Part shown: piece after piece, positions 1 through 64,000 of the stretch
How positions within the stretch are numbered: the first letter of the stretch is position 1
Layout of the letters: each line of letters begins with the position of its first letter
NCBI GenBank assembly: GCA_913061235.1
Contig: CAJXTB010000018.1
Location: 1-64,000 of the forward strand
Length of the DNA: 64,000 nucleotides
DNA from: an uncultured Pseudomonadota bacterium
GTDB lineage: Bacteria > Myxococcota_A > UBA796 > GCA-2862545
Direction of reading: 5' to 3'
Translations under genes and position numbers: made by a program
The notes under the pieces: generated by a model
The model's database searches: none
The model's input: the letters and a program-made list of their open reading frames with translations, nothing else
Told to the model about the DNA's origin: nothing

Positions 1-190
1 CGATGGTGTCAAGCAAGAAGTTCTTGCTCGATGCCGTAAGAGTCAGTGTGTCGACTCTTTCAGCGCCCCCCGAAGTAACCTACCCAGGAAGGCTTGCCAA
101 CCAGAAGTTCTGGTTGGCGTCGGTGGCGGCGACACTCTGTTCGCCCCCAACGATGAAGCGCTAATAGCGTGCCGCGGCCCTCTGTCAATG
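1..190 (-). ncRNA. Structured RNA candidate, possibly 6S RNA (ssrS)
   Basis: This stretch lies directly downstream of zapA, where many proteobacteria carry 6S RNA. Read on the minus strand it holds a very strong hairpin (GCCAACCAG/CTGGTTGGC, about 89-111). A closing helix TTAGCGC/GCGCTGA encloses an asymmetric open region, which is the general 6S layout of closing stem, bubble and terminal stem. Two more hairpins follow on the 3' side: AAGAGTC/GACTCTT, and GCAAGAA/TTCTTGC near position 20. No open reading frame of note is seen. The location is seen and the identity is inferred. It could instead be a long structured terminator region. The 3' end may lie outside the window. Confidence 0.35.
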
Positions 191-208
191 CGTCAGACAG
201 CGGATCAG

Positions 209-535
209 TCAGGACTTCGAGCCGTCCTCACCTAGGTCCTCGTCCATTGTCCCCTCCTCCTCTGGAAGAACGGACTCTAGTAGGACGAGAGTCGACGCGA
301 GCTCACGATCCATTGAAGCCATCTCGTCATCGACCTGCTGCCGGAAACGCTCAAAGTCCGACGCGATGTTGAGCGCAGCAAGCATGGCAACGGTGTACTC
401 GTCAACACCGACAGCACGAGACGATACTTCCGCCATTCGTTGGTCGACATAGTCGGCAATACGTTGGATATCGACGCCGTCTTCATCGCTCTTGACGGTG
501 TACTTTCGGCCACGGACCGCGATCTGAACCTTCAC
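209..535 (-). CDS. zapA: Cell division protein ZapA
   Basis: A 108-residue protein with the ZapA pattern. It has a short N-terminal beta-rich segment (MKVQIAVRGRKYTVKSDED), then IQRIADYVDQRMAEV, then a helical C-terminal coiled coil ending in an acidic tail. ZapA binds FtsZ filaments in the cytoplasm and helps bundle them at the division ring. The start codon is GTG, supported by an AGGAG ribosome-binding site 7 bases upstream. The gene lies 24 bases after ftsY and is the last gene of the smc-ftsY-zapA set. The length matches the family. The C-terminus is more acidic (EEEGTMDEDLGED) than in enterobacterial ZapA. Confidence 0.85.
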   Translation of the reverse strand: MKVQIAVRGRKYTVKSDEDGVDIQRIADYVDQRMAEVSSRAVGVDEYTVAMLAALNIASDFERFRQQVDDEMASMDRELASTLVLLESVLPEEEGTMDEDLGEDGSKS

Positions 536-559
536 GGTGTTCTCCTGTCTTGACGCACC

Positions 560-1630
560 CTACGTCAATGCGTCCGCGTATGCGACCGGTTCGAAGTCTT
601 GGAGGTCGTCAATGCCCTCTCCGACGCCTACCAGCTTCACTGGCAGTGCCATCTCAGCGGCGAGGGCGAGGATCATTCCTCCCTTGGCAGTACCGTCAAG
701 CTTGGTGACCACCGCTCCGGTGAGCGGTGTCGCCTCATGGAACAACCGTGCTTGCGAAAGCCCGTTCTGTCCCATGGTGCCATCGAGCACGAGCAGAGTT
801 TCGTGCGGGGCGCCTGGAACCAACCGCTCAATGACCCGACGAATCTTGGACAGCTGGTCCATGAGGGGCTTTCGTGTCTGTAGTCGCCCTGCAGTGTCGA
901 TGATCACAGCGTCGTGGCCCTTGGCTAGAGCCGATTCCAGTGCGGAGTAGATGACTGCACCGGGATCGGCGCCCTCATCTCCACGGATCAGGTCGGCTCC
1001 GCTACGCTCTGCCCACACCTCGAGCTGTTCGGCGGCGGCAGCTCGGTAGGTATCTCCGGCGGCCAGCATGACCTTTTGGCCCTGCTTGACGAGTCGCGCT
1101 GCAAGTTTGCCGATGGTCGTGGTTTTTCCCGACCCATTTACGCCTACAACGATGACCACCCACGGACCGGACTCTGGCTTGGTGAGAGTCGGGTCCTGGC
1201 CCACAAGCAGGCTGTGGACCTCGCTCACGAGTGCCTGGCGCAGGTCGGAGGCGACAAGTGTCTCAGTTCGTGCTCTCTCGCGCAGAGGTGCGAGCAACCT
1301 GTCGGTCGTGGGAAGCCCGACATCTGCAATCAAGAGAGCCTCTTCAAGCTCTTCGAACAGTTCATCGTCGACCTTGCTACGCCCAAAGACTGAGTCAAGA
1401 CGACCAGACAAGGCAGCGCGTGTTCGAGACAGTGCATCGAAGAGACCGCCCTGGCCCTTTGGCGGCGCCTGACTGTCGACGATGGCCTTGGAACCACGCC
1501 GGCGCGACAACACAACAAACACGAACACAATGAGCACTGCGACAGCAATGCCACCGCCCACAGCGTACGGCACCCAGGCCGCAGCAAGGGTCGCGGCGTC
1601 GTTCACGGGCACAGTCAGTGTTGGGTCCAT
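560..1630 (-). CDS. ftsY: Signal recognition particle receptor FtsY
   Basis: This 356-residue GTPase is the membrane receptor for SRP and delivers ribosomes making inner-membrane proteins to the translocon. An N-terminal transmembrane helix (about residues 21-42) followed by RRR replaces the long acidic A domain of E. coli FtsY, as in many non-enteric bacteria. The NG domain carries the P-loop GVNGSGKT (about 163-170), DTYRAAAAEQL, DTAGR (about 245-249), TKLDGTAKGG and the closing GVGEGIDDL motif. The ATG at 1630 has a GGAGG site just upstream. The gene begins 28 bases after smc and is probably co-transcribed with it and zapA. The pairing of smc with ftsY is a common bacterial arrangement. 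Confidence 0.97.
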   Translation of the reverse strand: MDPTLTVPVNDAATLAAAWVPYAVGGGIAVAVLIVFVFVVLSRRRGSKAIVDSQAPPKGQGGLFDALSRTRAALSGRLDSVFGRSKVDDELFEELEEALLIADVGLPTTDRLLAPLRERARTETLVASDLRQALVSEVHSLLVGQDPTLTKPESGPWVVIVVGVNGSGKTTTIGKLAARLVKQGQKVMLAAGDTYRAAAAEQLEVWAERSGADLIRGDEGADPGAVIYSALESALAKGHDAVIIDTAGRLQTRKPLMDQLSKIRRVIERLVPGAPHETLLVLDGTMGQNGLSQARLFHEATPLTGAVVTKLDGTAKGGMILALAAEMALPVKLVGVGEGIDDLQDFEPVAYADALT

Positions 1631-1658
1631 GGAGCCTCCGCTCGGCCCCTATCTCGGT

Positions 1659-4600
1659 TCAGCCCAAAGCCGGCATCTGTACCGAGACCAAACGGGAAAC
1701 ACCAGGCTGTCCCATGGTAATTCCATACAATGTATCGCCAACTTCCATGGTCTTGCGGTTGTGAGTAATCACGATGAACTGGGCTAGTTTGCTCATTTCA
1801 CGCAACATCTCGTTGAACCGGGTGCCATTGGCTTCGTCGAGTGGAGCGTCCACTTCGTCGAGCAGACAGAAGGGAGACGGCTTCACTTGGAAGAGCGACA
1901 TGATCATGGCCAGTGCACACATGGCCTTTTCTCCGCCGGACAACAGCGACAGGTTCTGAACGCGCTTTCCAGGTGGTTGAACCATGACATCCACACCGGT
2001 CGCGAGCATGTCCTCTTCGTCCGTCAAGATCAGCTTAGCCATGCCGCCGCCGACCAACCGCGGGTAGGCAACCGTGAAGTTCTCGTTGACGCGGTCGAAG
2101 GTCTCGCGGAAGCGCTCACGACAGTGGCGGTTCATCTTGGCGATTGAGGCCCGAATCGCTGCGACAGCTCGTTCCAGGTCATCTCGTTGGGCCGCCAAGT
2201 TGTCGTGCCGCTCCTTGACCTCGTCGTACTCTTCTAGTGCTGCGAGATTTACCTCACCGAGGTTCTGCAGCTTACGGCGAAGGCTATCCACCTCTTCGAC
2301 CATGGCCTCAATGCGTTCATAGTCCTGCAGTGTGTCGGGTCGGATGGTGAATACAGGTACACCATCTAGCTGGCGGCCGGCGACTTCGAACGGGAGCTGA
2401 ACATCCGGCTCTGGAGCCACTTCCACCCTGCCGCTGGCGTCCATCTTGTCGAGCAGACCCGGTAGAGACAGCAGGTAGCGCTCGTCGATACGCTTCTCGA
2501 GGGTTTCGATCTCCATCTGCGTCTCGTGGGAGCGAATCTCGTCTGCAGCCAACTGTTTGGCGACGGCATCGCGGTGCTCGGTGAGCTTGCGGCCCTTTTC
2601 GTCGAGGTCTTTGAGCGCTTGCCGCAGTCCGTCTAGGCGTTCTCGCTCCTCTTGTAGACGGTCCCACGCCACAGCGCGCTCTTCAGCAACAAGCTCCAGT
2701 TCTTCGACAGCATCTGCCAGTTCCTTCGCGTTGGTTGCGGTGGTCTCATTGAGCGTCTCGCGCTGCTGATCGAGGCGGAGCAGGTCGTCTGCGGCCTCTA
2801 GGACACGCAGCTGAGCCGTTTCTTTGGCACTACGTCGGCCGTCTGCTCGTTCCTTGAGTGAAGCAATCTCGATGTCCGCGACGGTGACGACCTTGCGGAG
2901 GTGTTCCTCCTTCGTCTCCAGCTCAGACAAGGTGGCGTGGGCCTGGTCGACGGCTTCACGTGGAGCGGACGCACCCGATTCAGCATCCGTGACCAAGGTC
3001 TGCGCATCGTCGCGCTGTGTGGTCAACGACTGCACAGTTCGGTCAAGCCCTTGAACCGACAGGTCGAGGTTGTCGATGCGTGTGGCGACCTCTCGCAGTT
3101 CACTCTCGGCGCGCTCGGCAGTTGCAGTCGCTCGGACCACGGCCATTTCCGCGTCGCGGCGGCGCGCCTCGGCCTGACTGCGGGTGCGCTCCGCTTGGCG
3201 GGCTTGAGTCTCGACGTCTGCAAAGGCATCGCGCTGTTGTTTGAGCTCGGCTTCGGCGCGTTGCCGAATGTCCTGAGCCTCGGCACGTGCTTCAGCCACG
3301 TCCTTCTGTGCGACCTCACGCCGTGCTTCGAGCTCTGCCGCGAAGGCCTCGGACTCACGTTCAAGTTGCGCACGAAGTTCGGTGACCTTCTCGATAGACG
3401 CTGTCCGCGCAGCATCGAGCTTCGCTTCTCGGGAACTGCGAGCGGTGTCGATGGCGCCTCGTGTTGCCTCACGGGCCGCCGCCAGCGCGACATCAGCGGC
3501 TTCTGTTGCGCTGGCCAACACCACGCCAGCTGCTTCGCGAACATCGATCAGTGCACTGTCGCGTTGCTCTCGAAGCTCCGCCAACTGCTGTTCATTGCTC
3601 GCCCGAACCGCGTCTACAGTTTGACGCCAGACGGTATTGGCATCTTCGGTAGCGGTTTCCAGCGAGGTCTCAGCCGCGTCTAACAGGACACGGGCGGCTT
3701 CGACCGACTGCCGTGCCGTGGCCAGCATTGCCGTTGCTTCTTCAAGGGCCTGACTGACTTCTGTGCGACGAGCTTGAACCAGAGCCAGCTCTTCACCCAG
3801 AGCGAGCATCTGACCTGCACCGCCGTCGTCGTGGCCCAGCGTGATCACGCCGTCGGCGTCAATACGATCTCCGGTAGAGATGCTGACGGCAGCGCCACCG
3901 GTGGAGATGTGATGGGTCAGCGCCGCATCGAGGTCCGCACACTGCTCGACCGAACGCGTGGAAGCGTCCCAGCTCACAGGCTTGTCACCCCACCACCAAA
4001 CGGACGCGGTGCCCTCGGTCAGGGCAGCACGGGCTGAGAGCACGTCTTGTTTCGAGGTGACGACGGGTAGACCTAGTCGGCGGCCGAGGGCGTTGGATGC
4101 CCAGTCCGGCACATCGCTGCGGTCCGCTAGACGCGCATTGGCGGAGAACCGTTCCGCGACGCTCTCGGCCCCCACAGCGCGGCGTTGTTCAGCGTCAATG
4201 CGTTCGGTCAGAGACTCTTCACGGGCCACAAGACCTGCGAGTTCTGACCGGTACGTCTGTACATCCGTGTTGGCCGAGTCTTGCGCGGTGGTCGCTTCCT
4301 TGAAGGTCAGCTGCGCGACATCGCGAGACTGCCGAACTGAAGCAATGTGGGCGGACCGTGCAGTGTCGGCGTTGGACTCGACGGTCTTTCGACGCGCATC
4401 TGCGTCGAGCTGTGTGCGCTGCAGACGCGTAGACCACTCGTCCGAGCAAACCCGTTCTGCAGACTTGGCCGCGTCTCGAGCAGCACCAAGAGCTCGTGAC
4501 CGTGCCTGTTCGGCGGTGCGTACCCCTTCGCGATGTGCACGCTCGGCCTCCGAGATGGCCCGGTCCGCATCTCGCGCAACGGAAGAGATTGCTTCACGAC

Positions 4601-6209
4601 CCTCTTGCTCGGCCCTGCGGATCCGCTTGTCTGCTGCCTGACGACGATCTCGTTCCTCGGTACGAGCTGTTCGGTCCAGACGCAACAGCGCTTGGGCACC
4701 GGCTTCTGCAGCACTCGCTGCTTCTCGCTGCAGGCGTTCGACCGTAGAGCGTGCTGCTGAGACGCGCTGCTGTGCTTCGCGCATGACGCCCGCGGCTTCG
4801 TCGGCGACGACTTGGCACTGCGCACCCTGCTGTTCTGCCTCGCGAGCCACATCTGCTGCCGATTGGGCTTCGGCCTTCGCAGTCGCCACCCGGTCGCGGA
4901 GGGTGTCGACACTCTCCGCTAGACCGGACCGTTCAGCCCGGTTGGTCGCGTGAGCTTGTGTGGCCGAGGTCCACCGACGCTGCAAGTCGTCCAATCGCCC
5001 TCGTGCCTCTGAAGCACGGACCTCGGCGGCGGCAGCTTGGCGTTCCACTTCGCGCAGTCGCTGCTGAGCATCCCGGCGCCGCTCCTGGGCATCCCGAAGC
5101 ACCTCTTCTCGCGCAGAGCGGTCGCGAACAGCGACAGCAACCGATGCAATCAGACTCTCGACGTCCGCCGTCGCGATTTCAATCTCACCCTTGGCCGCAT
5201 CCCGGGTGCTCTCAACACGTTGTTGGTCTTCGTTAAGCCGCGCGGTCTCGGCATTGAGTTCCTCGCGGCGACGCTCACGGAATCCACGTGCACCATCGAG
5301 CTCGCGGTGACGCGCGTCCTGCTCAGCGGCGTCATCACGGTGGGAGGCCACGACCGCTTCCTGAATCAGACCAGCCTCGCGCCGCTCCTCAACCGTGGCT
5401 TCGTGAAGCTGGAGTTTGCTGATCACGCTCTGTTGCCCAGCGGTCCCGTCCCGCACGGCCTGCCCAAGAGCCTTGCGCTCTTCGGTCAGGTCCGCGTAGC
5501 GAGCAAGGCCGAGGAGGACCTCGCCCTGTTTCACCCGGGCTCTGATGCGACGGTACTTAGCGGCCTTAAAGACCTGTTTCTCAACGCCAATGAGCCGAGT
5601 GCGAAGCTCCTCTTCAACATCCGCCGCTCGGTCGAGCTGCGTGGCTGTGGCCTCAAGCTTCTGCTGCGCTTCATGACGACGGGCTCGGTACTTGGCAATG
5701 CCAGCCGCTTCCTCAATCATGCCGCGGCGCTCTTGAGGCGACGCCTGCACAATCTTGCCGATGCTTCCCTGCTCAATGAAGCTGTACAGGTTGTTGCCAA
5801 TACCTGTGTCCAAGAACAGGTCAACGACGTCTTTGCGACGACACCGCTCACGGTTCATGAAGTACTCGGAGGCGCCACTGCGGTGCAGTCGCCGGCCGAC
5901 CGACAGCTCTGTAAAGCGTGCGTACTCGCCGGGGAAGGGCTCGCTACCGTCCGCTGTGAACACGATGGTCACTTCGGCGAAGCCAACCGGGGCACGCTTT
6001 TCGGATCCCGCAAAGATGACGTCCATCATCTCCGAGCCACGCAGGCTCTTGGCCGACTGCTCGCCGATACACCACCGAATGGCGTCCATGATGTTCGACT
6101 TACCGCAGCCGTTCGGGCCGACAACGCAGCAGATCCCCTCACCGAACTCAACAATCGTACGGTCAGGGAACGACTTAAAGCCGTGCAGTTCGAGCTTGCG
6201 GATGCGCAT
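1659..6209 (-). CDS. smc: Chromosome segregation protein SMC (condensin ATPase), extra-long arms
   Basis: The Smc subunit of bacterial condensin, which organises the chromosome with ScpA and ScpB (both encoded at 53320-54704). The start is taken at 6209 (MRIRKLELHGFKSF), the universal Smc N-terminus; an upstream ATG at 6302 would add 31 unlikely residues. The Walker A GPNGCGKSN lies in the N-terminal head. The C-terminal head has the LSGGEKA signature and the Walker B stretch LLDEVDAPLDEAN. Between the heads are two arms of about 500 residues each, rich in Ala, Glu and Arg, around a reduced hinge at roughly residues 686-805. The total is 1,516 residues, against about 1,150-1,200 for most bacterial Smc proteins. 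It is the first gene of the set with ftsY and zapA. Confidence 0.96.
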   Translation of the reverse strand: MRIRKLELHGFKSFPDRTIVEFGEGICCVVGPNGCGKSNIMDAIRWCIGEQSAKSLRGSEMMDVIFAGSEKRAPVGFAEVTIVFTADGSEPFPGEYARFTELSVGRRLHRSGASEYFMNRERCRRKDVVDLFLDTGIGNNLYSFIEQGSIGKIVQASPQERRGMIEEAAGIAKYRARRHEAQQKLEATATQLDRAADVEEELRTRLIGVEKQVFKAAKYRRIRARVKQGEVLLGLARYADLTEERKALGQAVRDGTAGQQSVISKLQLHEATVEERREAGLIQEAVVASHRDDAAEQDARHRELDGARGFRERRREELNAETARLNEDQQRVESTRDAAKGEIEIATADVESLIASVAVAVRDRSAREEVLRDAQERRRDAQQRLREVERQAAAAEVRASEARGRLDDLQRRWTSATQAHATNRAERSGLAESVDTLRDRVATAKAEAQSAADVAREAEQQGAQCQVVADEAAGVMREAQQRVSAARSTVERLQREAASAAEAGAQALLRLDRTARTEERDRRQAADKRIRRAEQEGREAISSVARDADRAISEAERAHREGVRTAEQARSRALGAARDAAKSAERVCSDEWSTRLQRTQLDADARRKTVESNADTARSAHIASVRQSRDVAQLTFKEATTAQDSANTDVQTYRSELAGLVAREESLTERIDAEQRRAVGAESVAERFSANARLADRSDVPDWASNALGRRLGLPVVTSKQDVLSARAALTEGTASVWWWGDKPVSWDASTRSVEQCADLDAALTHHISTGGAAVSISTGDRIDADGVITLGHDDGGAGQMLALGEELALVQARRTEVSQALEEATAMLATARQSVEAARVLLDAAETSLETATEDANTVWRQTVDAVRASNEQQLAELREQRDSALIDVREAAGVVLASATEAADVALAAAREATRGAIDTARSSREAKLDAARTASIEKVTELRAQLERESEAFAAELEARREVAQKDVAEARAEAQDIRQRAEAELKQQRDAFADVETQARQAERTRSQAEARRRDAEMAVVRATATAERAESELREVATRIDNLDLSVQGLDRTVQSLTTQRDDAQTLVTDAESGASAPREAVDQAHATLSELETKEEHLRKVVTVADIEIASLKERADGRRSAKETAQLRVLEAADDLLRLDQQRETLNETTATNAKELADAVEELELVAEERAVAWDRLQEERERLDGLRQALKDLDEKGRKLTEHRDAVAKQLAADEIRSHETQMEIETLEKRIDERYLLSLPGLLDKMDASGRVEVAPEPDVQLPFEVAGRQLDGVPVFTIRPDTLQDYERIEAMVEEVDSLRRKLQNLGEVNLAALEEYDEVKERHDNLAAQRDDLERAVAAIRASIAKMNRHCRERFRETFDRVNENFTVAYPRLVGGGMAKLILTDEEDMLATGVDVMVQPPGKRVQNLSLLSGGEKAMCALAMIMSLFQVKPSPFCLLDEVDAPLDEANGTRFNEMLREMSKLAQFIVITHNRKTMEVGDTLYGITMGQPGVSRLVSVQMPALG

Positions 6210-6374
6210 GGCAGATCTTGGGCTGGAGGATCGGGGCGTTGAAGTGAAACCGAGAGGTGCGCCGGAGTGTGCGGTGAGAACCCGGGAGGGGGCCATGCAC
6301 AAGGCGCTGTCGGTAACGGGGCGAGAGTAGCCTGGATGGACCGTGTCGCGCCATGATCGGGCGCTGCTACGGCC

Positions 6375-6884
6375 CTATTGCGCGAGCCATCGCCGGGTCT
6401 CTTCTACGTATGCGGCCCATCCAGCTTCGATCATGCGCTGGTGCGATTCGCTCGTTGAGCGGACGACTTTGCCGGGTGTACCGAAGACAACGCTGTTCGG
6501 TGGGATGATCGTTCCAGCCACAACCACGGCTCCAGCGCCGATAACCGAGCCCTCTCCGACCACCGCATTGTCGAGAACGATCGCGCCCATGCCGATCAAG
6601 CAGCGGTCCTCAACGCGACAGCCGTGAAGGATGGCGCGGTGCCCGACGGTGACCTCGTCGCCAACCCACACCGCCGAGATGGAGGTTGTGTCATGGCAGA
6701 TGACGCCGTCCTGAATGTTGGACCGCGCGCCAATTCGAATTGGGCCCACGTCTCCGCGCAACACCGCTGTGGGCCAGACGCTGGACTGGGGGCCGACCTC
6801 AACCTGGCCAATCACCCAAGCGCCGTCGTGAACAAACGCGGTTGCATCAATGTTCGGAGTGTGTCGTTCATAGGTTTGCAACAT
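6375..6884 (-). CDS. Gamma-class carbonic anhydrase family protein (left-handed beta-helix)
   Basis: A 169-residue protein built of hexapeptide repeats typical of the gamma-carbonic anhydrase/YrdA family. Visible family motifs are LRGDVGPIRIGARSNIQDG, the metal-ligand histidines in ICHDTTS and VGHRAILHGC, and the closing FGTPGKVVRS. Members form trimers that bind Zn or Fe between subunits. Some interconvert CO2 and bicarbonate, but many of the short YrdA-type members have no demonstrated activity, so the substrate stays open. ATG at 6884 follows a GAGG site. It lies upstream of smc on the same strand with a 165-base gap, so it may have its own transcript. Confidence 0.88.
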   Translation of the reverse strand: MLQTYERHTPNIDATAFVHDGAWVIGQVEVGPQSSVWPTAVLRGDVGPIRIGARSNIQDGVICHDTTSISAVWVGDEVTVGHRAILHGCRVEDRCLIGMGAIVLDNAVVGEGSVIGAGAVVVAGTIIPPNSVVFGTPGKVVRSTSESHQRMIEAGWAAYVEETRRWLAQ

Positions 6885-7322
6885 GAAAGCCTCGCAGAGC
6901 CCGTGACTGACGGCCTCAATGAATCAGCGAATGAACCGATTTAGATTTTGGGTGCGTAGAACATTTCGCACTTGCGGGCGCAATTGTCGTACGAGACCCT
7001 CCGCCCACGGAACCGATGGGCCGTAACCGTACACGGTTCGCCCGTCATGACGCTGTACGCGGCGTCGTTCATCCCTGGGGAAACTTCATGCGCCACGCCG
7101 TCCTAGCTGCAACGCTCGCTTTCGGAACCACACTACGTCCGCGTGGCGTCGTTCCAGTGGCATCGAGACGCGTAGGCCGGATGGTGTTGAGCTGGCTGGA
7201 CCGTCGACGTCGCAACTCTGACGATGCACACGACCCCGACGAGTCCGAGCTGTGGAGCCCCCCCACCAAGGTGCAATAGTCTCTGTCGCTCTGACGTAGA
7301 GCAGGCATTCAGGAGACTCATC
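6885..7322. other. Intergenic stretch, largely without a convincing gene
   Basis: Between the carbonic anhydrase start and the TM2 protein start. The part near 6930-6970 is AT-rich and could carry promoters for both directions, but I cannot identify a specific one. An imperfect inverted repeat AACCG/CGGTT sits near 7024-7040. One weak small reading frame (7088-7279) is listed separately. Confidence 0.5.
7088..7279 (+). CDS. Possible small exported or membrane protein, unknown
   Basis: A 63-residue reading frame starting MRHAVLAATLAFGTTLRPRG. A GGGGA purine stretch lies 5 bases upstream of the ATG. The N-terminus resembles a short signal or membrane segment, followed by a basic stretch (LDRRRRNSDD) and an acidic tail. 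There is no recognisable family. The reverse strand is also open here, so this may be chance. The gene downstream (TM2 protein) starts 43 bases later. Confidence 0.3.
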   Translation: MRHAVLAATLAFGTTLRPRGVVPVASRRVGRMVLSWLDRRRRNSDDAHDPDESELWSPPTKVQ

Positions 7323-7550
7323 ATGGCAAACCAATTGGTAGTGTCAGACCGCTCTGTGCCCGTCGGCTACGCGCTTCTTGCTCTCGGACTGTTCGGGTTC
7401 TGCGGGCTGCACCGTCTGTACTCAGGTCGCGTGATCAGCGGCGTAATCTGGCTACTCACGGGCGGATTATGTGGTGTTGGCCAAATCATCGACATCTTCT
7501 TCCTGCCGCGAATGATCGAAGACCGCAACGCAGGACGCCCCGTCTGGTAG
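7323..7550 (+). CDS. TM2 domain membrane protein
   Basis: A 75-residue protein consisting essentially of one TM2 domain. Two membrane helices (about residues 14-32 and 38-60) are joined by the conserved GLHRLYSGR turn, and the second helix ends in the typical IIDIFFLPRMI. TM2 proteins are small inner-membrane proteins of mostly unknown function. The start at 7323 is preferred over a longer in-frame start because AGGAGAC lies just upstream and the domain begins immediately. The next gene, for a lysine-rich small protein, starts 39 bases later and probably shares the transcript. Confidence 0.8.
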   Translation: MANQLVVSDRSVPVGYALLALGLFGFCGLHRLYSGRVISGVIWLLTGGLCGVGQIIDIFFLPRMIEDRNAGRPVW

Positions 7551-7589
7551 CCGTTCGTATTACAGCGCCGACCAAACTCTGGAGGCACC

Positions 7590-7799
7590 ATGTCCGACGA
7601 ATCTACTACCGCCGACCCCAAGACCGACGCTGCGAAGACCGAAGCGGTCGAAAAGGAAGCACTATCCAGCGAGACAGTACGTCCGCCTGACGCGCTTCGC
7701 GACGCGAAGAGCAACCCACTGCGCGCTGGCTTCCGCGAAAAGCCCAACAAGGGAAGCAAGGCGCAGACCAAGAAGCGTAAGAAGTCCAAGAAGAAGTAG
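7590..7799 (+). CDS. Small protein with polybasic C-terminus, unknown
   Basis: A 69-residue soluble protein. The first half is acidic and low-complexity (MSDESTTADPKTDAAKTEAV), and the second half is strongly basic, ending KKRKKSKKK. A GGAGG site lies 5 bases before the ATG and a strong terminator follows the stop, so expression is plausible. The basic tail suggests nucleic-acid or ribosome binding, but that is inference. No family is recognised. It probably forms a transcript with the TM2 gene. Confidence 0.65.
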   Translation: MSDESTTADPKTDAAKTEAVEKEALSSETVRPPDALRDAKSNPLRAGFREKPNKGSKAQTKKRKKSKKK

Positions 7800-7820
7800 T
7801 CAGCCAACCGGGCAGACAAA

Positions 7821-7853
7821 AAGGGGGAAGCCAACTGTGGCTTCCCCTTTTCT
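7821..7853 (+). terminator. Rho-independent terminator, probably bidirectional
   Basis: An AAGGGGAAGCC-type arm pairs with GGCTTCCCCTTTT across the loop AACTGT, with A-rich sequence before and T-rich sequence after. It sits between the convergent lysine-rich protein gene and nupC and can serve both. Confidence 0.85.
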
Positions 7854-7882
7854 GTGCCAGGGCCGGTGACAGCCCGTCACAC

Positions 7883-9376
7883 CTACAACATCACGCCGGC
7901 AACCGCTCCGGTCATGCACGCTGCGATGACGCCCGCGGTCATGGCACGAAAGCCAAGCGATGCCAGCTCAGGCATCTTGTTCTCGGCGATGCCGCCAATA
8001 CCGGCAATCTGAATGCCGATACTGCCGAAGTTCGCAAAGCCGCACAGCGCGTAGCTGGCAATGACTGCACCACGTTCACTGATCACGGGGTTCTCGGCAG
8101 TCATCAGACCGGCAAGATTGAGGTAGGCAATAATCTCGGTGAGGACCACCTTCTCACCCAACAGACGCCCGATTGGAACGCACTCGGCCCACGGCACACC
8201 CATGATGAAGGCGATGGGCGCGAACATCCAGCCGAGCAGTAGCGACATGGACAGCGGCTCACCGGAGACGGCCTCTTCAATCACGCCGTCTGCGCCTGCA
8301 ACTGTGTTCGTTCCACACGTTGCTGCGCCCTCGACGAACGACTGGAACATGGGTCCAGAGTCGCAGATAGTCATGGGGACAAGGCTAACGGCCCAGTCAA
8401 ACATCGAGACAATGGCGATGATTGCAATGAGCATGGCCGCGACGTTCAAAGCCAGCTTCATCCCCTCGGACGCGCCACCCGCAATGGCCTCCATTACGTT
8501 GGACTTGCGGACATCCTTGGGCATCTCAACGGTGCCACGCGTCGCAGGCACGCCGATTTCGGGGACCATCACCTTGGCAATGGCCAGGGCTGCCGGTGCC
8601 GAGATGATGGATGCCACGACCAAGTGACCCGGCAGGTTCGGGATGATGTAGCCGCCCTGCCCGTCCGAGAAGAAGCCGACGTACGCACCAAGAACACCAC
8701 CGGCGACCGTCGCAAACCCGCCGGTCATGACGGCCATGAGCTCAGAGCGAGTCATGGCGCCGACGAACGGGCGAATGAGAAGTGGTGCTTCGGTTTGGCC
8801 GACGAAGATGTTGCCTGCCGCAGACAGGCTCTCTGCACCCGATGTACCGAGCGTACGGACCATCACCCAGGCGATGCCCTTCACGAGGAACTGCATCACC
8901 CCTAGGTGGTACAGCGCGCTCATCAACGCCGAGAAGAAGATGATGGTCGGCAGAATCCAGAACGCGAAGGTCTTGAGTGGCGGCGACATGCCGTTGACCG
9001 TTCCGACGTAGAACTGGTTGGTCATCTGTCCGCCGGAGTCCATTGCCTCCACCATGTGCGGCTGGACCGGCTGGAAGACGAAGTTTGCGCCATCCCCGGC
9101 GAAGGAGAGCAGCTTATCGACGCCTCCGTTGACCACTACGTAGAAGATGCCGCTGACGAACGGGGACATGATGACGAGGCCGAAGAGCAGCTGGAGCCCA
9201 ACACCCCAGCCTACGAGCTTCCAGTCGACCTTGCGACGGTTCTCGGACATGAGCCACGCGATTCCCACCAGGATGAAGATACCGACGAACGACGTCAATC
9301 GGTCGATAATTCCGGTGTCATAGGGCCTGAGCGCGGGCTCGGCAGCAAGGGCATTTGAGACGAGCCACAACCACAT
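7883..9376 (-). CDS. nupC: Concentrative nucleoside transporter (NupC/CNT family)
   Basis: An inner-membrane symporter of 497 residues that takes up nucleosides using an ion gradient. The chain is hydrophobic throughout, with about ten membrane segments. It shows CNT-family stretches such as GNIFVGQTEAPLLIRPF, NLPGHLVVASIISAPAALAIAK and the C-terminal FANFGSIGIQIAGIGG. The start at 9376 is chosen because GGAGG precedes it and the N-terminus then reads MWLWLVSNALAAEP, which may be a cleavable signal; the longer form would add 21 non-family residues. It lies 75 bases downstream of deoA on the same strand, which fits import of substrate for the phosphorylase. Confidence 0.93.
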   Translation of the reverse strand: MWLWLVSNALAAEPALRPYDTGIIDRLTSFVGIFILVGIAWLMSENRRKVDWKLVGWGVGLQLLFGLVIMSPFVSGIFYVVVNGGVDKLLSFAGDGANFVFQPVQPHMVEAMDSGGQMTNQFYVGTVNGMSPPLKTFAFWILPTIIFFSALMSALYHLGVMQFLVKGIAWVMVRTLGTSGAESLSAAGNIFVGQTEAPLLIRPFVGAMTRSELMAVMTGGFATVAGGVLGAYVGFFSDGQGGYIIPNLPGHLVVASIISAPAALAIAKVMVPEIGVPATRGTVEMPKDVRKSNVMEAIAGGASEGMKLALNVAAMLIAIIAIVSMFDWAVSLVPMTICDSGPMFQSFVEGAATCGTNTVAGADGVIEEAVSGEPLSMSLLLGWMFAPIAFIMGVPWAECVPIGRLLGEKVVLTEIIAYLNLAGLMTAENPVISERGAVIASYALCGFANFGSIGIQIAGIGGIAENKMPELASLGFRAMTAGVIAACMTGAVAGVML

Positions 9377-9451
9377 TCGGGCCTCCGGGGGTCGGCGCGC
9401 GTAACGCGAGTTTGGCCCAAGCGCGACGGTTGGTGACAACCCACGGGAGAA

Positions 9452-10693
9452 CTACCCAACGCGGTCCACAATGAGCGGTAGGTGCTCGTCCACCGTCTCA
9501 CCCACTCGAATGCCGCTGCGGACGCAGGCGACGGCCTCGTCTAAGCCAGTGTCTCGGTGCAGAATACGAACCAGTGGCTGTCCGGCGACGACGACGTCTC
9601 CGACCTCAACGTCGAGCCACAACCCCACGCCAAAGTCGATGGCGTCTTCCGACCGACGACGACCGGCACCGAGCAAGAAGCCCGCCTTGCCAATGTCCAG
9701 AGCGTCGATGCAGGAGACCACACCGTCGCGCTCTGCGACGAGGACCTGCTCGGTCACGCCGCTGCCCAGCAAAGGCACGTCCATGGAGCCACCTTGGGCA
9801 CGGACCATTCGGGCGAACCGCTCATACGCCGCCCCCGAAGCCAAGACGCTGGCTGCTTGCGGATGATTCGCGAGCTCCACCACCAGCGTCTGCAGGTCGG
9901 CAGGCCCCTCACCCTTGAGGACCGCAATCGACTCTTCCACTTCAATGGCATTGCCGATGGCTCGTCCGAGCGGGCGGTCCATGGCGGTGATGAGTGCGGA
10001 ACAGTCAAGTCCAGCGGCTTTGGCGACGTCGACCATCGTGCGGGCAAGCGCCACAGCCTGGTCTGTCTGCTTCATGAAGGCACCAGAGCCCGTCTTGACG
10101 TCCAACACGAGCCGGCTGACGCCAGAGGCGAGCTTCTTCGACAGGATGGACCCAGTAATGAGTGGAATGCTGGGGACCGTGCAGGTCTCATTTCGAAGAC
10201 CGTAGAGCACTTGGTCCGCCGGTGCGAGCTGACCGGTCTGTCCAGTGATGAACACGCCAACATCGGCCAGTTGGTCCTGCAGCGCGGCGACGTCGCGGTC
10301 GCAGCGGTAGCCTGGGATGCTCTCGAGCTTGTCCAGGGTGCCGCCGGTGTGTCCAAGCCCTCTGCCACTGATCATCGGCACGCGAAAGCCGAGCTCTGCC
10401 CACAGAGGAGCCAAGATCAGCGACACCTTGTCGCCAACGCCGCCGGTAGAGTGCTTGTCGGTGAGCGGTGGACCGTCTACCCAATGCAGGACATCACCAC
10501 TGTGGGTCATGGCTCTGGTGAGGGCCGTTGTCTCCGAGGCAGAGAGTGTGTGGACGTAGGCGAACGCGAGCCACGCTGCGGCCTGCGGTCGACTCACGGA
10601 GCCGTCGCCCAGCCCGTCGATAAAGGCTCGAATGGCCTCATCTGATTGAGGTTTGCCATCGCGCATAGTCAGAAGAATGTCGTCGATATGCAT
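9452..10693 (-). CDS. deoA: Thymidine/pyrimidine-nucleoside phosphorylase
   Basis: A 413-residue cytoplasmic enzyme that splits thymidine or deoxyuridine with phosphate into base and deoxyribose-1-phosphate. Family signatures are clear: the phosphate-binding KHSTGGVGDK (about 79-88), the SGRGLGHTGGTLDKLES signature, and the conserved KLASGVSRLVLDVKTGSGAF. Length and domain order match DeoA/Pdp. It starts 3 bases after the ClC gene and precedes nupC, so the three probably form one transcript. The phosphopentomutase (deoB) needed to feed the divergent deoC is not in the window. Confidence 0.95.
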   Translation of the reverse strand: MHIDDILLTMRDGKPQSDEAIRAFIDGLGDGSVSRPQAAAWLAFAYVHTLSASETTALTRAMTHSGDVLHWVDGPPLTDKHSTGGVGDKVSLILAPLWAELGFRVPMISGRGLGHTGGTLDKLESIPGYRCDRDVAALQDQLADVGVFITGQTGQLAPADQVLYGLRNETCTVPSIPLITGSILSKKLASGVSRLVLDVKTGSGAFMKQTDQAVALARTMVDVAKAAGLDCSALITAMDRPLGRAIGNAIEVEESIAVLKGEGPADLQTLVVELANHPQAASVLASGAAYERFARMVRAQGGSMDVPLLGSGVTEQVLVAERDGVVSCIDALDIGKAGFLLGAGRRRSEDAIDFGVGLWLDVEVGDVVVAGQPLVRILHRDTGLDEAVACVRSGIRVGETVDEHLPLIVDRVG

Positions 10694-10696
10694 AGA

Positions 10697-12058
10697 TCAA
10701 TCCGATTGGTTTTCGCGGTACACGGTCATGCGCAAGGTGAGCACGTAAGTCACCCCGCAGGCAAGGATAGCTGGCGGTCCGTAGGGCGACCCAAAGACTT
10801 CGAGGACCAAGGCAATGGCTGCAAGTGGCACACCGATGACGGCGACGAGCGCTGAGGCGATACCGGCGACGACAAACACAGATGTGTCGAGCTGGCCGAG
10901 CACACCGGTCATGTTCAGCAAGGTGGCGACAAGACCGCCAGAGACGCCCCCAAAGACCATGGAGGGGATGAGGATACCCGCACTGCCGCCGCTCTGAATG
11001 GTCAGGCCAGTCGTCAGCATCTTGCCAGCCAAGATGGCTAGCAACACCCACCAAACGGTGATGTGCTCGTCTCCGGCAAGAAGCTCAGCGATGGTGTGCT
11101 CGCCCATTCCCAGAACGTGCTCGGGGCTGATGCCCAGACCGAACCAGAGCGCCGCGACGACGAGGGCCACGCCGAGTCCGCCGGCAGCTCCATGCCAGAC
11201 CGGTTGAACACGTTCGACGAGCGCCTTGCTCTGCGCCATGACGAGACCAAACCCAAGAGCGACCGGCGCACTGACCAAGACCGCGGTCACTGCAGTGACT
11301 GCGTACTCGGTGAGTGAGTAGATCTCTGCATGCGGGGTTGCGACGAACAGCGGCTGAAAGCCAAACACACGGTTGTTCAGCACGTAGGTAATGACAGCGG
11401 CGAACAGTGCGTAGACGAACTTTCGGTAGACGATCCGGTCATTGTACGCGATTTCCGTTGCAAACAAAGCAGCGGTGAACGGCGCGCCCAGCAAGGTACT
11501 CACACCCGCGGCAATGCCAGCCAGCTGGTAGGTGCGCAGCTCGTGCTCCGAGACAGACCGCATGACCCGCGCCCAACCGGCTCCCATGGCTTCACTAATC
11601 GTGACGACAGGGGCTTCAAGCCCCCCCGAGCCGCCGCTAGCCAGAGTGATGAAGGTGGTGAGCCACTTCCGGGCCGCCAGACCAAAGGCAGGGCGGATGT
11701 AGCGTGGTGTGGGGTCGTCTTTGTCGTCGTCGTAGGTGACATGGTAGTTGGACAAGGCCACGCTCATGCCGTCGCCAGCGGCATCTTTCCAGCCTGGACG
11801 CGCAATCAGCCAGCTTCGTAGGATGCCGCCACCAATGAGGGCTGCAAACAAGGCGATGAACCCCGCCGTCCCGTTGTGGGTGGACGTGTGAAACAGCGCC
11901 TCTGAGACTTCATGGGCGGCGTAGCGGAGAGACGCGCATGCGGCCCAGACCGCGACGGAGAGGGCGGCCACCAACAGGACGACGCGCGCAATATCGTCCC
12001 ACGAATCATGCAACGCACGTTGTTCGTCGCCGAGGTTTTTGAACTTGGTGGAAGCCAT
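10697..12058 (-). CDS. ClC-family chloride channel or H+/Cl- antiporter
   Basis: A 453-residue integral membrane protein. Two ClC signatures are visible. GSGGLEAPVVTISEAMGAG corresponds to the GREGP region, with the gating glutamate kept. GGSAGILIPSMVFGG corresponds to the GxFxP filter region, preceded by GKMLTTGLTIQSGG. The start at 12058 (MASTKFKNLG) is preferred; a longer frame to 12169 would overlap the deoC start. It is the first gene of the minus-strand set with deoA and nupC and is divergent from deoC. The reason for a ClC protein in a nucleoside locus is unclear; ion balance during symport is one possibility. Confidence 0.88.
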   Translation of the reverse strand: MASTKFKNLGDEQRALHDSWDDIARVVLLVAALSVAVWAACASLRYAAHEVSEALFHTSTHNGTAGFIALFAALIGGGILRSWLIARPGWKDAAGDGMSVALSNYHVTYDDDKDDPTPRYIRPAFGLAARKWLTTFITLASGGSGGLEAPVVTISEAMGAGWARVMRSVSEHELRTYQLAGIAAGVSTLLGAPFTAALFATEIAYNDRIVYRKFVYALFAAVITYVLNNRVFGFQPLFVATPHAEIYSLTEYAVTAVTAVLVSAPVALGFGLVMAQSKALVERVQPVWHGAAGGLGVALVVAALWFGLGISPEHVLGMGEHTIAELLAGDEHITVWWVLLAILAGKMLTTGLTIQSGGSAGILIPSMVFGGVSGGLVATLLNMTGVLGQLDTSVFVVAGIASALVAVIGVPLAAIALVLEVFGSPYGPPAILACGVTYVLTLRMTVYRENQSD

Positions 12059-12160
12059 AGCGGGCGGGTCTATCCGATTGTCGGGTTGCGCCCATTCTTG
12101 GTCAACGGGCGCCGCAGCCTGCGGCCGTGATACCGTCGCCGCCCTGAATCTGGAGGCTCT

Positions 12161-13081
12161 GTGCCGCAACCGTACACCCCTGCACTGTCAGCCGAATGGC
12201 GTCGTGTGCGCGTCGACAACGCCATGATCGCTGCGCGCACATCTCGCGTCACCAAGCGCAGTATCAAGGCGGACACCAAGCTCCGGCTGCTCAAGCTGGC
12301 CCTTTCTATGGTCGACCTCACCACTCTGGAGGGCCAAGACACCCCCGAGAAGGTGCGGGCCTTGTGCCGCAAAGCACGACGCCCAATGGTCGAGCAGCCT
12401 GACCTGCCGCACACTGCAGCGGTCTGCGTGTACCCAAACATGGTGCCCGTCGCTCGACAGGCGCTGGGTCCGAACAGTCCAGTGAAGATTGCTTCGGTAG
12501 CGACCGGCTTCCCGAGCGGTCTGATTCCGCTCGCTCTCAAGCTTAAAGAAGTGGAGCAAGCGATTGCCTCCGGTGCTGACGAGATCGACATGGTCATTGA
12601 CCGTGGCGCGTTCTTGGCCGGTGATGATGAGAAAGTCTACAACGAAATTATCGCCGTCAAAGCTGCCTGCGGAGCCGCTCGCCTCAAGGTGATTCTAGAG
12701 ACTGGAGAGCTCGGAACTCTGGACAACGTGGCGGCTGCATCACGCCTAGCCATCGCAGCTGGCGCCGACTTCATCAAGACGTCCACCGGTAAGGTCAAGC
12801 CCGCTGCCACCTTGGACGTGACCCTGGTGATGCTCGAAGCGATTCGCGAGCACTACTTGGCGACTGGCGTGCAGATCGGGATGAAGCCAGCCGGTGGCAT
12901 CCGAACCGCCAAGCTCGCTATTCACTACCTGGTTCTCGTCGCAGAGACCCTCGGCAGTGACTGGCTCGACCCCAAGTGGTTCCGGTTTGGAGCCAGCTCG
13001 GTGGTCAATGACCTCCTCCATCAACTGACGCGTCGCGAGACCGGCACCTACCCGTCCCCTCGCCGCTACAGCGTCGACTAG
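12161..13081 (+). CDS. deoC: Deoxyribose-phosphate aldolase
   Basis: A 306-residue aldolase that splits 2-deoxyribose-5-phosphate into acetaldehyde and glyceraldehyde-3-phosphate. The Schiff-base lysine lies in FIKTSTGKV (about residue 206). Other family stretches are AAVCVYPNMV, VATGFPSG, EIDMVIDRGAF, VILETGELG and the phosphate-binding KPAGGIR. The length fits the longer DeoC type. The start is GTG with a TGGAGG site 6 bases upstream. It is divergent from clc-deoA-nupC and is followed 9 bases later by an aldehyde dehydrogenase that could oxidise its acetaldehyde product. Confidence 0.95.
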   Translation: MPQPYTPALSAEWRRVRVDNAMIAARTSRVTKRSIKADTKLRLLKLALSMVDLTTLEGQDTPEKVRALCRKARRPMVEQPDLPHTAAVCVYPNMVPVARQALGPNSPVKIASVATGFPSGLIPLALKLKEVEQAIASGADEIDMVIDRGAFLAGDDEKVYNEIIAVKAACGAARLKVILETGELGTLDNVAAASRLAIAAGADFIKTSTGKVKPAATLDVTLVMLEAIREHYLATGVQIGMKPAGGIRTAKLAIHYLVLVAETLGSDWLDPKWFRFGASSVVNDLLHQLTRRETGTYPSPRRYSVD

Positions 13082-13090
13082 GAGTATTTG

Positions 13091-14575
13091 ATGAACCCCA
13101 CATCAACGGACACCCCAACGCTCAAGATCAAGGGAGCGCTCGAACTATCGCCTGCTCCGGAGAGCTACAGCGTCACTATCAACGAGCGATACGGTCACTA
13201 CATCGGCGGCAAGCACGTCGCCGGCGACAGCGGAACCGAGTTCGACACCATCAATCCCGCCACTGGCGAGACGTTGGCCAGTATTGCAACGGGCTCTGAA
13301 CAAGACGTCGACAAGGCGGTCAAAGCGGCCCGTAAGGCCCACGACAAGACCTGGGGCAAGCTCCCAGGAAAAGAGCGCGGGAAGTACCTGTACCGCATTG
13401 CTCGTCGTATGCAGGAGCGTGCGCGTGAGTTCGCCGTCATTGAGACGCGCGACAATGGCAAGCCGATTCGCGAGACACGCGACATCGATGTGCCCCTCGC
13501 TGCCGCCCACTTCATGTACTACGCCGGCTGGGCTGACAAGCTGGAGTACGCCATTCCAGGCGGTACGCCGAAGGCTGTCGGCGTGTGCGCACAAGTCATC
13601 CCGTGGAACTTCCCACTGCTGATGGCCGCATGGAAGCTCGCTCCCGCGCTTGCAACAGGCTGCACAACGGTGCTCAAGCCCGCTGAACAGACCCCCCTGT
13701 CGGTGATGCTGCTGACCGAGATTCTCGAAGAAGTTGGCCTGCCACCCGGAACCGTCAATGTCGTCAATGGCGCTGGCAGCACCGGTGCCGCCTTGGTCAG
13801 CCACCAAGATGTCAACAAGGTCGCGTTCACTGGCTCTACACACATTGGTCAGACCATCCTGCGAAGCATTGCTGGAAGCGGCAAGAAAGCGACCATGGAG
13901 CTCGGCGGTAAGGGCGCACACATCGTGTTCGCTGATGCCGCTCTGGACCAAGCCGTCGAAGGCGTCATCAACGGCATCTTCTACAACCAAGGGCACGTCT
14001 GCTGTGCTGGCTCCCGCCTACTGGTCGAAGAGTCCATTGCCGACGAGTTTGTGGAACGCCTCAAGCGACGCATTGACGTGCTCGTGGTCGGCAATCCCAT
14101 GGACAAGAACACCGACGTTGGCGCTATCAACAGCAAAGAGCAGCTGCAGATCGTGAACAAGTACCTCCAGATTGCCCGCGACGATGGCGCAGACGTCTGG
14201 CAAGGCGGTGCCTGTCCGGTGCCGAGCAACGGTGGGTTCTGGGTACCTCCAACCATTCTGACCAACGTTCAACAGACCGACACAGTGGTCCGTGAAGAGA
14301 TTTTCGGACCGGTCCTGTCCGTCCTCACGTTCCGCACTCCGGATGAAGCGGTCAAGAAGGCCAACGACAGCGAATACGGCCTTGCCGCTGGCGTGTGGAG
14401 TGAAAAGACTAGCCGCTTGTTCGACGTTGCTCACAGGCTCAACGCCGGCATCGTCTGGGCCAATGGCTACAATCTATTCGACCCCGCCAGTCCCTTTGGT
14501 GGGGTTCGCCACAGTGGCTTCGGCCGTGAGGGCGGATTGCATGGGCTGTGGGCCTACATGGGAGGTCTGCCATGA
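13091..14575 (+). CDS. Aldehyde dehydrogenase (NAD(P)+-dependent), probably acting on acetaldehyde
   Basis: A full-length 494-residue aldehyde dehydrogenase. Seen are PWNFPLLMAAWKLAPALATG, the nucleotide-binding FTGSTHIGQ, the general-base glutamate in MELGGKGAHIVF, the catalytic cysteine in HVCCAGSR (about residue 304) and the C-terminal SPFGGVRHSGFGRE. ATG at 13091 has AGGAG upstream. The gene lies between deoC and a half-length homologue whose ATG overlaps its stop. From this context the likely substrate is acetaldehyde made by DeoC, giving acetate; the context is the only basis for that specificity. Confidence 0.93.
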   Translation: MNPTSTDTPTLKIKGALELSPAPESYSVTINERYGHYIGGKHVAGDSGTEFDTINPATGETLASIATGSEQDVDKAVKAARKAHDKTWGKLPGKERGKYLYRIARRMQERAREFAVIETRDNGKPIRETRDIDVPLAAAHFMYYAGWADKLEYAIPGGTPKAVGVCAQVIPWNFPLLMAAWKLAPALATGCTTVLKPAEQTPLSVMLLTEILEEVGLPPGTVNVVNGAGSTGAALVSHQDVNKVAFTGSTHIGQTILRSIAGSGKKATMELGGKGAHIVFADAALDQAVEGVINGIFYNQGHVCCAGSRLLVEESIADEFVERLKRRIDVLVVGNPMDKNTDVGAINSKEQLQIVNKYLQIARDDGADVWQGGACPVPSNGGFWVPPTILTNVQQTDTVVREEIFGPVLSVLTFRTPDEAVKKANDSEYGLAAGVWSEKTSRLFDVAHRLNAGIVWANGYNLFDPASPFGGVRHSGFGREGGLHGLWAYMGGLP

Positions 14576-15414
14576 GCCGCCTTCGTATCCAAAAGACCAT
14601 CAAGCAGTACATCGGCGGCAAGTTCGTGCGTTCCGAGAGCGGACGCACCCTCCCCGCCACCTCATCCCGTGGAGAGGCCATGCACGTGTGCCAAGGCAGC
14701 CGCAAGGACCTGAGAAACACCGTGCGCATTGCACGTTCCGCCGCAGGCGCTTGGGGAGCTCGCAGTGGATTCAACCGCGGCCAGATCCTCTACCGTCTGG
14801 CAGAGATGCTCGATGACCGCATCACTGCATTCCCGACATCTGAAGACGACGTGATTGCGTCCATCGACCGCGCCGTGTACCACGCGGGCTGGTGCGACAA
14901 GGTCTCGGCTTTGTTGAGTACGCTCAACCCGGTGCAGCAGGCCTACGTGAACTACTCAATGGTTCGACCACTGGGCATCGTGTTCTGCGTCCCTGACCCG
15001 AAAGACGGGCTGCTGGGCATGGTCGAGGCCGTGTGCAGCGCGCTGGTGATGGGCAATAGCCTGATCTTGGTCGTGCCAGTTGAGCGCGCCGAGCTCGGTC
15101 TTGCCTTGGCCGAAGCCCTCCACACAAGTGACGTGCCAGGCGGTGTGGTGAACATCCTCACCGGCGACGTGGCGTCTCTTGTGGCTGTGGCCAACATCAT
15201 GGACGACTTGGACGCGATTGTGTGTGCCGCTGGCCTGCTCGCCAAGGAAGAGGCCGTGGCTGTTGAGATTCAAGGGGCCAGTGTGCTGCGTCGCATCTGG
15301 TGGCGGGGTCCCGCGACCAAGCCGGCAACTCCCCATGAGCTTCAGAAGCTGGCAGAGATCAAGACCGTCTGGATGAGTAGCGGTGCCGACATCACCGGCG
15401 GCGCTAGCTACTAG
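14572..15414 (+). CDS. Half-length aldehyde dehydrogenase-like protein, catalytically incomplete
   Basis: A 280-residue protein whose N-terminal two thirds match the aldehyde dehydrogenase nucleotide-binding fold (YIGGKFVRSESGRTL, AGAWGARSGFNRGQILYRLAEML, VRPLGIVFCVPD, PGGVVNILTGD). It stops before the catalytic domain: there is no ELGGK glutamate, no catalytic cysteine and no GGxxxSG end. Its ATG overlaps the stop of the full-length enzyme (ATGA), indicating translational coupling, so it may be a structural partner of that enzyme. It is not an obvious pseudogene, as the frame is intact and codon use resembles its neighbours. I infer a non-catalytic subunit. Confidence 0.85.
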   Translation: MSRLRIQKTIKQYIGGKFVRSESGRTLPATSSRGEAMHVCQGSRKDLRNTVRIARSAAGAWGARSGFNRGQILYRLAEMLDDRITAFPTSEDDVIASIDRAVYHAGWCDKVSALLSTLNPVQQAYVNYSMVRPLGIVFCVPDPKDGLLGMVEAVCSALVMGNSLILVVPVERAELGLALAEALHTSDVPGGVVNILTGDVASLVAVANIMDDLDAIVCAAGLLAKEEAVAVEIQGASVLRRIWWRGPATKPATPHELQKLAEIKTVWMSSGADITGGASY

Positions 15415-15433
15415 AGTCTGGACGGAAGGGTAC

Positions 15434-15498
15434 AGGCGTGCCCCAACAACTTGGCACGGCGTGGAGCACGCCTGCTGACCGGACTACCCGGTCAGCAG
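15434..15498. terminator. Structured intergenic region with an 11-bp hairpin
   Basis: CTGCTGACCGG and CCGGTCAGCAG pair perfectly (15472-15498, loop ACTAC). Just before it, AGGCGTGC and GCACGCCT form an outer pair around GTGCC/GGCAC. There is no T tract. It lies between convergent genes and may end transcription from both. Confidence 0.5.
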
Positions 15499-15557
15499 TA
15501 GGACGCCGGTAGATGTGATTGGCTTCGCTTGCACCGCGTAATTCGTGTCAAGGCCCG

Positions 15558-17156
15558 TCACGCAGCCGCAAGCTTAGTGAGCTCATCGACAACGCAGTAC
15601 ACTGGGATGTTGTCGAGAACGGTGACTTCTGGCGGCAACCGAGGGTCGGCGTGTCCCAGCCACACGACGTCCAGATGTGCCCAGTCACATGCGATCAAGC
15701 GTACGAACTGAAGGTTGGCGTCTGACGCTTCGACGATGACAAACTCGGTCTGACCACTCGTCACCGATAGGGCCTGTAGGCCGCCTGAAGCATCCGTCGT
15801 GAACCGAACCAAGTGACCTCGGTCGCGGAGCAGCTGGGCGACGACCGCAGCCTCACTGTGGTCTGAGCCCACCACAATCACACTTCCGGCGAGTCCGTTG
15901 CCGTCAAGATGTGGCTCGGCCATCCTAGGTAAGTCCATGACGACACGGGTCCCGGACCCGCGTTCGGACTCCAGCATGACTACGCCGCCAGCCTGCGCAA
16001 GAATGGCGTGAACCACGGTCAGCCCCAACCCAGAAGACTCACCCCGACCACGCGTGCTGAAGAAGGGCTGAAAGGCACGGTCCAGGACGGTGTCGGACAT
16101 GCCGGGTCCAGTATCTTCCACCACAAGTCGAACGCAGCCCGCAGGGACCGACGCATCGACAAACGCACTGATCCGAACCACCCCTCTGGGGCCCATGGCA
16201 TCGGACGCATTTCGAACAATTTCCGACAGCGCATCGTTCAGCTGACGCTCGTCCATATGCACCGATAAAAGTCCAGGAATCAGCTTTAGCTCAAGTTCTA
16301 CATGAGGTCCAAGCAACGCCGAGATCTCAGGAAGGAGAGCACGTAGGTGTGCGCCCAGGTCCACCTCTCCGGGGTCCGGTGACTGATTACGCGCCACAAC
16401 CATCAACCGCACTGCAAGCTCGCTCGCCCGGTGGGCAGAACGCCGAAGTTCGTGTAGATCTTGGCTAGCCTCACCATGCTCGGACACTTCATCCATGATT
16501 AGGTCGACACTCGTCAGCATACTACCGATCAACTGATGAATCGCACGGGCTGCCTGCTGAAGTGTAGCCCTGGTCACCCCCCCTTCTTCCGCGGAGGCAT
16601 CGTCAGTTTCGGCCGCCGTCTTTGTATTCTCTGATGGCGTCTCGGCTGGAGCTTCAATGCCGGTCAGAACGTCAGACGAGGTCATGGGGTCCACGCGTCC
16701 AGGGGCGGCTGTCAGCACGTTTAAAGTGAGCCACAGAACACCGGCGGACCCAACCCGGAGCGCCTCTTCGAGGCCGGTCGACAGATACAGTCCAAGGCAG
16801 AACATTGTGGCGACGCCAAACGAAGACCACAGCGCCATCCGATGCCCCGATGTGAATCGTGCGACGAGAACCGGCACAAGAATCACCGGGGACCACAACG
16901 TACCCGAGGGTCCGGCCTGCATCAGAACGAGCAAGCATACGGTCGCGAGGGCCGCTGTCAGCATGCCCGAGGCGACCCCCGCAAGGCGCTCGGCCAGGCT
17001 CCAAGACGTGAGCAAGACCACGGCAACACACACCGCCGGAACCACGCCTAGCTGGACGTTTGATGGCGGGGCGAGCCACAAACACACGCCCACAGCGATA
17101 CTCGCCACCACCATGGTGCGAATACGGACTGTGTTGCTGATGGGAATGCGTGCCAT
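15558..17156 (-). CDS. Membrane histidine kinase with degenerate C-terminal receiver domain
   Basis: About 532 residues. The N-terminus has about six membrane segments, followed by a low-complexity acidic linker. A short HisKA-like region (RAIHQLIGSMLTSVDLIMDEV) carries a candidate phospho-histidine. The HATPase domain has the N box EIVRNASDAM, the G1 box VVEDTGPGMS and the G2 box SSGLGLTVVHAILAQAGG. The last about 110 residues look like a receiver, but the phospho-acceptor position reads FVIVEAS, with Glu where Asp is expected. ATG at 17156 is chosen over an upstream GTG at 17207; neither has a good ribosome site. No response regulator gene is adjacent, so its output partner is unknown. Confidence 0.82.
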   Translation of the reverse strand: MARIPISNTVRIRTMVVASIAVGVCLWLAPPSNVQLGVVPAVCVAVVLLTSWSLAERLAGVASGMLTAALATVCLLVLMQAGPSGTLWSPVILVPVLVARFTSGHRMALWSSFGVATMFCLGLYLSTGLEEALRVGSAGVLWLTLNVLTAAPGRVDPMTSSDVLTGIEAPAETPSENTKTAAETDDASAEEGGVTRATLQQAARAIHQLIGSMLTSVDLIMDEVSEHGEASQDLHELRRSAHRASELAVRLMVVARNQSPDPGEVDLGAHLRALLPEISALLGPHVELELKLIPGLLSVHMDERQLNDALSEIVRNASDAMGPRGVVRISAFVDASVPAGCVRLVVEDTGPGMSDTVLDRAFQPFFSTRGRGESSGLGLTVVHAILAQAGGVVMLESERGSGTRVVMDLPRMAEPHLDGNGLAGSVIVVGSDHSEAAVVAQLLRDRGHLVRFTTDASGGLQALSVTSGQTEFVIVEASDANLQFVRLIACDWAHLDVVWLGHADPRLPPEVTVLDNIPVYCVVDELTKLAAA

Positions 17157-17260
17157 GTGCTTGGACGCATCGGTCCGACGGCTGGCTAATCTAAGGGCCT
17201 GCCTCACAATGGATGCGCCACCTAGCGAGGCCGAGGCGTCATGAGGTCAGGCTCTAAGAC

Positions 17261-18721
17261 CTACAATCCGAAGCGGTAGCCCACGCCAACAGTGGCTGCA
17301 TACAGCGGAAGCGATTGGTAGTCGTCCGAGCCCCTGGACCGTGTGGTGGCCAAGCCGTACCACACCGTTCCTTGCAGCTCGATTCCCTTGGTCAGGGCAA
17401 TCTCACTGCGCAACCCGGCCGTCGGATGGTGCGGCAGGGCGTACCCGAATGTAGCCTGAAGCGGCTTTATCCCTGCGGCCAAGTACGGATAAGCCCGAAA
17501 TGGCGTCTTGGAGGAACCTACCCGAGCCACGTGGGCTTCACCGGGCGTGTAGGCAAGCTGGAACCCCGCTCCAATACGAATGAGCCCGCGAGAATAGGAG
17601 CCGCCGACAGTCAGGCCGAAGTTCGCCGAGTTGACCTCACCAACGGTAAAGGCTCCGTCGGGCGCGTCCAACGAGAAATTCCCACTCGACAACCATCCGG
17701 CATTTACCGCGCCGAACAATGAGAATGGCGGGTCTTCCTTGGTCTGTGACGCCTCGCCGGTCTCGACCTGCGTCCGCTCAACACCGTCCGGGCCTACCCG
17801 AATGACATCCACGCCACGCCGCCCTTGCCGAGCGAACCAGACGTCCCCGCCAAGCGCGTCGATATGTGGGGCTAGGCTCTCTGGAAGCGCCGGGTCTTCG
17901 CCGTTCCACAGCGCTGCCATCCATGTTTGGGCGTCTGCGGTTGGCAGGTCCAAAGAGAGCGCGCGCTCCTCTCCAGCCAATACCCGCATGTCCCAGCGTT
18001 GAACAACCACATCATCGATCAGCACGTGCATCAGGTGCCGCCCCATCGGAACCCGCACACCGCCTGTGGGGCTGAGCGTCACAGCCCGACCATCAACAAA
18101 CAGTGTGGCCTCGGCGGGAAAATCCACGGGTACAAGGGTGGCTGGTAAGGCCCGCGAGATCTCGTCACGCACAGCGGTGTAGGCAACGCGCTGAGGAGCT
18201 TCAGCAATTTCGTAAGGGGAGATGTCTCGGTCTGGCTCTAGGGCGACGGCATCCACCCACGGTCTCTCAACGGACAAGCCGGACACGGTCTCACGGAACG
18301 GAGCTGCATCGTCTTGCGTAGCGAGGCCATCCATGAAGAACCGGTCGACGGCGAACCCTTGGTAGGTCAGCGCCTTGAACAGTCGGTCGCGGTCCGCCTG
18401 GTCTTGCAGAATTCGAATGCCGTCAACCGGACGTTGTAGATCGCGCATGATGACGAGCTCACCGTCCAGCCGGGTCTCATACATGCGAACGTCTTCGATA
18501 GCGGCACTCAGGGCGTCCATCGCCTCCAGATCGCTCGAGGAGATGCGCGTGGCGGCCGTTGTGAGGTCAAACAGGGACATCGGCCCTTGTTGGGCGCCAG
18601 ACGCAGCAGACACTGCGGCCCACTCAGCAGGAGTCGGCTGACCGGACCACACCACTTCCGTGGCGTCGCTGTGCGAGGCGGTCGCCAAGAATACGAGAGA
18701 AACAGCTAAGAAGCGGAGCAT
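17261..18721 (-). CDS. Exported PEGA-domain protein with C-terminal outer-membrane beta-barrel
   Basis: A 486-residue protein with a signal peptide (MLRFLAVSLVFLATASHSDA). The middle has a PEGA-like segment (FPAEATLFVDGRAVTLS followed by PMGRHLMHVLID). The last about 150 residues alternate polar and hydrophobic positions as in beta-barrels (NAGWLSSGNFSL, FGLTVGGSYSRG, AATVGVGYRFGL). This suggests an outer-membrane protein with a periplasmic N-terminal part. It overlaps the 3' end of the upstream Ser/Thr kinase gene by 16 bases, indicating co-translation. The specific function is not recognised. Confidence 0.75.
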   Translation of the reverse strand: MLRFLAVSLVFLATASHSDATEVVWSGQPTPAEWAAVSAASGAQQGPMSLFDLTTAATRISSSDLEAMDALSAAIEDVRMYETRLDGELVIMRDLQRPVDGIRILQDQADRDRLFKALTYQGFAVDRFFMDGLATQDDAAPFRETVSGLSVERPWVDAVALEPDRDISPYEIAEAPQRVAYTAVRDEISRALPATLVPVDFPAEATLFVDGRAVTLSPTGGVRVPMGRHLMHVLIDDVVVQRWDMRVLAGEERALSLDLPTADAQTWMAALWNGEDPALPESLAPHIDALGGDVWFARQGRRGVDVIRVGPDGVERTQVETGEASQTKEDPPFSLFGAVNAGWLSSGNFSLDAPDGAFTVGEVNSANFGLTVGGSYSRGLIRIGAGFQLAYTPGEAHVARVGSSKTPFRAYPYLAAGIKPLQATFGYALPHHPTAGLRSEIALTKGIELQGTVWYGLATTRSRGSDDYQSLPLYAATVGVGYRFGL

Positions 18722-20415
18722 GAGAGCCCTTGATCAGTCGGAGTACAAGTAATCGTTGCGGCGCGTGAGATGTCGACGCTGCCGGTCAGGGAGGAGCCCA
18801 AGTAGTTGGCACGAACAGTACAACGACCGGCTGGGAAATCAACGATGCGGGCACTGCCTGTGCCCGAAGCACGGCGGTCGCCACAGGACACATCAATAGC
18901 TGAGGCATCCGACATCACCACGAGTGCGCGGGAAATTCGAGGAGCGTCAGCGGCGATGGTGGGCTCTGGGACGATGGCAGGCTCTGGGGCGGCCCGTGGA
19001 ACCACAACGGGTTGTGCGCGGACAGGCGGTGCAGGCTCAACGACGACAGGCGCAGGCTCAACGACGACAGGCGCAGGCTCAACGACAACAGGCGCAGGCT
19101 CAATCACTGGTGTGGGAACCACAGGGCCACTATCCGCCACAGGCTCCGGTGTTGGAGCCTCGACAGGAAGAGCCGGAGTGCTTGCTGGGTCAACAACAGC
19201 GAGCGCATCCTCACCCGAATTCTGGACAACAACCCAGGTTGCGCCAGCCCCCAAGACCAGAGTCAGGAGCGCTACCGCTGCAATGGCAGCAAGACCGACC
19301 CAGAGCAAGGAACTGCGTTTCTCGGGTTCCTCCGGCAGAACCGTCTGTGGGGCTAAGTAGGTCGTTCCGGCATCCATTTCGCCCGCTTCAAGGAGGGACT
19401 CACTGGGGCCGGTGTTCTCGGACAGGACGCCGTCTACCTTCTCACTATTCGCTTCGGTCCTTGCCGCAATTGCCGGGACAAAGCGAGTCGCAAACTGGGC
19501 CACCCCCTCACCCTCCAATTCACGCGCAACAGATGCCATTCGCCGGCTCGCCTCGACCGCTGTGGGTCGGTCCGTCGGGTTGGCAGCGAGACAGGCGCGC
19601 AGGAGCGAAATGGCGTCCTCAACGGCCTCATCCGTTCCCTTCAGCCAAGGCCGAATGTCATCGAGTGCCTCTTCGATGAACGGTGTGTGGCGGTCCGGAA
19701 GAACAGGCGTTCGTCCAAGAGGATTCTTCAACAACAGCTCGACCAAGCTGACTGCTGCTGCGTACACATCACCGGCCGGTGTGTCGCCTTCCATGAGGAT
19801 GCGCTCGGGCGCCATGAACCGTTCGGTTCCAATCCAACCTTGGGCCTTGGTGGCCGATTCGCGTGTGTCGAGGTCCACCCGAGCCACGCCGAAGTCGAGC
19901 ACCTTCACTTCGCCGTCGTCCGTGAGCCGAACATTCGACGGTTTGATGTCGCGATGCACAACCCGAAGCTGTCCACCGCGCCCATCGCTGGCATGGTATG
20001 CCGCATGCAATGCACGACAAATGGAACTGCCGACCTCAAACGCTGCGGGGGATGGGAAGCGCTCGTCGGCGTCGTCCAGTCCAACCAACACCTCTTCCAA
20101 GTCTGCCCCTGGAACGTAGTCCATGACCACGCCCCAGCGGTCACCAAAGTTGACGAGGTCCAGCACACTGACGATGTTTCGGTGCGACAGACGCCCCAAG
20201 ATGCGTGCTTCGTCACGCATTCGTCGCGCCGCTTCACGACTGCCAGCGACGTCCGCATTCAGCATCTTCAGCGCGACGGGCCGGGTAAACCCCGCACCGC
20301 TGTCTTGTTCGGCTAGGTAAACCTCGCCAAACGCACCCGCACCCACGCGCCGCTGAAGAATGAATCGACGGCGTCCCCCTAAGGAATCGCGCTGGTCTGG
20401 CTCCTTCTCACTCAC
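18706..20415 (-). CDS. Membrane Ser/Thr protein kinase with periplasmic Pro-rich stalk and PEGA-like end
   Basis: A 569-residue Hanks-type kinase. The catalytic domain (about residues 15-290) has GAGAFGEVY, the VALK lysine, HRDIKPSN and DFG. A single membrane helix follows (about 367-392, WVGLAAIAAVALLTLVLGAG). The outer part starts with a rigid stalk containing three PAPVVVE repeats and ends with a PEGA-like segment. The start is GTG and overlaps the stop of the upstream lipoprotein gene by 8 bases; its own 3' end overlaps the beta-barrel gene by 16. The stalk suggests that the sensor end reaches toward the peptidoglycan or outer membrane, where the two neighbours would be. Confidence 0.93.
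   Translation of the reverse strand: MSEKEPDQRDSLGGRRRFILQRRVGAGAFGEVYLAEQDSGAGFTRPVALKMLNADVAGSREAARRMRDEARILGRLSHRNIVSVLDLVNFGDRWGVVMDYVPGADLEEVLVGLDDADERFPSPAAFEVGSSICRALHAAYHASDGRGGQLRVVHRDIKPSNVRLTDDGEVKVLDFGVARVDLDTRESATKAQGWIGTERFMAPERILMEGDTPAGDVYAAAVSLVELLLKNPLGRTPVLPDRHTPFIEEALDDIRPWLKGTDEAVEDAISLLRACLAANPTDRPTAVEASRRMASVARELEGEGVAQFATRFVPAIAARTEANSEKVDGVLSENTGPSESLLEAGEMDAGTTYLAPQTVLPEEPEKRSSLLWVGLAAIAAVALLTLVLGAGATWVVVQNSGEDALAVVDPASTPALPVEAPTPEPVADSGPVVPTPVIEPAPVVVEPAPVVVEPAPVVVEPAPPVRAQPVVVPRAAPEPAIVPEPTIAADAPRISRALVVMSDASAIDVSCGDRRASGTGSARIVDFPAGRCTVRANYLGSSLTGSVDISRAATITCTPTDQGLSCSAS
19031..19093 (-). repeat. Three tandem 21-bp repeats encoding PAPVVVE
   Basis: A 21-base unit beginning GCAGGCTCAACGACGACAGG is repeated three times; the third copy differs by one base and a fourth copy is diverged. 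It lies inside the kinase gene, stays in frame, and encodes the rigid proline-rich stalk. Copy number could vary between strains. Confidence 0.9.
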
Positions 20416-20836
20416 CGGCAGTCACTGGGGCTGCGGTGAGTTCAATCGTGCTCTGGATGGGATTGCCCTCCTCATCGCGCAGCTCTTGATGGTCGTCCCG
20501 AGCGAGTGCAACGGAGATGCTGAGCTCTTGGCCCTCCGTCAGGCCTCGCACCTCAACCAAGGTGGTGAAGCCGTCGCTGATAGCCCGCTGGTAGACGCCA
20601 TTGACGAACAAGTGCCAGTGCCCTTCCGTCTCGAGCGACGGGTCGGCATCTCCTTCGGGCAACAAGGTAAACCCATCGATATCAACGACCAATAGGGTCG
20701 AGCCGATGCCCTCGTCGTCGAAGAACAAAAAATCATCCTCCGGTGTTGGAAACAGGATGTCGATTTCTTGGATGGGGTCGGGTGGTGCACACGCCCCCAT
20801 GCACACCATCGCCGCCAAAACATGTCCGAGTCGCAA
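20408..20836 (-). CDS. Predicted lipoprotein, unknown function
   Basis: A 142-residue protein. I place the start at a TTG at 20836, since GGAGG lies 6 bases upstream and the product then begins with a short lipoprotein signal (RLGHVLAAMVCMGAC) with cysteine at the lipobox. A longer frame to 20923 would put the signal internally. The mature part is acidic and contains an immunoglobulin-like, beta-rich stretch (GHWHLFVNGVYQRAISDGF). Its stop overlaps the GTG start of the Ser/Thr kinase, so it is probably co-expressed with the kinase and the beta-barrel protein. No family is recognised. It is divergent from acs. Confidence 0.75.
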   Translation of the reverse strand: MRLGHVLAAMVCMGACAPPDPIQEIDILFPTPEDDFLFFDDEGIGSTLLVVDIDGFTLLPEGDADPSLETEGHWHLFVNGVYQRAISDGFTTLVEVRGLTEGQELSISVALARDDHQELRDEEGNPIQSTIELTAAPVTAGE

Positions 20837-20940
20837 TGTCTCCTCCGAGCGCGGATGATGGCACATGAAGTGGTTGCCTGCTCGCGTCAGGCTCAACCTT
20901 TGGTAGTCTTCTGGCCCCGGCAAATTCCCATGGAGCTTGA

Positions 20941-22887
20941 ATGTCCGACGTGTACCCCGTCCCCGACCGCGTTCGAATTGGCACCAACAATCCGATTACG
21001 AGCATGGACACCTACCGCTCGGCAGCGGCGCACGCGCAGAACGACCCCGATCAGTTCTGGCTGGACGAGACGCGGCGGAACGTTGTCTGGCGGACGCCCC
21101 CCACCCTGGGTGTGAGCGGAAACTTCCGCAATATTGTGGATTCACCCATCACATGGTTTGCCGATGGAACGCTCAACATCACCGAGTCCTGCGTAGACCG
21201 ACACGCCGCGGAACACCCCAACAAAGTAGCCATCGTCTGGGAGTCGGACACGCCGGGCGAAGGCTACAACATCACTTACAAAGAGCTGCACCAACAGGTG
21301 TGCCAAGCCGCCAACGCACTGTCGGGTATGGGCCTGAAGAAGGGCGAACGCGCCATCATCTACATGGGGATGGTGCCAGAAGCCGCCATTGCAATGCTCG
21401 CCTGTGCGCGTATCGGAGCGGTACATAGCGTGGTCTTTGGCGGCTTCTCAGCCGAGGCTATCCGCGACCGAGTTCGCGATTGTGGTGCCGAAATCGTCAT
21501 CACCCAAGACCAAGGGCTGCGCGGTACCAAGGCGATTCCGCTCAAGAACATCGCAGACCAGGCGCTACAGGGTGAGTCGAGCGTCAAGCAAGTCTTGGTG
21601 GTCCAACGAACCGGTGGTGACGTGACCTGGGTAGACGGACGGGATGTGTGGTGGCACGACGCCGTTGGCAACGCATCGACCGAACACACCGCTGTGGAGT
21701 GCGCAGCAGAAGACCCGCTGTTCATCCTGTATACGTCTGGTTCTACCGGGAAACCCAAGGGGCTGGTACACACCTGTGGAGGGTACATCACCTACACCCA
21801 GTACACGCACCGAACGGTCTTCGACCTGCGTGATGACGACGTGTATGCGTGTGTAGCCGACGTCGGCTGGATTACCGGACACAGCTACATTGTGTACGGC
21901 CCACTCGCAAATGGCGCGACGACGGTGATGTTCGAGTCCGTCCCAACCTTCCCCGACGCCGGTCGCTACTGGGACTTGGTCGAACGGCACAAGGTCACCA
22001 TTTTCTACACCGCACCGACCGCGATTCGTGCCTTGGCAGCCCAAGGGGACGCGTTCGTCACCAAGTACGATCGGTCGTCACTCCGGGTGCTCGGAACCGT
22101 AGGTGAACCTATCAATCCCGACGCTTGGGAGTGGTATTACAACGTGGTTGGCGAGCGGCGCTGCAACATTGTGGACACCTGGTGGCAGACCGAGACCGGA
22201 GGCATCGCGATTGCGCCGATTGCTCCTGCCACACCCACCAAACCAGGCTCGGCCACACTGCCAATGCCCGGAATCCTGCCAGTTCTCCTCGACACCGACG
22301 GCGAGCGCATCACCGGGCCGGGCGAGGGTCGCTTGTGTATCGACCACCCGTGGCCTGGCTTGGCCCGCACAGTGTGGGGAGACCACGACCGCTACGGCGC
22401 CGTCTACTTCACCACCTTCCGCGGCTACTACTTCACTGGCGACGGCTGTCGTCGAGATGCCGACGGCTACTACTGGATCACCGGGCGAGTGGACGACGTC
22501 ATCAACGTCAGCGGGCACCGCATGGGCACGGCAGAGTTCGAGAGTGCCCTGGTGAGCGACGAGAGCGTCGCCGAAGCCGGCGTGGTTGGCTACCCTCACC
22601 CCATCAAGGGTCAGGGCGTGTACGCGTACATTGTTCTACAGCCCGGTGTGACCGGCTCCGAAGCGCTGGCCAAAGAGCTGAACCTGACATTGCGGCGCTT
22701 GATCGGTGCTCACGCCAGAGTCGACCTGTACCAGTTCGTTCCAGGGCTACCCAAGACCCGAAGCGGTAAGGTCATGCGTCGAATCTTGCGCAAGGTCGCA
22801 GAGGGTGAGCCTGAGAAGCTGGGTGACATCAGCACTCTGGCAGACCCGAGTGTGGTCGAGGCCATTGTCGCTGGGTGCAAGCTGTAG
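20941..22887 (+). CDS. acs: Acetyl-CoA synthetase (AMP-forming)
   Basis: A 648-residue cytoplasmic enzyme making acetyl-CoA from acetate, ATP and CoA via acetyl-AMP. The core adenylation motif YTSGSTGKPKGLVH, VGWITGHSY, the acetate-pocket DTWWQTETGG, the hinge TGRVDDVINVSGHRMG and the C-terminal PKTRSGKVMRR are all present. The lysine in the last motif is the known acetylation control site in Acs. Length and domain order are typical. ATG follows GGAG. It may take up the acetate made by the aldehyde dehydrogenase at 13091-14575. Confidence 0.97.
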   Translation: MSDVYPVPDRVRIGTNNPITSMDTYRSAAAHAQNDPDQFWLDETRRNVVWRTPPTLGVSGNFRNIVDSPITWFADGTLNITESCVDRHAAEHPNKVAIVWESDTPGEGYNITYKELHQQVCQAANALSGMGLKKGERAIIYMGMVPEAAIAMLACARIGAVHSVVFGGFSAEAIRDRVRDCGAEIVITQDQGLRGTKAIPLKNIADQALQGESSVKQVLVVQRTGGDVTWVDGRDVWWHDAVGNASTEHTAVECAAEDPLFILYTSGSTGKPKGLVHTCGGYITYTQYTHRTVFDLRDDDVYACVADVGWITGHSYIVYGPLANGATTVMFESVPTFPDAGRYWDLVERHKVTIFYTAPTAIRALAAQGDAFVTKYDRSSLRVLGTVGEPINPDAWEWYYNVVGERRCNIVDTWWQTETGGIAIAPIAPATPTKPGSATLPMPGILPVLLDTDGERITGPGEGRLCIDHPWPGLARTVWGDHDRYGAVYFTTFRGYYFTGDGCRRDADGYYWITGRVDDVINVSGHRMGTAEFESALVSDESVAEAGVVGYPHPIKGQGVYAYIVLQPGVTGSEALAKELNLTLRRLIGAHARVDLYQFVPGLPKTRSGKVMRRILRKVAEGEPEKLGDISTLADPSVVEAIVAGCKL

Positions 22888-22917
22888 GCTAGATTCGTCC
22901 CAAACAATCGTTTAAAT

Positions 22918-22950
22918 CCACCTTGGCCGGTCAATTGACTGCCAAAGTGG
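22918..22950. promoter_or_regulatory. Extended imperfect palindrome between acs and the VWA lipoprotein gene
   Basis: CCACCTTGGC and GCCAAAGTGG pair in 9 of 10 positions and enclose a perfect inner palindrome GTCAATTGAC. It starts 30 bases after the acs stop. There is no T tract, so it could be an operator or an atypical terminator. Confidence 0.4.
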
Positions 22951-23025
22951 TGTCAACCGGGGAAAGTGCGTGGTAAGTACTTGCCCCTAGAACTCTCCTC
23001 AGGGCACGGGGAACAGGAGCACTTT

Positions 23026-24390
23026 ATGAAAAACGTAGGTTGGATTGCACTACTCGCGCTTGCGACGGTCAGCTGCAAGAATGAGACCCGCCTTGGCCCA
23101 CAAGGTCCCAGTGATTCTGGGGTCGATGATGACACCGAGAACCTCGTCGATGACGGCCCTGCCCCCAACATCCAGCTGCTTCCAGAGGCCTTGTCCTTTG
23201 GAACGAAGCTTCCGGACTGTCCGACAGAGCCCAGCTTCATCACCATCCGGAACATCGGTGACGCTGACCTGAACATCAATGACATTGATCTTGATGGCGG
23301 CAACGGTGTCTTCGACATGACCACCATTCACGACTTTGCCAACGGAGACCTGACCCTGGCTCCCGGCGACGAAGTCGAAGTACCCATCGTCTTCGAAGCT
23401 GCAGGGACTGTGGAGTACAACGGCACGCTCGAAGTCGCGTCCAACGACCCCGATGAGCCGAACGCCAGTGCCGGTGTTGAAGGCGCGGGCGGGGACTCTG
23501 CCACCAACGAAGATCTGTTCTTCCAAGCCGAGCCCGAAGGCGTGGACGTGCTGTGGGTGCTGGACAACAGCTGCTCGATGTCCAGCTACTTGACGGACCT
23601 CGAGACCGAGTTCGACTCGTTCATCGCTAGCTTCACGACTCTCGGGCTGGACTACCAGCTCGCCGTGACCACCACGGACATGGACAATCCAGCCGAGTCT
23701 GGCAATCTGCTCGGCCCGGTGCCCGTCATCTCCCCGCAGACTGCCGCAGACGCTGGCCTGACCGTGCAAGAAGCGTTCGACGCCGCCGTCGAGCCAAGTT
23801 CCATGGGCTCGGGCAGTGAGAAAGCCCTTCTTGCTGCACAAACGGCTCTGTCAGTCGGCGGCCCCGCTCAGCTCGCTGGACTGATTCGCCCCGAAGCCAA
23901 CCTCGCAATTATTGTTGTTGGCGACGAGGACGATGGTTCGTCCCTGTCCGCTGGCGCCTTTGTTGGCTGGTTTGAAGGCCTCAAGGCAGACCCGGGTAAG
24001 ACCACGGTCTCGGGCATCTTGCAGCAGAACACATCGCTGTTTGACCCGAACTGCGGAGGCCTCGGCTCACCAAAGCTTGAAGACGTCGTCGACCAGACAC
24101 AAGGTATTCGTACCAGCATCTGTGGCCTCGACTTCGACCAAGTGCTTCGCTGGCTGTCGTACTCAGCAGCAGGCTTGCTTGCCGAGTTCCCGCTGTCGGA
24201 TGTGCCCCTCAGCGGCTCGGCCGGTATGAGCGTGTACGTCAACGGCGTTCAGGTCAGCCCCGACCCCTTCCGCGGTGACGGCTGGTGGTTCGTCAGTCAG
24301 AACAACTCCGTTGTGTTCTACGGCGACTCCATCCCCGGTCCAAGTGCTGAAGTACGCATTGAGTACCCAGTGGCTGGCATCTGCGAGTAA
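23026..24390 (+). CDS. Lipoprotein with von Willebrand factor A domain
   Basis: A 454-residue predicted lipoprotein (MKNVGWIALLALATVSC, lipobox cysteine 17). After an acidic linker comes an ASH/choice-of-anchor-D type beta-sandwich (LSFGTKLPDCPTEPSFITIRNIG-like segment through EVASNDPDEP). This is followed by a VWA domain whose MIDAS motif is visible as LDNSCSMS. VWA domains bind metal and mediate protein contacts. The same arrangement of lipoprotein, ASH and VWA occurs in many myxobacterial surface proteins. The start is supported by AGGAGC upstream. The ligand is unknown. Confidence 0.88.
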   Translation: MKNVGWIALLALATVSCKNETRLGPQGPSDSGVDDDTENLVDDGPAPNIQLLPEALSFGTKLPDCPTEPSFITIRNIGDADLNINDIDLDGGNGVFDMTTIHDFANGDLTLAPGDEVEVPIVFEAAGTVEYNGTLEVASNDPDEPNASAGVEGAGGDSATNEDLFFQAEPEGVDVLWVLDNSCSMSSYLTDLETEFDSFIASFTTLGLDYQLAVTTTDMDNPAESGNLLGPVPVISPQTAADAGLTVQEAFDAAVEPSSMGSGSEKALLAAQTALSVGGPAQLAGLIRPEANLAIIVVGDEDDGSSLSAGAFVGWFEGLKADPGKTTVSGILQQNTSLFDPNCGGLGSPKLEDVVDQTQGIRTSICGLDFDQVLRWLSYSAAGLLAEFPLSDVPLSGSAGMSVYVNGVQVSPDPFRGDGWWFVSQNNSVVFYGDSIPGPSAEVRIEYPVAGICE

Positions 24391-24413
24391 GACTCGCCGC
24401 GTGTAGCGCATGG

Positions 24414-26099
24414 ATGTGGGCCGCGTCTTCTGCTTGGGCAGATGACGCGGCCCCATCGCGTTTAGCTGTGCCCAATGAAAGCGATGCCACGGCGCTCGCA
24501 GAAGAACTGTGCCGCCAGCTTGACGGCGAGCACATCCCACGCGACTGGCTTGCTGAAAACGTTGATCCCGTTGCTCTGCCCGGGCCGCTCACAGAGGTTG
24601 GGCTCGCTACGTGGGAGACGGCCCTCGCTCCCCAGACAGCGCTTGGTCAACTCCTACGTACGCGTCCCGTCGTCAATACCGTAGCCACCGGCCCGGACTA
24701 CGTTCGCGTGGTGTTCGACACTGAACCTCGCATATCCGTGGTGGTTCGCAGTGCAGATCACGGTCCGCAGATCGACTCGCTGAGTGTGACGACGTGCGGC
24801 AGTTGTGCTGAACCAGAGCGGTTTGTTCGCGATTTGTTGTGGGATGTTCAACACCGAGGCGGCACCCTCAGACTGATGCCGGGTGTGGAGCTTGCCGTGG
24901 GGACGCGCCTTCAGAACGTGCCGGGGAACGAAGACACACGCTGGGTGTCTGCGTGGATGCGACACCGCGGAGGCAAACACCTGGCCCACCTACTCGACGG
25001 TGCTTCGGTTCAACATGTCGACGAGTCCCTGTTCACCATCGCATTGGTCGACTCGCAAGTGGACACCTGGCGGGTCGTATGGCGAGACCGGCGCTGGCAG
25101 ATAGTCTACAACGACCTGGCGGAAGACAGTCCACTACGTCTATCCACAACCGAAGCCTCGTCTCGCCGACGCTCTCGGCCCGTGTGGACGCCAACATTCC
25201 AAGAGGAGTCCGGTGTGTTGGTCCTAGGCGAAGCGGTCATTGGACTTGCGGTTGAGCCCATGACGGACACCGTGTTGCTGGCTGTGTTGGACGTAGACGG
25301 TACCTACAAGACCGTTGCCCGCGTTGATCCGTACACGCAGACCCAGCTGGACACCATGGACCTGCCAGACATCGACACGCTGGCCCAGACCGAGACCGGC
25401 TGGTTCGGCCGCTGGAAGACTGCGCTGTCGGCTTCCGGCCAAACACTGACCGTCAGCATCCCGGACCGAGTCGTGACCATGGATACCCGCACGGGTCACG
25501 CGCGAACCGTAGGTGGACAGCGAGTGATCGCCCTGTCCGCTACCGATGCCGGCCCGTGGATCAGCGATGCGAACGGTCCCGTCCGCACGCCCGATGGCCG
25601 AGTGAGGCGTCACACAACAGGACTTGTCGGCCTGTCGCCAGACGGTACCACTGCCATCACCGCCGCAGGAGACGTGGTCTTCATGATGGAGCCCGAGGTC
25701 CCTGCCGTCGCGTCTACCTGCAACGGAGATGCTCGGGGTGCGACGCTGTCGCCGGACGGTCAGACGTGGGCTGTGGCCTGCGGTCCAGCCACAGGTCTCA
25801 GCCTCGCGTTTGTAGGTGTCGACGGAATCGGTGTGTACAGCATTCGCGGAGACGGTAGCCACAGCGGTGCCGTTGCGTGGAGTCCGACTGGCGCTCGTGT
25901 TGCAGTTGCTCTCGGCCCAGAAGACGCTCTGGCGCTCTTCGACGACCAAGGCATGCTCACCCACCAAGGCGGACAGGGGGTGCACCAGATTGCCTGGAGC
26001 CCTGATGGCAGTCACTTAGCGACGGCGCATCGCGATGGCCTGGCACGGTGGCGGGCAACGGCAGATATCCCCTCCACCAACGAACAACGCCGCCGCTGA
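24414..26099 (+). CDS. Exported beta-propeller-like protein, unknown
   Basis: A 561-residue protein. The C-terminal half has repeated WD40/PD40-like blades (LSPDGTTAI, LSPDGQTWAVACG, WSPTGARVAVALG, WSPDGSHLATAH). The N-terminal half is not recognised. With ATG at 24414 the protein begins MWAASSAWADD, which looks like the tail of a signal peptide. Reading from a CTG at 24381 would give RVRLAACSAWMWAASSAWA before the same cleavage site, a much better signal. The true start is therefore uncertain. It follows the VWA gene by 23 bases or overlaps it, and is probably co-transcribed. Location is likely periplasmic. Confidence 0.75.
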   Translation: MWAASSAWADDAAPSRLAVPNESDATALAEELCRQLDGEHIPRDWLAENVDPVALPGPLTEVGLATWETALAPQTALGQLLRTRPVVNTVATGPDYVRVVFDTEPRISVVVRSADHGPQIDSLSVTTCGSCAEPERFVRDLLWDVQHRGGTLRLMPGVELAVGTRLQNVPGNEDTRWVSAWMRHRGGKHLAHLLDGASVQHVDESLFTIALVDSQVDTWRVVWRDRRWQIVYNDLAEDSPLRLSTTEASSRRRSRPVWTPTFQEESGVLVLGEAVIGLAVEPMTDTVLLAVLDVDGTYKTVARVDPYTQTQLDTMDLPDIDTLAQTETGWFGRWKTALSASGQTLTVSIPDRVVTMDTRTGHARTVGGQRVIALSATDAGPWISDANGPVRTPDGRVRRHTTGLVGLSPDGTTAITAAGDVVFMMEPEVPAVASTCNGDARGATLSPDGQTWAVACGPATGLSLAFVGVDGIGVYSIRGDGSHSGAVAWSPTGARVAVALGPEDALALFDDQGMLTHQGGQGVHQIAWSPDGSHLATAHRDGLARWRATADIPSTNEQRRR

Positions 26100-26117
26100 C
26101 ACGAAGTCAGCGACGGC
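26091..26117. terminator. Weak hairpin between convergent genes
   Basis: CTGAC and GTCAG pair around ACGAA, with flanking GCCG/CGGC separated by a small bulge. There is no T tract. It lies between the propeller gene and the cyclophilin gene. Confidence 0.35.
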
Positions 26118-26138
26118 GTCACACGCGAGAGAAAGCGA

Positions 26139-26660
26139 CTATGCTTCTTCGATCGTGACCGAGTTCACCATGATGGGTGTGAACGGACGGTCCCGCGGGT
26201 CAGTCTGAGTACGTTCGATGTTGCGGATGATGTCCATGCCGTCCACAATCTTGCCGAACACAGGGTGCTTGCTCTGGGTCGACTTGTCGAACCAGTCCAA
26301 GTAGCGGTTGTGCACGGTGTTGATGAAGAACTGGCTGCCGCCGCTGTTCGGAGAGCCCGTGTTGGCCATGGCCAAGGTACCCGGCTCGTTCGTGATCTTA
26401 GCGGTGTCCAGGAACTCGTCTTGGATGGTGCCGTGCGGGGGACCGCCGGTGCCAGCCTTGGGGCTCTTGGCATCCTTGCTGTGGGGACAGCCGAACTGGA
26501 TCATAAAGTTGTTGATGACGCGATGGAAGTGAAGGCCGTTGTAGAAGCCCGAGTTCGCCAGATCAATGAAGTTCTGGGCGGTTCGGGGCATCTGCTCCTT
26601 AAAGATCTCAGCCTTGAAGCTTCCAGCAGTCGTGTCAAAGGTCGCGATGGGGTTTGCCAT
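26139..26660 (-). CDS. Cyclophilin-type peptidyl-prolyl cis-trans isomerase
   Basis: A 173-residue cytoplasmic cyclophilin, close to PpiB in length and with no signal peptide. The active-site stretch [15 protein letters not shown], the core [12 protein letters not shown] and the C-terminal [18 protein letters not shown] are clear. It catalyses proline isomerisation in folding proteins. GGAGACC precedes the ATG. It is convergent with the propeller gene and divergent from the phosphatase gene. Confidence 0.95.
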
Positions 26661-26764
26661 GAAAAGGTCTCCGTGTCGAGGTGGCCGGAATTATCGCAAT
26701 AGGAGGCGTTGTGCCTCCCCCAGAGGCCAGACAACTTAGACAGCCTGCACAAGGATGACCACCG

Positions 26765-27220
26765 TTGGGCAAGACACATCACCTTCTCTTTGTTTGTACC
26801 GGCAATATCTGCCGATCCCCTATGGCAGAGGGGTTGGCCATCGCTGCGGGGAAAGCCGCACGCCTCGACGTCGAAGCGCGTTCCGCGAGCACACTTGGCC
26901 TTGTCGACCGCCCCGCAGACCCCCACGCTGTTGCTGTTTGTCAGGAACTCAACGTGGACATTGCGCCTCACAAGTCGAGGCCGGTGCTCGCAGAGGACGT
27001 CGAGTGGGCCGACTACATCTTAGTGATGGCCCTTCACCATGCCGGTGCTGTACGTGACGAGTTTCCGCAAGCCGACCACAAGGTCCTGCTGTTGGGAACC
27101 CTCGGCGGCGCACTCGAGATCGCCGACCCGATCGGAAAAGGCCGAGGCCGCTTTCGTTCCGCACGTGACGAGATCAAGCGCTGTGTAGACGCCTTCATTG
27201 CGCGTCTTCCCAAAGAGTAG
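26765..27220 (+). CDS. Low-molecular-weight protein tyrosine phosphatase family
   Basis: A 151-residue phosphatase with the signature loop CTGNICRS (Cys11 nucleophile, Arg17) right after the first strand. The general-acid aspartate is in IADPIGKGRGRF. The related arsenate reductases need extra cysteines in fixed places that I do not see, so phosphatase is preferred. The start codon is TTG with AAGGA 8 bases upstream, and no better start exists before the catalytic loop. The stop is 14 bases from the convergent receiver-domain gene. Substrates are unknown; the two Ser/Thr kinases nearby do not make Tyr-phosphate as far as known. Confidence 0.85.
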   Translation: MGKTHHLLFVCTGNICRSPMAEGLAIAAGKAARLDVEARSASTLGLVDRPADPHAVAVCQELNVDIAPHKSRPVLAEDVEWADYILVMALHHAGAVRDEFPQADHKVLLLGTLGGALEIADPIGKGRGRFRSARDEIKRCVDAFIARLPKE

Positions 27221-27234
27221 TTCTTCGAGTCGCC

Positions 27235-27675
27235 CTAGAAGGTCCGTGGGCGCAGAATGTCCATGATGTTGGAGAGCACCGTGTCCATAGGAGCGGGCTT
27301 GGGAATGCGCCTGACCACATGGTCACCGAACAACTCCAGCAACACATGGTCTGTACAGGCCGTATGCGACACCACGGGTGGCGGGTCAACCATACGCTCG
27401 ATCTCCTCGAGCAGCACTAGGCCGCCGAGATGGTCGACTTGTTCTTGGTACCGGGTCGCGCGTGGCCCCAAGACCCGTTCGGGATGCAGGCCGAGTGGGA
27501 TGAACAAGTCCATGACGACCAAGGACCAGCGATGTCCGAGCAGACACTCCACAGCCTCTTCCACCGTAGAGACCACCACGACCTTCTCTTCGAGGGCCTC
27601 GCGCAGAATATCAGCGATGCCTTGTACATTTTCACGTTCGTCATCGACAAACAAGATGCCGCTTCGGTCACTCAT
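27235..27675 (-). CDS. Stand-alone receiver-domain protein with loop insertion
   Basis: A 146-residue single receiver domain. The acidic pair is in FVDDERENV, the phospho-acceptor is Asp56 in VVMDLFIP, the conserved threonine is in VSHTA and the conserved lysine is in IPKPAP. About 22 extra residues (LGLHPERVLGPRATRYQEQV region) sit between the phospho-acceptor strand and the next helix, where ordinary receivers have a short loop. There is no output domain. The ATG overlaps the stop of the Ser/Thr kinase gene (ATGA), so the two are coupled. It may be a target or regulator of that kinase. Confidence 0.85.
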   Translation of the reverse strand: MSDRSGILFVDDERENVQGIADILREALEEKVVVVSTVEEAVECLLGHRWSLVVMDLFIPLGLHPERVLGPRATRYQEQVDHLGGLVLLEEIERMVDPPPVVSHTACTDHVLLELFGDHVVRRIPKPAPMDTVLSNIMDILRPRTF

Positions 27676-29465
27676 GGACGCCACTCGCTTCTGTCGAAGT
27701 CCCACACCTTGCGGAGTTCCTCCCCGGCGTCCAAGTCGACCTCGAAGACCTTCTTGCGGCCATCCAGCGCCTGAATAGTGATGAGGTGGCTACCGGAGGT
27801 CAGCTCGCGACGAACCAAGGGCACCTGCCGGATGTAGCGGCCATCAATGTAGACTTCGGCTGGCTGCCGCGCACCAATGGTCAGGAAGCCCGGACCGGTA
27901 GCTACAGGCTCAGGCGTGTCGACGACTGTCGCTTCCACGGTGGGCTCTACAGCTTCCACCACAGGCTCCGGTTCGGGAGCTCGGCGCACAACCACCACTC
28001 GCTCGACCGGCGGCTCGGCAACAACAGACGGCTCGGCAACAACAGACGGCTCCGGGCTTGGCCCAACCCGAATCGGGACGGATGGCGGCGACGGTACCGT
28101 CTCTGCACGCACCGGAATGCTGGTGGGTGGTGGGAGACGTTCGGGTGCGGTTCGCTCTGCGATAGGCGGCGGCAACTGCTCACCAGGAGCCCCCACCCCG
28201 GCCGGGCCAGCAGGCTCATCGACTGCGCGGATGGGTTCCGGAGCCGGCGGTGGCGTCACGACGACATCCCCGAGCGATGGAGGCGCAACTTGGACCGGTA
28301 CGGTGGGAACACCTGTCGGCGGCAAGAACCACAGCATCGCCGCTACAGCAGCCACGGCGCCCAACAAGGTGACCCCACCCAAGACAGCAAACATCCACAA
28401 AAGCGGAGCAGAGTCGTCGTCAGAGTCCGGCCGAGCAACGCCCTGGATGCTCGACGCGTTGGTATCAGCCAAAGATCCAATGGAGCTCTCGTTTGCAAGC
28501 GTGCCCTCAGGAACGGGCAACCCCTTGTGCAACGCATCTACGCCACCGTAGAAGCGCACGACCTCATCGCGAGCGCTAATGGGGTCTGGCAGAAGCGCAG
28601 AGAGCGCGCGAGCAAACTCTGCTGCATCTGGGTAGCGATTCCGAGCACTACGCTCCAGAGCGCGCGTCAGAGGCTCTACGAGCACCCTGTACGACGGGTC
28701 CAGCTGGGCAACCATCCGCACTGGGTAGTCGTCTGCAAGCAACCGTTTGACGGTGTCCGGATTCTTGTCTGGGAACAGCGGCTGCTTAGACGCCATCTCG
28801 TACAGCACAGTCCCCAAACCGAAGACATCTGTTGCCGGCCCGACACCCTGACCGTTGGCTTGTTCAGGGGCCATGTAGCCCCAGGTGCCCTTGACGGTTC
28901 CGCGCTTCTCAACCAGACGAAAGCCCTTGCTAATCCCGAAGTCAACAATCTTGATGACACCCTGCGGGTTGAGAATCAAGTTGCTGGGCTTGACGTCCCG
29001 ATGAACCAGACCGAGATGTTCACCCGACTCGTCCGCCGCTGAGTGGGCGTATGCAAGCCCATCACAGGCTTGACGGCCGACCTCGGCAATCACCCCAACG
29101 GGGACGTGAACTCGATTTCGACGACACAGGGAAATGGCCCGACGAAGCGTGATGCCTTCGACGTACTCCATGACCAGGAAGAAGCGGTCACCGTCTTGGT
29201 CGAAGTCCTGGATCTGCACCAGATTTTGGTGGTGCATCGACGAGCCCAGACGCGCTTCATTGATGAACAACTCTTGAAACGTGTCCGAGTCCGTGAATTC
29301 GGGGAGGATCAGCTTGATGGCTACCCGAGGTGACACCCCTGCAAGCGACTCCCGACGCGCCTCATAGACCAACGCCATACCGCCCTTCGAAAGCGGTCTA
29401 ACGATTCTATAGCGCCCCAAACGCTCAAGAGCGGCTGGTGGTGCTGGCTGGGGGGTGCTTTGCAT
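27672..29465 (-). CDS. Membrane Ser/Thr protein kinase with C-terminal PEGA domain
   Basis: A 597-residue Hanks-type kinase. The catalytic domain (about 17-295) shows LSKGGMALVYEA, VAIKLILPE, HRDVKPSN (about 155) and DFG (about 176). One membrane helix follows (about 355-378, MFAVLGGVTLLGAVAAVAAML). A long Pro/Val/Glu-rich outer linker leads to a PEGA domain at the C-terminus (QPAEVYIDGRYIRQVPLVR). ATG at 29465 is the first in frame. It is translationally coupled to the receiver gene downstream. It differs from the kinase at 18706-20415, which is coupled to envelope proteins instead. Confidence 0.94.
   Translation of the reverse strand: MQSTPQPAPPAALERLGRYRIVRPLSKGGMALVYEARRESLAGVSPRVAIKLILPEFTDSDTFQELFINEARLGSSMHHQNLVQIQDFDQDGDRFFLVMEYVEGITLRRAISLCRRNRVHVPVGVIAEVGRQACDGLAYAHSAADESGEHLGLVHRDVKPSNLILNPQGVIKIVDFGISKGFRLVEKRGTVKGTWGYMAPEQANGQGVGPATDVFGLGTVLYEMASKQPLFPDKNPDTVKRLLADDYPVRMVAQLDPSYRVLVEPLTRALERSARNRYPDAAEFARALSALLPDPISARDEVVRFYGGVDALHKGLPVPEGTLANESSIGSLADTNASSIQGVARPDSDDDSAPLLWMFAVLGGVTLLGAVAAVAAMLWFLPPTGVPTVPVQVAPPSLGDVVVTPPPAPEPIRAVDEPAGPAGVGAPGEQLPPPIAERTAPERLPPPTSIPVRAETVPSPPSVPIRVGPSPEPSVVAEPSVVAEPPVERVVVVRRAPEPEPVVEAVEPTVEATVVDTPEPVATGPGFLTIGARQPAEVYIDGRYIRQVPLVRRELTSGSHLITIQALDGRKKVFEVDLDAGEELRKVWDFDRSEWRP
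28013..28048 (-). repeat. Two perfect 18-bp repeats encoding EPSVVA
   Basis: The unit GCTCGGCAACAACAGACG occurs twice in tandem, in frame, within the outer linker of the Ser/Thr kinase. Confidence 0.85.
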
Positions 29466-29625
29466 TAGAGGATGACGGACGCCTCCGAGTCATGGCGATA
29501 ATCCCATTGAAGGGCCGAGACGACCTACTCTTGACAAGAGACCCCACCCAGCGCTGTTGGTTCCACACTTTCGATTCACACCAGAGCGTCGTTTTCAGGT
29601 ACCGTAGGACGCCACTGGAGAACGA

Positions 29626-30420
29626 ATGCCACTACGCCGCCTACTTCTCCTGTCCGCGCTCACCGGCAGCAGCGCCCTGGCCGCCCCGGTCACGCTCAAT
29701 CACAGCGGACGCTTGCTCGATCAAGCAGGCACGCCGATTCAAGGTCAGGCCAACCTTCAGTTCCACCTGTGGGATGCGGACAGTGGAGGGGCGAGCATTC
29801 ACAGCGAAGCCATTCAGGTGGTCGCGAGTGATGGCTTCTACGCCGTGACCCTAGGCACTACAGGCGACTTGGACGCAAGCGAGATCGGAACGACTGGATT
29901 GTGGCTTGAGGTCGTTGTTGGAACACAGTCTCTCGGTCGCTCACCTGTCGGCTTTGTTCCCCTCGCCGCCGTCGCAGACAGCGTGATCGGCGGTATTGCT
30001 GACGTCACAGAAGTGAAGGTCAACGGGGTCACTGTTCTGGACGCCAACCGTGACCTCACTGTCGGCGACATCGATGCGACCGCCATCAGCGCAGACTCTC
30101 TGACTATCGGAGGCCAGGCGGTCAGCGCTACACCGAGTGTCATCGGGCAGCTGACTCGAATCACGGCGAAAGCGACCATCGCCGGCTCATCACACAACCT
30201 TGGGAACAATCCGAGCACCGTTTATGGCAACACGTCCTGCCCAGCCAATACCACGCTTATCAACTGGGGAACTGAGCGAGAGATTCAGTTCTGGGGCCAG
30301 ACGACGCACTGGTACGCAGAATGCATCAACAACGGCGGTGCTCTCCGGGCACAGCTGTACACCCAGTATGGCTATGGCGGGCACAGCCTCACGTGTTGGG
30401 GCATCTGCGCCTCGAACTGA
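29626..30420 (+). CDS. Exported protein with bacterial surface N-terminal domain
   Basis: A 264-residue protein with a signal peptide (MPLRRLLLLSALTGSSALAA). Residues about 20-130 match a domain common in myxobacterial and other exported proteins: the LNHSGRLLDQAGTPIQGQAN opening, FHLWDADSGGASIHSE, GFYAVTLGT, LWLEVVVGTQ and PVGFVPLAAVADS. A coiled or beta-solenoid-like stretch follows (VNGVTVLDANRDLTV). The C-terminal about 80 residues hold four cysteines (SCPAN, ECINN, LTCWGIC) that could form disulfides. GGAG precedes the ATG. Function is unknown; a surface or extracellular location is inferred. Confidence 0.78.
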   Translation: MPLRRLLLLSALTGSSALAAPVTLNHSGRLLDQAGTPIQGQANLQFHLWDADSGGASIHSEAIQVVASDGFYAVTLGTTGDLDASEIGTTGLWLEVVVGTQSLGRSPVGFVPLAAVADSVIGGIADVTEVKVNGVTVLDANRDLTVGDIDATAISADSLTIGGQAVSATPSVIGQLTRITAKATIAGSSHNLGNNPSTVYGNTSCPANTTLINWGTEREIQFWGQTTHWYAECINNGGALRAQLYTQYGYGGHSLTCWGICASN

Positions 30421-30487
30421 CCGATAGCCGCAGTGTCTTGGTCGCGAATTTGGCAGGTGGTGTCCAGCGTGGACCGCAGCGCGGGTT

Positions 30488-30503
30488 ACTCGGCCGGCCG
30501 AGT
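30488..30503. promoter_or_regulatory. Perfect 16-bp palindrome before argS
   Basis: ACTCGGCCGGCCGAGT reads the same on both strands. It ends 12 bases before the argS ATG and abuts the ribosome-binding site (CTGGAG). As RNA it would form a short stem near the start, and as DNA it could be an operator. Confidence 0.4.
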
Positions 30504-30515
30504 TCTGGAGCCCCG

Positions 30516-32234
30516 ATGTCTACGCTATCCGCCGTCCTGACCGACCTCATCCGTGCCGCTGCAACTGCTGCGGGCCACGCCGACGCCCCCGTTCCGCTCG
30601 ACCCGTGTGTCCCTACAAACGACTCCCGGCATGGTGACTACCAGTCAAACTTCGCCTTCCGCCTAGGCAAAGCGCTGCGCACCAACCCGCGAGCTGTGGC
30701 CGAGAGCATCGTCGCTCACATCCCAGAAAACGACATTATTGCCAAGGCTGAGGTCGCTGGACCGGGCTTCGTGAACTTGACCTTGGCAGACGCTTGGCTT
30801 GCCCAAAACGTCCTAGAGAACTCCGACGTCGCGGCCGCAACGCCCCAGATCGGTGCCGACAAGACAGTGGTCATCGACTTCAGCTCGCCGAATGTCGCCA
30901 AGCGCATGCATGTCGGTCATCTGCGCAGCACCGTCATTGGCAACGCCCTGGCCCGCCTTCACCGCTTCTGTGGCTACACCGTCGTCTCCGACAACCACAT
31001 CGGCGACTGGGGCACCCAGTTCGGCATGCTCATCGCCGCGTGGGGAACGGACCGCAACGATGATGCCTACGCTGCGGACCCTGTTGCAGAGCTGCAGCGT
31101 CTGTACCAGGACTACAAGAAGCGCATTGCCGACGACTCTGAGCTGCTCGACATCGCTCGTGCCGAGACGGCCAAGCTGCAAGCCGGAGACCCCGCTAGCC
31201 GTGCGCTGTGGGAAGAGTTCGTTCGCGTTTCGTTGGACGAATACGGCCGCATGTACGACCGGCTGGGTGTCACCTTTGACGTGACCTTGGGTGAGTCATT
31301 CTACAATCCCGTCCTTGCAGAGTTGGTGTCTGGACTGCTGGAGCGCGGCATCGCAGAAGTAGACGACGGCGCAGTCATCGTTCGCTTCACCAATGACGAT
31401 GGCAAGGGACTCGGCAAGAACCCCCTGCTCATCCGCAAGTCCGACGGCGCGTCCCTGTACGGAACCACCGACCTGGCAACCATTGACTACCGCCAGAAGA
31501 CTTGGGGTCCTGACCGCGTCCTGTACGTAACAGACGTGCGGCAGCAGCTTCACTTCCGCCAGCTGTTCGCTGCTGCCAAGAAGATTGGCTGGGACAACGA
31601 CTTTCAGCACGTGTGGTTCGGCATGCTGCGTCTCCCTGGTGGCGAGGTAGCTGCGACGCGCAGTGGTGTCGGTGAGACCCTATCCAGCGTCCTCGACACG
31701 GCCGTGGCTCACGCACGCACGGTCGTGGACGGCAAGTCGGGCGACCTCCCGGAAGACGAGCGCGCAGCAATTGCAGAAGCGGTCGGTATTGGCGCCATTC
31801 TGTACACCGACCTGTCGCAGAATCCACAGACCGACATCACCTTCGAGTGGGACAAGATGTTGGCCCTCGAAGGCAACACCGCGCCCTACCTGATGTACGC
31901 ATTGGCCCGGATTCGCAGCATCTTCCGCAAAGTGGGAGTCACTGTGGCCCCCGGCCCCATTCAGTTCACCGACCCGGTGGAACGAGAGCTCGCCATCTTG
32001 GTCCGTCGCACTCCCGTGGTGATTGGGCAGGCCTGCGAGAACTTCCGCCCCAACTTCCTGGCAGAGCATCTGTTCCAAGTGGCCAACACCTTCGCGAGCT
32101 TCTACGGACAATGCCCGGTGATTGTCGACGATGCTGACCTTCGCGCATCGCGCTTGGCCCTCTGCAACGTCACCGCAGAAGCACTGACTGCCGGCCTCCG
32201 CCTGCTGGGACTCACGCCGCTCGAGCGGATGTAG
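30516..32234 (+). CDS. argS: Arginyl-tRNA synthetase
   Basis: A 572-residue class I synthetase that charges tRNA-Arg. The N-terminal add-1 domain is followed by the HIGH-type motif HVGHLRST and the DNHIGDWGTQFGMLI stretch typical of ArgRS. The C-terminal part has EWDKMLALEGNTAPYLMYALARIRSI, the anticodon-binding DALR domain start. The KMSKS position reads ATRSG, as in the many ArgRS that lack a canonical KMSKS. ATG at 30516 with CTGGAG upstream is the family N-terminus; a longer frame reaches back into the previous gene and is not used. Confidence 0.97.
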   Translation: MSTLSAVLTDLIRAAATAAGHADAPVPLDPCVPTNDSRHGDYQSNFAFRLGKALRTNPRAVAESIVAHIPENDIIAKAEVAGPGFVNLTLADAWLAQNVLENSDVAAATPQIGADKTVVIDFSSPNVAKRMHVGHLRSTVIGNALARLHRFCGYTVVSDNHIGDWGTQFGMLIAAWGTDRNDDAYAADPVAELQRLYQDYKKRIADDSELLDIARAETAKLQAGDPASRALWEEFVRVSLDEYGRMYDRLGVTFDVTLGESFYNPVLAELVSGLLERGIAEVDDGAVIVRFTNDDGKGLGKNPLLIRKSDGASLYGTTDLATIDYRQKTWGPDRVLYVTDVRQQLHFRQLFAAAKKIGWDNDFQHVWFGMLRLPGGEVAATRSGVGETLSSVLDTAVAHARTVVDGKSGDLPEDERAAIAEAVGIGAILYTDLSQNPQTDITFEWDKMLALEGNTAPYLMYALARIRSIFRKVGVTVAPGPIQFTDPVERELAILVRRTPVVIGQACENFRPNFLAEHLFQVANTFASFYGQCPVIVDDADLRASRLALCNVTAEALTAGLRLLGLTPLERM

Positions 32235-32237
32235 TCC

Positions 32238-32377
32238 CTACTGCTCGATAGCGTAGGCAGTCGCATTGCGAACCGCGGCCGTTCCGCTGGCCGAGTATCC
32301 GTGGGTGTAGCTGTACGTATCCAAGAACGTGACGACGGGACCTGACCCCGGGGCAACGACGCCAGGGGGAATTGTTC
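32238..32377 (-). pseudogene. Possible remnant of a protein C-terminus
   Basis: Between the convergent argS and dipeptidase genes, the minus strand reads without stops in one frame as about 46 residues (GTIPPGVVAPGSGPVVTFLD then TYSYTHGYSASGTAAVRNAT and AYAIEQ), ending at TAG (32238-32240). The composition looks protein-like, but there is no start codon of its own; the frame runs on inside the dipeptidase gene to a stop. It may be a leftover gene end or chance. Confidence 0.25.
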
Positions 32378-33766
32378 CTACTTGTGAAGCGCCTTGGCAA
32401 GCTCGTCGTACAGGTAGACGTTGGCAGCAATCGCCTTTCGGAACACACCTAGGTCCATGGATTCATTGGGCCCATGAGCGGTCGTTCGCGGGTCCATCAC
32501 GCCGTTCAGGATGAGCGGGAGGTCGCTGAAACGTCGGCCAAACAGCGCTACGAACGGGATGCTCCCTCCAACCCCCACCTGAACGGGCTTGCAGCCCCAT
32601 GACTGTTCATACGCACGGTCAACCGCATCAAAGGCCACGCCCTTGGGTTCGTACAGCCAGCCTTCACTGGCGGACCCGATCTGTTCAACAGTGACATGGA
32701 CACCACCAGGGGGATTGGTGAGCAGCGCCGCGAGAACTTGGTCGAGCATGTCTTCGGCAGTCTGACCCGGTGCCAGGCGGATGGAGAGTGTGGCGGATGC
32801 CGAGGTTCGCAGAGCATTCTTCTTCTCTTCTGGCCGCGGAAGCGTGGTGGCCACAACGGTCAGCGCTGGCTGGCGCCACATCCACTCGGCTGGGGGAACA
32901 CCACGGTCTGGAATCGGGTCGACGCCATTCTTGAGATGAGCGCCTTCGCGAATGGTCGGCGTATCCAGAGGTACATCCCAAGCCCCCTCGCGCCACGCGT
33001 CGGGCACGTCAACTCGGCCCACGGCCATGCGACCATCGTCATCTGTCAGCCGAGCAATGAGCTTACACAGCGCAATGCTGACATCCGGCACCATGCCTCC
33101 CCACAGTCCACTGTGACCGTCGGCATCGAGTGCTTCGCAGGTGAGCTCCACTTCGAGCAGTCCACGCAGAGACACTGTCAGTCCCGGGATGGTGGTTGAC
33201 GGATTCTCGCAGTCGGTCAGCACCATGACATCGGCGCTGAATGCGTCTGGGTAGGCGTCCATGAACCGCTCAAGGTTCGGGGAGCCAATCTCCTCTTCCC
33301 CCTCCACAAGCAGGCGGATGTTGCACGGCAGCCCTCCCGCTTCCATCCATGCCCGAATAGCGGCAAAGTGGCTCATCCAACCTCCCATGTCATCCGCAGA
33401 GCCTCGCGCATACATGCGACCGTCGCGAGTCTCGGGCTCATGCGGGTCGCTATGCCAGTTCTTCAGGACCACGGGCTGCAGGTCGAAGTGGCCGTAGATG
33501 AGTACTGTTGGAGCATCAGGGCCGGCGTGGAGCCACTCGGCCGCAACACATGGCAGAGCGTTGTCTAGGGTAAGCACACGACTGTTGTCCATGCCGAGAG
33601 ATTCCAGGTCGTCTCGAATCCGCGCGGCAAGCGCGCGGACATCGTCGAAATGCTTCTCCAAACAGGAAATTGCCGGGTACCGCAAGTACTCTTCGAGCTG
33701 TTCGACGGCGGAGTCAAAAGCAGCGTCTGCAGACGCAGCCACAATTGCTGAAGGTGTCGTGATCAT
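32378..33766 (-). CDS. M20-family metallodipeptidase
   Basis: A 462-residue cytosolic peptidase of the M20 family, close to dipeptidases that use two Zn ions. The first metal-site stretch is YGHFDLQPV, the second YARGSADDMGG, and the catalytic Glu pair is in VEGEEEIGS. The insertion (lid) domain follows and the family end PFVALFGRRFSDLPLI precedes the last metal histidine in TAHGPNESMD. The start at 33766 has GGAG upstream, and earlier in-frame codons do not fit the family. It probably hydrolyses small peptides. It is convergent with argS and divergent from the next gene. Confidence 0.93.
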   Translation of the reverse strand: MITTPSAIVAASADAAFDSAVEQLEEYLRYPAISCLEKHFDDVRALAARIRDDLESLGMDNSRVLTLDNALPCVAAEWLHAGPDAPTVLIYGHFDLQPVVLKNWHSDPHEPETRDGRMYARGSADDMGGWMSHFAAIRAWMEAGGLPCNIRLLVEGEEEIGSPNLERFMDAYPDAFSADVMVLTDCENPSTTIPGLTVSLRGLLEVELTCEALDADGHSGLWGGMVPDVSIALCKLIARLTDDDGRMAVGRVDVPDAWREGAWDVPLDTPTIREGAHLKNGVDPIPDRGVPPAEWMWRQPALTVVATTLPRPEEKKNALRTSASATLSIRLAPGQTAEDMLDQVLAALLTNPPGGVHVTVEQIGSASEGWLYEPKGVAFDAVDRAYEQSWGCKPVQVGVGGSIPFVALFGRRFSDLPLILNGVMDPRTTAHGPNESMDLGVFRKAIAANVYLYDELAKALHK

Positions 33767-33898
33767 GCGGGTCTCCGTGGGTATAGGCGGCTGTTCGTAG
33801 CCCACTGCGGGACCGTTTGTGACCGAATGACAACGCGTTGAGCGCGTTTACCTAGACAAGTGTGGGCTACTGCCCGCCACATTGACCCAGGAGCCGCC

Positions 33899-34558
33899 AT
33901 GCGCTTGACCGCCCGATTCTTTCCCTTCGCCATTACCCTTGCTCTGCTGGGTACCCTCAGCGTGCCCAACGTAGCCGATGCCGTGAACGGCCAACTCAAG
34001 GCGCGAATCTCCAGCGCCAAACATGACATGAAGGAGTCCAAGAAGCTTCTGAAGGACGATAAGAAGGACCTAAAGAGCATCGACAAGCTCTCCGACAAGT
34101 GGCACGCTGCTCGCGACTCCGGCAATACCGACAAGATGGCCCGGATAGACGAAGACCTGATGGAGTGGCTACGTGAGGAGCTGTCTGAGAACCGCCAGGA
34201 CCGTGCACGGGCCCGCGCTGAGCTCGAGTCCACCGGCGCCGAGGTCACCCCCACCCCAACCCAAAACCGTCGGGGTCGTGCGGTAGACCGTGGCCCACAA
34301 GACAACGCACGCCAAGCAGACGCGCGCTCGGACTTCGAAGCCGAGCGTGAAGATGCCCGCAACACCAGAGAGCTCGCAGAGCAACTGCGCGAAGTTCAGC
34401 GCCGCTACGAGGCCGGAACAGCAGGTCCACGGGTTCACGCCCAAAAGAGCGACCTGCTGCGCGACTTGGTGCGCTCTGCACGCCGCGACTACCGCCGGTC
34501 TACGCGTGAGCTCGCAGAAGATGAAGAACGCCTAGAACGTCTGAAAGCGCGCCGATAA
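33899..34558 (+). CDS. Exported, highly charged helical protein, unknown
   Basis: A 219-residue protein with a signal peptide (MRLTARFFPFAITLALLGTL, cleavage after ADA). The mature part is almost entirely charged helix (KHDMKESKKLLKDDKKDLKS, RERAELE-type stretches, ELAEDEERLERLKARR) and likely forms coiled coils. A Gln/Arg-rich linker lies in the middle. Such proteins often act as periplasmic scaffolds or chaperone-like factors, but I recognise no family. AGGAGCC precedes the ATG. It stands alone between divergent and convergent neighbours. Confidence 0.8.
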   Translation: MRLTARFFPFAITLALLGTLSVPNVADAVNGQLKARISSAKHDMKESKKLLKDDKKDLKSIDKLSDKWHAARDSGNTDKMARIDEDLMEWLREELSENRQDRARARAELESTGAEVTPTPTQNRRGRAVDRGPQDNARQADARSDFEAEREDARNTRELAEQLREVQRRYEAGTAGPRVHAQKSDLLRDLVRSARRDYRRSTRELAEDEERLERLKARR

Positions 34559-34594
34559 GGCCGGGAAATTCCTGCCCAACACGGTCTGCCGTCC

Positions 34595-34801
34595 CTAGTA
34601 GTGGGGCGGCAACTCAATGTCGGTCGGACTTGCCGTTTGGTTGCCCTCATCGTTGACCCGCTCGCGCAGGGTCTTCAGCTCACCCCGAACCTCTTCCAGG
34701 TGCCCGCTCATCTCACGGATGACGTCATCTAGGTCACCCACCAGCTTCTCAACGAAGGCGAGCTTGATTTCAAGATTCATCATGCGGTCGTCGTTACTCA
34801 T
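34595..34801 (-). CDS. slyX: SlyX family protein
   Basis: A 68-residue coiled-coil protein. The family pattern is clear: LEIKLAFVEKLVGDLDDVI, heptad leucines through HLEEVRGELKTLRERV, and the hallmark C-terminal LPPHY. SlyX function is not established. Its ATG overlaps the stop of the thioesterase gene upstream (ATGA), so the two are coupled. Confidence 0.85.
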   Translation of the reverse strand: MSNDDRMMNLEIKLAFVEKLVGDLDDVIREMSGHLEEVRGELKTLRERVNDEGNQTASPTDIELPPHY

Positions 34802-35601
34802 TGCACAGCCCTCGCGAGGCGGTCGCTATCTCCGTCCACCAGTCGGCGCACTGTGGTGACGGTTGCGGCAGGACCGCTCTGCTCCGCATGTATCGTATGG
34901 CGGCACACCACCGCCCCATCTTCTGTGCGTCCAAGCCTCTGAGTCGTCACTGTGACGGTGTCAGGAGCCATGGCACCCACACGCCATTTCGCGTATTCGG
35001 CAACCGGCTGGACCAACGCCGGATTGGTGCCGTCCGCGTGTAGCAGGCGAGCCAAGGCTTCTTCCGCCCAGTCCACGTAGACAGGGTGGTTCGCATGAGC
35101 GAGCGGGTCCATCCATGTGTGCCACACCTGAAACACGAAGACATGCTCACTGCCAATGTCCTCGGTGTAGTCAGGCAGACGTACGTTCTCATCCGGACCT
35201 TCGATTGGAAATGCCGCTACCAGCTCCGCGTTGGCCCGGGCAGCGCGCATGACGCCACCCTTGGTGCTCACATGCGCCCACTCTTGCGTGCTGCTCGCCA
35301 AGGGTCGCTCACCAACGGTAAGGCGGATCTGTCGCGTACAGAGAAGCCCTCGGCGAAAGCTATTTATCCATGTTCGCCCGATGACTTCGTCGCCATACGT
35401 AGCTTCCGAGTGATGCACTGTGGTCATCTCACGGACAACAAAGGCGGACTCCACAGCCCGAAACCGGGTCGGGTCCCACCCCAAAGCGCTGGCCCCTCGA
35501 ACCGCAACGTCTTGGCAGCAGCGCCAGATGTCGCCGGCGCGTGCAGAGTCGCGGGGGTTGAATGCGTTTCGCGGCAGATGCAGAGACAAGTCGATGGGCA
35601 T
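34798..35601 (-). CDS. Double hot-dog acyl-CoA/acyl-ACP thioesterase-like protein
   Basis: A 267-residue protein with two hot-dog-like halves. The first (residues about 10-130) contains VVREMTTVHHSEATYGDEVIGRTWI. The second contains HTWMDPLAHANHPVYVDWAEEALARLL, a typical hot-dog active-site helix with an Asn/His pair. Such proteins hydrolyse acyl thioesters, but the chain length cannot be told here. The start at 35601 (MPIDLSLHLPRNAFNP) has GGGGAAG upstream; the frame extends further upstream but without family similarity. It is coupled to slyX and divergent from the next gene, with only 55 bases between starts. Confidence 0.75.
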   Translation of the reverse strand: MPIDLSLHLPRNAFNPRDSARAGDIWRCCQDVAVRGASALGWDPTRFRAVESAFVVREMTTVHHSEATYGDEVIGRTWINSFRRGLLCTRQIRLTVGERPLASSTQEWAHVSTKGGVMRAARANAELVAAFPIEGPDENVRLPDYTEDIGSEHVFVFQVWHTWMDPLAHANHPVYVDWAEEALARLLHADGTNPALVQPVAEYAKWRVGAMAPDTVTVTTQRLGRTEDGAVVCRHTIHAEQSGPAATVTTVRRLVDGDSDRLARAVQ

Positions 35602-35656
35602 GGCTTCCCCGGTGAGCGATGCGCGGGTTAACTCCTCGGCCTGTGTGTGTATAGCG

Positions 35657-36241
35657 ATGTCATCAGCCCCATTCCCACGACAAGTCTTGGTTGTATGCGA
35701 ACGCGAAATGCGCTCGCATGCCCGCAACCTCGTGCGCGCTGCGTCCACATACCAGCCGGTCGAGTGGTGCTTTGATACCGAGTTTGAAAGCCGGGTAAAC
35801 CGAGGCCCTGGTTCTCGAACCATCTTCATTGGCGACAGCAAGTACGCGAAGTTCTTGCGCGGACTTGCCAAGCCAGCTGCTCGCCAGCACGGCGCTGTCT
35901 GGGCGCTGTACAAGCAACATGCCCTCATCTACGTAGAAGACGTGATCATCGATGTTCGGTCCACTCTGCCCAAAGTGCGCGACCAGATCGAACAACTTCA
36001 GATTGAAGCGGCATACCAAGCAGAGTCGGTCAGCTACCACGAAGGGGTTGTGGAAGGTCCCTTAGTGGCACACCAGTACTTCCAGACTGTGGCGATTCAT
36101 CCATCCATTCGCGCAGACAACACGCCAACCCGTGAACGGGATGTAAAGCGCGCCTTCATCGACAACCAGATGGTACTTGGCATTGCGTGGTTCTTGATGG
36201 AAGGCTGGGACGATCTCATGAACGGACCCGAAGAGGAATGA
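35657..36241 (+). CDS. Uncharacterised protein coupled to the JAMM-DinG helicase
   Basis: A 194-residue soluble protein that I do not recognise. It starts with a Rossmann-like first strand (RQVLVVCEREMRSHARNLV), has a conserved-looking glycine turn (SRTIFIGDSKYAKFL) and a mixed alpha/beta core (WALYKQHALIYVEDVIIDV), and ends with a long helix and an acidic tail. There is no signal peptide or membrane segment. Its stop overlaps the ATG of the helicase gene (ATGA), so the two are probably made together and may act together. ATG at 35657 is chosen because the upstream extension overlaps the divergent thioesterase gene. Confidence 0.72.
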   Translation: MSSAPFPRQVLVVCEREMRSHARNLVRAASTYQPVEWCFDTEFESRVNRGPGSRTIFIGDSKYAKFLRGLAKPAARQHGAVWALYKQHALIYVEDVIIDVRSTLPKVRDQIEQLQIEAAYQAESVSYHEGVVEGPLVAHQYFQTVAIHPSIRADNTPTRERDVKRAFIDNQMVLGIAWFLMEGWDDLMNGPEEE

Positions 36242-38679
36242 CAGCCCCCGGGTCCCGCTTTCACGAGACAGCCGCCCGGACCCTACGCGCTGCCATTCAA
36301 CAGGCAGAAGGCGTGGAGGTCTTTGCAATCGGCGACGTGGTTGAGGGTGAAGTCAGCGCCGTCACCGTGACCTGTCGCGGACAGTACGACCGCGTGCTCG
36401 CTATCCTCGGTCGGCCACGCGCAGGCCAGGTGGTCATCCACAACCACCCTAGTGGGGTGCTCATCGCCTCTGACGCCGACATACAGCTGGCGGGACGCTA
36501 CTCCGAAGAAGGAGTGGGCTTCGTCATTGTAGACAGCACGGTCTCTCGGTCGACATGGGTGGTGGAGCCCCATGTCGAGAAGAACGTTCCGGTCACCGAA
36601 GACGACGTCCGCGAAGTGTTCATGCACGCGCTCCCTCGCGCTGTTCCAGGGTTCGAAGCCCGCGACGCACAGCTGCACATGGCCATCGCCGTGGCCCACA
36701 GCCTGTCGGAGAATGAGCCCTACGCGGTGGAGGCCGGAACCGGAACCGGAAAATCGCTGGCCTACCTGATTCCGTCTGCCCTGTGGGCGCTGCGAAACGA
36801 CAGCAAAGTGGTGCTGTCTACCTACACCAAGGCGCTCCAGTCCCAACTGCTCGTCAAGGACTTGCCTCTGCTTCAACGCGCTGACATTCCAGCCCAAGCT
36901 GCCTTGCTTATGGGCCGCAACAACTACGTGTGCAAGCGACGCCTACGTATCGCAGCGGGTGAGGCAGAGGATGCCGACAAGGCAATGTATGACGACGTTC
37001 TCGCCTGGGACGGTTCCACGGCAGACGGCACACGACTCGACCTGACCATCGACGTTCCCTACCCGGTGTGGGAGCGCATCGAGTCCGATTCCGACCTGAC
37101 CTTGCGGCTCAAGTGTCAGCACTACGACACGTGCCACTACTACATGGCACGGCGTCGAGCAGCAGCCGCACACTTGGTCGTGGTCAATCACGCACTGCTC
37201 ATTGCAGACCGTGCCAACCGAGACTCCGGCGGCCCCGGAGTGCTGCCCAAGTACCGCCGACTGATCTTGGACGAAGCCCACCACCTCGAGAACGCCGCGA
37301 CGGGTGCTATCGGAGCGAGGCTCACCAACGCTGCCGTACGTCGTGCGACGACTCCGTTGTTGCCGTCGCCCAAGCGGCCGGGTGCGCTCGCTCGACTCGT
37401 TCAGGACCACGCCACCGTGGGAGGCGCTCTAGAGCCTCACGAACAGCCAGCCCTTGAAGCGGCGGTCCACGAAGCCCATGATCGCATCCTGGCGCTGACC
37501 GATGAGCTGCCGGCCGTGCTTGAAGCGTTGTCCGCAGACGTTCTGGACAACACGGGCACTCCGGTTCGAATTCGGCATGAAGACCGTGGCAAGCCACTGT
37601 GGTCAGAACAGGTGGAACCCCCAGCGACCCGCGTGCAGCAGTTGTTGGAAGAGGCGGTTGGTGCCCTCACCCAGACCTTGGTCCCCTTCGAAGAGCGCAT
37701 GCTGCCGCAATCTAGGGCCCAGTCGGTCTTAGATGTTCGCCGCGGTTTGCGTCGACTGTCTGAAAAGGCGCTGGTCGCCAGAGAGTTCATCAACGAAGAC
37801 CGAGACTCGTGCCGCTGGGTTGACCGTGGCAGCAAGCGCGACATGACCGCGGCGCTAAACCTAGCCCCCATCGAGGTCGCGGAGCCCCTAAGGCGCCTGC
37901 TGTGGGACGCGGTTCCCGGCTCGGTTGCCACATCGGCCACCCTGACCGTTGGCGGGCGTTTCGACCACTGGCTTACTCGCGTTGGCTTGCAGGACCCAAC
38001 GACAGGCGTGCATGCGTCGCCCTTCGACTACAAGTCCCAAGCGCTGCTCGGATTACCACGAGACCTTCCCGAGCCCAATGACCCCCGCTTTCTGGACGAC
38101 ACCGCAAGGCTCATCGTCGATGCCATCCGCACCTCTGGCGGCGGAGCGTTCGTCCTGTGCACATCGTATGCAGCGGTACGTTTTTACACCGGCGTGCTGC
38201 GTCGGTCCCTTCCCGGCCACATGCCCGTGCTCTCCCAGGAAGGAACTGGTCGACTTCAGCTGCTGAGTCGCTTCCGCGAAGCCCGAAACGCCGTTCTGGT
38301 GGGGACGGATAGCTTTTGGGAGGGCGTAGATGTGCAGGGTGATGCCTTGCGGCTGGTCATCATCCCACGTCTGCCATTCCGTATGCCCTCCGACCCTCTG
38401 CTGGCGGCGCGACAAGAGCGCATTGCACAACGCGGCGGCGACCCGTTCCGTGCATTCACCCTACCAGAGGCCATTATCAAGCTGCGCCAAGGGTTCGGGC
38501 GACTCATTCGTCACAGGAGCGACCGCGGCGTCGTGTTGCTCCTGGACCGACGTATTGCCAGTCGGCGCTACGGCCGCGTCATCCTGTACGCCTTGCCACC
38601 GGCTAGACGCGCTCAAGGCCCAGCTCGCAGTGTTCTTGCGTCTACTGAGCAGTTCTTCAAGGACAGTCGCTCCGGCTGA
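36238..38679 (+). CDS. DinG/XPD-type DNA helicase with N-terminal JAMM (RadC-like) domain
   Basis: 813 residues. Residues about 20-115 form a JAB/JAMM domain with an intact metalloprotease motif: a Glu in EGEVSAV and HNHPSGVLIASDAD (His68, His70, Ser and Asp in the expected spacing). The helicase follows, with Walker A AGTGTGKS (about 166-173), DEAH (about 345-348) and the C-terminal motif HRSDRGVVLLLDRR. The Fe-S insert has Cys232, Cys293 and Cys299, while Thr288 occupies the position of the fourth ligand. DinG proteins unwind forked DNA and R-loops; some carry an N-terminal exonuclease, but here the slot holds a JAMM domain. It is coupled to the unknown gene upstream. Confidence 0.93.
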   Translation: MTAPGSRFHETAARTLRAAIQQAEGVEVFAIGDVVEGEVSAVTVTCRGQYDRVLAILGRPRAGQVVIHNHPSGVLIASDADIQLAGRYSEEGVGFVIVDSTVSRSTWVVEPHVEKNVPVTEDDVREVFMHALPRAVPGFEARDAQLHMAIAVAHSLSENEPYAVEAGTGTGKSLAYLIPSALWALRNDSKVVLSTYTKALQSQLLVKDLPLLQRADIPAQAALLMGRNNYVCKRRLRIAAGEAEDADKAMYDDVLAWDGSTADGTRLDLTIDVPYPVWERIESDSDLTLRLKCQHYDTCHYYMARRRAAAAHLVVVNHALLIADRANRDSGGPGVLPKYRRLILDEAHHLENAATGAIGARLTNAAVRRATTPLLPSPKRPGALARLVQDHATVGGALEPHEQPALEAAVHEAHDRILALTDELPAVLEALSADVLDNTGTPVRIRHEDRGKPLWSEQVEPPATRVQQLLEEAVGALTQTLVPFEERMLPQSRAQSVLDVRRGLRRLSEKALVAREFINEDRDSCRWVDRGSKRDMTAALNLAPIEVAEPLRRLLWDAVPGSVATSATLTVGGRFDHWLTRVGLQDPTTGVHASPFDYKSQALLGLPRDLPEPNDPRFLDDTARLIVDAIRTSGGGAFVLCTSYAAVRFYTGVLRRSLPGHMPVLSQEGTGRLQLLSRFREARNAVLVGTDSFWEGVDVQGDALRLVIIPRLPFRMPSDPLLAARQERIAQRGGDPFRAFTLPEAIIKLRQGFGRLIRHRSDRGVVLLLDRRIASRRYGRVILYALPPARRAQGPARSVLASTEQFFKDSRSG

Positions 38680-38709
38680 ATTGCGGTATGCTTCATCCAG
38701 AGGAACCCA

Positions 38710-39249
38710 ATGCCTAACGACCTGAACTCCCTTGCCAATGCCTTCAACACTGCAGTTGAGAGAGAAGACTCCGACGCCCACAGTGACGCAACCGAGGACG
38801 CTGACGCTCGCGCGCGGCTACGCGAGCAACGGCTGAGCGATGCCGCGCGCATTCAGCAAGCCAAAGACACTCTCTTCGGCGCCCTCATCACCTTCGCCGA
38901 GCAAGTCGATGCGCTGCGTGCCGAGCGCACAGATGCTGGTGTGGTGTTCAGCTACCGCGACCGAGTCGTATCACTCGACGGTCGCAGCGATGGCCCAAGC
39001 ATTGCAGTGGTGGGAACCGGTACAGCAGCGGACAGACTGGACCTCGACGTCACCGATACCTGGGTGTTGACGCTGAACGGGAAGCTACGGGAATTCCTAC
39101 CTTATGGGCTCCAAGAGCTGCTTGTACGAGCCCTCGGATTGCCACGTCCGGCACACGCCGTTTCGGACCCAGGCCCGCCCAAGCTGCGCCGTGCACCGCG
39201 CATCCAATCCAGCATCGCCCCCCCACGACCTCCGTTCAAGAGACAATAG
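38710..39249 (+). CDS. Uncharacterised cytoplasmic protein
   Basis: A 179-residue protein with no recognised family. The first about 50 residues are charged and helical (EREDSDAHSDATEDADARAR). The middle (GALITFAEQVDALRAERTDA, then VVFSYRDRVVSLDGRS) looks like a small alpha/beta domain with a dimer helix. The C-terminus is Pro/Arg-rich (PGPPKLRRAPRIQSS). AGAGGAA precedes the ATG. It begins 30 bases after the helicase and ends 4 bases before a Cys-rich protein gene, so all may be one transcript. Confidence 0.7.
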   Translation: MPNDLNSLANAFNTAVEREDSDAHSDATEDADARARLREQRLSDAARIQQAKDTLFGALITFAEQVDALRAERTDAGVVFSYRDRVVSLDGRSDGPSIAVVGTGTAADRLDLDVTDTWVLTLNGKLREFLPYGLQELLVRALGLPRPAHAVSDPGPPKLRRAPRIQSSIAPPRPPFKRQ

Positions 39250-39253
39250 ACGG

Positions 39254-40279
39254 ATGCATTCCCAGCTCCAAGGCTTGCCAGACATCGTCTACGCGATGCT
39301 CCCCGAGCTCGAGAGTTGGGACCTGCCCGAAGAGACCCTCGCCGACTGTGCTCGCTGCGCCATGCGACCGCGCGCTGGTGAGGCTGAACGGCCGTGGCAC
39401 TTCAACGAGCGAACCAAGTGCTGCACGCACCATCCGCAGCTGGCCAATTACCTTGTGGGCCGTGCATTGCGGCGAAACGATGCCGGTTCCGAGCGCATCC
39501 GCGAGCGCATGAAGAACCCAGAGGGCCGAACACGACTTGGATTGCAACCACCAACGTCCTACCAGACCCGGTACGAGGCAACCCGGGCGTCTGGTTTCGG
39601 CCGTGACGACGCTCTCATCTGCCCGTTTCGTAGTCAGGCCCCACTGTCCTGCAGCATCTGGCAAGACCGCAACAGCACGTGCCGGACGTGGTTCTGCAAG
39701 TCGTCAAAAGGACTCCCCCAGAAACTCTCCTGGACCGCAGTCCGTGACGTCCTAGCCCGAGTTGAACTGGACCTCGCGAACCACTGTGCTGCCAAAGTCA
39801 GTCCACCATCAGAAGCGGACACGTCTGCAGTCTGGCAAGCGTGGTTCGTGCGCTGTGCCACCGTTGTCGATGACATCTCACCGGTGGCGGCCCCCATTCT
39901 CCGCTCTGACCGACTCAACATGCTCATTGACAGAGCAGCCGACCAACGCCGAGCGGTAAACGCGACTGCTCTGCCCGATGTCGTGGTTCCGAGTGTTGGC
40001 TCTGTTTTTCCAGACGGCGAACAAATCCGCCTGACAGGCTATTCTCCGTACGACGGGACCACACTCTCGCCACACATCTTCTCCTTCCTGTCGCACCTAG
40101 ACGGCACGATGACCTGGCAAGACGCTGCACAGTGCTGCTTCGCGGCAACTGGCTTCTCCGTGGACCGCACGCTCGCCACTCACCTGTTCACCCTTCGTAT
40201 CATTAGGGCTCCCCAGCTCAATGATGATCCGTACAGCCCTGAAGCAGCAAGTCCACTCGAGTTGTTCTCGGACTGGTGA
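39254..40279 (+). CDS. Cys-rich protein, possible metal or Fe-S cluster binding, unknown
   Basis: A 341-residue protein. Its N-terminal half has a striking set of cysteines: DCARCAMRP (Cys32, Cys35), TKCCTHHPQLANYLVG (Cys56, Cys57), then LICPF, LSCSIW, STCRTWFCK. The set resembles small cysteine domains that bind Zn or Fe-S clusters, such as CxxCxxCC-type families, but I cannot assign one. The C-terminal half is helical with a winged-helix-like end (DGTMTWQDAAQCCFAATGFS). ATG at 39254 lies 4 bases after the previous stop. Function is unknown. Confidence 0.72.
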   Translation: MHSQLQGLPDIVYAMLPELESWDLPEETLADCARCAMRPRAGEAERPWHFNERTKCCTHHPQLANYLVGRALRRNDAGSERIRERMKNPEGRTRLGLQPPTSYQTRYEATRASGFGRDDALICPFRSQAPLSCSIWQDRNSTCRTWFCKSSKGLPQKLSWTAVRDVLARVELDLANHCAAKVSPPSEADTSAVWQAWFVRCATVVDDISPVAAPILRSDRLNMLIDRAADQRRAVNATALPDVVVPSVGSVFPDGEQIRLTGYSPYDGTTLSPHIFSFLSHLDGTMTWQDAAQCCFAATGFSVDRTLATHLFTLRIIRAPQLNDDPYSPEAASPLELFSDW

Positions 40280-40347
40280 CAGCGTGTGTAATCAACGACC
40301 GGAATGGATCAGTGCGTCATCCGTTATTGACTGGGTATGGAGTCACC

Positions 40348-41607
40348 ATGGACAAAGAACGCACCGTTTCGCGAGACAGCATCGGCCCATTCGTCAAAGC
40401 ACTAGACGTTGGGGTTGGAGCCCTCAAGGCGTTCGGAATGGAGCGGACCCGGCTGACAGAGGATGCGATTCTGGGCCGTGCCATGCGCGAGACCGGCCTG
40501 ACAGACTTCGGAGATTCCCGCTTTCGCATTCCCATGCGCCGCATTCTTGGCATGATTGCAAAGCGCAAGGGGCTGACCAACATCGCAAGCGTCACCTTCA
40601 ACCACGCCATGACGCAGGCCGCCTCCAACCGACTTCGCCTAGTCGCCTACCAAAAGGCCCATCCCGAAGTGCATGACATCAAGGTGGAACGCCCGGTATT
40701 CGTCCTAGGCTTCCCACGTACTGGCACCACCGTTCTGCAGAACCTGCTTGCAAGTGACCCACGCCGGCGTGGACTGGAGTTCTGGGAAATCTGCAACCCA
40801 CTGCCCCTCGGGTCACACAACTCGACCGCTGACGACAAGAAGCGGGTGCGCATGACCAAGCGAGACCTCGACATCGCCTACCGTGTTGCACCCGAGATGG
40901 AGGTCGTGCACTGGATTGACGCTCACACCATTGAAGAGTGCTGGCCGCTGTTCGCCAACAGCTTCAGCGTGATGAACTGGGACCTACAGACTGGCATCTC
41001 CGAGTGGGGCGACTTCCTAAGCAACGACTGGGACATGAAGTGGGCGTACGGCGAGTACAAACAGTACCTGCAAGTGCTGCTTCACCAGCGGCCTACGCAA
41101 AACTTGGTGCTCAAGTGCCCTGAGCACCTGTGGTTTCTCGATGAACTGCTCGAGACCTTCCCAGACGCGAGCATTGTCTGGTCGCATCGTGACCCGTACA
41201 AGACCATTGCGTCGTACTGCAGCCTCATCAGCCTACAGTGGCGTACGCTCTACGGCACCATTGATGCGAAGGGCCTTGGCTCACACATCACCAAGCGGTT
41301 CCACCAAGGCGTTGAAGCAGCAATGGAGGCACGGTCGCGGGCCAATCCAAACCGGTTCTTCGACGTTCGCTTCAGCGAGCTCATCAAGGACCCAGCTGCC
41401 ATGGCCTCTCGAATTCTGACCAAGTTCGACCTGCCTAATGACGCGCTGACGCAAGCCGGAATGGACGCATGGCTCAACAACAAGCGGGCGGACGCGCGCG
41501 GCAAACACCAGTACGACCCGGACCACTATGGGCTCGACGCGAGCCGAATTCGCGGCCGATATCAGAGCTATATCGAGAACTTCGACGTGTCGACAATGGC
41601 CGCATAG
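40348..41607 (+). CDS. Sulfotransferase family protein
   Basis: A 419-residue protein of the PAPS-dependent sulfotransferase superfamily. The 5'-phosphosulfate loop is FVLGFPRTGTTVLQNLLA and the 3'-phosphate loop is IVWSHRDPYKTIASYCSL. The His in VVHWIDAHTIEECWPLF is in the usual region for substrate contact. It lacks a signal peptide and is probably cytoplasmic. The acceptor cannot be told; lipid, sterol or secondary-metabolite targets are known for related bacterial proteins. GGAG precedes the ATG. A thiolase gene starts 49 bases downstream. Confidence 0.87.
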   Translation: MDKERTVSRDSIGPFVKALDVGVGALKAFGMERTRLTEDAILGRAMRETGLTDFGDSRFRIPMRRILGMIAKRKGLTNIASVTFNHAMTQAASNRLRLVAYQKAHPEVHDIKVERPVFVLGFPRTGTTVLQNLLASDPRRRGLEFWEICNPLPLGSHNSTADDKKRVRMTKRDLDIAYRVAPEMEVVHWIDAHTIEECWPLFANSFSVMNWDLQTGISEWGDFLSNDWDMKWAYGEYKQYLQVLLHQRPTQNLVLKCPEHLWFLDELLETFPDASIVWSHRDPYKTIASYCSLISLQWRTLYGTIDAKGLGSHITKRFHQGVEAAMEARSRANPNRFFDVRFSELIKDPAAMASRILTKFDLPNDALTQAGMDAWLNNKRADARGKHQYDPDHYGLDASRIRGRYQSYIENFDVSTMAA

Positions 41608-41655
41608 CAGCAGCCCAACGGTGCGATACGACCTCCTCCATCAATCGGAGGGTGC

Positions 41656-42900
41656 ATGTCTGGCGTGTTTGTCGTGGGTGTTGGGTCAACGGACTTCAAG
41701 AAGTGGCCTGAGCGGTCGTTCAGAGACCTCGCCAAGGAGGCGGTCTCAAACTGCATCGATGACAGCGGCTTCGTTGGAACAGACATTGAGCACGTGAGCT
41801 TCGGCAACTGCGCCATGGGCCGGATGGGACAAAACAACCTTCGTGGGCAGGTAACTCTAGAGCCGCTCATGGCTGGAGGCGTGCTCAACCGGCGCGTGCC
41901 CGTCGTGAACGTGGAAGCCGGCTGTGCGACAGGCTCAGTCGCTCTGCAGAGCGCATTCCGCGCCGTTGCGAGCGGCGACGTGGGTGCCGCGATGGCCGTT
42001 GGGGTTGAAAAGACAGTGGTCCCAGAGGACCCCGCCTGCATGCTGGCCTTGTTCGGTGACGGAATCGACACCCAACATCCAGAGGAATGGAAGGCGTACT
42101 TCGCCGCGCAAGCCGAGTCGGTTGGCGAGGTCTTTGCCCCACACCCAATGCGCGTACTCTTTCTCGACCTACACGCCCTGTTGGCACGCCGACACATGAA
42201 GCGCTTTGGGCTGACCGTTGCCCAGCTCGCCGCGGTCGCCTCGAAAAATCACCACCACGGCTCCCTCAACGAACGGGCCCAGTACCGCTTCGAGATCGAC
42301 GTAGACGCAGTCCTCGCCGACCGCTCCATCGTGGCCCCCCTCACCCGTGCCATGTGTGCACCGCTGTCCGATGGCGCCGCGGCGGTGACTCTGGTCAGTC
42401 AGGACGTACTCTCTGGCCTTCCCGCAGACGTGCGCGCACGAGCTGTTCGCATCCATGGTGTGTACACCGCTGGCGGTGCCTACCGAGACATTGACGGTCC
42501 GAGCGTCAGCCACGCTGTGGGTCAGCGGGCGTGGGCAAAGAGCGGACTACGCCCGGAGCAGATGGACGTTGTTGAGGTCCATGATGCCACTGCCTTCTGT
42601 GAGGTCCTGCATTTGGAGGAGCTTGGGTTCGCCAAGCCCGGCCAAGCGGGCGCGATGGCAGCTGCTGGAGCGACCGCATTGGGTGGCTCGCTACCTGTGA
42701 ACACCAGCGGCGGCCTGGAGTCCAAGGGGCATCCCCTCGCCGCTACGGGCCTTGGGCAGGTGGGTGAAATCGTCTGCCAGCTGCGCAACGAAGCTGGAGC
42801 TCGCCAAGTCGAAGGCGCTCGCTTCGGAGCCGTCCACAATGCTGGCGGCGCTATCGGACTGGATGAAGCCCTGGCCGCTGTGACTCTGCTCGAACGGTAG
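41656..42900 (+). CDS. Thiolase / acetyl-CoA acetyltransferase family (SCP-x-like)
   Basis: A 414-residue thiolase-fold enzyme. The nucleophile cysteine lies in NVEAGCATGSVAL and the catalytic His in SGGLESKGHPLAATGLGQ. At the second-cysteine position of classical thiolases the sequence is VHNAGGAIG, with His in place of Cys, as in the SCP2-thiolase group. Such enzymes often act on branched or sterol-like acyl-CoAs or in acyl condensation rather than plain beta-oxidation. GGAGG lies just upstream of the ATG. The upstream sulfotransferase may share the transcript. A terminator hairpin follows the stop. Confidence 0.88.
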   Translation: MSGVFVVGVGSTDFKKWPERSFRDLAKEAVSNCIDDSGFVGTDIEHVSFGNCAMGRMGQNNLRGQVTLEPLMAGGVLNRRVPVVNVEAGCATGSVALQSAFRAVASGDVGAAMAVGVEKTVVPEDPACMLALFGDGIDTQHPEEWKAYFAAQAESVGEVFAPHPMRVLFLDLHALLARRHMKRFGLTVAQLAAVASKNHHHGSLNERAQYRFEIDVDAVLADRSIVAPLTRAMCAPLSDGAAAVTLVSQDVLSGLPADVRARAVRIHGVYTAGGAYRDIDGPSVSHAVGQRAWAKSGLRPEQMDVVEVHDATAFCEVLHLEELGFAKPGQAGAMAAAGATALGGSLPVNTSGGLESKGHPLAATGLGQVGEIVCQLRNEAGARQVEGARFGAVHNAGGAIGLDEALAAVTLLER

Positions 42901-42911
42901 CGAAAACGAAA

Positions 42912-42940
42912 GAGGCGGGCACCATGATGGTGCCCGCCTC
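42912..42940. terminator. Strong hairpin between convergent genes
   Basis: GAGGCGGGCACCA pairs with TGGTGCCCGCCTC (12-13 pairs, loop TGA). It has A-rich sequence upstream on the plus strand but no T tract after it. It lies between the thiolase gene and the giant repeat protein gene. Confidence 0.7.
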
Positions 42941-42964
42941 GAAGCGTCTAAGAAGCGCTAGCGA

Positions 42965-45900
42965 CTATGAACGACGGCGGCGAACGCCGACGAGGGCCAG
43001 AGCACCGAGCCAGAGCAGGCCGACTGGAGCCGAACCACCAGTGGTCGAGCAGTCACAGCCGGCTGGGCCGCCCTGAACAAACAGCACGCCGTCTTCCGAG
43101 TCACAATCTTGGTCGATTCCGTCATCCGGAACCTCACCTGCACCTGGGAAGATGGTGGCATCGGTGTCGTCGCAGTCATCGCCACCGCAGTCGCCGTCAA
43201 TCGCCGCGAAGCCATCGAAGTCTGCGTCGCAGTTGTCTTCGCCGCTACAGTCCTGGTCGATGCCATCGTAAGGCACGTCTTCGGCACCTGGGTAGATGGT
43301 CGCGTCAGTGTCGTCGCAGTCGATGCCGCCACACTCGGCGGAGTCGGACAGCACACCATCGCCATCTTCGTCGCAGCGGTCGTCGGCAAGAGCGGGTGGG
43401 TCATCGTCACCGTTACAGTCACTGTCGATGCCGTCGCCTTCGGTCTCAGGAGCGCCTGGGTAGATGGTCGCGTCTGCGTCGTTGCAGTCGATGCCGCCAC
43501 ACTCGATGGAGTCGGAGATGACACCATCTTCGTCGACGTCACAGCCGGCCGGGATGTCGTCTTCACCGTTGCAGTCGCTGTCGATGCTGTCGCCATCCGT
43601 CTCAGGAGCACCTGGGTAGATGTCTGCGTTGTTGTCGTCACAGTCCACACCGCCGCACTCTTCCGAGTCCGAGATGTAGCCATCTTCGTCAACATCACAG
43701 CCAACGGGGACGTTGTCTTCGTCGTTACAGTCGCTGTCGACGCCGTCGCCATCCGTCTCAGGAGCGCCTGGGTAGATGTCTGCATTCTCGTCGTCGCAGT
43801 CCACGCCGCCGCACTCTTCCGAGTCCGACGTGTAGCCGTCGCCATCTTGGTCGCAGTCGTTGCCGGAACAGTCTTGGTCGATACCGTCGTACCAAATCTC
43901 GTCTGCTTCTGGGTTGATGTCCGGACGAGCGTCGTCACAGTCGTCGCCGCCACATGCCAGAGCGTCCGAGAGGAATCCATCCAAGTCGACGTCGCACAGG
44001 TCCGCGCCATCGCAATCCTGGTCGATTTCGTCGTAGGGGGTCTCATTGGCGCCTGGACGAATCTCAAGGTCTAGGTCGTTGCAGTCCAGAACGACGATGA
44101 ATCCATCCTTGTCTTCATCTGGGAAGCAAGCGTTGGGGCCACCGTAGGCGCCCATGTCTGCCACGGTGTCGTTCCACCAATCCAGAATGGCTGGGTTGCC
44201 ATCGTCTTGGCCCGGTGAATCGTCTTGTAGCCAAAGCTCAAGCGAGCCACACTCCGCTTCGGAGTCCGTGAAGACAGCCGGCCCAACGTCTGCGCTGGTG
44301 ATGTCGGTCGGTGCTGGGAATACCGGAGCGGCGTCACCCTGGGGCACGGTTGCGACACCGTCGTACAAGTTGTAGCCACCCGCGATGAACGACGTTCCGA
44401 AGAGCGCGATGGCAAGGTCGACGTCGCTAAAGATGGAGTGAGCGACACGAACCGGCAGGTTCTCGCCAACACCGCCAATTGCCACCGATTCCGGCGAGCC
44501 GAGGAAGGTGGTGAAGTCCACGCTGAGACGGCCACGGGGACCGACACTCGTGACAGCCGTGTCCGGGTAGTCGGTGTCGAACCAGTCCGTATCTTGGGGG
44601 TTATTCGAGCCCGTTCCACCCGAATCTCCTGTTCCCTCGGCAGACATCTCGAAGCCAAAGTCGTTCTCCAAGACAGCTTCGCAGACATCCAAGTTCACGA
44701 CCGCATTCGAGGCTGCGATACCCGAGAACACATTGTTCTCGTGGCGAAGCGAGGGACGACGGGTGCTGTTGGTGCTGAACAGAGGCGATTCGTAGTGATG
44801 AACCGCCGCGCCGACTGTGCTGTCATCACAAATTTCAGTACAGGTCATGTCGAAGCTCGACACGTTCTGCGTGACGATGTGACCAGAGTCCAAGCCGCTG
44901 ATTTCGCCGCGGAAGGTTGGGATTTGCTCGCCGCCGCCGGTCTCGATGCTAGAGAAGTCACCCGCGTGAATCTCGACAACATCACTGTCGCTGAACAGCG
45001 CAATGCCAGCGTCTACTCCAGCGCCCAGCTCACTGCCGAGTACGCCATTGATACGGATGGTATTGCCAATGCGTGTGTTCCGGCGTCCGAAGCTCAACAG
45101 TTCGGTGTACGGAGGCGTGCAGTTGGTGTTGAACCCTAGGGCATCGAGGAAGTTAGACTCCACCTCGGTCGGCCCCGAGAAGATAAGTCCGCCAAACTCG
45201 GAAGCAGTCGCGTTCTCAACCGTCAGGTTCTTGATATCAACGTAAGAACCATCATTCAAAGCGAGGAAGCCACCGCTTCCAGTCGTGAGCACCTCGAATG
45301 GGATGCCTCGACGCTCGTCTCGGAGTTGAGACTCCGCACGAGCGTTTGTGACGACGATGTTCTCGCCCATGATGGTGTTGGCATCGTAAGAAGCGCCGAA
45401 CACGCCGCCAGACGTTGCTAGAGCATCCGTGACCGTGAGGTCGTTGATGATGAGGTTTCCGGGTCGACTGCCATTAAGCTGCCCTACGGCCGCTGCGCGC
45501 GCAACCTCTTCCCGTTCAAGCTGGGGGAAATTGAATCCCTCTTGGCTGGCATTCAAATGGGCAAATCCACCAGATGACTCGGCCATCATGTCGGTCGCGG
45601 TGACGTGAGTGAGCGTAGTGGTCGCGCCGTCCAAGGTGTGAAGGGCCCCACCATAGGTTGCGGTCATTCCGTCAAACGATGTGTTGACGATATCTAGGAA
45701 GGCATCCCAGCCAACGTCACTGTCAGTGTCGGTGCTGTGGTAGATGGCACCGCCGCTATACGCCTGTAGGTCGGTAAACGTAGAGTCCACAATCGACCCA
45801 TCACCAATCAATTGAAGGAAGCCGCCATGCGCGGGGGTTCGCCCAGTATTGTTGGATGCGGTCACGTTCGAGATGTCCACGCGCCCTACTGCATAGATGG

Positions 45901-47017
45901 CGCCGGCTCCTCCCTCAACGCCGTCGAAATCAAGTTCAAACGACTCACCGACGTTGTCCACAAAGGACGTATCCGAGATGACGAGACTGCCCGGCCCCCT
46001 TGGGTTCTCATAGCTAATCGCACCTGCAAGGCTGTCGTCTGACGAGCCGTTGCTAGTGAACGTGGCTCCGTCGATAGCGACGTTCGAGCCAGCATCGAAC
46101 TGGCCAGAGTAGGTGGAGGCATAGATGGCTTGTTGCTCGTTGTCCTCGAAGGTGGTCCCGGCGATGTCGAGGTTGGCGTCAAGCGCCGCGAGACCGATAC
46201 CGTTGGCGTTGAATGAGCCCCCCGTGATCACCCAGTCGCCCAAGAAGAAATTGCCACCGCCCTGCATCCAGCCGTTCACTGCAGTGTCGGTCACGCTTCC
46301 AGAATCGTAGGCAAATGCGTAGATTCCTTCGCCCGATGGTCCCTCGCCATTGTCTCCGCCCGTAAACGTGGAGCCCGCAATTTCGAGAGTGAGGACGTCT
46401 TCCGACACGTTGCGTTCAGCAAACACGCCATTGGAGAAGTCCGAGATTTCGACACCGACCAAAGACACGTTCGAGTCTTCGACAAAGATAGCAGGCGCGG
46501 AACTCCCGTTGTTCGAGCCGAGCAACTTCGAGTTCGTCATGGTGAGTTCGCCACCACCAACAACAATAGAAGGCCCCGTGCACCGGGAGTTCTGTCCGCC
46601 CTGTGGGTAGATTCGCCAGCTCTGTGAACCGACGATGGACAGCCCTTCGATGGTCAGCGAATCACGGGAGGTGATGGCCGGAATCCCCGCGGTGGCATCC
46701 GCTCCGCCGGTGCTCGACAGCTCAACCGGAACGAACAGAACCGGCAGTGGACTCTGAGCGTTGCAATCATCCGCGTTGAAGACATCACCGTTCGCAGGAT
46801 CATAGCTGTCCGACACAACCGTAATCACATGCGCAGCGCCATCAAAGCCGGCACTGTTGGCCGCTTCAAAGGCTAGGCGCAGGCTGGCGTACTCAGAGTT
46901 GGCTGCATCTGTTGCGCCAGTCACTGTGAAGGTGGCCGCCGAAGCAGACGTCGCTACGGACAGAGCCAAGGTCACCAAAAGGGCGGCCCCAGTAGTGTGG
47001 GAATTCAAGACGCGCAT
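42965..47017 (-). CDS. Giant secreted beta-helix protein with seven MopE-type metal-binding repeats and MYXO-CTERM-like tail
   Basis: A 1,350-residue exported protein. After a signal peptide (MRVLNSHTTGAALLVTLALS, cleavage after ASA) come about 950 residues of right-handed parallel beta-helix-like repeats rich in Asn, Ser, Gly and Thr (DFSNGVFAERNVSEDVL, NNTGRTPAHGGFLQLIGDGS). Seven repeats of about 45 residues follow, each with CDxDxDGxxS, CGGxDCDD, xIYPGAxE and DGIDxDC. The end has GCDCSTTGGSAP, a membrane helix and RRRRS, the pattern of MYXO-CTERM sorting tails. It is probably processed and shown on the surface or released. GGAG lies before the ATG at 47017. Confidence 0.9.
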   Translation of the reverse strand: MRVLNSHTTGAALLVTLALSVATSASAATFTVTGATDAANSEYASLRLAFEAANSAGFDGAAHVITVVSDSYDPANGDVFNADDCNAQSPLPVLFVPVELSSTGGADATAGIPAITSRDSLTIEGLSIVGSQSWRIYPQGGQNSRCTGPSIVVGGGELTMTNSKLLGSNNGSSAPAIFVEDSNVSLVGVEISDFSNGVFAERNVSEDVLTLEIAGSTFTGGDNGEGPSGEGIYAFAYDSGSVTDTAVNGWMQGGGNFFLGDWVITGGSFNANGIGLAALDANLDIAGTTFEDNEQQAIYASTYSGQFDAGSNVAIDGATFTSNGSSDDSLAGAISYENPRGPGSLVISDTSFVDNVGESFELDFDGVEGGAGAIYAVGRVDISNVTASNNTGRTPAHGGFLQLIGDGSIVDSTFTDLQAYSGGAIYHSTDTDSDVGWDAFLDIVNTSFDGMTATYGGALHTLDGATTTLTHVTATDMMAESSGGFAHLNASQEGFNFPQLEREEVARAAAVGQLNGSRPGNLIINDLTVTDALATSGGVFGASYDANTIMGENIVVTNARAESQLRDERRGIPFEVLTTGSGGFLALNDGSYVDIKNLTVENATASEFGGLIFSGPTEVESNFLDALGFNTNCTPPYTELLSFGRRNTRIGNTIRINGVLGSELGAGVDAGIALFSDSDVVEIHAGDFSSIETGGGEQIPTFRGEISGLDSGHIVTQNVSSFDMTCTEICDDSTVGAAVHHYESPLFSTNSTRRPSLRHENNVFSGIAASNAVVNLDVCEAVLENDFGFEMSAEGTGDSGGTGSNNPQDTDWFDTDYPDTAVTSVGPRGRLSVDFTTFLGSPESVAIGGVGENLPVRVAHSIFSDVDLAIALFGTSFIAGGYNLYDGVATVPQGDAAPVFPAPTDITSADVGPAVFTDSEAECGSLELWLQDDSPGQDDGNPAILDWWNDTVADMGAYGGPNACFPDEDKDGFIVVLDCNDLDLEIRPGANETPYDEIDQDCDGADLCDVDLDGFLSDALACGGDDCDDARPDINPEADEIWYDGIDQDCSGNDCDQDGDGYTSDSEECGGVDCDDENADIYPGAPETDGDGVDSDCNDEDNVPVGCDVDEDGYISDSEECGGVDCDDNNADIYPGAPETDGDSIDSDCNGEDDIPAGCDVDEDGVISDSIECGGIDCNDADATIYPGAPETEGDGIDSDCNGDDDPPALADDRCDEDGDGVLSDSAECGGIDCDDTDATIYPGAEDVPYDGIDQDCSGEDNCDADFDGFAAIDGDCGGDDCDDTDATIFPGAGEVPDDGIDQDCDSEDGVLFVQGGPAGCDCSTTGGSAPVGLLWLGALALVGVRRRRS
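43078..44124 (-). repeat. Seven imperfect repeats (about 135-155 bp) encoding MopE-type metal-binding units
   Basis: The protein pattern CDxDxDGxxSDSxECGGxDCDD recurs seven times. Units three to six are the most alike, so recent duplication is likely. DNA similarity is high enough that recombination or assembly collapse could change the copy number. Confidence 0.85.
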
Positions 47018-47141
47018 CGGATCTCCGAGAGAGGACGTTGAGGGCCGCACCATACCACTGAAAGCGGACTCCCAGCAGGTTCCAGGAAAGTTTTCGGCGA
47101 TACGGTCGAGTGTGTGTTAGAATTTTTTCAGCGAGGTCTAG

Positions 47142-47324
47142 GTGGCGACAACAATCCAAAATTTTTGGCAATGCGAAGATGGCGCCACGGCGATTGAGTA
47201 TGCCCTGATTGCCGCCAGTATCGCTCTGTTGGCCATCTCGGGTATGGTGTTGTTCGCGAATGCCAACGGTGCCAAGTACGACACCATCACCACCGCAGTG
47301 ACCTCAACGGGCGGTGGCAGCTAG
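47142..47324 (+). CDS. Flp/Fap-type pilin
   Basis: A 60-residue pilin precursor. A short leader ends in Gly, followed by ATAIEYALIAASIALLAIS, the Flp prepilin motif with the key Glu and Tyr at positions 5 and 6 of the mature protein and a single hydrophobic helix. Flp pilins are cleaved by a TadV/CpaA-type peptidase and assembled by the Tad machinery. The start is GTG with GAGG upstream. No tad genes are in the window, so this is an orphan pilin here. A terminator for it lies inside the convergent uup gene. Confidence 0.88.
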   Translation: MATTIQNFWQCEDGATAIEYALIAASIALLAISGMVLFANANGAKYDTITTAVTSTGGGS

Positions 47325-47374
47325 CGCGAGGCCAACGAAGCCCGCTACGCTCCAGCTCGAAACGCAAGACGCTC

Positions 47375-49228
47375 TCAACTGCGCGACTCCAATGACTCCC
47401 ATCGATCAAACAGGCCTTCTAATGTGGCCTGCTTTTCTTTTTGGGTCAAACCAAGCTCTGCCGCCCGGTCTCCTCCGGCATGGTAGGTCGCCGGGTCCGC
47501 CAGCTCGGCGTCGACCGCGGCAATCTCTGCCTCCACAGCTGCTATGCGTTCGGGCAGAGCATCGAGCTCTTTGCGTTCTTTGTAGGAAAGCGTAGCCGGG
47601 GCGTCTTTCTGCACGATTTTCGGCGCAGTCTCGGGCGGGGCCGTCGCCCGCAACGCTTCCTGCTCCCGTTGGTAGGCTTCGAATTGCTGACGGTCCGCGA
47701 AGACCGTTGCGTCCCCGAAACCATCCAAGCCCAATACGCCGGTGCAGACGCGGTCCAAGAAGGCGCGGTCATGTGTCACGACAACTACCGTGCCATCGTA
47801 CTCCAACAATGCCTCTTCTAAGACCCGAAGAGTGAGCAGGTCCAGGTCATTGGTGGGCTCATCCAGCAGAAGCAGATTGGCGCCTTGCAGCATGAGCTTG
47901 GCCAAGAGCAAGCGCGCACGCTCGCCGCCCGACATCCCACTCACCTTCTGCTGATGCATCTCCCGGGGAAACAGGAAGCGTTCGAGAAAGGTGGCCACGT
48001 GAAGCGTGTTGTCGCCCATCACTACGCGGTCATTGCCCCCACCCACAGCATCGAACAGCGTGTCGTCTTCCTCAAGCCCGGTTCGCGCTTGGTCGAGAAC
48101 ACCAATCTTGATGCGCGAACCCCGCACTACTTCACCAGCATCTGCGGTCTCTAGGCCGCGAATAAGCCGAAGAAGAGTGGTCTTTCCGGCACCATTCGGC
48201 CCCACGATGCCCATACGGTCACCGGGACGAATGGTCATGTTCACGTTCTCGAACAGAGTCCGGTCGCCGTACGCTTTGCGAACGTCGTGCATTTCGATGG
48301 CTGTCGACCCACCGCGAGTGCGACTCTCAAGGGCGAAAAAGCTGAACTCACGCACGGCCGAGAGCTTGGGTTGTGCCTTCAACGCTTCAAGGCGCTTCAG
48401 ACGCCCTTTCTGTTTGGTCGAACGCGCAGCCGGTGACCGAGACGCCCACTCTGCTTCTCGTGCAAGCAGAGACAATGTGCGTGCCTCTGTGCCCTCCATG
48501 CGAGCACGCCGCTCAGCACGGGCGAGGAGATAGTCAGAGTACGAAGAGTCATCGTAGACCACACAGCGGCCGTCTTCGATTTCAACCATGCGATTTGCCA
48601 CGGACTCCAACAAGTACCGGTCATGTGTCACCATAACAACGGCACCGCGGTAGCCCGTCAGGAACGACTCCAGCCAGCTGACGGTGTCTGCGTCGAGATG
48701 GTTTGTGGGCTCATCCAGCAACAGAACCTTGCCGTCGGACAACAGCGCGATGGCGAGGGCCAGCCTGCGACGCTCACCGCCAGACAACCGTGTCAGTAGC
48801 GCACTGCGACTCGCAACACTCAGTCGTTCGCAGACTGCATCTACCTTGTGGTCAATGGTCCAGCCGACTTGGTCGAAGCGGTCCTGGATGGCGGCAGCCG
48901 CGTCATGGTCGCCGGCCTCAAGCTGAGCGCTATAGTCAGAGAGTAACTTGTCATGCCAGGCCGTAGCTTCGGTCAAGGCATCCGCAACAGTGTTGCCCAT
49001 CAGCTCTGGCTCTTGTGACAGATACGCAATCTGCCCAGCCGTGAAGACATCACCGTGGTCAGCTTCAACTTCGCCGCCCAAGATGGACAAAAAAGTCGAC
49101 TTCCCGCAGCCATTCGCGCCAATAAGTCCAATGCGGTCGCCGTCGTTGACGGTCAGGTCACAACCACGCAGGACCCAACGCCCACCCCAGGTACGTTCAA
49201 CGGCTTTGGCAATCAATAGGGCACTCAT
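47375..49228 (-). CDS. uup: ABC-F family ATPase, Uup-like
   Basis: A 617-residue protein with two ABC ATPase domains and no membrane part. The Walker A motifs are GANGCGKST and GPNGAGKTT, the signatures are LSGGERRRLALA and MSGGERARLLLA, and the Walker B stretches are LLLDEPTNHLD and LLLDEPTNDLD. The linker between domains is charged and helical. The C-terminal extension (from about 530) has a coiled coil (KERKELDALPERIAAVEAEI), which marks Uup rather than EttA. ABC-F proteins act on ribosomes; Uup also binds DNA in E. coli. The ATG overlaps the stop of ackA-pduL (ATGA). Confidence 0.93.
   Translation of the reverse strand: MSALLIAKAVERTWGGRWVLRGCDLTVNDGDRIGLIGANGCGKSTFLSILGGEVEADHGDVFTAGQIAYLSQEPELMGNTVADALTEATAWHDKLLSDYSAQLEAGDHDAAAAIQDRFDQVGWTIDHKVDAVCERLSVASRSALLTRLSGGERRRLALAIALLSDGKVLLLDEPTNHLDADTVSWLESFLTGYRGAVVMVTHDRYLLESVANRMVEIEDGRCVVYDDSSYSDYLLARAERRARMEGTEARTLSLLAREAEWASRSPAARSTKQKGRLKRLEALKAQPKLSAVREFSFFALESRTRGGSTAIEMHDVRKAYGDRTLFENVNMTIRPGDRMGIVGPNGAGKTTLLRLIRGLETADAGEVVRGSRIKIGVLDQARTGLEEDDTLFDAVGGGNDRVVMGDNTLHVATFLERFLFPREMHQQKVSGMSGGERARLLLAKLMLQGANLLLLDEPTNDLDLLTLRVLEEALLEYDGTVVVVTHDRAFLDRVCTGVLGLDGFGDATVFADRQQFEAYQREQEALRATAPPETAPKIVQKDAPATLSYKERKELDALPERIAAVEAEIAAVDAELADPATYHAGGDRAAELGLTQKEKQATLEGLFDRWESLESRS
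47411..47442 (+). terminator. Rho-independent terminator for the pilin gene, inside the uup coding end
   Basis: CAGGCC pairs with GGCCTG across a 9-base loop, followed by CTTTTCTTTTT on the plus strand. It lies 87 bases after the pilin stop and overlaps the last codons of the convergent uup gene, so the same bases encode Uup residues KEKQATLEGLF. Confidence 0.65.
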
Positions 49229-51036
49229 GAGGGGGACTCCGTAGGGTCAAAGCGGTCATCACGGCGGCGAATACTCGCCACCCTTCCAGTCGTAGACAGC
49301 ACACCATGAACGCCGCGGACCAGCTCAGCGGCGTTGCCTTCATCAGTGTCCACGTGCATTTCGAGGGCGTAGCTGTCTTTGACCCGTACGACAACGTCAC
49401 CAAACACCAGGTCACGCCCGTCTGTATCCAGCGCGACCTCAACAACATCTTTGTGCGAGACACCAAACCGTTCGGCATCCGCCGGAGTCATGTGGATGTG
49501 TCGCTGCGAACAGATGACACCGGACTCCAAGTCTACCGAACCTTCCGGGCCTTCCAAGGTCAGACCCGGCGTATTGTCGAGGTCGCCACTCATGCGTACA
49601 GGCGCGTCAACACCGAGCTTGAACTCGTCTGTTCGCGCGACCTCTACCTGGGTTCGACCGCGCGCCGGACCAATGACGCGAACCTTGTCGATTCGTCCGC
49701 GTGACCCGACAAGTGACACGCGCTCCTTGCAGGCAAACTGCCCTGGTTGGGTCAGCTCTACCTCCGGGGTCAGCGTAGAACCGACGCCAAATAGCGCTTC
49801 GACATGGGCTTGGCTCAAGTGAACATGACGAGCACTAATGGCCACTGGGATGGTCTCCCCTTCGGCCTGGTCAGCTCTGTTCATCACTCGCAACGCGGCC
49901 TGAGCAATCGCTTGTTCTTCATCCGTGTGCACGGCGAGCACCCGAACGCGACTGTTCATCCGGTGGAGGGAGACGACGGGCTCACCTGCGGAGGCTCGCG
50001 CGGTCCGGTTGGCCGTCTCATCGAGGCGTATGCCCATGAACTCCATGCGTTGAAGCGCCCGGTGGCGCATGGCTCCGCTGTTTTCACCAATACCACCGGT
50101 GAAAACCACGACGTCCACACCGCCCATCACCGCAGCAAAGCTGGCGATGTACTTGCGAAGTCGATGCGCTGCGACGGCAATGGCCAGTCCCGCCCGGTCA
50201 TCGCCGTTTTCCGCCGCCGCTTCAACGTCGCGCAGGTCTCCCCCAACCCCGGACAAGCCAGCAAGGCCGCTCTCCCGGTTGAGCAGAGTGTCCACACGGT
50301 CCACACCGTACTCACGGACCAGCTGCAGGACCAGGCCTGGGTCCATGTCCCCACTGCGTGTGCCCATCACCAGGCCTTCCAACGGGGTCAGCCCCATGCT
50401 GACATCAACACTACGCCCGTACTCAACGGCACAGGCACTCGCGCCATTTCCAAGGTGACAGCTGATGATGCGCAGGTCTCGAATGTCTTCTTCGAGGGAC
50501 TCTGCAGCACGCTTTGCGACGAACGAATGACTCGGTCCGTGGAACCCATAGCGCCGGAAGGCGTCCGACTCGGCCAGAGCGAACGGTAGCGCGTAGGTGC
50601 GCGCTCGGCGGGGAAGCGTCGCGTGAAAAGCGGTGTCAAACACCGCAACATGCGGCACATTTGGCAATGCGGCACGCGCAGCGCGAATTCCGGCGAGATT
50701 GGCGGGGTTGTGGAGAGGCGCCAAGCCGGACACGGCCTCAATGCCCTGTTCAACGTCGTCATCGATCGCTGTGGGCCTAGTAAATGCGGCTCCACCATGG
50801 ACAACCCGATGACCAACGGCCTGTACCGAGTCGGCAGCAAACAACGCCAACACCAACGTAAGAGCGCTTGAGTGGTCCGTCGCATCCACTTTGGTGGACT
50901 CCAGAGCGTCCACAGACAGCGTTGCACCGTCCCCAATGCGTTCCACCTGTGCGTGGCGAACCCGTTTACCGCTGACCGAGTGAATCAGTGCCGCCTTCAG
51001 CGAGCTGCTGCCGCAGTTGAGGACGAGAACGTGCAT
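49225..51036 (-). CDS. Acetate kinase-phosphotransacylase fusion (AckA-PduL)
   Basis: A 603-residue fusion. Residues 1 to about 395 are a complete acetate kinase: VLNCGSSSLKAAL, GHRVVHGG, VFDTAFHATLP, YGFHGPSH, CHLGNGASACAV, GTRSGDMDPGL, and the C-terminal VFTGGIGENS. Residues about 400-600 are a PduL-type phosphotransacylase with the paired metal-binding motifs ISARHVHLS and SQRHIHMTP, and MHVDTDEGNAAEL. Together the two halves would convert acetate, acetyl-phosphate and acetyl-CoA in one polypeptide. There is no microcompartment targeting peptide at the junction that I can see. ATG at 51036 has AAGGAGG upstream. It is coupled to uup and divergent from the HD hydrolase gene. Confidence 0.93.
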   Translation of the reverse strand: MHVLVLNCGSSSLKAALIHSVSGKRVRHAQVERIGDGATLSVDALESTKVDATDHSSALTLVLALFAADSVQAVGHRVVHGGAAFTRPTAIDDDVEQGIEAVSGLAPLHNPANLAGIRAARAALPNVPHVAVFDTAFHATLPRRARTYALPFALAESDAFRRYGFHGPSHSFVAKRAAESLEEDIRDLRIISCHLGNGASACAVEYGRSVDVSMGLTPLEGLVMGTRSGDMDPGLVLQLVREYGVDRVDTLLNRESGLAGLSGVGGDLRDVEAAAENGDDRAGLAIAVAAHRLRKYIASFAAVMGGVDVVVFTGGIGENSGAMRHRALQRMEFMGIRLDETANRTARASAGEPVVSLHRMNSRVRVLAVHTDEEQAIAQAALRVMNRADQAEGETIPVAISARHVHLSQAHVEALFGVGSTLTPEVELTQPGQFACKERVSLVGSRGRIDKVRVIGPARGRTQVEVARTDEFKLGVDAPVRMSGDLDNTPGLTLEGPEGSVDLESGVICSQRHIHMTPADAERFGVSHKDVVEVALDTDGRDLVFGDVVVRVKDSYALEMHVDTDEGNAAELVRGVHGVLSTTGRVASIRRRDDRFDPTESPS

Positions 51037-51085
51037 GAAGCCTCCTTGGCCGCGCCGTGTATCCGGTCCGCGATAGGAGACGCGC

Positions 51086-51724
51086 ATGACTGATCTTCAA
51101 CCTCTCTGGGACGCGGCGCATACGGCGCTCATCGGCGCCAAGCCCGCACACGACTTTCTGCATGTTCAGCGAGTCACAACGAACGCAAAACGCATCGCGA
51201 GAGCCGAAGGCGCAGACCTACATGTGGTCACGGCAGCAGCCATTCTCCATGAGCTGGTCAACCTACCAAAGGACCATCCCCGCTCATCCGAGTCGGGCGA
51301 CTTGTGTGCGCACGCTGCACGAGAGGTGCTCACCGGACTGGGCTGGCCAGCCCCCCGTGTAGATACAGTTTGCCTGTGCATTCGGGACCACTCGTGGTCA
51401 AAGGGTGCGGCCCCAACCACTCTAGAGGTCGCCGTTCTGCAAGATGCCGACCGCCTAGACGCCATTGGCGCCATTGGTGTGGCCCGGTGCATGGCCACGA
51501 GCGGTGAGCTGGGCCGACGACTGTACAACGACAACGACCCCTTCTGCGCGACACGAGCACCAAATGACCGCGACAACGCCTTGGACCATTTCTTTCGCAA
51601 GCTGCTGCACATCGAGGCTAAGCTGAACACCGCCGAAGGACGCCGAATGGCTAGCGAACGAACCACGTTCCTACACCAGTTCATTGACCAGCTACGAGAT
51701 GAGCTACAGCCGAATGAGGCATAG
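51086..51724 (+). CDS. HD-domain hydrolase (YedJ-like)
   Basis: A 212-residue metal-dependent phosphohydrolase-fold protein. The first His is in HDFLHVQRV. The central pair reads ILHELVNLPKDHPRSSES, with Glu where the usual HD Asp stands; the NLPKDHP stretch is typical of the YedJ group. The last Asp is in DADRLDAIGAIG. The family often acts on nucleotides, but the substrate is not known here. AGGAG precedes the ATG. Its 3' end overlaps the next gene by 11 bases, and it is divergent from ackA-pduL with 49 bases between. Confidence 0.85.
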   Translation: MTDLQPLWDAAHTALIGAKPAHDFLHVQRVTTNAKRIARAEGADLHVVTAAAILHELVNLPKDHPRSSESGDLCAHAAREVLTGLGWPAPRVDTVCLCIRDHSWSKGAAPTTLEVAVLQDADRLDAIGAIGVARCMATSGELGRRLYNDNDPFCATRAPNDRDNALDHFFRKLLHIEAKLNTAEGRRMASERTTFLHQFIDQLRDELQPNEA

Positions 51725-52214
51725 CTTCTCCGTCTTGCTGTGCCTTGGTCACGCTGCATGCGGCGCAGCCCCCGGCACAGCTGTACTCGATCCCTCTGCT
51801 TGGACCGAGGACTTGGCAGCGGACCCCCTGCCCGGCCACCGTCAGACCGATGCACCTTGCTTGGCACTCGGCGTGGAACAAGAGCTCGGCGGCATCGAGA
51901 TTGAGACCGGTGAGTGCCCGTATGCGGTGATGTCGCAGCCCGTATTGACTGACGTTCGTGCCGGTCGTGCCATCAGCGTGCTGGCATGGCACAACGACCT
52001 CATCGCCGCAGAACCAGGGACAGGCCATTTGCTCGTGACGGTCGGAGGACAGACGCTCCTTGATTGGACGCCAGACATCCCGTCGGATGCCAACGTGATC
52101 GACGAAACGATTGTCTTGGAGCAAGACCTCTCCGCCGGAGACATCGCTGTGCTGCACCTGCACAACCATGGTGCCAACACATGGAACCTCAACGCGGTCG
52201 AGGTCGCGGACTAG
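51714..52214 (+). CDS. Predicted lipoprotein, unknown
   Basis: A 166-residue protein starting MRHSFSVLLCLGHAACGAAP, a short lipoprotein signal with the lipobox cysteine near residue 16. The rest is beta-rich, with two conserved-looking cysteines (APCLALG, GECPYAV) and no recognised domain. ATG at 51714 lies within the end of the HD gene (11-base overlap); an alternative ATG at 51699 would lengthen the n-region. Location is probably the outer-membrane inner face. Confidence 0.65.
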   Translation: MRHSFSVLLCLGHAACGAAPGTAVLDPSAWTEDLAADPLPGHRQTDAPCLALGVEQELGGIEIETGECPYAVMSQPVLTDVRAGRAISVLAWHNDLIAAEPGTGHLLVTVGGQTLLDWTPDIPSDANVIDETIVLEQDLSAGDIAVLHLHNHGANTWNLNAVEVAD

Positions 52215-52270
52215 TCGACACTACCGGGGTGCGCTGTCGCGGCCGTCCTGCGTACGATTCATCCAACGAA

Positions 52271-52302
52271 GAAACCCAGCTCTCAAAGGAGAGCTGGGTT
52301 TC
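52271..52302. terminator. 14-bp perfect hairpin, bidirectional terminator
   Basis: GAAACCCAGCTCTC and GAGAGCTGGGTTTC pair fully around AAAG. A-rich and T-rich ends make it usable for the lipoprotein gene on the plus strand and the tRNA-like gene on the minus strand. Confidence 0.85.
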
Positions 52303-52309
52303 AAAAAGG

Positions 52310-52386
52310 TGGTTGCGGAGACAGGATTCGAACCTGTGGGCTTAGGCGTGTGAGCCTGGCAAGCGACCATTTCGCTCAGCCCCGCG
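52310..52386 (-). tRNA. tRNA-like gene with abnormal anticodon arm (nominal anticodon CAC)
   Basis: A 77-base minus-strand element ends in an encoded CCA and has a perfect T-arm (ACAGG, TTCGAAT, CCTGT). A D-arm (GAGC/GCTT with GG in the loop) is present. The acceptor pairs CGCGGGG with CTCCGCA, leaving a C1-A72 mismatch like initiator tRNAs. The anticodon arm does not fold normally: the only good stem is AGGC/GCCT with a 6-base loop TCACAC, or AGG/CCT with 8 bases. U33 placement gives anticodon CAC (Val, GTG). It may be a decayed tRNA or an unusual functional one. Identity is uncertain. Confidence 0.6.
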
Positions 52387-52450
52387 GTGATGTAGAAACC
52401 TTAATCGATGAGACCACAGCGTCAACCTCTAGGTCGATAATGCGATCTTG

Positions 52451-53314
52451 TCAGTGCTTGTTCGGCTTGCGAGCCTTAGGCGAATTCTTGCGAACACGTG
52501 CGTTCGGCTTCGGCTTGGCCTTCGCAAACCCCTTTCCAGACTTCTTCTTGCCCGCGCGGCTAGGCTTGCGCCCTTCCGCCAGATCCTTCAAGCGCTTCAC
52601 TTCCGCATGGGTCAGCCGGCGAACTTGGCCGCGCTCCATTCCACGAATGGTCAACGTGGCGAAGGTCTCACGACGCAGCTTACTGACCGGGTGACCGAGC
52701 TGGGCAAACAGCCGACGGATCAGGCGGTTTCGGCCTTCCGTGACGGTGATCTCAACCCAGGCATTCGCCTTGTCGGTGGAGTCCAAGACCCGAACCTTTG
52801 CTGGCTTCGTGCGTCCATCGTCTAAGAAGACACCATCTTGGATGGCCTTGATGTCGCGCTGATCAGGGGTCCGGTAGACCTTGACCATGTAGCGCTTTGG
52901 GACTTCGCGGGATGGGTGTGTCAGGGCGTGAGCCATGTCGCCATCGTTCGTCAGAAGAAGCGCCCCTTCCGTGTCAAAGTCGAGACGGCCGACGCTCTCG
53001 ACGCGCTCGTTGACGTTGACTAAATCGAAGACGCTCTTGCGGCCTTGGGGGTCACTTCGGGTGACGATGACGCCGCGCGGCTTGTACATCAAGTAGTAGA
53101 CAACGTCCGGTCTAGGTGGAAGTGGCTTTCGGTCGACTGTAACGGTATCAAAGGCAGGATTAACCACCACTGCAGGCGAGTCCAGCACGGTGCCGTTCAC
53201 CGCAACACGGCCGTCTTTGATCCAGGCTTCCGCGTCTCTGCGGGATGTCATGCCCCGTTCGGCGATGAGCTTCGCAACGCGCACGCTGCGCGAGTTGTCG
53301 GGTTTGTCTGTCAC
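52451..53314 (-). CDS. rluB: 23S rRNA pseudouridine synthase, RluB family
   Basis: A 287-residue enzyme. An N-terminal S4 RNA-binding domain (VRVAKLIAERGMTSRRDAEA to VNGTVLDSPA) is followed by the RsuA/RluB/RluE catalytic domain with the Asp motif VGRLDFDTEGALLLTNDG, then KRYMVKV and EGRNRLIRRLFAQLGHPVSKL. The C-terminal tail of about 35 residues is very basic (KKKSGKGFAKAKPKPNARVR), suited to rRNA binding. The start is GTG. It begins 5 bases after scpB, a linkage common in bacteria. Confidence 0.93.
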   Translation of the reverse strand: MTDKPDNSRSVRVAKLIAERGMTSRRDAEAWIKDGRVAVNGTVLDSPAVVVNPAFDTVTVDRKPLPPRPDVVYYLMYKPRGVIVTRSDPQGRKSVFDLVNVNERVESVGRLDFDTEGALLLTNDGDMAHALTHPSREVPKRYMVKVYRTPDQRDIKAIQDGVFLDDGRTKPAKVRVLDSTDKANAWVEITVTEGRNRLIRRLFAQLGHPVSKLRRETFATLTIRGMERGQVRRLTHAEVKRLKDLAEGRKPSRAGKKKSGKGFAKAKPKPNARVRKNSPKARKPNKH

Positions 53315-53319
53315 GTCTC

Positions 53320-53925
53320 TTACTCCGCGTCGAGCTCTTCTCGCTCGGCCAATGTCGGGAGGTCTCCTAGCCCTGTGAGTGAAAACGTCTCTAAGAAAGT
53401 GCGTGTAGTCGCGTATTGCAGCGGCTGACCAGGTTCATCTCGACGTCCCGCTACGCGAACCAAGCTACGTTCAATCAGCCCTTTCAGCACACCGCCTGAC
53501 CCCACACCACGCACGCCATCAATCTCTGCACGGGTGACAGGTTGGCGGTAGGCGACCACCGCAAGGGTCTCCAGCGCAGCCTTGGACAAGCGCAGCGGCG
53601 TGCCCCCCTTCAGACGCCGAACGGCATCCGCGTGCGCAGGCCCCGTTCGCATGCGCCATCCACCAGCCAAGCGGACCACTTCGACGCCACGTGACTCCGA
53701 TGCACAGCGACCCGCCAGCTCGTGGATGGCCCGCTCAATCGACATGGGATCCGGGTGGTCGAGTGCCGTCGCTAGCGTGCCGGAGCCCACCGGTTCATCG
53801 GCAGCGAACAGCAGAGCTTCAACCGCACTGATGAGGTGTTCGCCGTCATCCTGATCGTCTTCGGGCGTGTCTGCCCAAGGTGCGAGTCCTGGAAATGGGA
53901 CGACATCGCCACCATCCTTCGACAT
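53320..53925 (-). CDS. scpB: Condensin subunit ScpB
   Basis: A 201-residue protein with two winged-helix domains: LISAVEALLFAADEPV to AGGWRMRT, and SKAALETLAVVAYRQPVTRAEID to TTRTFLETFSL. The family phrase AYRQPVTRAEIDGVRG is diagnostic. ScpB dimers bind ScpA and regulate Smc ATPase. The ATG shares one base with the scpA stop (TGATG), so the pair is coupled. The partner Smc is encoded at 1659-6209. Confidence 0.95.
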   Translation of the reverse strand: MSKDGGDVVPFPGLAPWADTPEDDQDDGEHLISAVEALLFAADEPVGSGTLATALDHPDPMSIERAIHELAGRCASESRGVEVVRLAGGWRMRTGPAHADAVRRLKGGTPLRLSKAALETLAVVAYRQPVTRAEIDGVRGVGSGGVLKGLIERSLVRVAGRRDEPGQPLQYATTRTFLETFSLTGLGDLPTLAEREELDAE

Positions 53926-54704
53926 CAACCCACCGCTTCCTGGGCCACTTCACCGGAGACTTGCGACAGATCGGCGTCTGGGGCGACTAGGGCGATGACC
54001 GAAATGCGGCCCAAGTGCTCGGTCTGATGCACAGTGACCCACTGAAGACGTGCCATCTCGAGCACGCCAATGAACGTGACCACGCGATGGTCCGCACGGG
54101 TCAGCTGCCCCATGATGTCCCGAAGGTCCATCTGTCCGCCAATGCCGCCGAGCTGAAGCAGCACCTCACGACAACAGGTGATGACGTCCGTTCCGCTGTC
54201 CGGAATGACGTGTTGGTCATCCGGCTCTTCGTTCTGCTTCGCGAGCAGGTCATAGAACAAGTCGAGCAGGCCAAAGGCGTCGATCGGGCTGAACACCGGG
54301 CGGTCGACAGATGCGACAGGCTCCGGGTTGCGCACAAAGACGTCTCGGCCTTCCAAGATGTGCTGGTCCAGGTCGGTCGCGGCCAACTTGAAGCGCTCGT
54401 ACTCCTGCAGCTGCTTGGCCAACGACTCCCGCGGGTCCTCTTGGTCTTCGTCAGCGAGCAGCGTTGGCAACCGCGGTAGAAGTTCGAGGCTCTTGAGGTG
54501 CGTGAGGGTCGCTGCCATCACCAAGTAGTCACTGGCGACAGACAGATTGAGGTCCTTCATCTGCTCAAGGAACTCAAGATATGCATCCGCAATCTTGGCC
54601 ATTGGGACCGTGCGAATGTCTACGCCGTCCCGCTTGACCAAGTACAGCAACAGGTCGAGCGGGCCGTCAAAGACCTCGGTATGAATGGTCCAGGATGCGG
54701 TCAC
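53925..54704 (-). CDS. scpA: Condensin kleisin subunit ScpA
   Basis: A 259-residue kleisin that bridges the Smc heads. The N-terminal FDGPLDLLLYLVKRDGVDI, the VASDYLVMAATLTHLKSLELLP helix and the C-terminal winged helix ending in ALVAPDADL are all typical. The start is GTG with GAGG upstream. It begins 7 bases after the universal stress protein gene and is coupled to scpB. Confidence 0.95.
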   Translation of the reverse strand: MTASWTIHTEVFDGPLDLLLYLVKRDGVDIRTVPMAKIADAYLEFLEQMKDLNLSVASDYLVMAATLTHLKSLELLPRLPTLLADEDQEDPRESLAKQLQEYERFKLAATDLDQHILEGRDVFVRNPEPVASVDRPVFSPIDAFGLLDLFYDLLAKQNEEPDDQHVIPDSGTDVITCCREVLLQLGGIGGQMDLRDIMGQLTRADHRVVTFIGVLEMARLQWVTVHQTEHLGRISVIALVAPDADLSQVSGEVAQEAVG

Positions 54705-54711
54705 CGGAGCC

Positions 54712-55536
54712 TCAGTGCGTGATCAACAGGTTGAAGTCGTGGTTGGACAGGAGGTTCTCGTAGCCCCGTCCGAACAAAAAGTCGCGCAATGGGCTGTTTC
54801 CCGAGAAGCCGATGGCAACTGTATCAACGCCCTGCTCTTTGCCGTACTGCGAGATGGCCTGCGAGACGGACTCGCCTTGTAGAAGCGCCTTCTTCACCAC
54901 GAAACCGGGCAAATGCACCTCAACTCCGTCTAGCGGTGATGTGTCGCCAGAGACATCCCCCACGTACACCGCGTGCACGGACTCAATCGCTTCAGGCCCG
55001 AGGCGCCGAACCAATGCCAAGGTATGGGCAGCCGCCTCCGACCCATCGTACCCAACCAGAACGTTCCGAACGAGCTGTCCGCCGGGGCGAACGAGCAGAG
55101 CAGTACCCGAAACTCCTGCAACTACGTTGTGTGCGGTAGCCCCACCCTGTCCAGGGAAGCGCTCTTCCGTCTCACCGGTCTGACCCAACACAAGCAAGTC
55201 GGCATGGCTGGCGTGATGTTCCAAGCGCTCTTGCACGGCACCGTGGTCGAGAACCGTGCGGACTTCGACTCCGGCCGCCGTCCCGCGTGCCTTCACATCT
55301 GCCAGCAACAATCGGCCTACTTCGTCGTGTTGTTCGCCCAAGGCTTCTGAGACCACAGCCGGCTCAAAGCCTAGGCGGCCCGGCAGGTCCTTCAGCAAGT
55401 TGCCGGAGGGCTTGACGACGTTGACGACATGCACAGCCGTCAGCTCCACACCCGGTCGACGAGACGCTAGATCGATAGCAATCTCAGAGGCATTCCGGGA
55501 ACATTTCGACGGCCCCAAGGCCACGATGACTTTCAT
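54712..55536 (-). CDS. Tandem universal stress protein
   Basis: A 274-residue protein with two UspA-like domains. The first (KVIVALGPSKCSRNASEIAI to DLLVLGQTGETEERF) keeps a G-rich loop and ends in GTALLVRP. The second (NVLVGYDGSEAAAHTLALV to VAIGFSGNSPLRDFLFG) ends in NLLITH. Whether ATP is bound is unclear, since only partial GxGxS-like loops are seen. AAGGAGCG precedes the ATG at 55536. It lies just upstream of scpA-scpB-rluB on the same strand. Confidence 0.88.
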   Translation of the reverse strand: MKVIVALGPSKCSRNASEIAIDLASRRPGVELTAVHVVNVVKPSGNLLKDLPGRLGFEPAVVSEALGEQHDEVGRLLLADVKARGTAAGVEVRTVLDHGAVQERLEHHASHADLLVLGQTGETEERFPGQGGATAHNVVAGVSGTALLVRPGGQLVRNVLVGYDGSEAAAHTLALVRRLGPEAIESVHAVYVGDVSGDTSPLDGVEVHLPGFVVKKALLQGESVSQAISQYGKEQGVDTVAIGFSGNSPLRDFLFGRGYENLLSNHDFNLLITH

Positions 55537-55607
55537 GATGCGCTCCTTCACAGTACTTGTGGCTCAACTATCACACGGGGGGCCGCATTGCAGCGGCTCA
55601 ACCCCCG

Positions 55608-56666
55608 TCAGATGCGACGCAACGCCCGAACAGAGTCAATGCGATGTTGAGCGATAGCGATTGCGGCGCGTACGGGTGGAACACCGTCCGACGTGGCATG
55701 GGCAAACACGTCCAGGGTGGTCTGCTCAATGCGCTCGGCGCGAACCATGGCCGATTGCTGACCGTAGCGACGCACCTCACCGAACACGCTGATGATGCCT
55801 CCAGCGTTCACACAAAAATCAGGTGCAAACAGGATGTTTCGGCCCATTAGGTCCAGGCCATCCCGCTCATCATCGCCCAAGATGTTGTTGGCTGCACCAC
55901 ACACAATCGGCGCCTTCAACAGCGGGATTGTCTTGGGATTGATGACGCCACCAATGGCGCACGGAGCCAAGACGTCCACGTCAGCGCTGTAAAATGCGTC
56001 GGGCTCAACGGCCTTGGCACCAAACTCTGCGGCTGCAGAGCGCGCACGGTCCATGTTGATATCCGACAAGACCAACTCAGCGCCGGCATCAGCGAGGTGG
56101 CGAGCAAGCCCCATTCCAACGCTGCCCACGCCCTGAATTGCAACGCGCCGACCCTTCGGATCAGCGCTACCGAAGGTGTGCTGCAGACAGGCGCGCACAC
56201 CAAAGTAGGTTCCATAAGCGGTGACCGGACCGGGGTCTCCTGTGCCGCCGTCTAGGGGGTGTAGCCCTGAAACAAAGGCCGTCTCCTTGCGCACCCACTC
56301 CATCTCTACGGTCGTGGTGTTCATGTCTTCAGCGGTGATGTAGCGACCGCCAAGACCTTGAATATGACGCCCTAAAGCACGAAACCGGGCTTCACTGTTA
56401 TCGCTGCGGTCGCCAATAATGACGCACTTGCCGCCGCCGAGATCCAGGCCCGCCAGTGCCGACTTCCACGTCATGGCACGCGACAGGCGGAGCACGTCTT
56501 GGAGCGCCTCATCCGTGCTCGCGTATGGACGCACGCGGCAACCACCAAGTGACGGGCCGAGAGTCGTGTCGTGGATGGCGATGATGGCCTTCAAGCCGCT
56601 CGTTGGGTCGTGGCAAAACACAACCTGCTCGTGGCCCATTTCCTCAATCTGCTGAAGCGTATCCAT
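55608..56666 (-). CDS. Leucine (Glu/Leu/Phe/Val family) dehydrogenase
   Basis: A 352-residue NAD-dependent amino-acid dehydrogenase of the short (Leu/Phe/Val) type. The catalytic lysine lies in LDLGGGKCVI, with the substrate motif LGPSLGGCRVRPY, the NAD loop IQGVGSVGMGLARHL, then CAIGGVIN and the APDFCVNAGGII stretch. It would deaminate leucine, valine or isoleucine to the keto acids. GGAG lies before the ATG. A usp gene follows 71 bases downstream on the same strand. It fits the branched-chain acyl-CoA breakdown enzymes near the window end. Confidence 0.92.
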   Translation of the reverse strand: MDTLQQIEEMGHEQVVFCHDPTSGLKAIIAIHDTTLGPSLGGCRVRPYASTDEALQDVLRLSRAMTWKSALAGLDLGGGKCVIIGDRSDNSEARFRALGRHIQGLGGRYITAEDMNTTTVEMEWVRKETAFVSGLHPLDGGTGDPGPVTAYGTYFGVRACLQHTFGSADPKGRRVAIQGVGSVGMGLARHLADAGAELVLSDINMDRARSAAAEFGAKAVEPDAFYSADVDVLAPCAIGGVINPKTIPLLKAPIVCGAANNILGDDERDGLDLMGRNILFAPDFCVNAGGIISVFGEVRRYGQQSAMVRAERIEQTTLDVFAHATSDGVPPVRAAIAIAQHRIDSVRALRRI

Positions 56667-56728
56667 ACGTTCTCCGAACGGGCGAACGCACTATCGGACT
56701 GTCTTGCGACTTGCCGGTCAGGAACGAG

Positions 56729-57586
56729 TCACAGAGACTGCGGTTCGAACGGCCCTGCTAGTCCGGCCTCAACCCACGCTGCGGGCGCTCCGTCACATCG
56801 CCCATCTGCGGCGCAAAACCGGCAGGCATCACCTTTGACGAACCGCACCACGTTGGGAAAGAACAGCAGTGCATTCTCGCGCTGGTGATCGACATCAACG
56901 TACCAGCGGTTCGCACTTCGCCACAGTCGGTTCGGTTGTTCAAGGCGACACGCAGGCAGTCCCTTGATGCCTGCAGCGATGCCAGCGGCTGCAAGGGTCT
57001 CACAAGCCTCCTCGGCAACACGTGCCGCCAGTTCAGCAGGCGGAGGGGGGGCTCCTGTCAGCGGCCAAGTAAACACCACACGGTCCGGACGAACCTCCAC
57101 GAGGGCCTCGGCGAGCTCAACACAGCGCCTCACGCCGGCTTCATCCAAGGGAACGACTGCAGTGACGTGAGCCGAATGACTCGTCGCTAAGGCCTGTACT
57201 GCCGCCGTTTCCGAGCTCGCACGCACCGGAATGGCTACCGACGTCACGATGCCCGCAATGGGACTGCGAAGGAATGCCTGCGCCTCACCAGGAGCGAGGT
57301 GACGGGTGATGCGGTCAAACCCCATCTGTGGCGCGGCACACAAGCTGGCCATGAGACTTGGGTCAGCCGACACGCCAGCGCCGCTGACCACTAAGGCCGT
57401 GCAGCGGCGCTCTCGCCCCGCCCGTTCCGTGCTGAAGAAGGCAAGATTACTGGCCAACGCCTCTGCGGACATTGACGCTGTGGGGTGCGGTGCACCAGCT
57501 CCAATTCGTCCGTCAAAACGCTCGGTGATGCGCACTTGGAGCACACCAGGGGCCTCTACGGCGCCGTTCGCGGTGAAACGCAGCAC
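56729..57586 (-). CDS. Radical-SAM-like protein lacking the core cluster motif
   Basis: A 285-residue protein. Its middle resembles a radical SAM barrel (RCTALVVSGAGVSADPSLMA in place of the usual SGGEP strand; RPDRVVFTWPLTG). The expected CxxxCxxC that binds the 4Fe-4S/SAM cluster is absent. The C-terminus keeps a SPASM-like end: GDACRFCAADGRCDG, with three cysteines (C, C, C-x-G). I therefore infer a catalytically dead or altered relative. The start is GTG, 3 bases after the previous gene's stop, so the pair is coupled. Function is unknown. Confidence 0.6.
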   Translation of the reverse strand: MLRFTANGAVEAPGVLQVRITERFDGRIGAGAPHPTASMSAEALASNLAFFSTERAGRERRCTALVVSGAGVSADPSLMASLCAAPQMGFDRITRHLAPGEAQAFLRSPIAGIVTSVAIPVRASSETAAVQALATSHSAHVTAVVPLDEAGVRRCVELAEALVEVRPDRVVFTWPLTGAPPPPAELAARVAEEACETLAAAGIAAGIKGLPACRLEQPNRLWRSANRWYVDVDHQRENALLFFPNVVRFVKGDACRFCAADGRCDGAPAAWVEAGLAGPFEPQSL

Positions 57587-57589
57587 GCC

Positions 57590-58120
57590 CTAGCGCACCG
57601 AAACGCTGGTGCAGGCGTCTAGTTCCCACAGCACCTGAAAATCCGTCAAGGGAATCTGGCGGGCCTCATCGATGTCATTCCACGGGTTGGGGTCCATGGT
57701 GACAACCACGCTAGTGACGGTCTCGACAAGCAGCCAAACCGGACCAACCTGCCCGTTGAGGTTGCGCTCAACAATGCGGGCAAGCCACGGCAGCGGTCGT
57801 CCGAACTGACGTGAGCGAATGTGTTTGAGTCGCTCGGAGCGGTCACCCTCACCCAGATCGGTGTGAGTGGCCCCTGGGTACAGGGACGTAGCCACGGCAA
57901 CCACGGCGTCTGGTTCCGTTCCTTCAGGAAAACGGTCCGCAATGGCGCCTACCAGCACACTTGCGTCCCCCTCGCCAGACATCAATTCGGTGCAGGACAC
58001 GGCTATTGCCTCGTCTGAGCAAGCAACGCCGGCTGCATGCAGGGCTACGACCCAGGTCGCAAAGGTGAGATGAGCGGGGCTGTCTTGTGAGGTCGCTTGG
58101 GGCTGCACGGGGTTCTCCAT
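57590..58120 (-). CDS. Uncharacterised protein, partner of the radical-SAM-like gene
   Basis: A 176-residue soluble protein not recognised. It is helical at first (LTFATWVVALHAAGVACSDE) and alpha/beta later (WLLVETVTSVVVTMDPNPWN), with a Trp-rich end. The ATG has no clear ribosome site, while a TATAAT box lies 13 bases upstream, so the message may be leaderless. The next gene, for the radical-SAM-like protein, starts 3 bases after its stop. It is divergent from the sulfatase-like gene, with 27 bases between starts. Confidence 0.65.
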   Translation of the reverse strand: MENPVQPQATSQDSPAHLTFATWVVALHAAGVACSDEAIAVSCTELMSGEGDASVLVGAIADRFPEGTEPDAVVAVATSLYPGATHTDLGEGDRSERLKHIRSRQFGRPLPWLARIVERNLNGQVGPVWLLVETVTSVVVTMDPNPWNDIDEARQIPLTDFQVLWELDACTSVSVR

Positions 58121-58132
58121 CCGGTTTGAACG

Positions 58133-58138
58133 ATTATA
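58133..58138 (-). promoter_or_regulatory. Candidate -10 box (TATAAT)
   Basis: A perfect TATAAT on the minus strand lies 13 bases upstream of the ATG at 58120, which implies a transcript with almost no leader. No good -35 box is seen at the right distance. The 27-base gap to the divergent gene must hold both promoters. Confidence 0.3.
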
Positions 58139-58147
58139 GCCGGACGC

Positions 58148-60688
58148 ATGAATCGTCTCCCGCTACTGCTCGCACTCATTGGCTGTACGTCGTCTGGCGT
58201 TCCCGACCTGACGGTGCCGCAAGCCCCCGTGAGAGCGTTCACTGAAGCGAGCGGGCCAGGCACCCTACACCTGACGGCGAGTACAGCTCAGCTCACGCTG
58301 GCCCAGAGCAACATTCCGTCCGATAGCCCCTTGCAGTCCAGCTGGACTCTCGGCCCACTGGCCCCCAACCAAGCGCTTGGCGAAGGCTCCGACCGCTCGG
58401 ACTGGCTGTTTCCCCTGCCCTTTGGCATTGGGTCTGTCGATACACGCTTTCGTCCGGCGGGTATGACCGTCTTCATTGACGGCAATGAACAGCCCTTCGA
58501 TATGTCCCCACTCGCTCCCGGACACACGGGCTGGCGAGTCAAGGACGACGGCATCCTCATCGTGCTCTCGGAGCCACATGAGACCCTCACCATCTCGGTC
58601 GACTACTCCAGCCTTCACACGGCGCGGACACGACTCAACGCGGGCGTCAGCGGCCTATCCGATGTCGACTACGCGACCTATGAACGCACCTTTGAAGACG
58701 TCACCACACCGGGTGTGCTGCTCCCCGCTCCGTCCACCGCCACCTGGTCCATACACGTGCCTGCTGGAGGACGCTTTCGCGCCGAACCCTCTCGGCTGAG
58801 CTTTGCAGACACGGGGGACGGAAGCGACGGCGCAACGGTGACCCTTGAGGTCACCGCGAATGGAAACACCGCGACAGTCGCAACCCGAGCGCTTGGCGCT
58901 CCACAGCGTTGGTGGTCCGCCACCGTTGACGAGACCCGCCCATGGACAGCCGACCTGTCGCCGTGGGCCGGCCAAGATGTCGAGCTGACCCTTCGCACTG
59001 ACCCCGGAGGAAATCCCTACCAGGACTACGTCTTCATTGGCTCGCCCACCGTCTCTGGGCAGCCTGAGAGCGCCCCCCGACGCGTCATTGTTATTGCTGT
59101 CGATACCCTCCGCCCCGACCATCTAGGCTCCTACGGCTACCCCCGCGCCACCTCCCCCGAGCTCGACGCTCTCGCGGAGCAGTCGGTGGTCTTTGACCAC
59201 GCATGGGCACCAGCTCCACGAACCCGCCCGTCGTTCCGCTCCGCCTTCACCGGACGCGGCGCCCTGGAGGCCGTCGGCGCTGCCAACACCGCTGAAGCCT
59301 TTCAGGCAGCGGGCTTCGCAACCGGTGGCATCGTCGCCAACATTCACCTATCTCCGCGCTTCGGCTTCAACGCCGGCTTTGACCACTGGGCGCTGTCATC
59401 GTCCACGGATGCCGCGCCCCAGGTCGATGCCGCCTTGGCCTGGCTGACCGAGCATGAACACGAAGACAGCTTCTTGTTCCTACACCTGATGGACCCGCAC
59501 CTCTTCTACAACCCGCCCGAGCCGTACGACGCCCTGTTTGACGAGGTTGTAGACCCAACCTTGCCGGTTCGCTTCAATCGGTGGAAGGCGCTGGACTGGG
59601 TCGCAGACGGAAGCCTGACAGAGGTTCGAAAGGCCCACATCCAGGCGCTGTACGACGGCGAGATTGCCTACACGAGTTCCCAGGTCGGACGACTCTTGGA
59701 GAGCCTAGAGGCGCTGGGCCCCAACACAACCGTGGTGTTCCATACCGACCACGGAGAAGAGTTCTGGGAACACGGTGGGTTCGAACACAACCACGCGCTG
59801 TGGGATGAGGTGGTGCGTACAGCACTGTGGGTGCGCCCACCGCCATCGCTGACAGTGGACGCTCGCCGCCTGTCAGAGCCCGTCGCGAACATGGATATCG
59901 GCCCTACGTTGCTCGATATTGCTGGCCTCAGTGGCCCGGCCGTGGACGGTCGTTCTCTGCTTCCCCTAATGACCGACGCCGACGCCGGTGGCTGGCAGCG
60001 CGCCCTGCCAGTGGCCCACTTGATGTACGACGTCGAGCAATGGGGCGTGGTCTACGCGGGGCACAAGTACATCTTGCACACCACATCTGGTGAAGAGAGG
60101 CTGTACAACCTCGTCACGGACCCAGGTGAACTGACCGATATTGCCCCAACGTCCGAACTATCGAGCTTTCGCACAGCACTCGCCGACGCTCACAGAACGG
60201 ACGTCGGCCCCGGGTGGCGTATGGCGGTCGAGCTGTCCGGAAACGAGCCACTAGTGTGGGAGTTGCCGGCAGCGGCTCTCGACGCCTTTGTGATTGACCC
60301 CGAAGCAGGACGCACCTCCCGAGCTAACCAAGTCTGGGGGGAAACCCCATCAATCCAAGCGAGCGATGTTGGCGTTGTCAGCCTGTCAGACGACGGCAAG
60401 ACGCTCACCCTCGTTCCCGGCCACTACGGCGAAGGAATTGTGGCGGTGCGCTTCGCTGGCAGTGTGCCGGCTGGCGGCATTGGGCGTCGGGGGCAGACCC
60501 TTCTGACAACCTATGAAGGCACAACAGGTTGGCGTGCTCGTGGACCCACAAGTGTGGTGCGCATTGATCCAGGCACTGTCATCTTGCCGCCACCGAGCGA
60601 GGCAGAGAGAATGAACGCGCTGTCCGACCCAAGTAGCGCCGACCAAGCTCTGCTTGAGGCCCTCGGATACGTGGGAGGCGGACTGTAG
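58148..60688 (+). CDS. Sulfatase-like lipoprotein (alkaline phosphatase superfamily)
   Basis: An 846-residue lipoprotein (MNRLPLLLALIGC). The first about 310 residues are beta-sandwich domains. The enzyme domain begins VIVIAVDTLRPDHLGSYGYP, with metal aspartate, then APRTRPSFRSAFTGR at the nucleophile site and VVFHTDHGEEFWEHGGFEHN at the second metal site. The nucleophile position is Thr (TRPS), not the Cys or Ser that is changed to formylglycine in true sulfatases. It may therefore be a phosphotransferase or phosphodiesterase. The C-terminus (ALGYVGG) is common in this group. A terminator follows after about 165 bases. Confidence 0.85.
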   Translation: MNRLPLLLALIGCTSSGVPDLTVPQAPVRAFTEASGPGTLHLTASTAQLTLAQSNIPSDSPLQSSWTLGPLAPNQALGEGSDRSDWLFPLPFGIGSVDTRFRPAGMTVFIDGNEQPFDMSPLAPGHTGWRVKDDGILIVLSEPHETLTISVDYSSLHTARTRLNAGVSGLSDVDYATYERTFEDVTTPGVLLPAPSTATWSIHVPAGGRFRAEPSRLSFADTGDGSDGATVTLEVTANGNTATVATRALGAPQRWWSATVDETRPWTADLSPWAGQDVELTLRTDPGGNPYQDYVFIGSPTVSGQPESAPRRVIVIAVDTLRPDHLGSYGYPRATSPELDALAEQSVVFDHAWAPAPRTRPSFRSAFTGRGALEAVGAANTAEAFQAAGFATGGIVANIHLSPRFGFNAGFDHWALSSSTDAAPQVDAALAWLTEHEHEDSFLFLHLMDPHLFYNPPEPYDALFDEVVDPTLPVRFNRWKALDWVADGSLTEVRKAHIQALYDGEIAYTSSQVGRLLESLEALGPNTTVVFHTDHGEEFWEHGGFEHNHALWDEVVRTALWVRPPPSLTVDARRLSEPVANMDIGPTLLDIAGLSGPAVDGRSLLPLMTDADAGGWQRALPVAHLMYDVEQWGVVYAGHKYILHTTSGEERLYNLVTDPGELTDIAPTSELSSFRTALADAHRTDVGPGWRMAVELSGNEPLVWELPAAALDAFVIDPEAGRTSRANQVWGETPSIQASDVGVVSLSDDGKTLTLVPGHYGEGIVAVRFAGSVPAGGIGRRGQTLLTTYEGTTGWRARGPTSVVRIDPGTVILPPPSEAERMNALSDPSSADQALLEALGYVGGGL

Positions 60689-60855
60689 TACCCACAGGCG
60701 GTCCACAGGTATTCGCCCGTACACGAAAATATGCCGATTGGGTGTGGAAATCTTTCAGTGCGATCAGGCGTCGTGCCCAGCGAACCGCTGCAACGCAGCA
60801 AGTGATCCCTGTGGTTGACGGGCGGTCAGCAATCTCCTAGAAGAACCATCTCGCT

Positions 60856-60877
60856 GCCCAGTTGTGGGCTGTTTTTC
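60856..60877 (+). terminator. Rho-independent terminator
   Basis: GCCCA pairs with TGGGC around GTTG, followed by TGTTTTTCTT. It ends the transcript of the sulfatase-like gene and separates it from the ATPase gene. Confidence 0.7.
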
Positions 60878-60903
60878 TTCTCGCTGTTCGGGGTCGCTTG
60901 CAG

Positions 60904-61554
60904 ATGACGAGACGGTCGTACTCGTGCTCGCGTCCTGCGTTCCTCACCGGGACGAGCGCTGAATACTTAGGGCGTCGTCCGCTGCCAGGTGTTCTGTGCG
61001 GGCGCCCCAATGTTGTACTCCTCGGTCCACCTGGCTGCGGAAAGACGACCGTCGCCTGGTTCATCGCCGGCCCTGAAGCGCTGTACCTCGACAAGCACGG
61101 AACGCAGAACGCTCTCGTGGCTCATGTCCGCCGGGGTAGCTGGTCAACCCGCCTCTCTACGACACCCGCCCTCATCTTGGACGGCCCCGTGTGGCTGTCG
61201 CACCGCCCCGCAGCGGTGGATGCGCTGCGCGACCTATTGGACGTGCGCGAAGCCGCAGGGTTGCGCACGGTTCTGATTCAGGACCCACGCGGAGGCTCGG
61301 TCTATCCGCTGATCTCCGAGCGCTCACCAGGGTCCACGGTTCTCGTTGGACTGCGCTTTCCTGAGGGACGGAGTCGCAAACGATTCGTTCGCGCACATGT
61401 GGCAGACCTAGGTGTCGACCCGGCTTTTGGATACGGGCTGCTGTCGCTCAATCCCTGGACGTATCAGCGAGTTGCCGAAGAAGTCCACCGCCGTATCCGA
61501 CTGCAAGGGAACGCCCCTACAGACACGGACCCGGCGGACATCGTGAGCGTCTAG
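60904..61554 (+). CDS. Small P-loop ATPase, AAA+/DnaA-Hda-like
   Basis: A 216-residue protein. The Walker A motif is LLGPPGCGKTT (near residue 40) and a Walker B-like strand is ALILDGPVWL. The following helix and strand (AVDALRDLLDVREAAGLRTV then LIQDPRGG), the RFPEGRSRKRFVRAHVADLG stretch and the C-terminal helices resemble the order in the DnaA/Hda AAA+ core, though similarity is weak. There is no DNA-binding domain. The start at 60904 lies after the terminator. It is convergent with the mutase subunit, with stops overlapping by a few bases. Confidence 0.6.
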   Translation: MTRRSYSCSRPAFLTGTSAEYLGRRPLPGVLCGRPNVVLLGPPGCGKTTVAWFIAGPEALYLDKHGTQNALVAHVRRGSWSTRLSTTPALILDGPVWLSHRPAAVDALRDLLDVREAAGLRTVLIQDPRGGSVYPLISERSPGSTVLVGLRFPEGRSRKRFVRAHVADLGVDPAFGYGLLSLNPWTYQRVAEEVHRRIRLQGNAPTDTDPADIVSV

Positions 61555-61961
61555 CCGAACCGATTCGGTGCGTTGTCGTTGATGAAGGCCACGATGGTCT
61601 CGATGGGCGTACCCGGCGAGAACACTTCGCCAATACCAGTGGCACGCAATGCTTCGGCGTCTGCACGCGGAATGATTCCGCCAGCCACGACCAACACATC
61701 TCCCAAGCCTTCGCGCTTCAGCCCTTCGACAATCAGCGGTAGAAGCCGGTTGTGGGCGCCCGATAGAATCGAGAGCCCAACGACATGCACGTCCTCGTCC
61801 AGAGCGGTCCGGACAATCTGTTCGGGCGTTCGGTGCAGGCCCGAGTACACGACCTCCATGCCAGCATCACGCAGCCCGCGAGCCACGACCTTTGCACCCC
61901 GGTCATGTCCATCCAGGCCTGGTTTTGCCACCAGGACTCGAATGCGGTCTACACGGCTCAT
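61551..61961 (-). CDS. Methylmalonyl-CoA mutase, B12-binding (C-terminal) subunit
   Basis: A 136-residue cobalamin-binding domain protein. The B12-ligand motif DGHDRG is in LVAKPGLDGHDRGAKVV. SGLHRTPEQIV, GLSILSGAHN and VVAGGIIPRAD are typical of the mutase small subunit. With a large subunit it would turn methylmalonyl-CoA into succinyl-CoA; a stand-alone domain may belong to a two-subunit mutase or to a related acyl-CoA mutase. The start at 61961 overlaps the stop of the acyl-CoA dehydrogenase (ATGA). The large subunit is not in the window. Confidence 0.92.
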   Translation of the reverse strand: MSRVDRIRVLVAKPGLDGHDRGAKVVARGLRDAGMEVVYSGLHRTPEQIVRTALDEDVHVVGLSILSGAHNRLLPLIVEGLKREGLGDVLVVAGGIIPRADAEALRATGIGEVFSPGTPIETIVAFINDNAPNRFG

Positions 61962-63100
61962 CCCAAGACACCCTTGGCGATAACAATGCGCTGAATCTCG
62001 GAAGTGCCTTCGTACAAAGTGGTGATGCGGGCGTCTCTGTACAAGCGCTCCACTTCGTATTCCTTGCTGAAGCCGTAGCCACCGAAGATCTGGATGGCCT
62101 CGTACGCACAGAAGTTCGCGGTCTCTGTCGCTGCGAGCTTGGCCATGGAGCAGTAGTGACTGGCTTCCTTGCTGGCGCCTTGGTCCTTGAGGTGCGCTGC
62201 CTTCCACGTCAACAGACGGGCTTGCTCAATACGCGTAGCCATGTCGGCAATCTTCCACTGAATCGCCTGGTGACGAGCAATGGGCTTGCCGAAGGTCTCA
62301 CGCTGCTTGGCGTAGTCAACCGCGAGGTCGAGAGCGCGCTGAGCAATGCCGACACCTTGAGCCGCGATACCAATGCGACCGCCGTCCAGCGTAGCCATGG
62401 CCACGGTGAAGCCCTGGTCTTCGGTGTGCAGTAGGTTCTCAGACGGAACGTGAACACCGTCGAAGTTGAGTGCGGAAGTGTGCGAGCACTTGATGCCCAT
62501 CTTCTCTTCGACCTTACCGACCGAGTAGCCTTCGTAGTTGCTCTCGAGGATGAAGGCCGAGACAGCCTTGTGCCGCTTGGACGGGTCAGACGACGCATAG
62601 GTGACAATGGTGTCAGCCTGCGGACCGTTCGTGATCCACATCTTGGTACCGTCGAGCACGTAGTCATCACCATCACGGGTGATCTTGGTCTTCTGTGCCC
62701 CCGCGTCACTTCCCGCTTCGGGCTCGGTGAGTGCGTAGCAGCCCATCTTCTCGGCCGACGCCAAAGGCGGCAAGTACTTGAGCTTCTGGGCGTGAGTGCC
62801 AAAGGCAAGGATGGGCCAAGACACCAAGCTGTTCTGGCAGCTCATGATGACGCCGACACCTGCATCTGCGTAACAAACTTCTTCGAGCGCCAAGATGTAG
62901 CTGAAGATGTCCATTCCAGCACCGCCGTACTCCTCGGGAATGAACATGCCCATGAAGCCCATCTCGCCCAGCTGCGCGACGAGGTCGGCCGGGAATTGGT
63001 GGCTTTGGTCGCGTGCGGTTGCACCTGGCATGATCTCGTTGCGGGCAAAGTCACGTGCGAGCTCGCGAATCTGCTGGTGTTCGTCGGAAAGCGTGAACAT
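61958..63100 (-). CDS. Acyl-CoA dehydrogenase
   Basis: A 380-residue FAD enzyme that oxidises acyl-CoA to enoyl-CoA and passes electrons to ETF. Motifs are CYALTEPEAGSDAG, KMWITNGPQAD, RIGIAAQGVGIAQRALD, the IFGGYGFSKEYEVERLYRDARI stretch, and LYEGTSEIQRIVIA near the end. The Glu in YEGTSE marks the short or medium-chain, isovaleryl/butyryl-like group. ATG at 63100 has GGAG 7 bases upstream; an ATG at 63112 is possible and adds 4 residues. It is coupled to the mutase subunit, which suggests use in branched-chain or propionate-type metabolism. Confidence 0.95.
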   Translation of the reverse strand: MFTLSDEHQQIRELARDFARNEIMPGATARDQSHQFPADLVAQLGEMGFMGMFIPEEYGGAGMDIFSYILALEEVCYADAGVGVIMSCQNSLVSWPILAFGTHAQKLKYLPPLASAEKMGCYALTEPEAGSDAGAQKTKITRDGDDYVLDGTKMWITNGPQADTIVTYASSDPSKRHKAVSAFILESNYEGYSVGKVEEKMGIKCSHTSALNFDGVHVPSENLLHTEDQGFTVAMATLDGGRIGIAAQGVGIAQRALDLAVDYAKQRETFGKPIARHQAIQWKIADMATRIEQARLLTWKAAHLKDQGASKEASHYCSMAKLAATETANFCAYEAIQIFGGYGFSKEYEVERLYRDARITTLYEGTSEIQRIVIAKGVLG

Positions 63101-63400
63101 AGTGGACTCCATAGGGTTCTGGCGGCCTGTGTAACGTCCTTACCCGAGCGCTGAAATCGCACAATTCGCGGCACCCCCAAATGGGGTGAAGTGAGCCCGT
63201 CAAATCCCATTGCGGTTCGCCGCGTTCCGCACCGATATTCGTGGACATGCGGGCGGTCAGCTTGCGGCTCACAGCCATCACAGCGCGCACCGCAAGCGAC
63301 CCGAGTTCGGACAGCCGGAGAAGGTCTCCGCGCCGTAACGAACTCCCGAAACGAGAGCGTTGCGAGCCCTGATGGCCGACTGGTGACTACCCGAATGGCC
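63101..63400. other. Intergenic region without a convincing gene
   Basis: About 300 bases between the acyl-CoA dehydrogenase start and the terminator of the hydratase gene. It holds one small hairpin (CACCCC/GGGGTG, 63172-63188). A plus-strand frame at 63191-63457 has no ribosome site or family-like features. Promoters for the dehydrogenase should lie here, but I see no clear one. Confidence 0.5.
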
Positions 63401-63436
63401 AAAACCGTCGGCCCGCCAACGTCAGCGGGACGACGG
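63401..63436 (-). terminator. Rho-independent terminator after the enoyl-CoA hydratase gene
   Basis: On the minus strand, CCGTCG-T-CCCGC pairs with GCGGG-C-CGACGG (11 pairs, one mismatch, 8-base loop), followed by TTTT. It starts 8 bases after the stop of the hydratase gene. Confidence 0.75.
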
Positions 63437-63443
63437 CTCCAAG

Positions 63444-64000
63444 CTACTGCCCGGTAAAGTCGGCAGCGCGCTTTCCAAGGAACGCGGCCATGCCTTCGCG
63501 TTGGTCGGCGGTGCTGAAGCACAGTGCGAACAAGCTTCGCTCTGCCTTGAGTCCCGCTTCCAGACTGACGTCTTCGTTCTCGATGAGAGCACGCTTAGCC
63601 AAGCGCACAGCCACCGGACCGTTCTTCGCGATGGTCTCTGCTGTCTCAATCGCAGCCTCAAGAACGTCGCCTTCGACTAGACGGGAGGCGATGCCCATCT
63701 GGACCGCTTCAGCGGCCTTGACCATGCGGCCTGTCAGGCAGAGGTCCATGGCCTTGGCCATTCCCACCCGGCGAATGAGTCGCTGCGTGCCACCGAATCC
63801 AGGGATGACGCCGAGCTTGACTTCAGGCTGGCCAAACAGAGCGCGCTCTCCCGCCAAGACGATGTCACAGCACATGGCGAGCTCACAGCCACCACCCAGT
63901 GCAAATCCGTTGACCGCAGCAATGATGGGCACCTGCAGACGGTTCATGGCTTCACCCATGTCTTGTCCCGAACCGGCGAAGGCTTCGGCCTCTAGAGGGT
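63444..64000 (-). CDS. Enoyl-CoA hydratase/isomerase family protein (partial, 5' end outside window)
   Basis: A crotonase-fold enzyme cut off by the window edge; 185 codons are visible and the frame is open to 64000. The oxyanion-hole stretch AAVNGFALGGGCELAMCCD, the catalytic-Glu helix FGQPEVKLGVIPGFGGTQRL and GRMVKAAEAVQMGIASRLV are complete. The C-terminal end (QREGMAAFLGKRAADFTG) is usual. Residues next to the edge (EAEAFAGSGQDM) fit the AFxAG strand of the family. It hydrates enoyl-CoA in beta-oxidation or related paths and sits near the acyl-CoA dehydrogenase on the same strand. Confidence 0.93.
   Translation of the reverse strand, partial: PLEAEAFAGSGQDMGEAMNRLQVPIIAAVNGFALGGGCELAMCCDIVLAGERALFGQPEVKLGVIPGFGGTQRLIRRVGMAKAMDLCLTGRMVKAAEAVQMGIASRLVEGDVLEAAIETAETIAKNGPVAVRLAKRALIENEDVSLEAGLKAERSLFALCFSTADQREGMAAFLGKRAADFTGQ

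Follow-up and report, generated by a model that had tools for sequence, protein, structure and literature searches.

What is a gene that carries the ends of an initiator tRNA around a middle that cannot form a normal anticodon arm? Few RNAs are as conserved as initiator tRNAs. The original prediction offered two readings of the gene, a decaying initiator copy and a special tRNA reading GTG. The gene is 77 nt long and lies on the minus strand at 52310..52386 of the window, by which we mean the whole 64,000-nt stretch of DNA analyzed.

Fold and recognition of the gene

Read directly, the minus-strand sequence is CGCGGGGCTGAGCGAAATGGTCGCTTGCCAGGCTCACACGCCTAAGCCCACAGGTTCGAATCCTGTCTCCGCAACCA. In segments it reads CGCGGGG CT GAGC GAAATGGTC GCTT G CCAGG CTCACAC GCCTA AGCCC ACAGG TTCGAAT CCTGT CTCCGCA ACCA. 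The 5' strand of the acceptor stem (CGCGGGG, positions 1-7, 52380..52386) keeps the C1-A72 mismatch, and positions 2-7 pair with 66-71 at all six places. The 3' strand, CTCCGCA, is followed by A73 and an encoded CCA (together 52310..52320), and the T-arm (ACAGG-TTCGAAT-CCTGT, 52321..52337) is paired at five of five positions. The D-stem makes all four of its pairs, and G18G19 is retained. The encoded CCA, C1-A72, perfect T-arm and initiator-like length of 77 nt had all been noticed earlier, and each is borne out on the sequence. The anticodon stem in its normal register makes one pair out of five, and no arm with a 5-bp stem and a 7-nt loop is available. The only helix there is 29-32/39-42 (AGGC/GCCT) around TCACAC, that is, a hairpin AGGC-TCACAC-GCCT of 4 bp with a 6-nt loop at 52344..52357, and the same helix appears in the RNAfold drawing. 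Omitting the C32-G39 pair enlarges the loop to 8 nt, which agrees with the earlier remark that the arm folds only with a 6- or 8-base loop. The fold energy of the whole gene is modestly better than that of shuffled sequences (z = -1.85).

General tRNA finders do not accept the gene. ARAGORN calls no tRNA anywhere in the window, 52310-52386 included, so the check for a standard isotype call returned none, and the Rfam tRNA model gives 17.8 bits, under its cut-off of 29. Lacking both that recognition and a normal anticodon arm, it does not belong with the decoding tRNAs of any isotype. A covariance model made from 19 initiators, with the gene itself left out, matches exactly 52310-52386 at 46.9 bits (E = 9e-11) and nothing else in the window. 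The likeness to an initiator is not due to chance.

The nominal anticodon, CAC at 52350-52352, raised the suggestion of a special GTG-reading tRNA, perhaps charged with valine and possibly used for initiation. T33, A37 and A73 are present along with CAC when the gene is read in collinear register, as such a tRNA would have them, but CAC does not sit in a 7-nt loop, and the stem that should hold it has the one pair just described. Moreover, residues T8, A14, G15, A21, T36 and A38, invariant in 19 of 19 aligned initiators, are all changed here, and the three G-C pairs of initiators are lost as well. No GTG-reading tRNA of this sort was found in the relatives searched. It is also unneeded, since the genome has two CAT initiators on contig C3 (C3:327270 and C3:327525) and a normal tRNA-Val(CAC) (L016). 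We regard this reading as very improbable. The two initiators, which the original prediction had advised looking for, supply tRNA-fMet in place of the gene in the window.

These two working initiators (L070:271-347 and L070:526-602) are themselves unusual. In both, the third of the conserved G-C pairs is replaced by U31-G39, and both also carry U3-G70. The initiators of 47 other genomes of the order have GGG/CCC in every one among the matches listed and none has U31-G39, in a pattern search allowing up to three mismatches and centered on the deviant U31-G39 form, so that other shapes were possibly missed. Among its other tRNA genes, the genome has a tRNA-SeC gene on contig C24 (L073:575-675, minus strand), called by ARAGORN.

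The locus beside rluB

The gene lies downstream of, and on the same strand as, an rluB-type pseudouridine synthase gene (52451..53314, minus strand; PseudoU_synth_2 and S4 domains), in a neighborhood of rluB, ScpB, ScpA and HD-domain genes. The relatives named in the comparison are uncultured Deltaproteobacteria/Myxococcota. The rluB-type gene was found in all 20 of the other genomes of the same family, and in 17 of the 20 ARAGORN places a tRNA-Met(CAT) with the sequence of an initiator immediately 3' of it on the same strand. In an eighteenth (G016), a contig edge falls inside a tRNA that starts as an initiator for its first 33 nt (L093). In G018, no initiator was found downstream of rluB. 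Two of the genomes (G001 and G011) have tandem initiator copies at this spot, and the linkage of rluB and initiator recurs elsewhere in the order, in families f2, f3 and f5. Because 18 of 20 relatives carry an initiator, or its start, 3' of rluB, the position occupied by the gene is the ancestral initiator locus. The gene aligns to the family consensus without gaps, with 20 substitutions and no indels, and the central part is closer to this genome's own initiators than to any other of its tRNAs. The part of the original prediction that called it an initiator copy thus stands, as to origin, on both the rluB locus and the middle of the gene.

BLAST searches of 58 relatives and of 379 genomes of the phylum recovered ordinary initiators and other tRNAs and no second example of the altered form, and an exact 20-mer from the middle of the gene had zero matches in a viral-contig scan. 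The form is known from one genome, of a genus represented by one species alone. A match in G002 (L052; 87% over 31 nt) was set aside as chance rather than an orthologue; ARAGORN calls no tRNA there and the match could not be extended. In G049, G041, G038, G027 and G046, sequences that match the initiator consensus at 74-76% over the full length proved to be tRNA-Pro.

In several relatives, the 3' half of the rluB-linked initiator (positions 33-77) has been duplicated elsewhere in the genome: G053:C2:112702-112746, G014:C956:2831-2875, G038:C123:139-183 and others (L184, L185). In G053, some 47 kb separate the intact initiator gene from the copy downstream. These copies look like attachment-site remnants, and no integrase match was found among the few ORFs tested near them. 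Duplications of this kind (G053:C2:112702, G014:C956:2831) are what integrating elements leave, and they bring up the idea that the gene in the window is a chimera or attachment-site remnant whose middle was overwritten by a mobile element or by a different tRNA. However, the relatives' copies keep positions 33-77 intact, unlike the gene at 52310-52386. An attachment-site remnant was rejected, a second 3' half being found in neither the window nor the genome, and a chimera with another tRNA was rejected because, among the genome's tRNAs, its own initiators match the middle best. Both forms of the idea are improbable.

The gene is very probably this lineage's ancestral rluB-linked initiator tRNA gene, having lost its role in translation, and that it is a former initiator that no longer decodes is well supported. 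It should neither decode nor initiate, since the anticodon arm, the core residues at 8, 14, 15 and 21 and the three P-site G-C pairs are destroyed.

What was lost and what was kept

The differences from the family consensus are concentrated in positions 8-48 (52338..52379), the rewritten half, which holds 17 of the 20. That is 17 of 42 positions versus 3 of 35 elsewhere (Fisher p = 0.0016), for a partition picked after the differences had been seen. At the three changed positions outside this half, the bases (49A, 57G and 67T) also occur in functioning initiators from other families of the phylum. Thirteen changes are to states unseen among the aligned initiators, and all thirteen fall in 8-48 (hypergeometric p = 1.4e-4), a count that is biased, as the middle hardly varies among working initiators whereas the T stem does, which makes the Fisher value the more reliable of the two. 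When 17 random substitutions were simulated, the acceptor and T stems stayed whole in 1.9% of cases, and the acceptor, T and D stems together with the 4-bp central hairpin all survived in 0.3%.

Determinants of formylation (C1xA72, G2:C71, C3:G70 and A11:U24) and of the P site (the three G-C pairs) have been listed (PMC7949028). The first set is retained. The second belongs to what was lost: of pairs 29-41, 30-40 and 31-39, A29/C41 and G31/G39 are mismatched. Set against bacterial tRNA-fMet as a whole, the gene shares the position by rluB, the 77-nt length, the formylation determinants, the T-arm and the CCA, but it has neither a CAU anticodon held in a 7-nt loop by a 5-bp stem nor the three G-C pairs, and its core residues T8, A14, G15 and A21 have all changed.

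Two flanking elements were also compared with the relatives. A promoter-like sequence, TTGACG-N16-TAAGGT (52398..52425, minus strand), recognized by eye, ends 11 nt before the gene. Its layout matches by eye that of relatives such as L082 (TTGACG-N16-TAAGGG) and L084. A generic strict consensus scan did not report it, because TAAGGT has few consensus letters. On the 3' side is a terminator-like hairpin with a 14-bp perfect stem, GAAACCCAGCTCTC-CTTT-GAGAGCTGGGTTTC (52271..52302, minus strand), and relatives have GC-rich hairpins in the same place. The generic scan did not report this one because its T tract is weak. It is possible that this hairpin is retained because it serves the rluB transcript and not the tRNA, and for that reason it says little about the gene. 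Beyond the hairpin is a 176-aa ORF on the plus strand (51684-52214) with no Pfam match. Another ORF of the window, of 620 aa (49225-51087, minus strand), has acetate kinase and phosphate propanoyltransferase (PTAC/PduL-type) domains fused in a single frame.

Since the acceptor, T-arm, CCA, promoter-like sequence and hairpin are kept, the word "decaying" is only partly apt. Two accounts of the ancestral initiator can be weighed on this pattern, the stronger and the weaker form of the same explanation. In the weaker, the gene is a plain pseudogene: duplication relaxed the selection on it, and chance or a local bias in mutation produced the uneven pattern. Redundant initiator copies do exist, the altered form is unique to this genome, and ARAGORN and Rfam reject it as a tRNA, all as this account would have it. 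The absence of indels over 77 nt, the 3 of 35 changes versus 17 of 42, and stems that come through random substitution so seldom in the simulations speak against it; we would give it a nearly even chance. In the stronger form, the initiator role moved to C3 and the former gene was retained for a function requiring the acceptor and T half only; it might, for example, act as a small RNA, or bind or titrate a protein that recognizes tRNA ends (RNase P, EF-Tu, formyltransferase). The same skewed distribution, in which the acceptor, T-arm, D-stem, G18G19, CCA and formylation determinants are kept and the anticodon and P-site determinants lost, argues for co-option, as do the retained promoter-like sequence and the lack of indels. 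Against it, the argument draws on a single sequence, with altered copies in 0 of 58 relatives and 0 of 379 genomes of the phylum, no partner gene was identified, and the 8-48 partition is post hoc. We consider it a serious possibility falling somewhat short of even. The odds between a slowly dying relic and a gene that selection still maintains in a non-decoding role are close to even.

We infer that the gene is still transcribed and that its product is processed into a tRNA-like RNA with a CCA end, given that RNase P and other end-recognizing proteins bind the acceptor/T half. A fuller version has the former initiator as a transcribed, CCA-ended, non-decoding RNA with its acceptor/T half, which faces the formylase and RNase P, under selection and its anticodon half remodeled, acting as a regulator or decoy of initiation or of tRNA-end proteins. 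In all its parts together this is rather unlikely, and we put it forward tentatively. In the species of this putative decoy, both working initiators also lack the full set of three conserved G-C pairs.

Relation to pseudo-tRNAs and Y RNAs

A second set of tRNA-like units in this genome was considered as a related oddity. On contig C7 (L181:7356-8256, minus strand), four tandem units of 125-129 nt have an insert of about 55-65 nt replacing the normal anticodon arm, and three of the four score 45-54 bits with the Rfam tRNA model. The array adjoins a TROVE/Ro60 gene (L181:4960-6645). A tRNA-like domain is known in YrlA RNA (PMC7790460), and adjacency to TROVE/Ro60 is expected for Y RNAs that mimic tRNA, so the C7 units are most likely a YrlA-type Y RNA array, and a relation to the gene at 52310-52386 was rejected. 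Like YrlA-type Y RNAs, the gene in the window has a tRNA-like domain without decoding; unlike them, it has no extra Y stem in its 77 nt and no Ro60/Rsr gene adjacent, and it descends from an initiator.

The closest known kind would be the pseudo-tRNAs, such as tRNA-Other of Bacillus cereus, which is nonfunctional in translation and whose deletion alters the cell wall and drug resistance (PMC3399842). Both are tRNA genes apparently unusable in translation that keep tRNA-like ends, but for tRNA-Other expression, a Trp anticodon and a deletion phenotype are on record, whereas the gene here is known from its sequence alone. It has been argued that relic tRNAs can be recruited to other roles (PMC3399842), and the former initiator is plausibly, on analogy alone, a further case of a pseudo-tRNA, from a different source tRNA.

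It is seldom that an initiator is found lost or re-used at its ancestral locus while nearly all relatives still have the normal form as a yardstick. The U31-G39 pair in both working initiators of this species bears on how strict the rule of three G-C pairs is in nature. If the RNA is still made from the old locus, it would be a test case for the recruitment of a former initiator outside translation.
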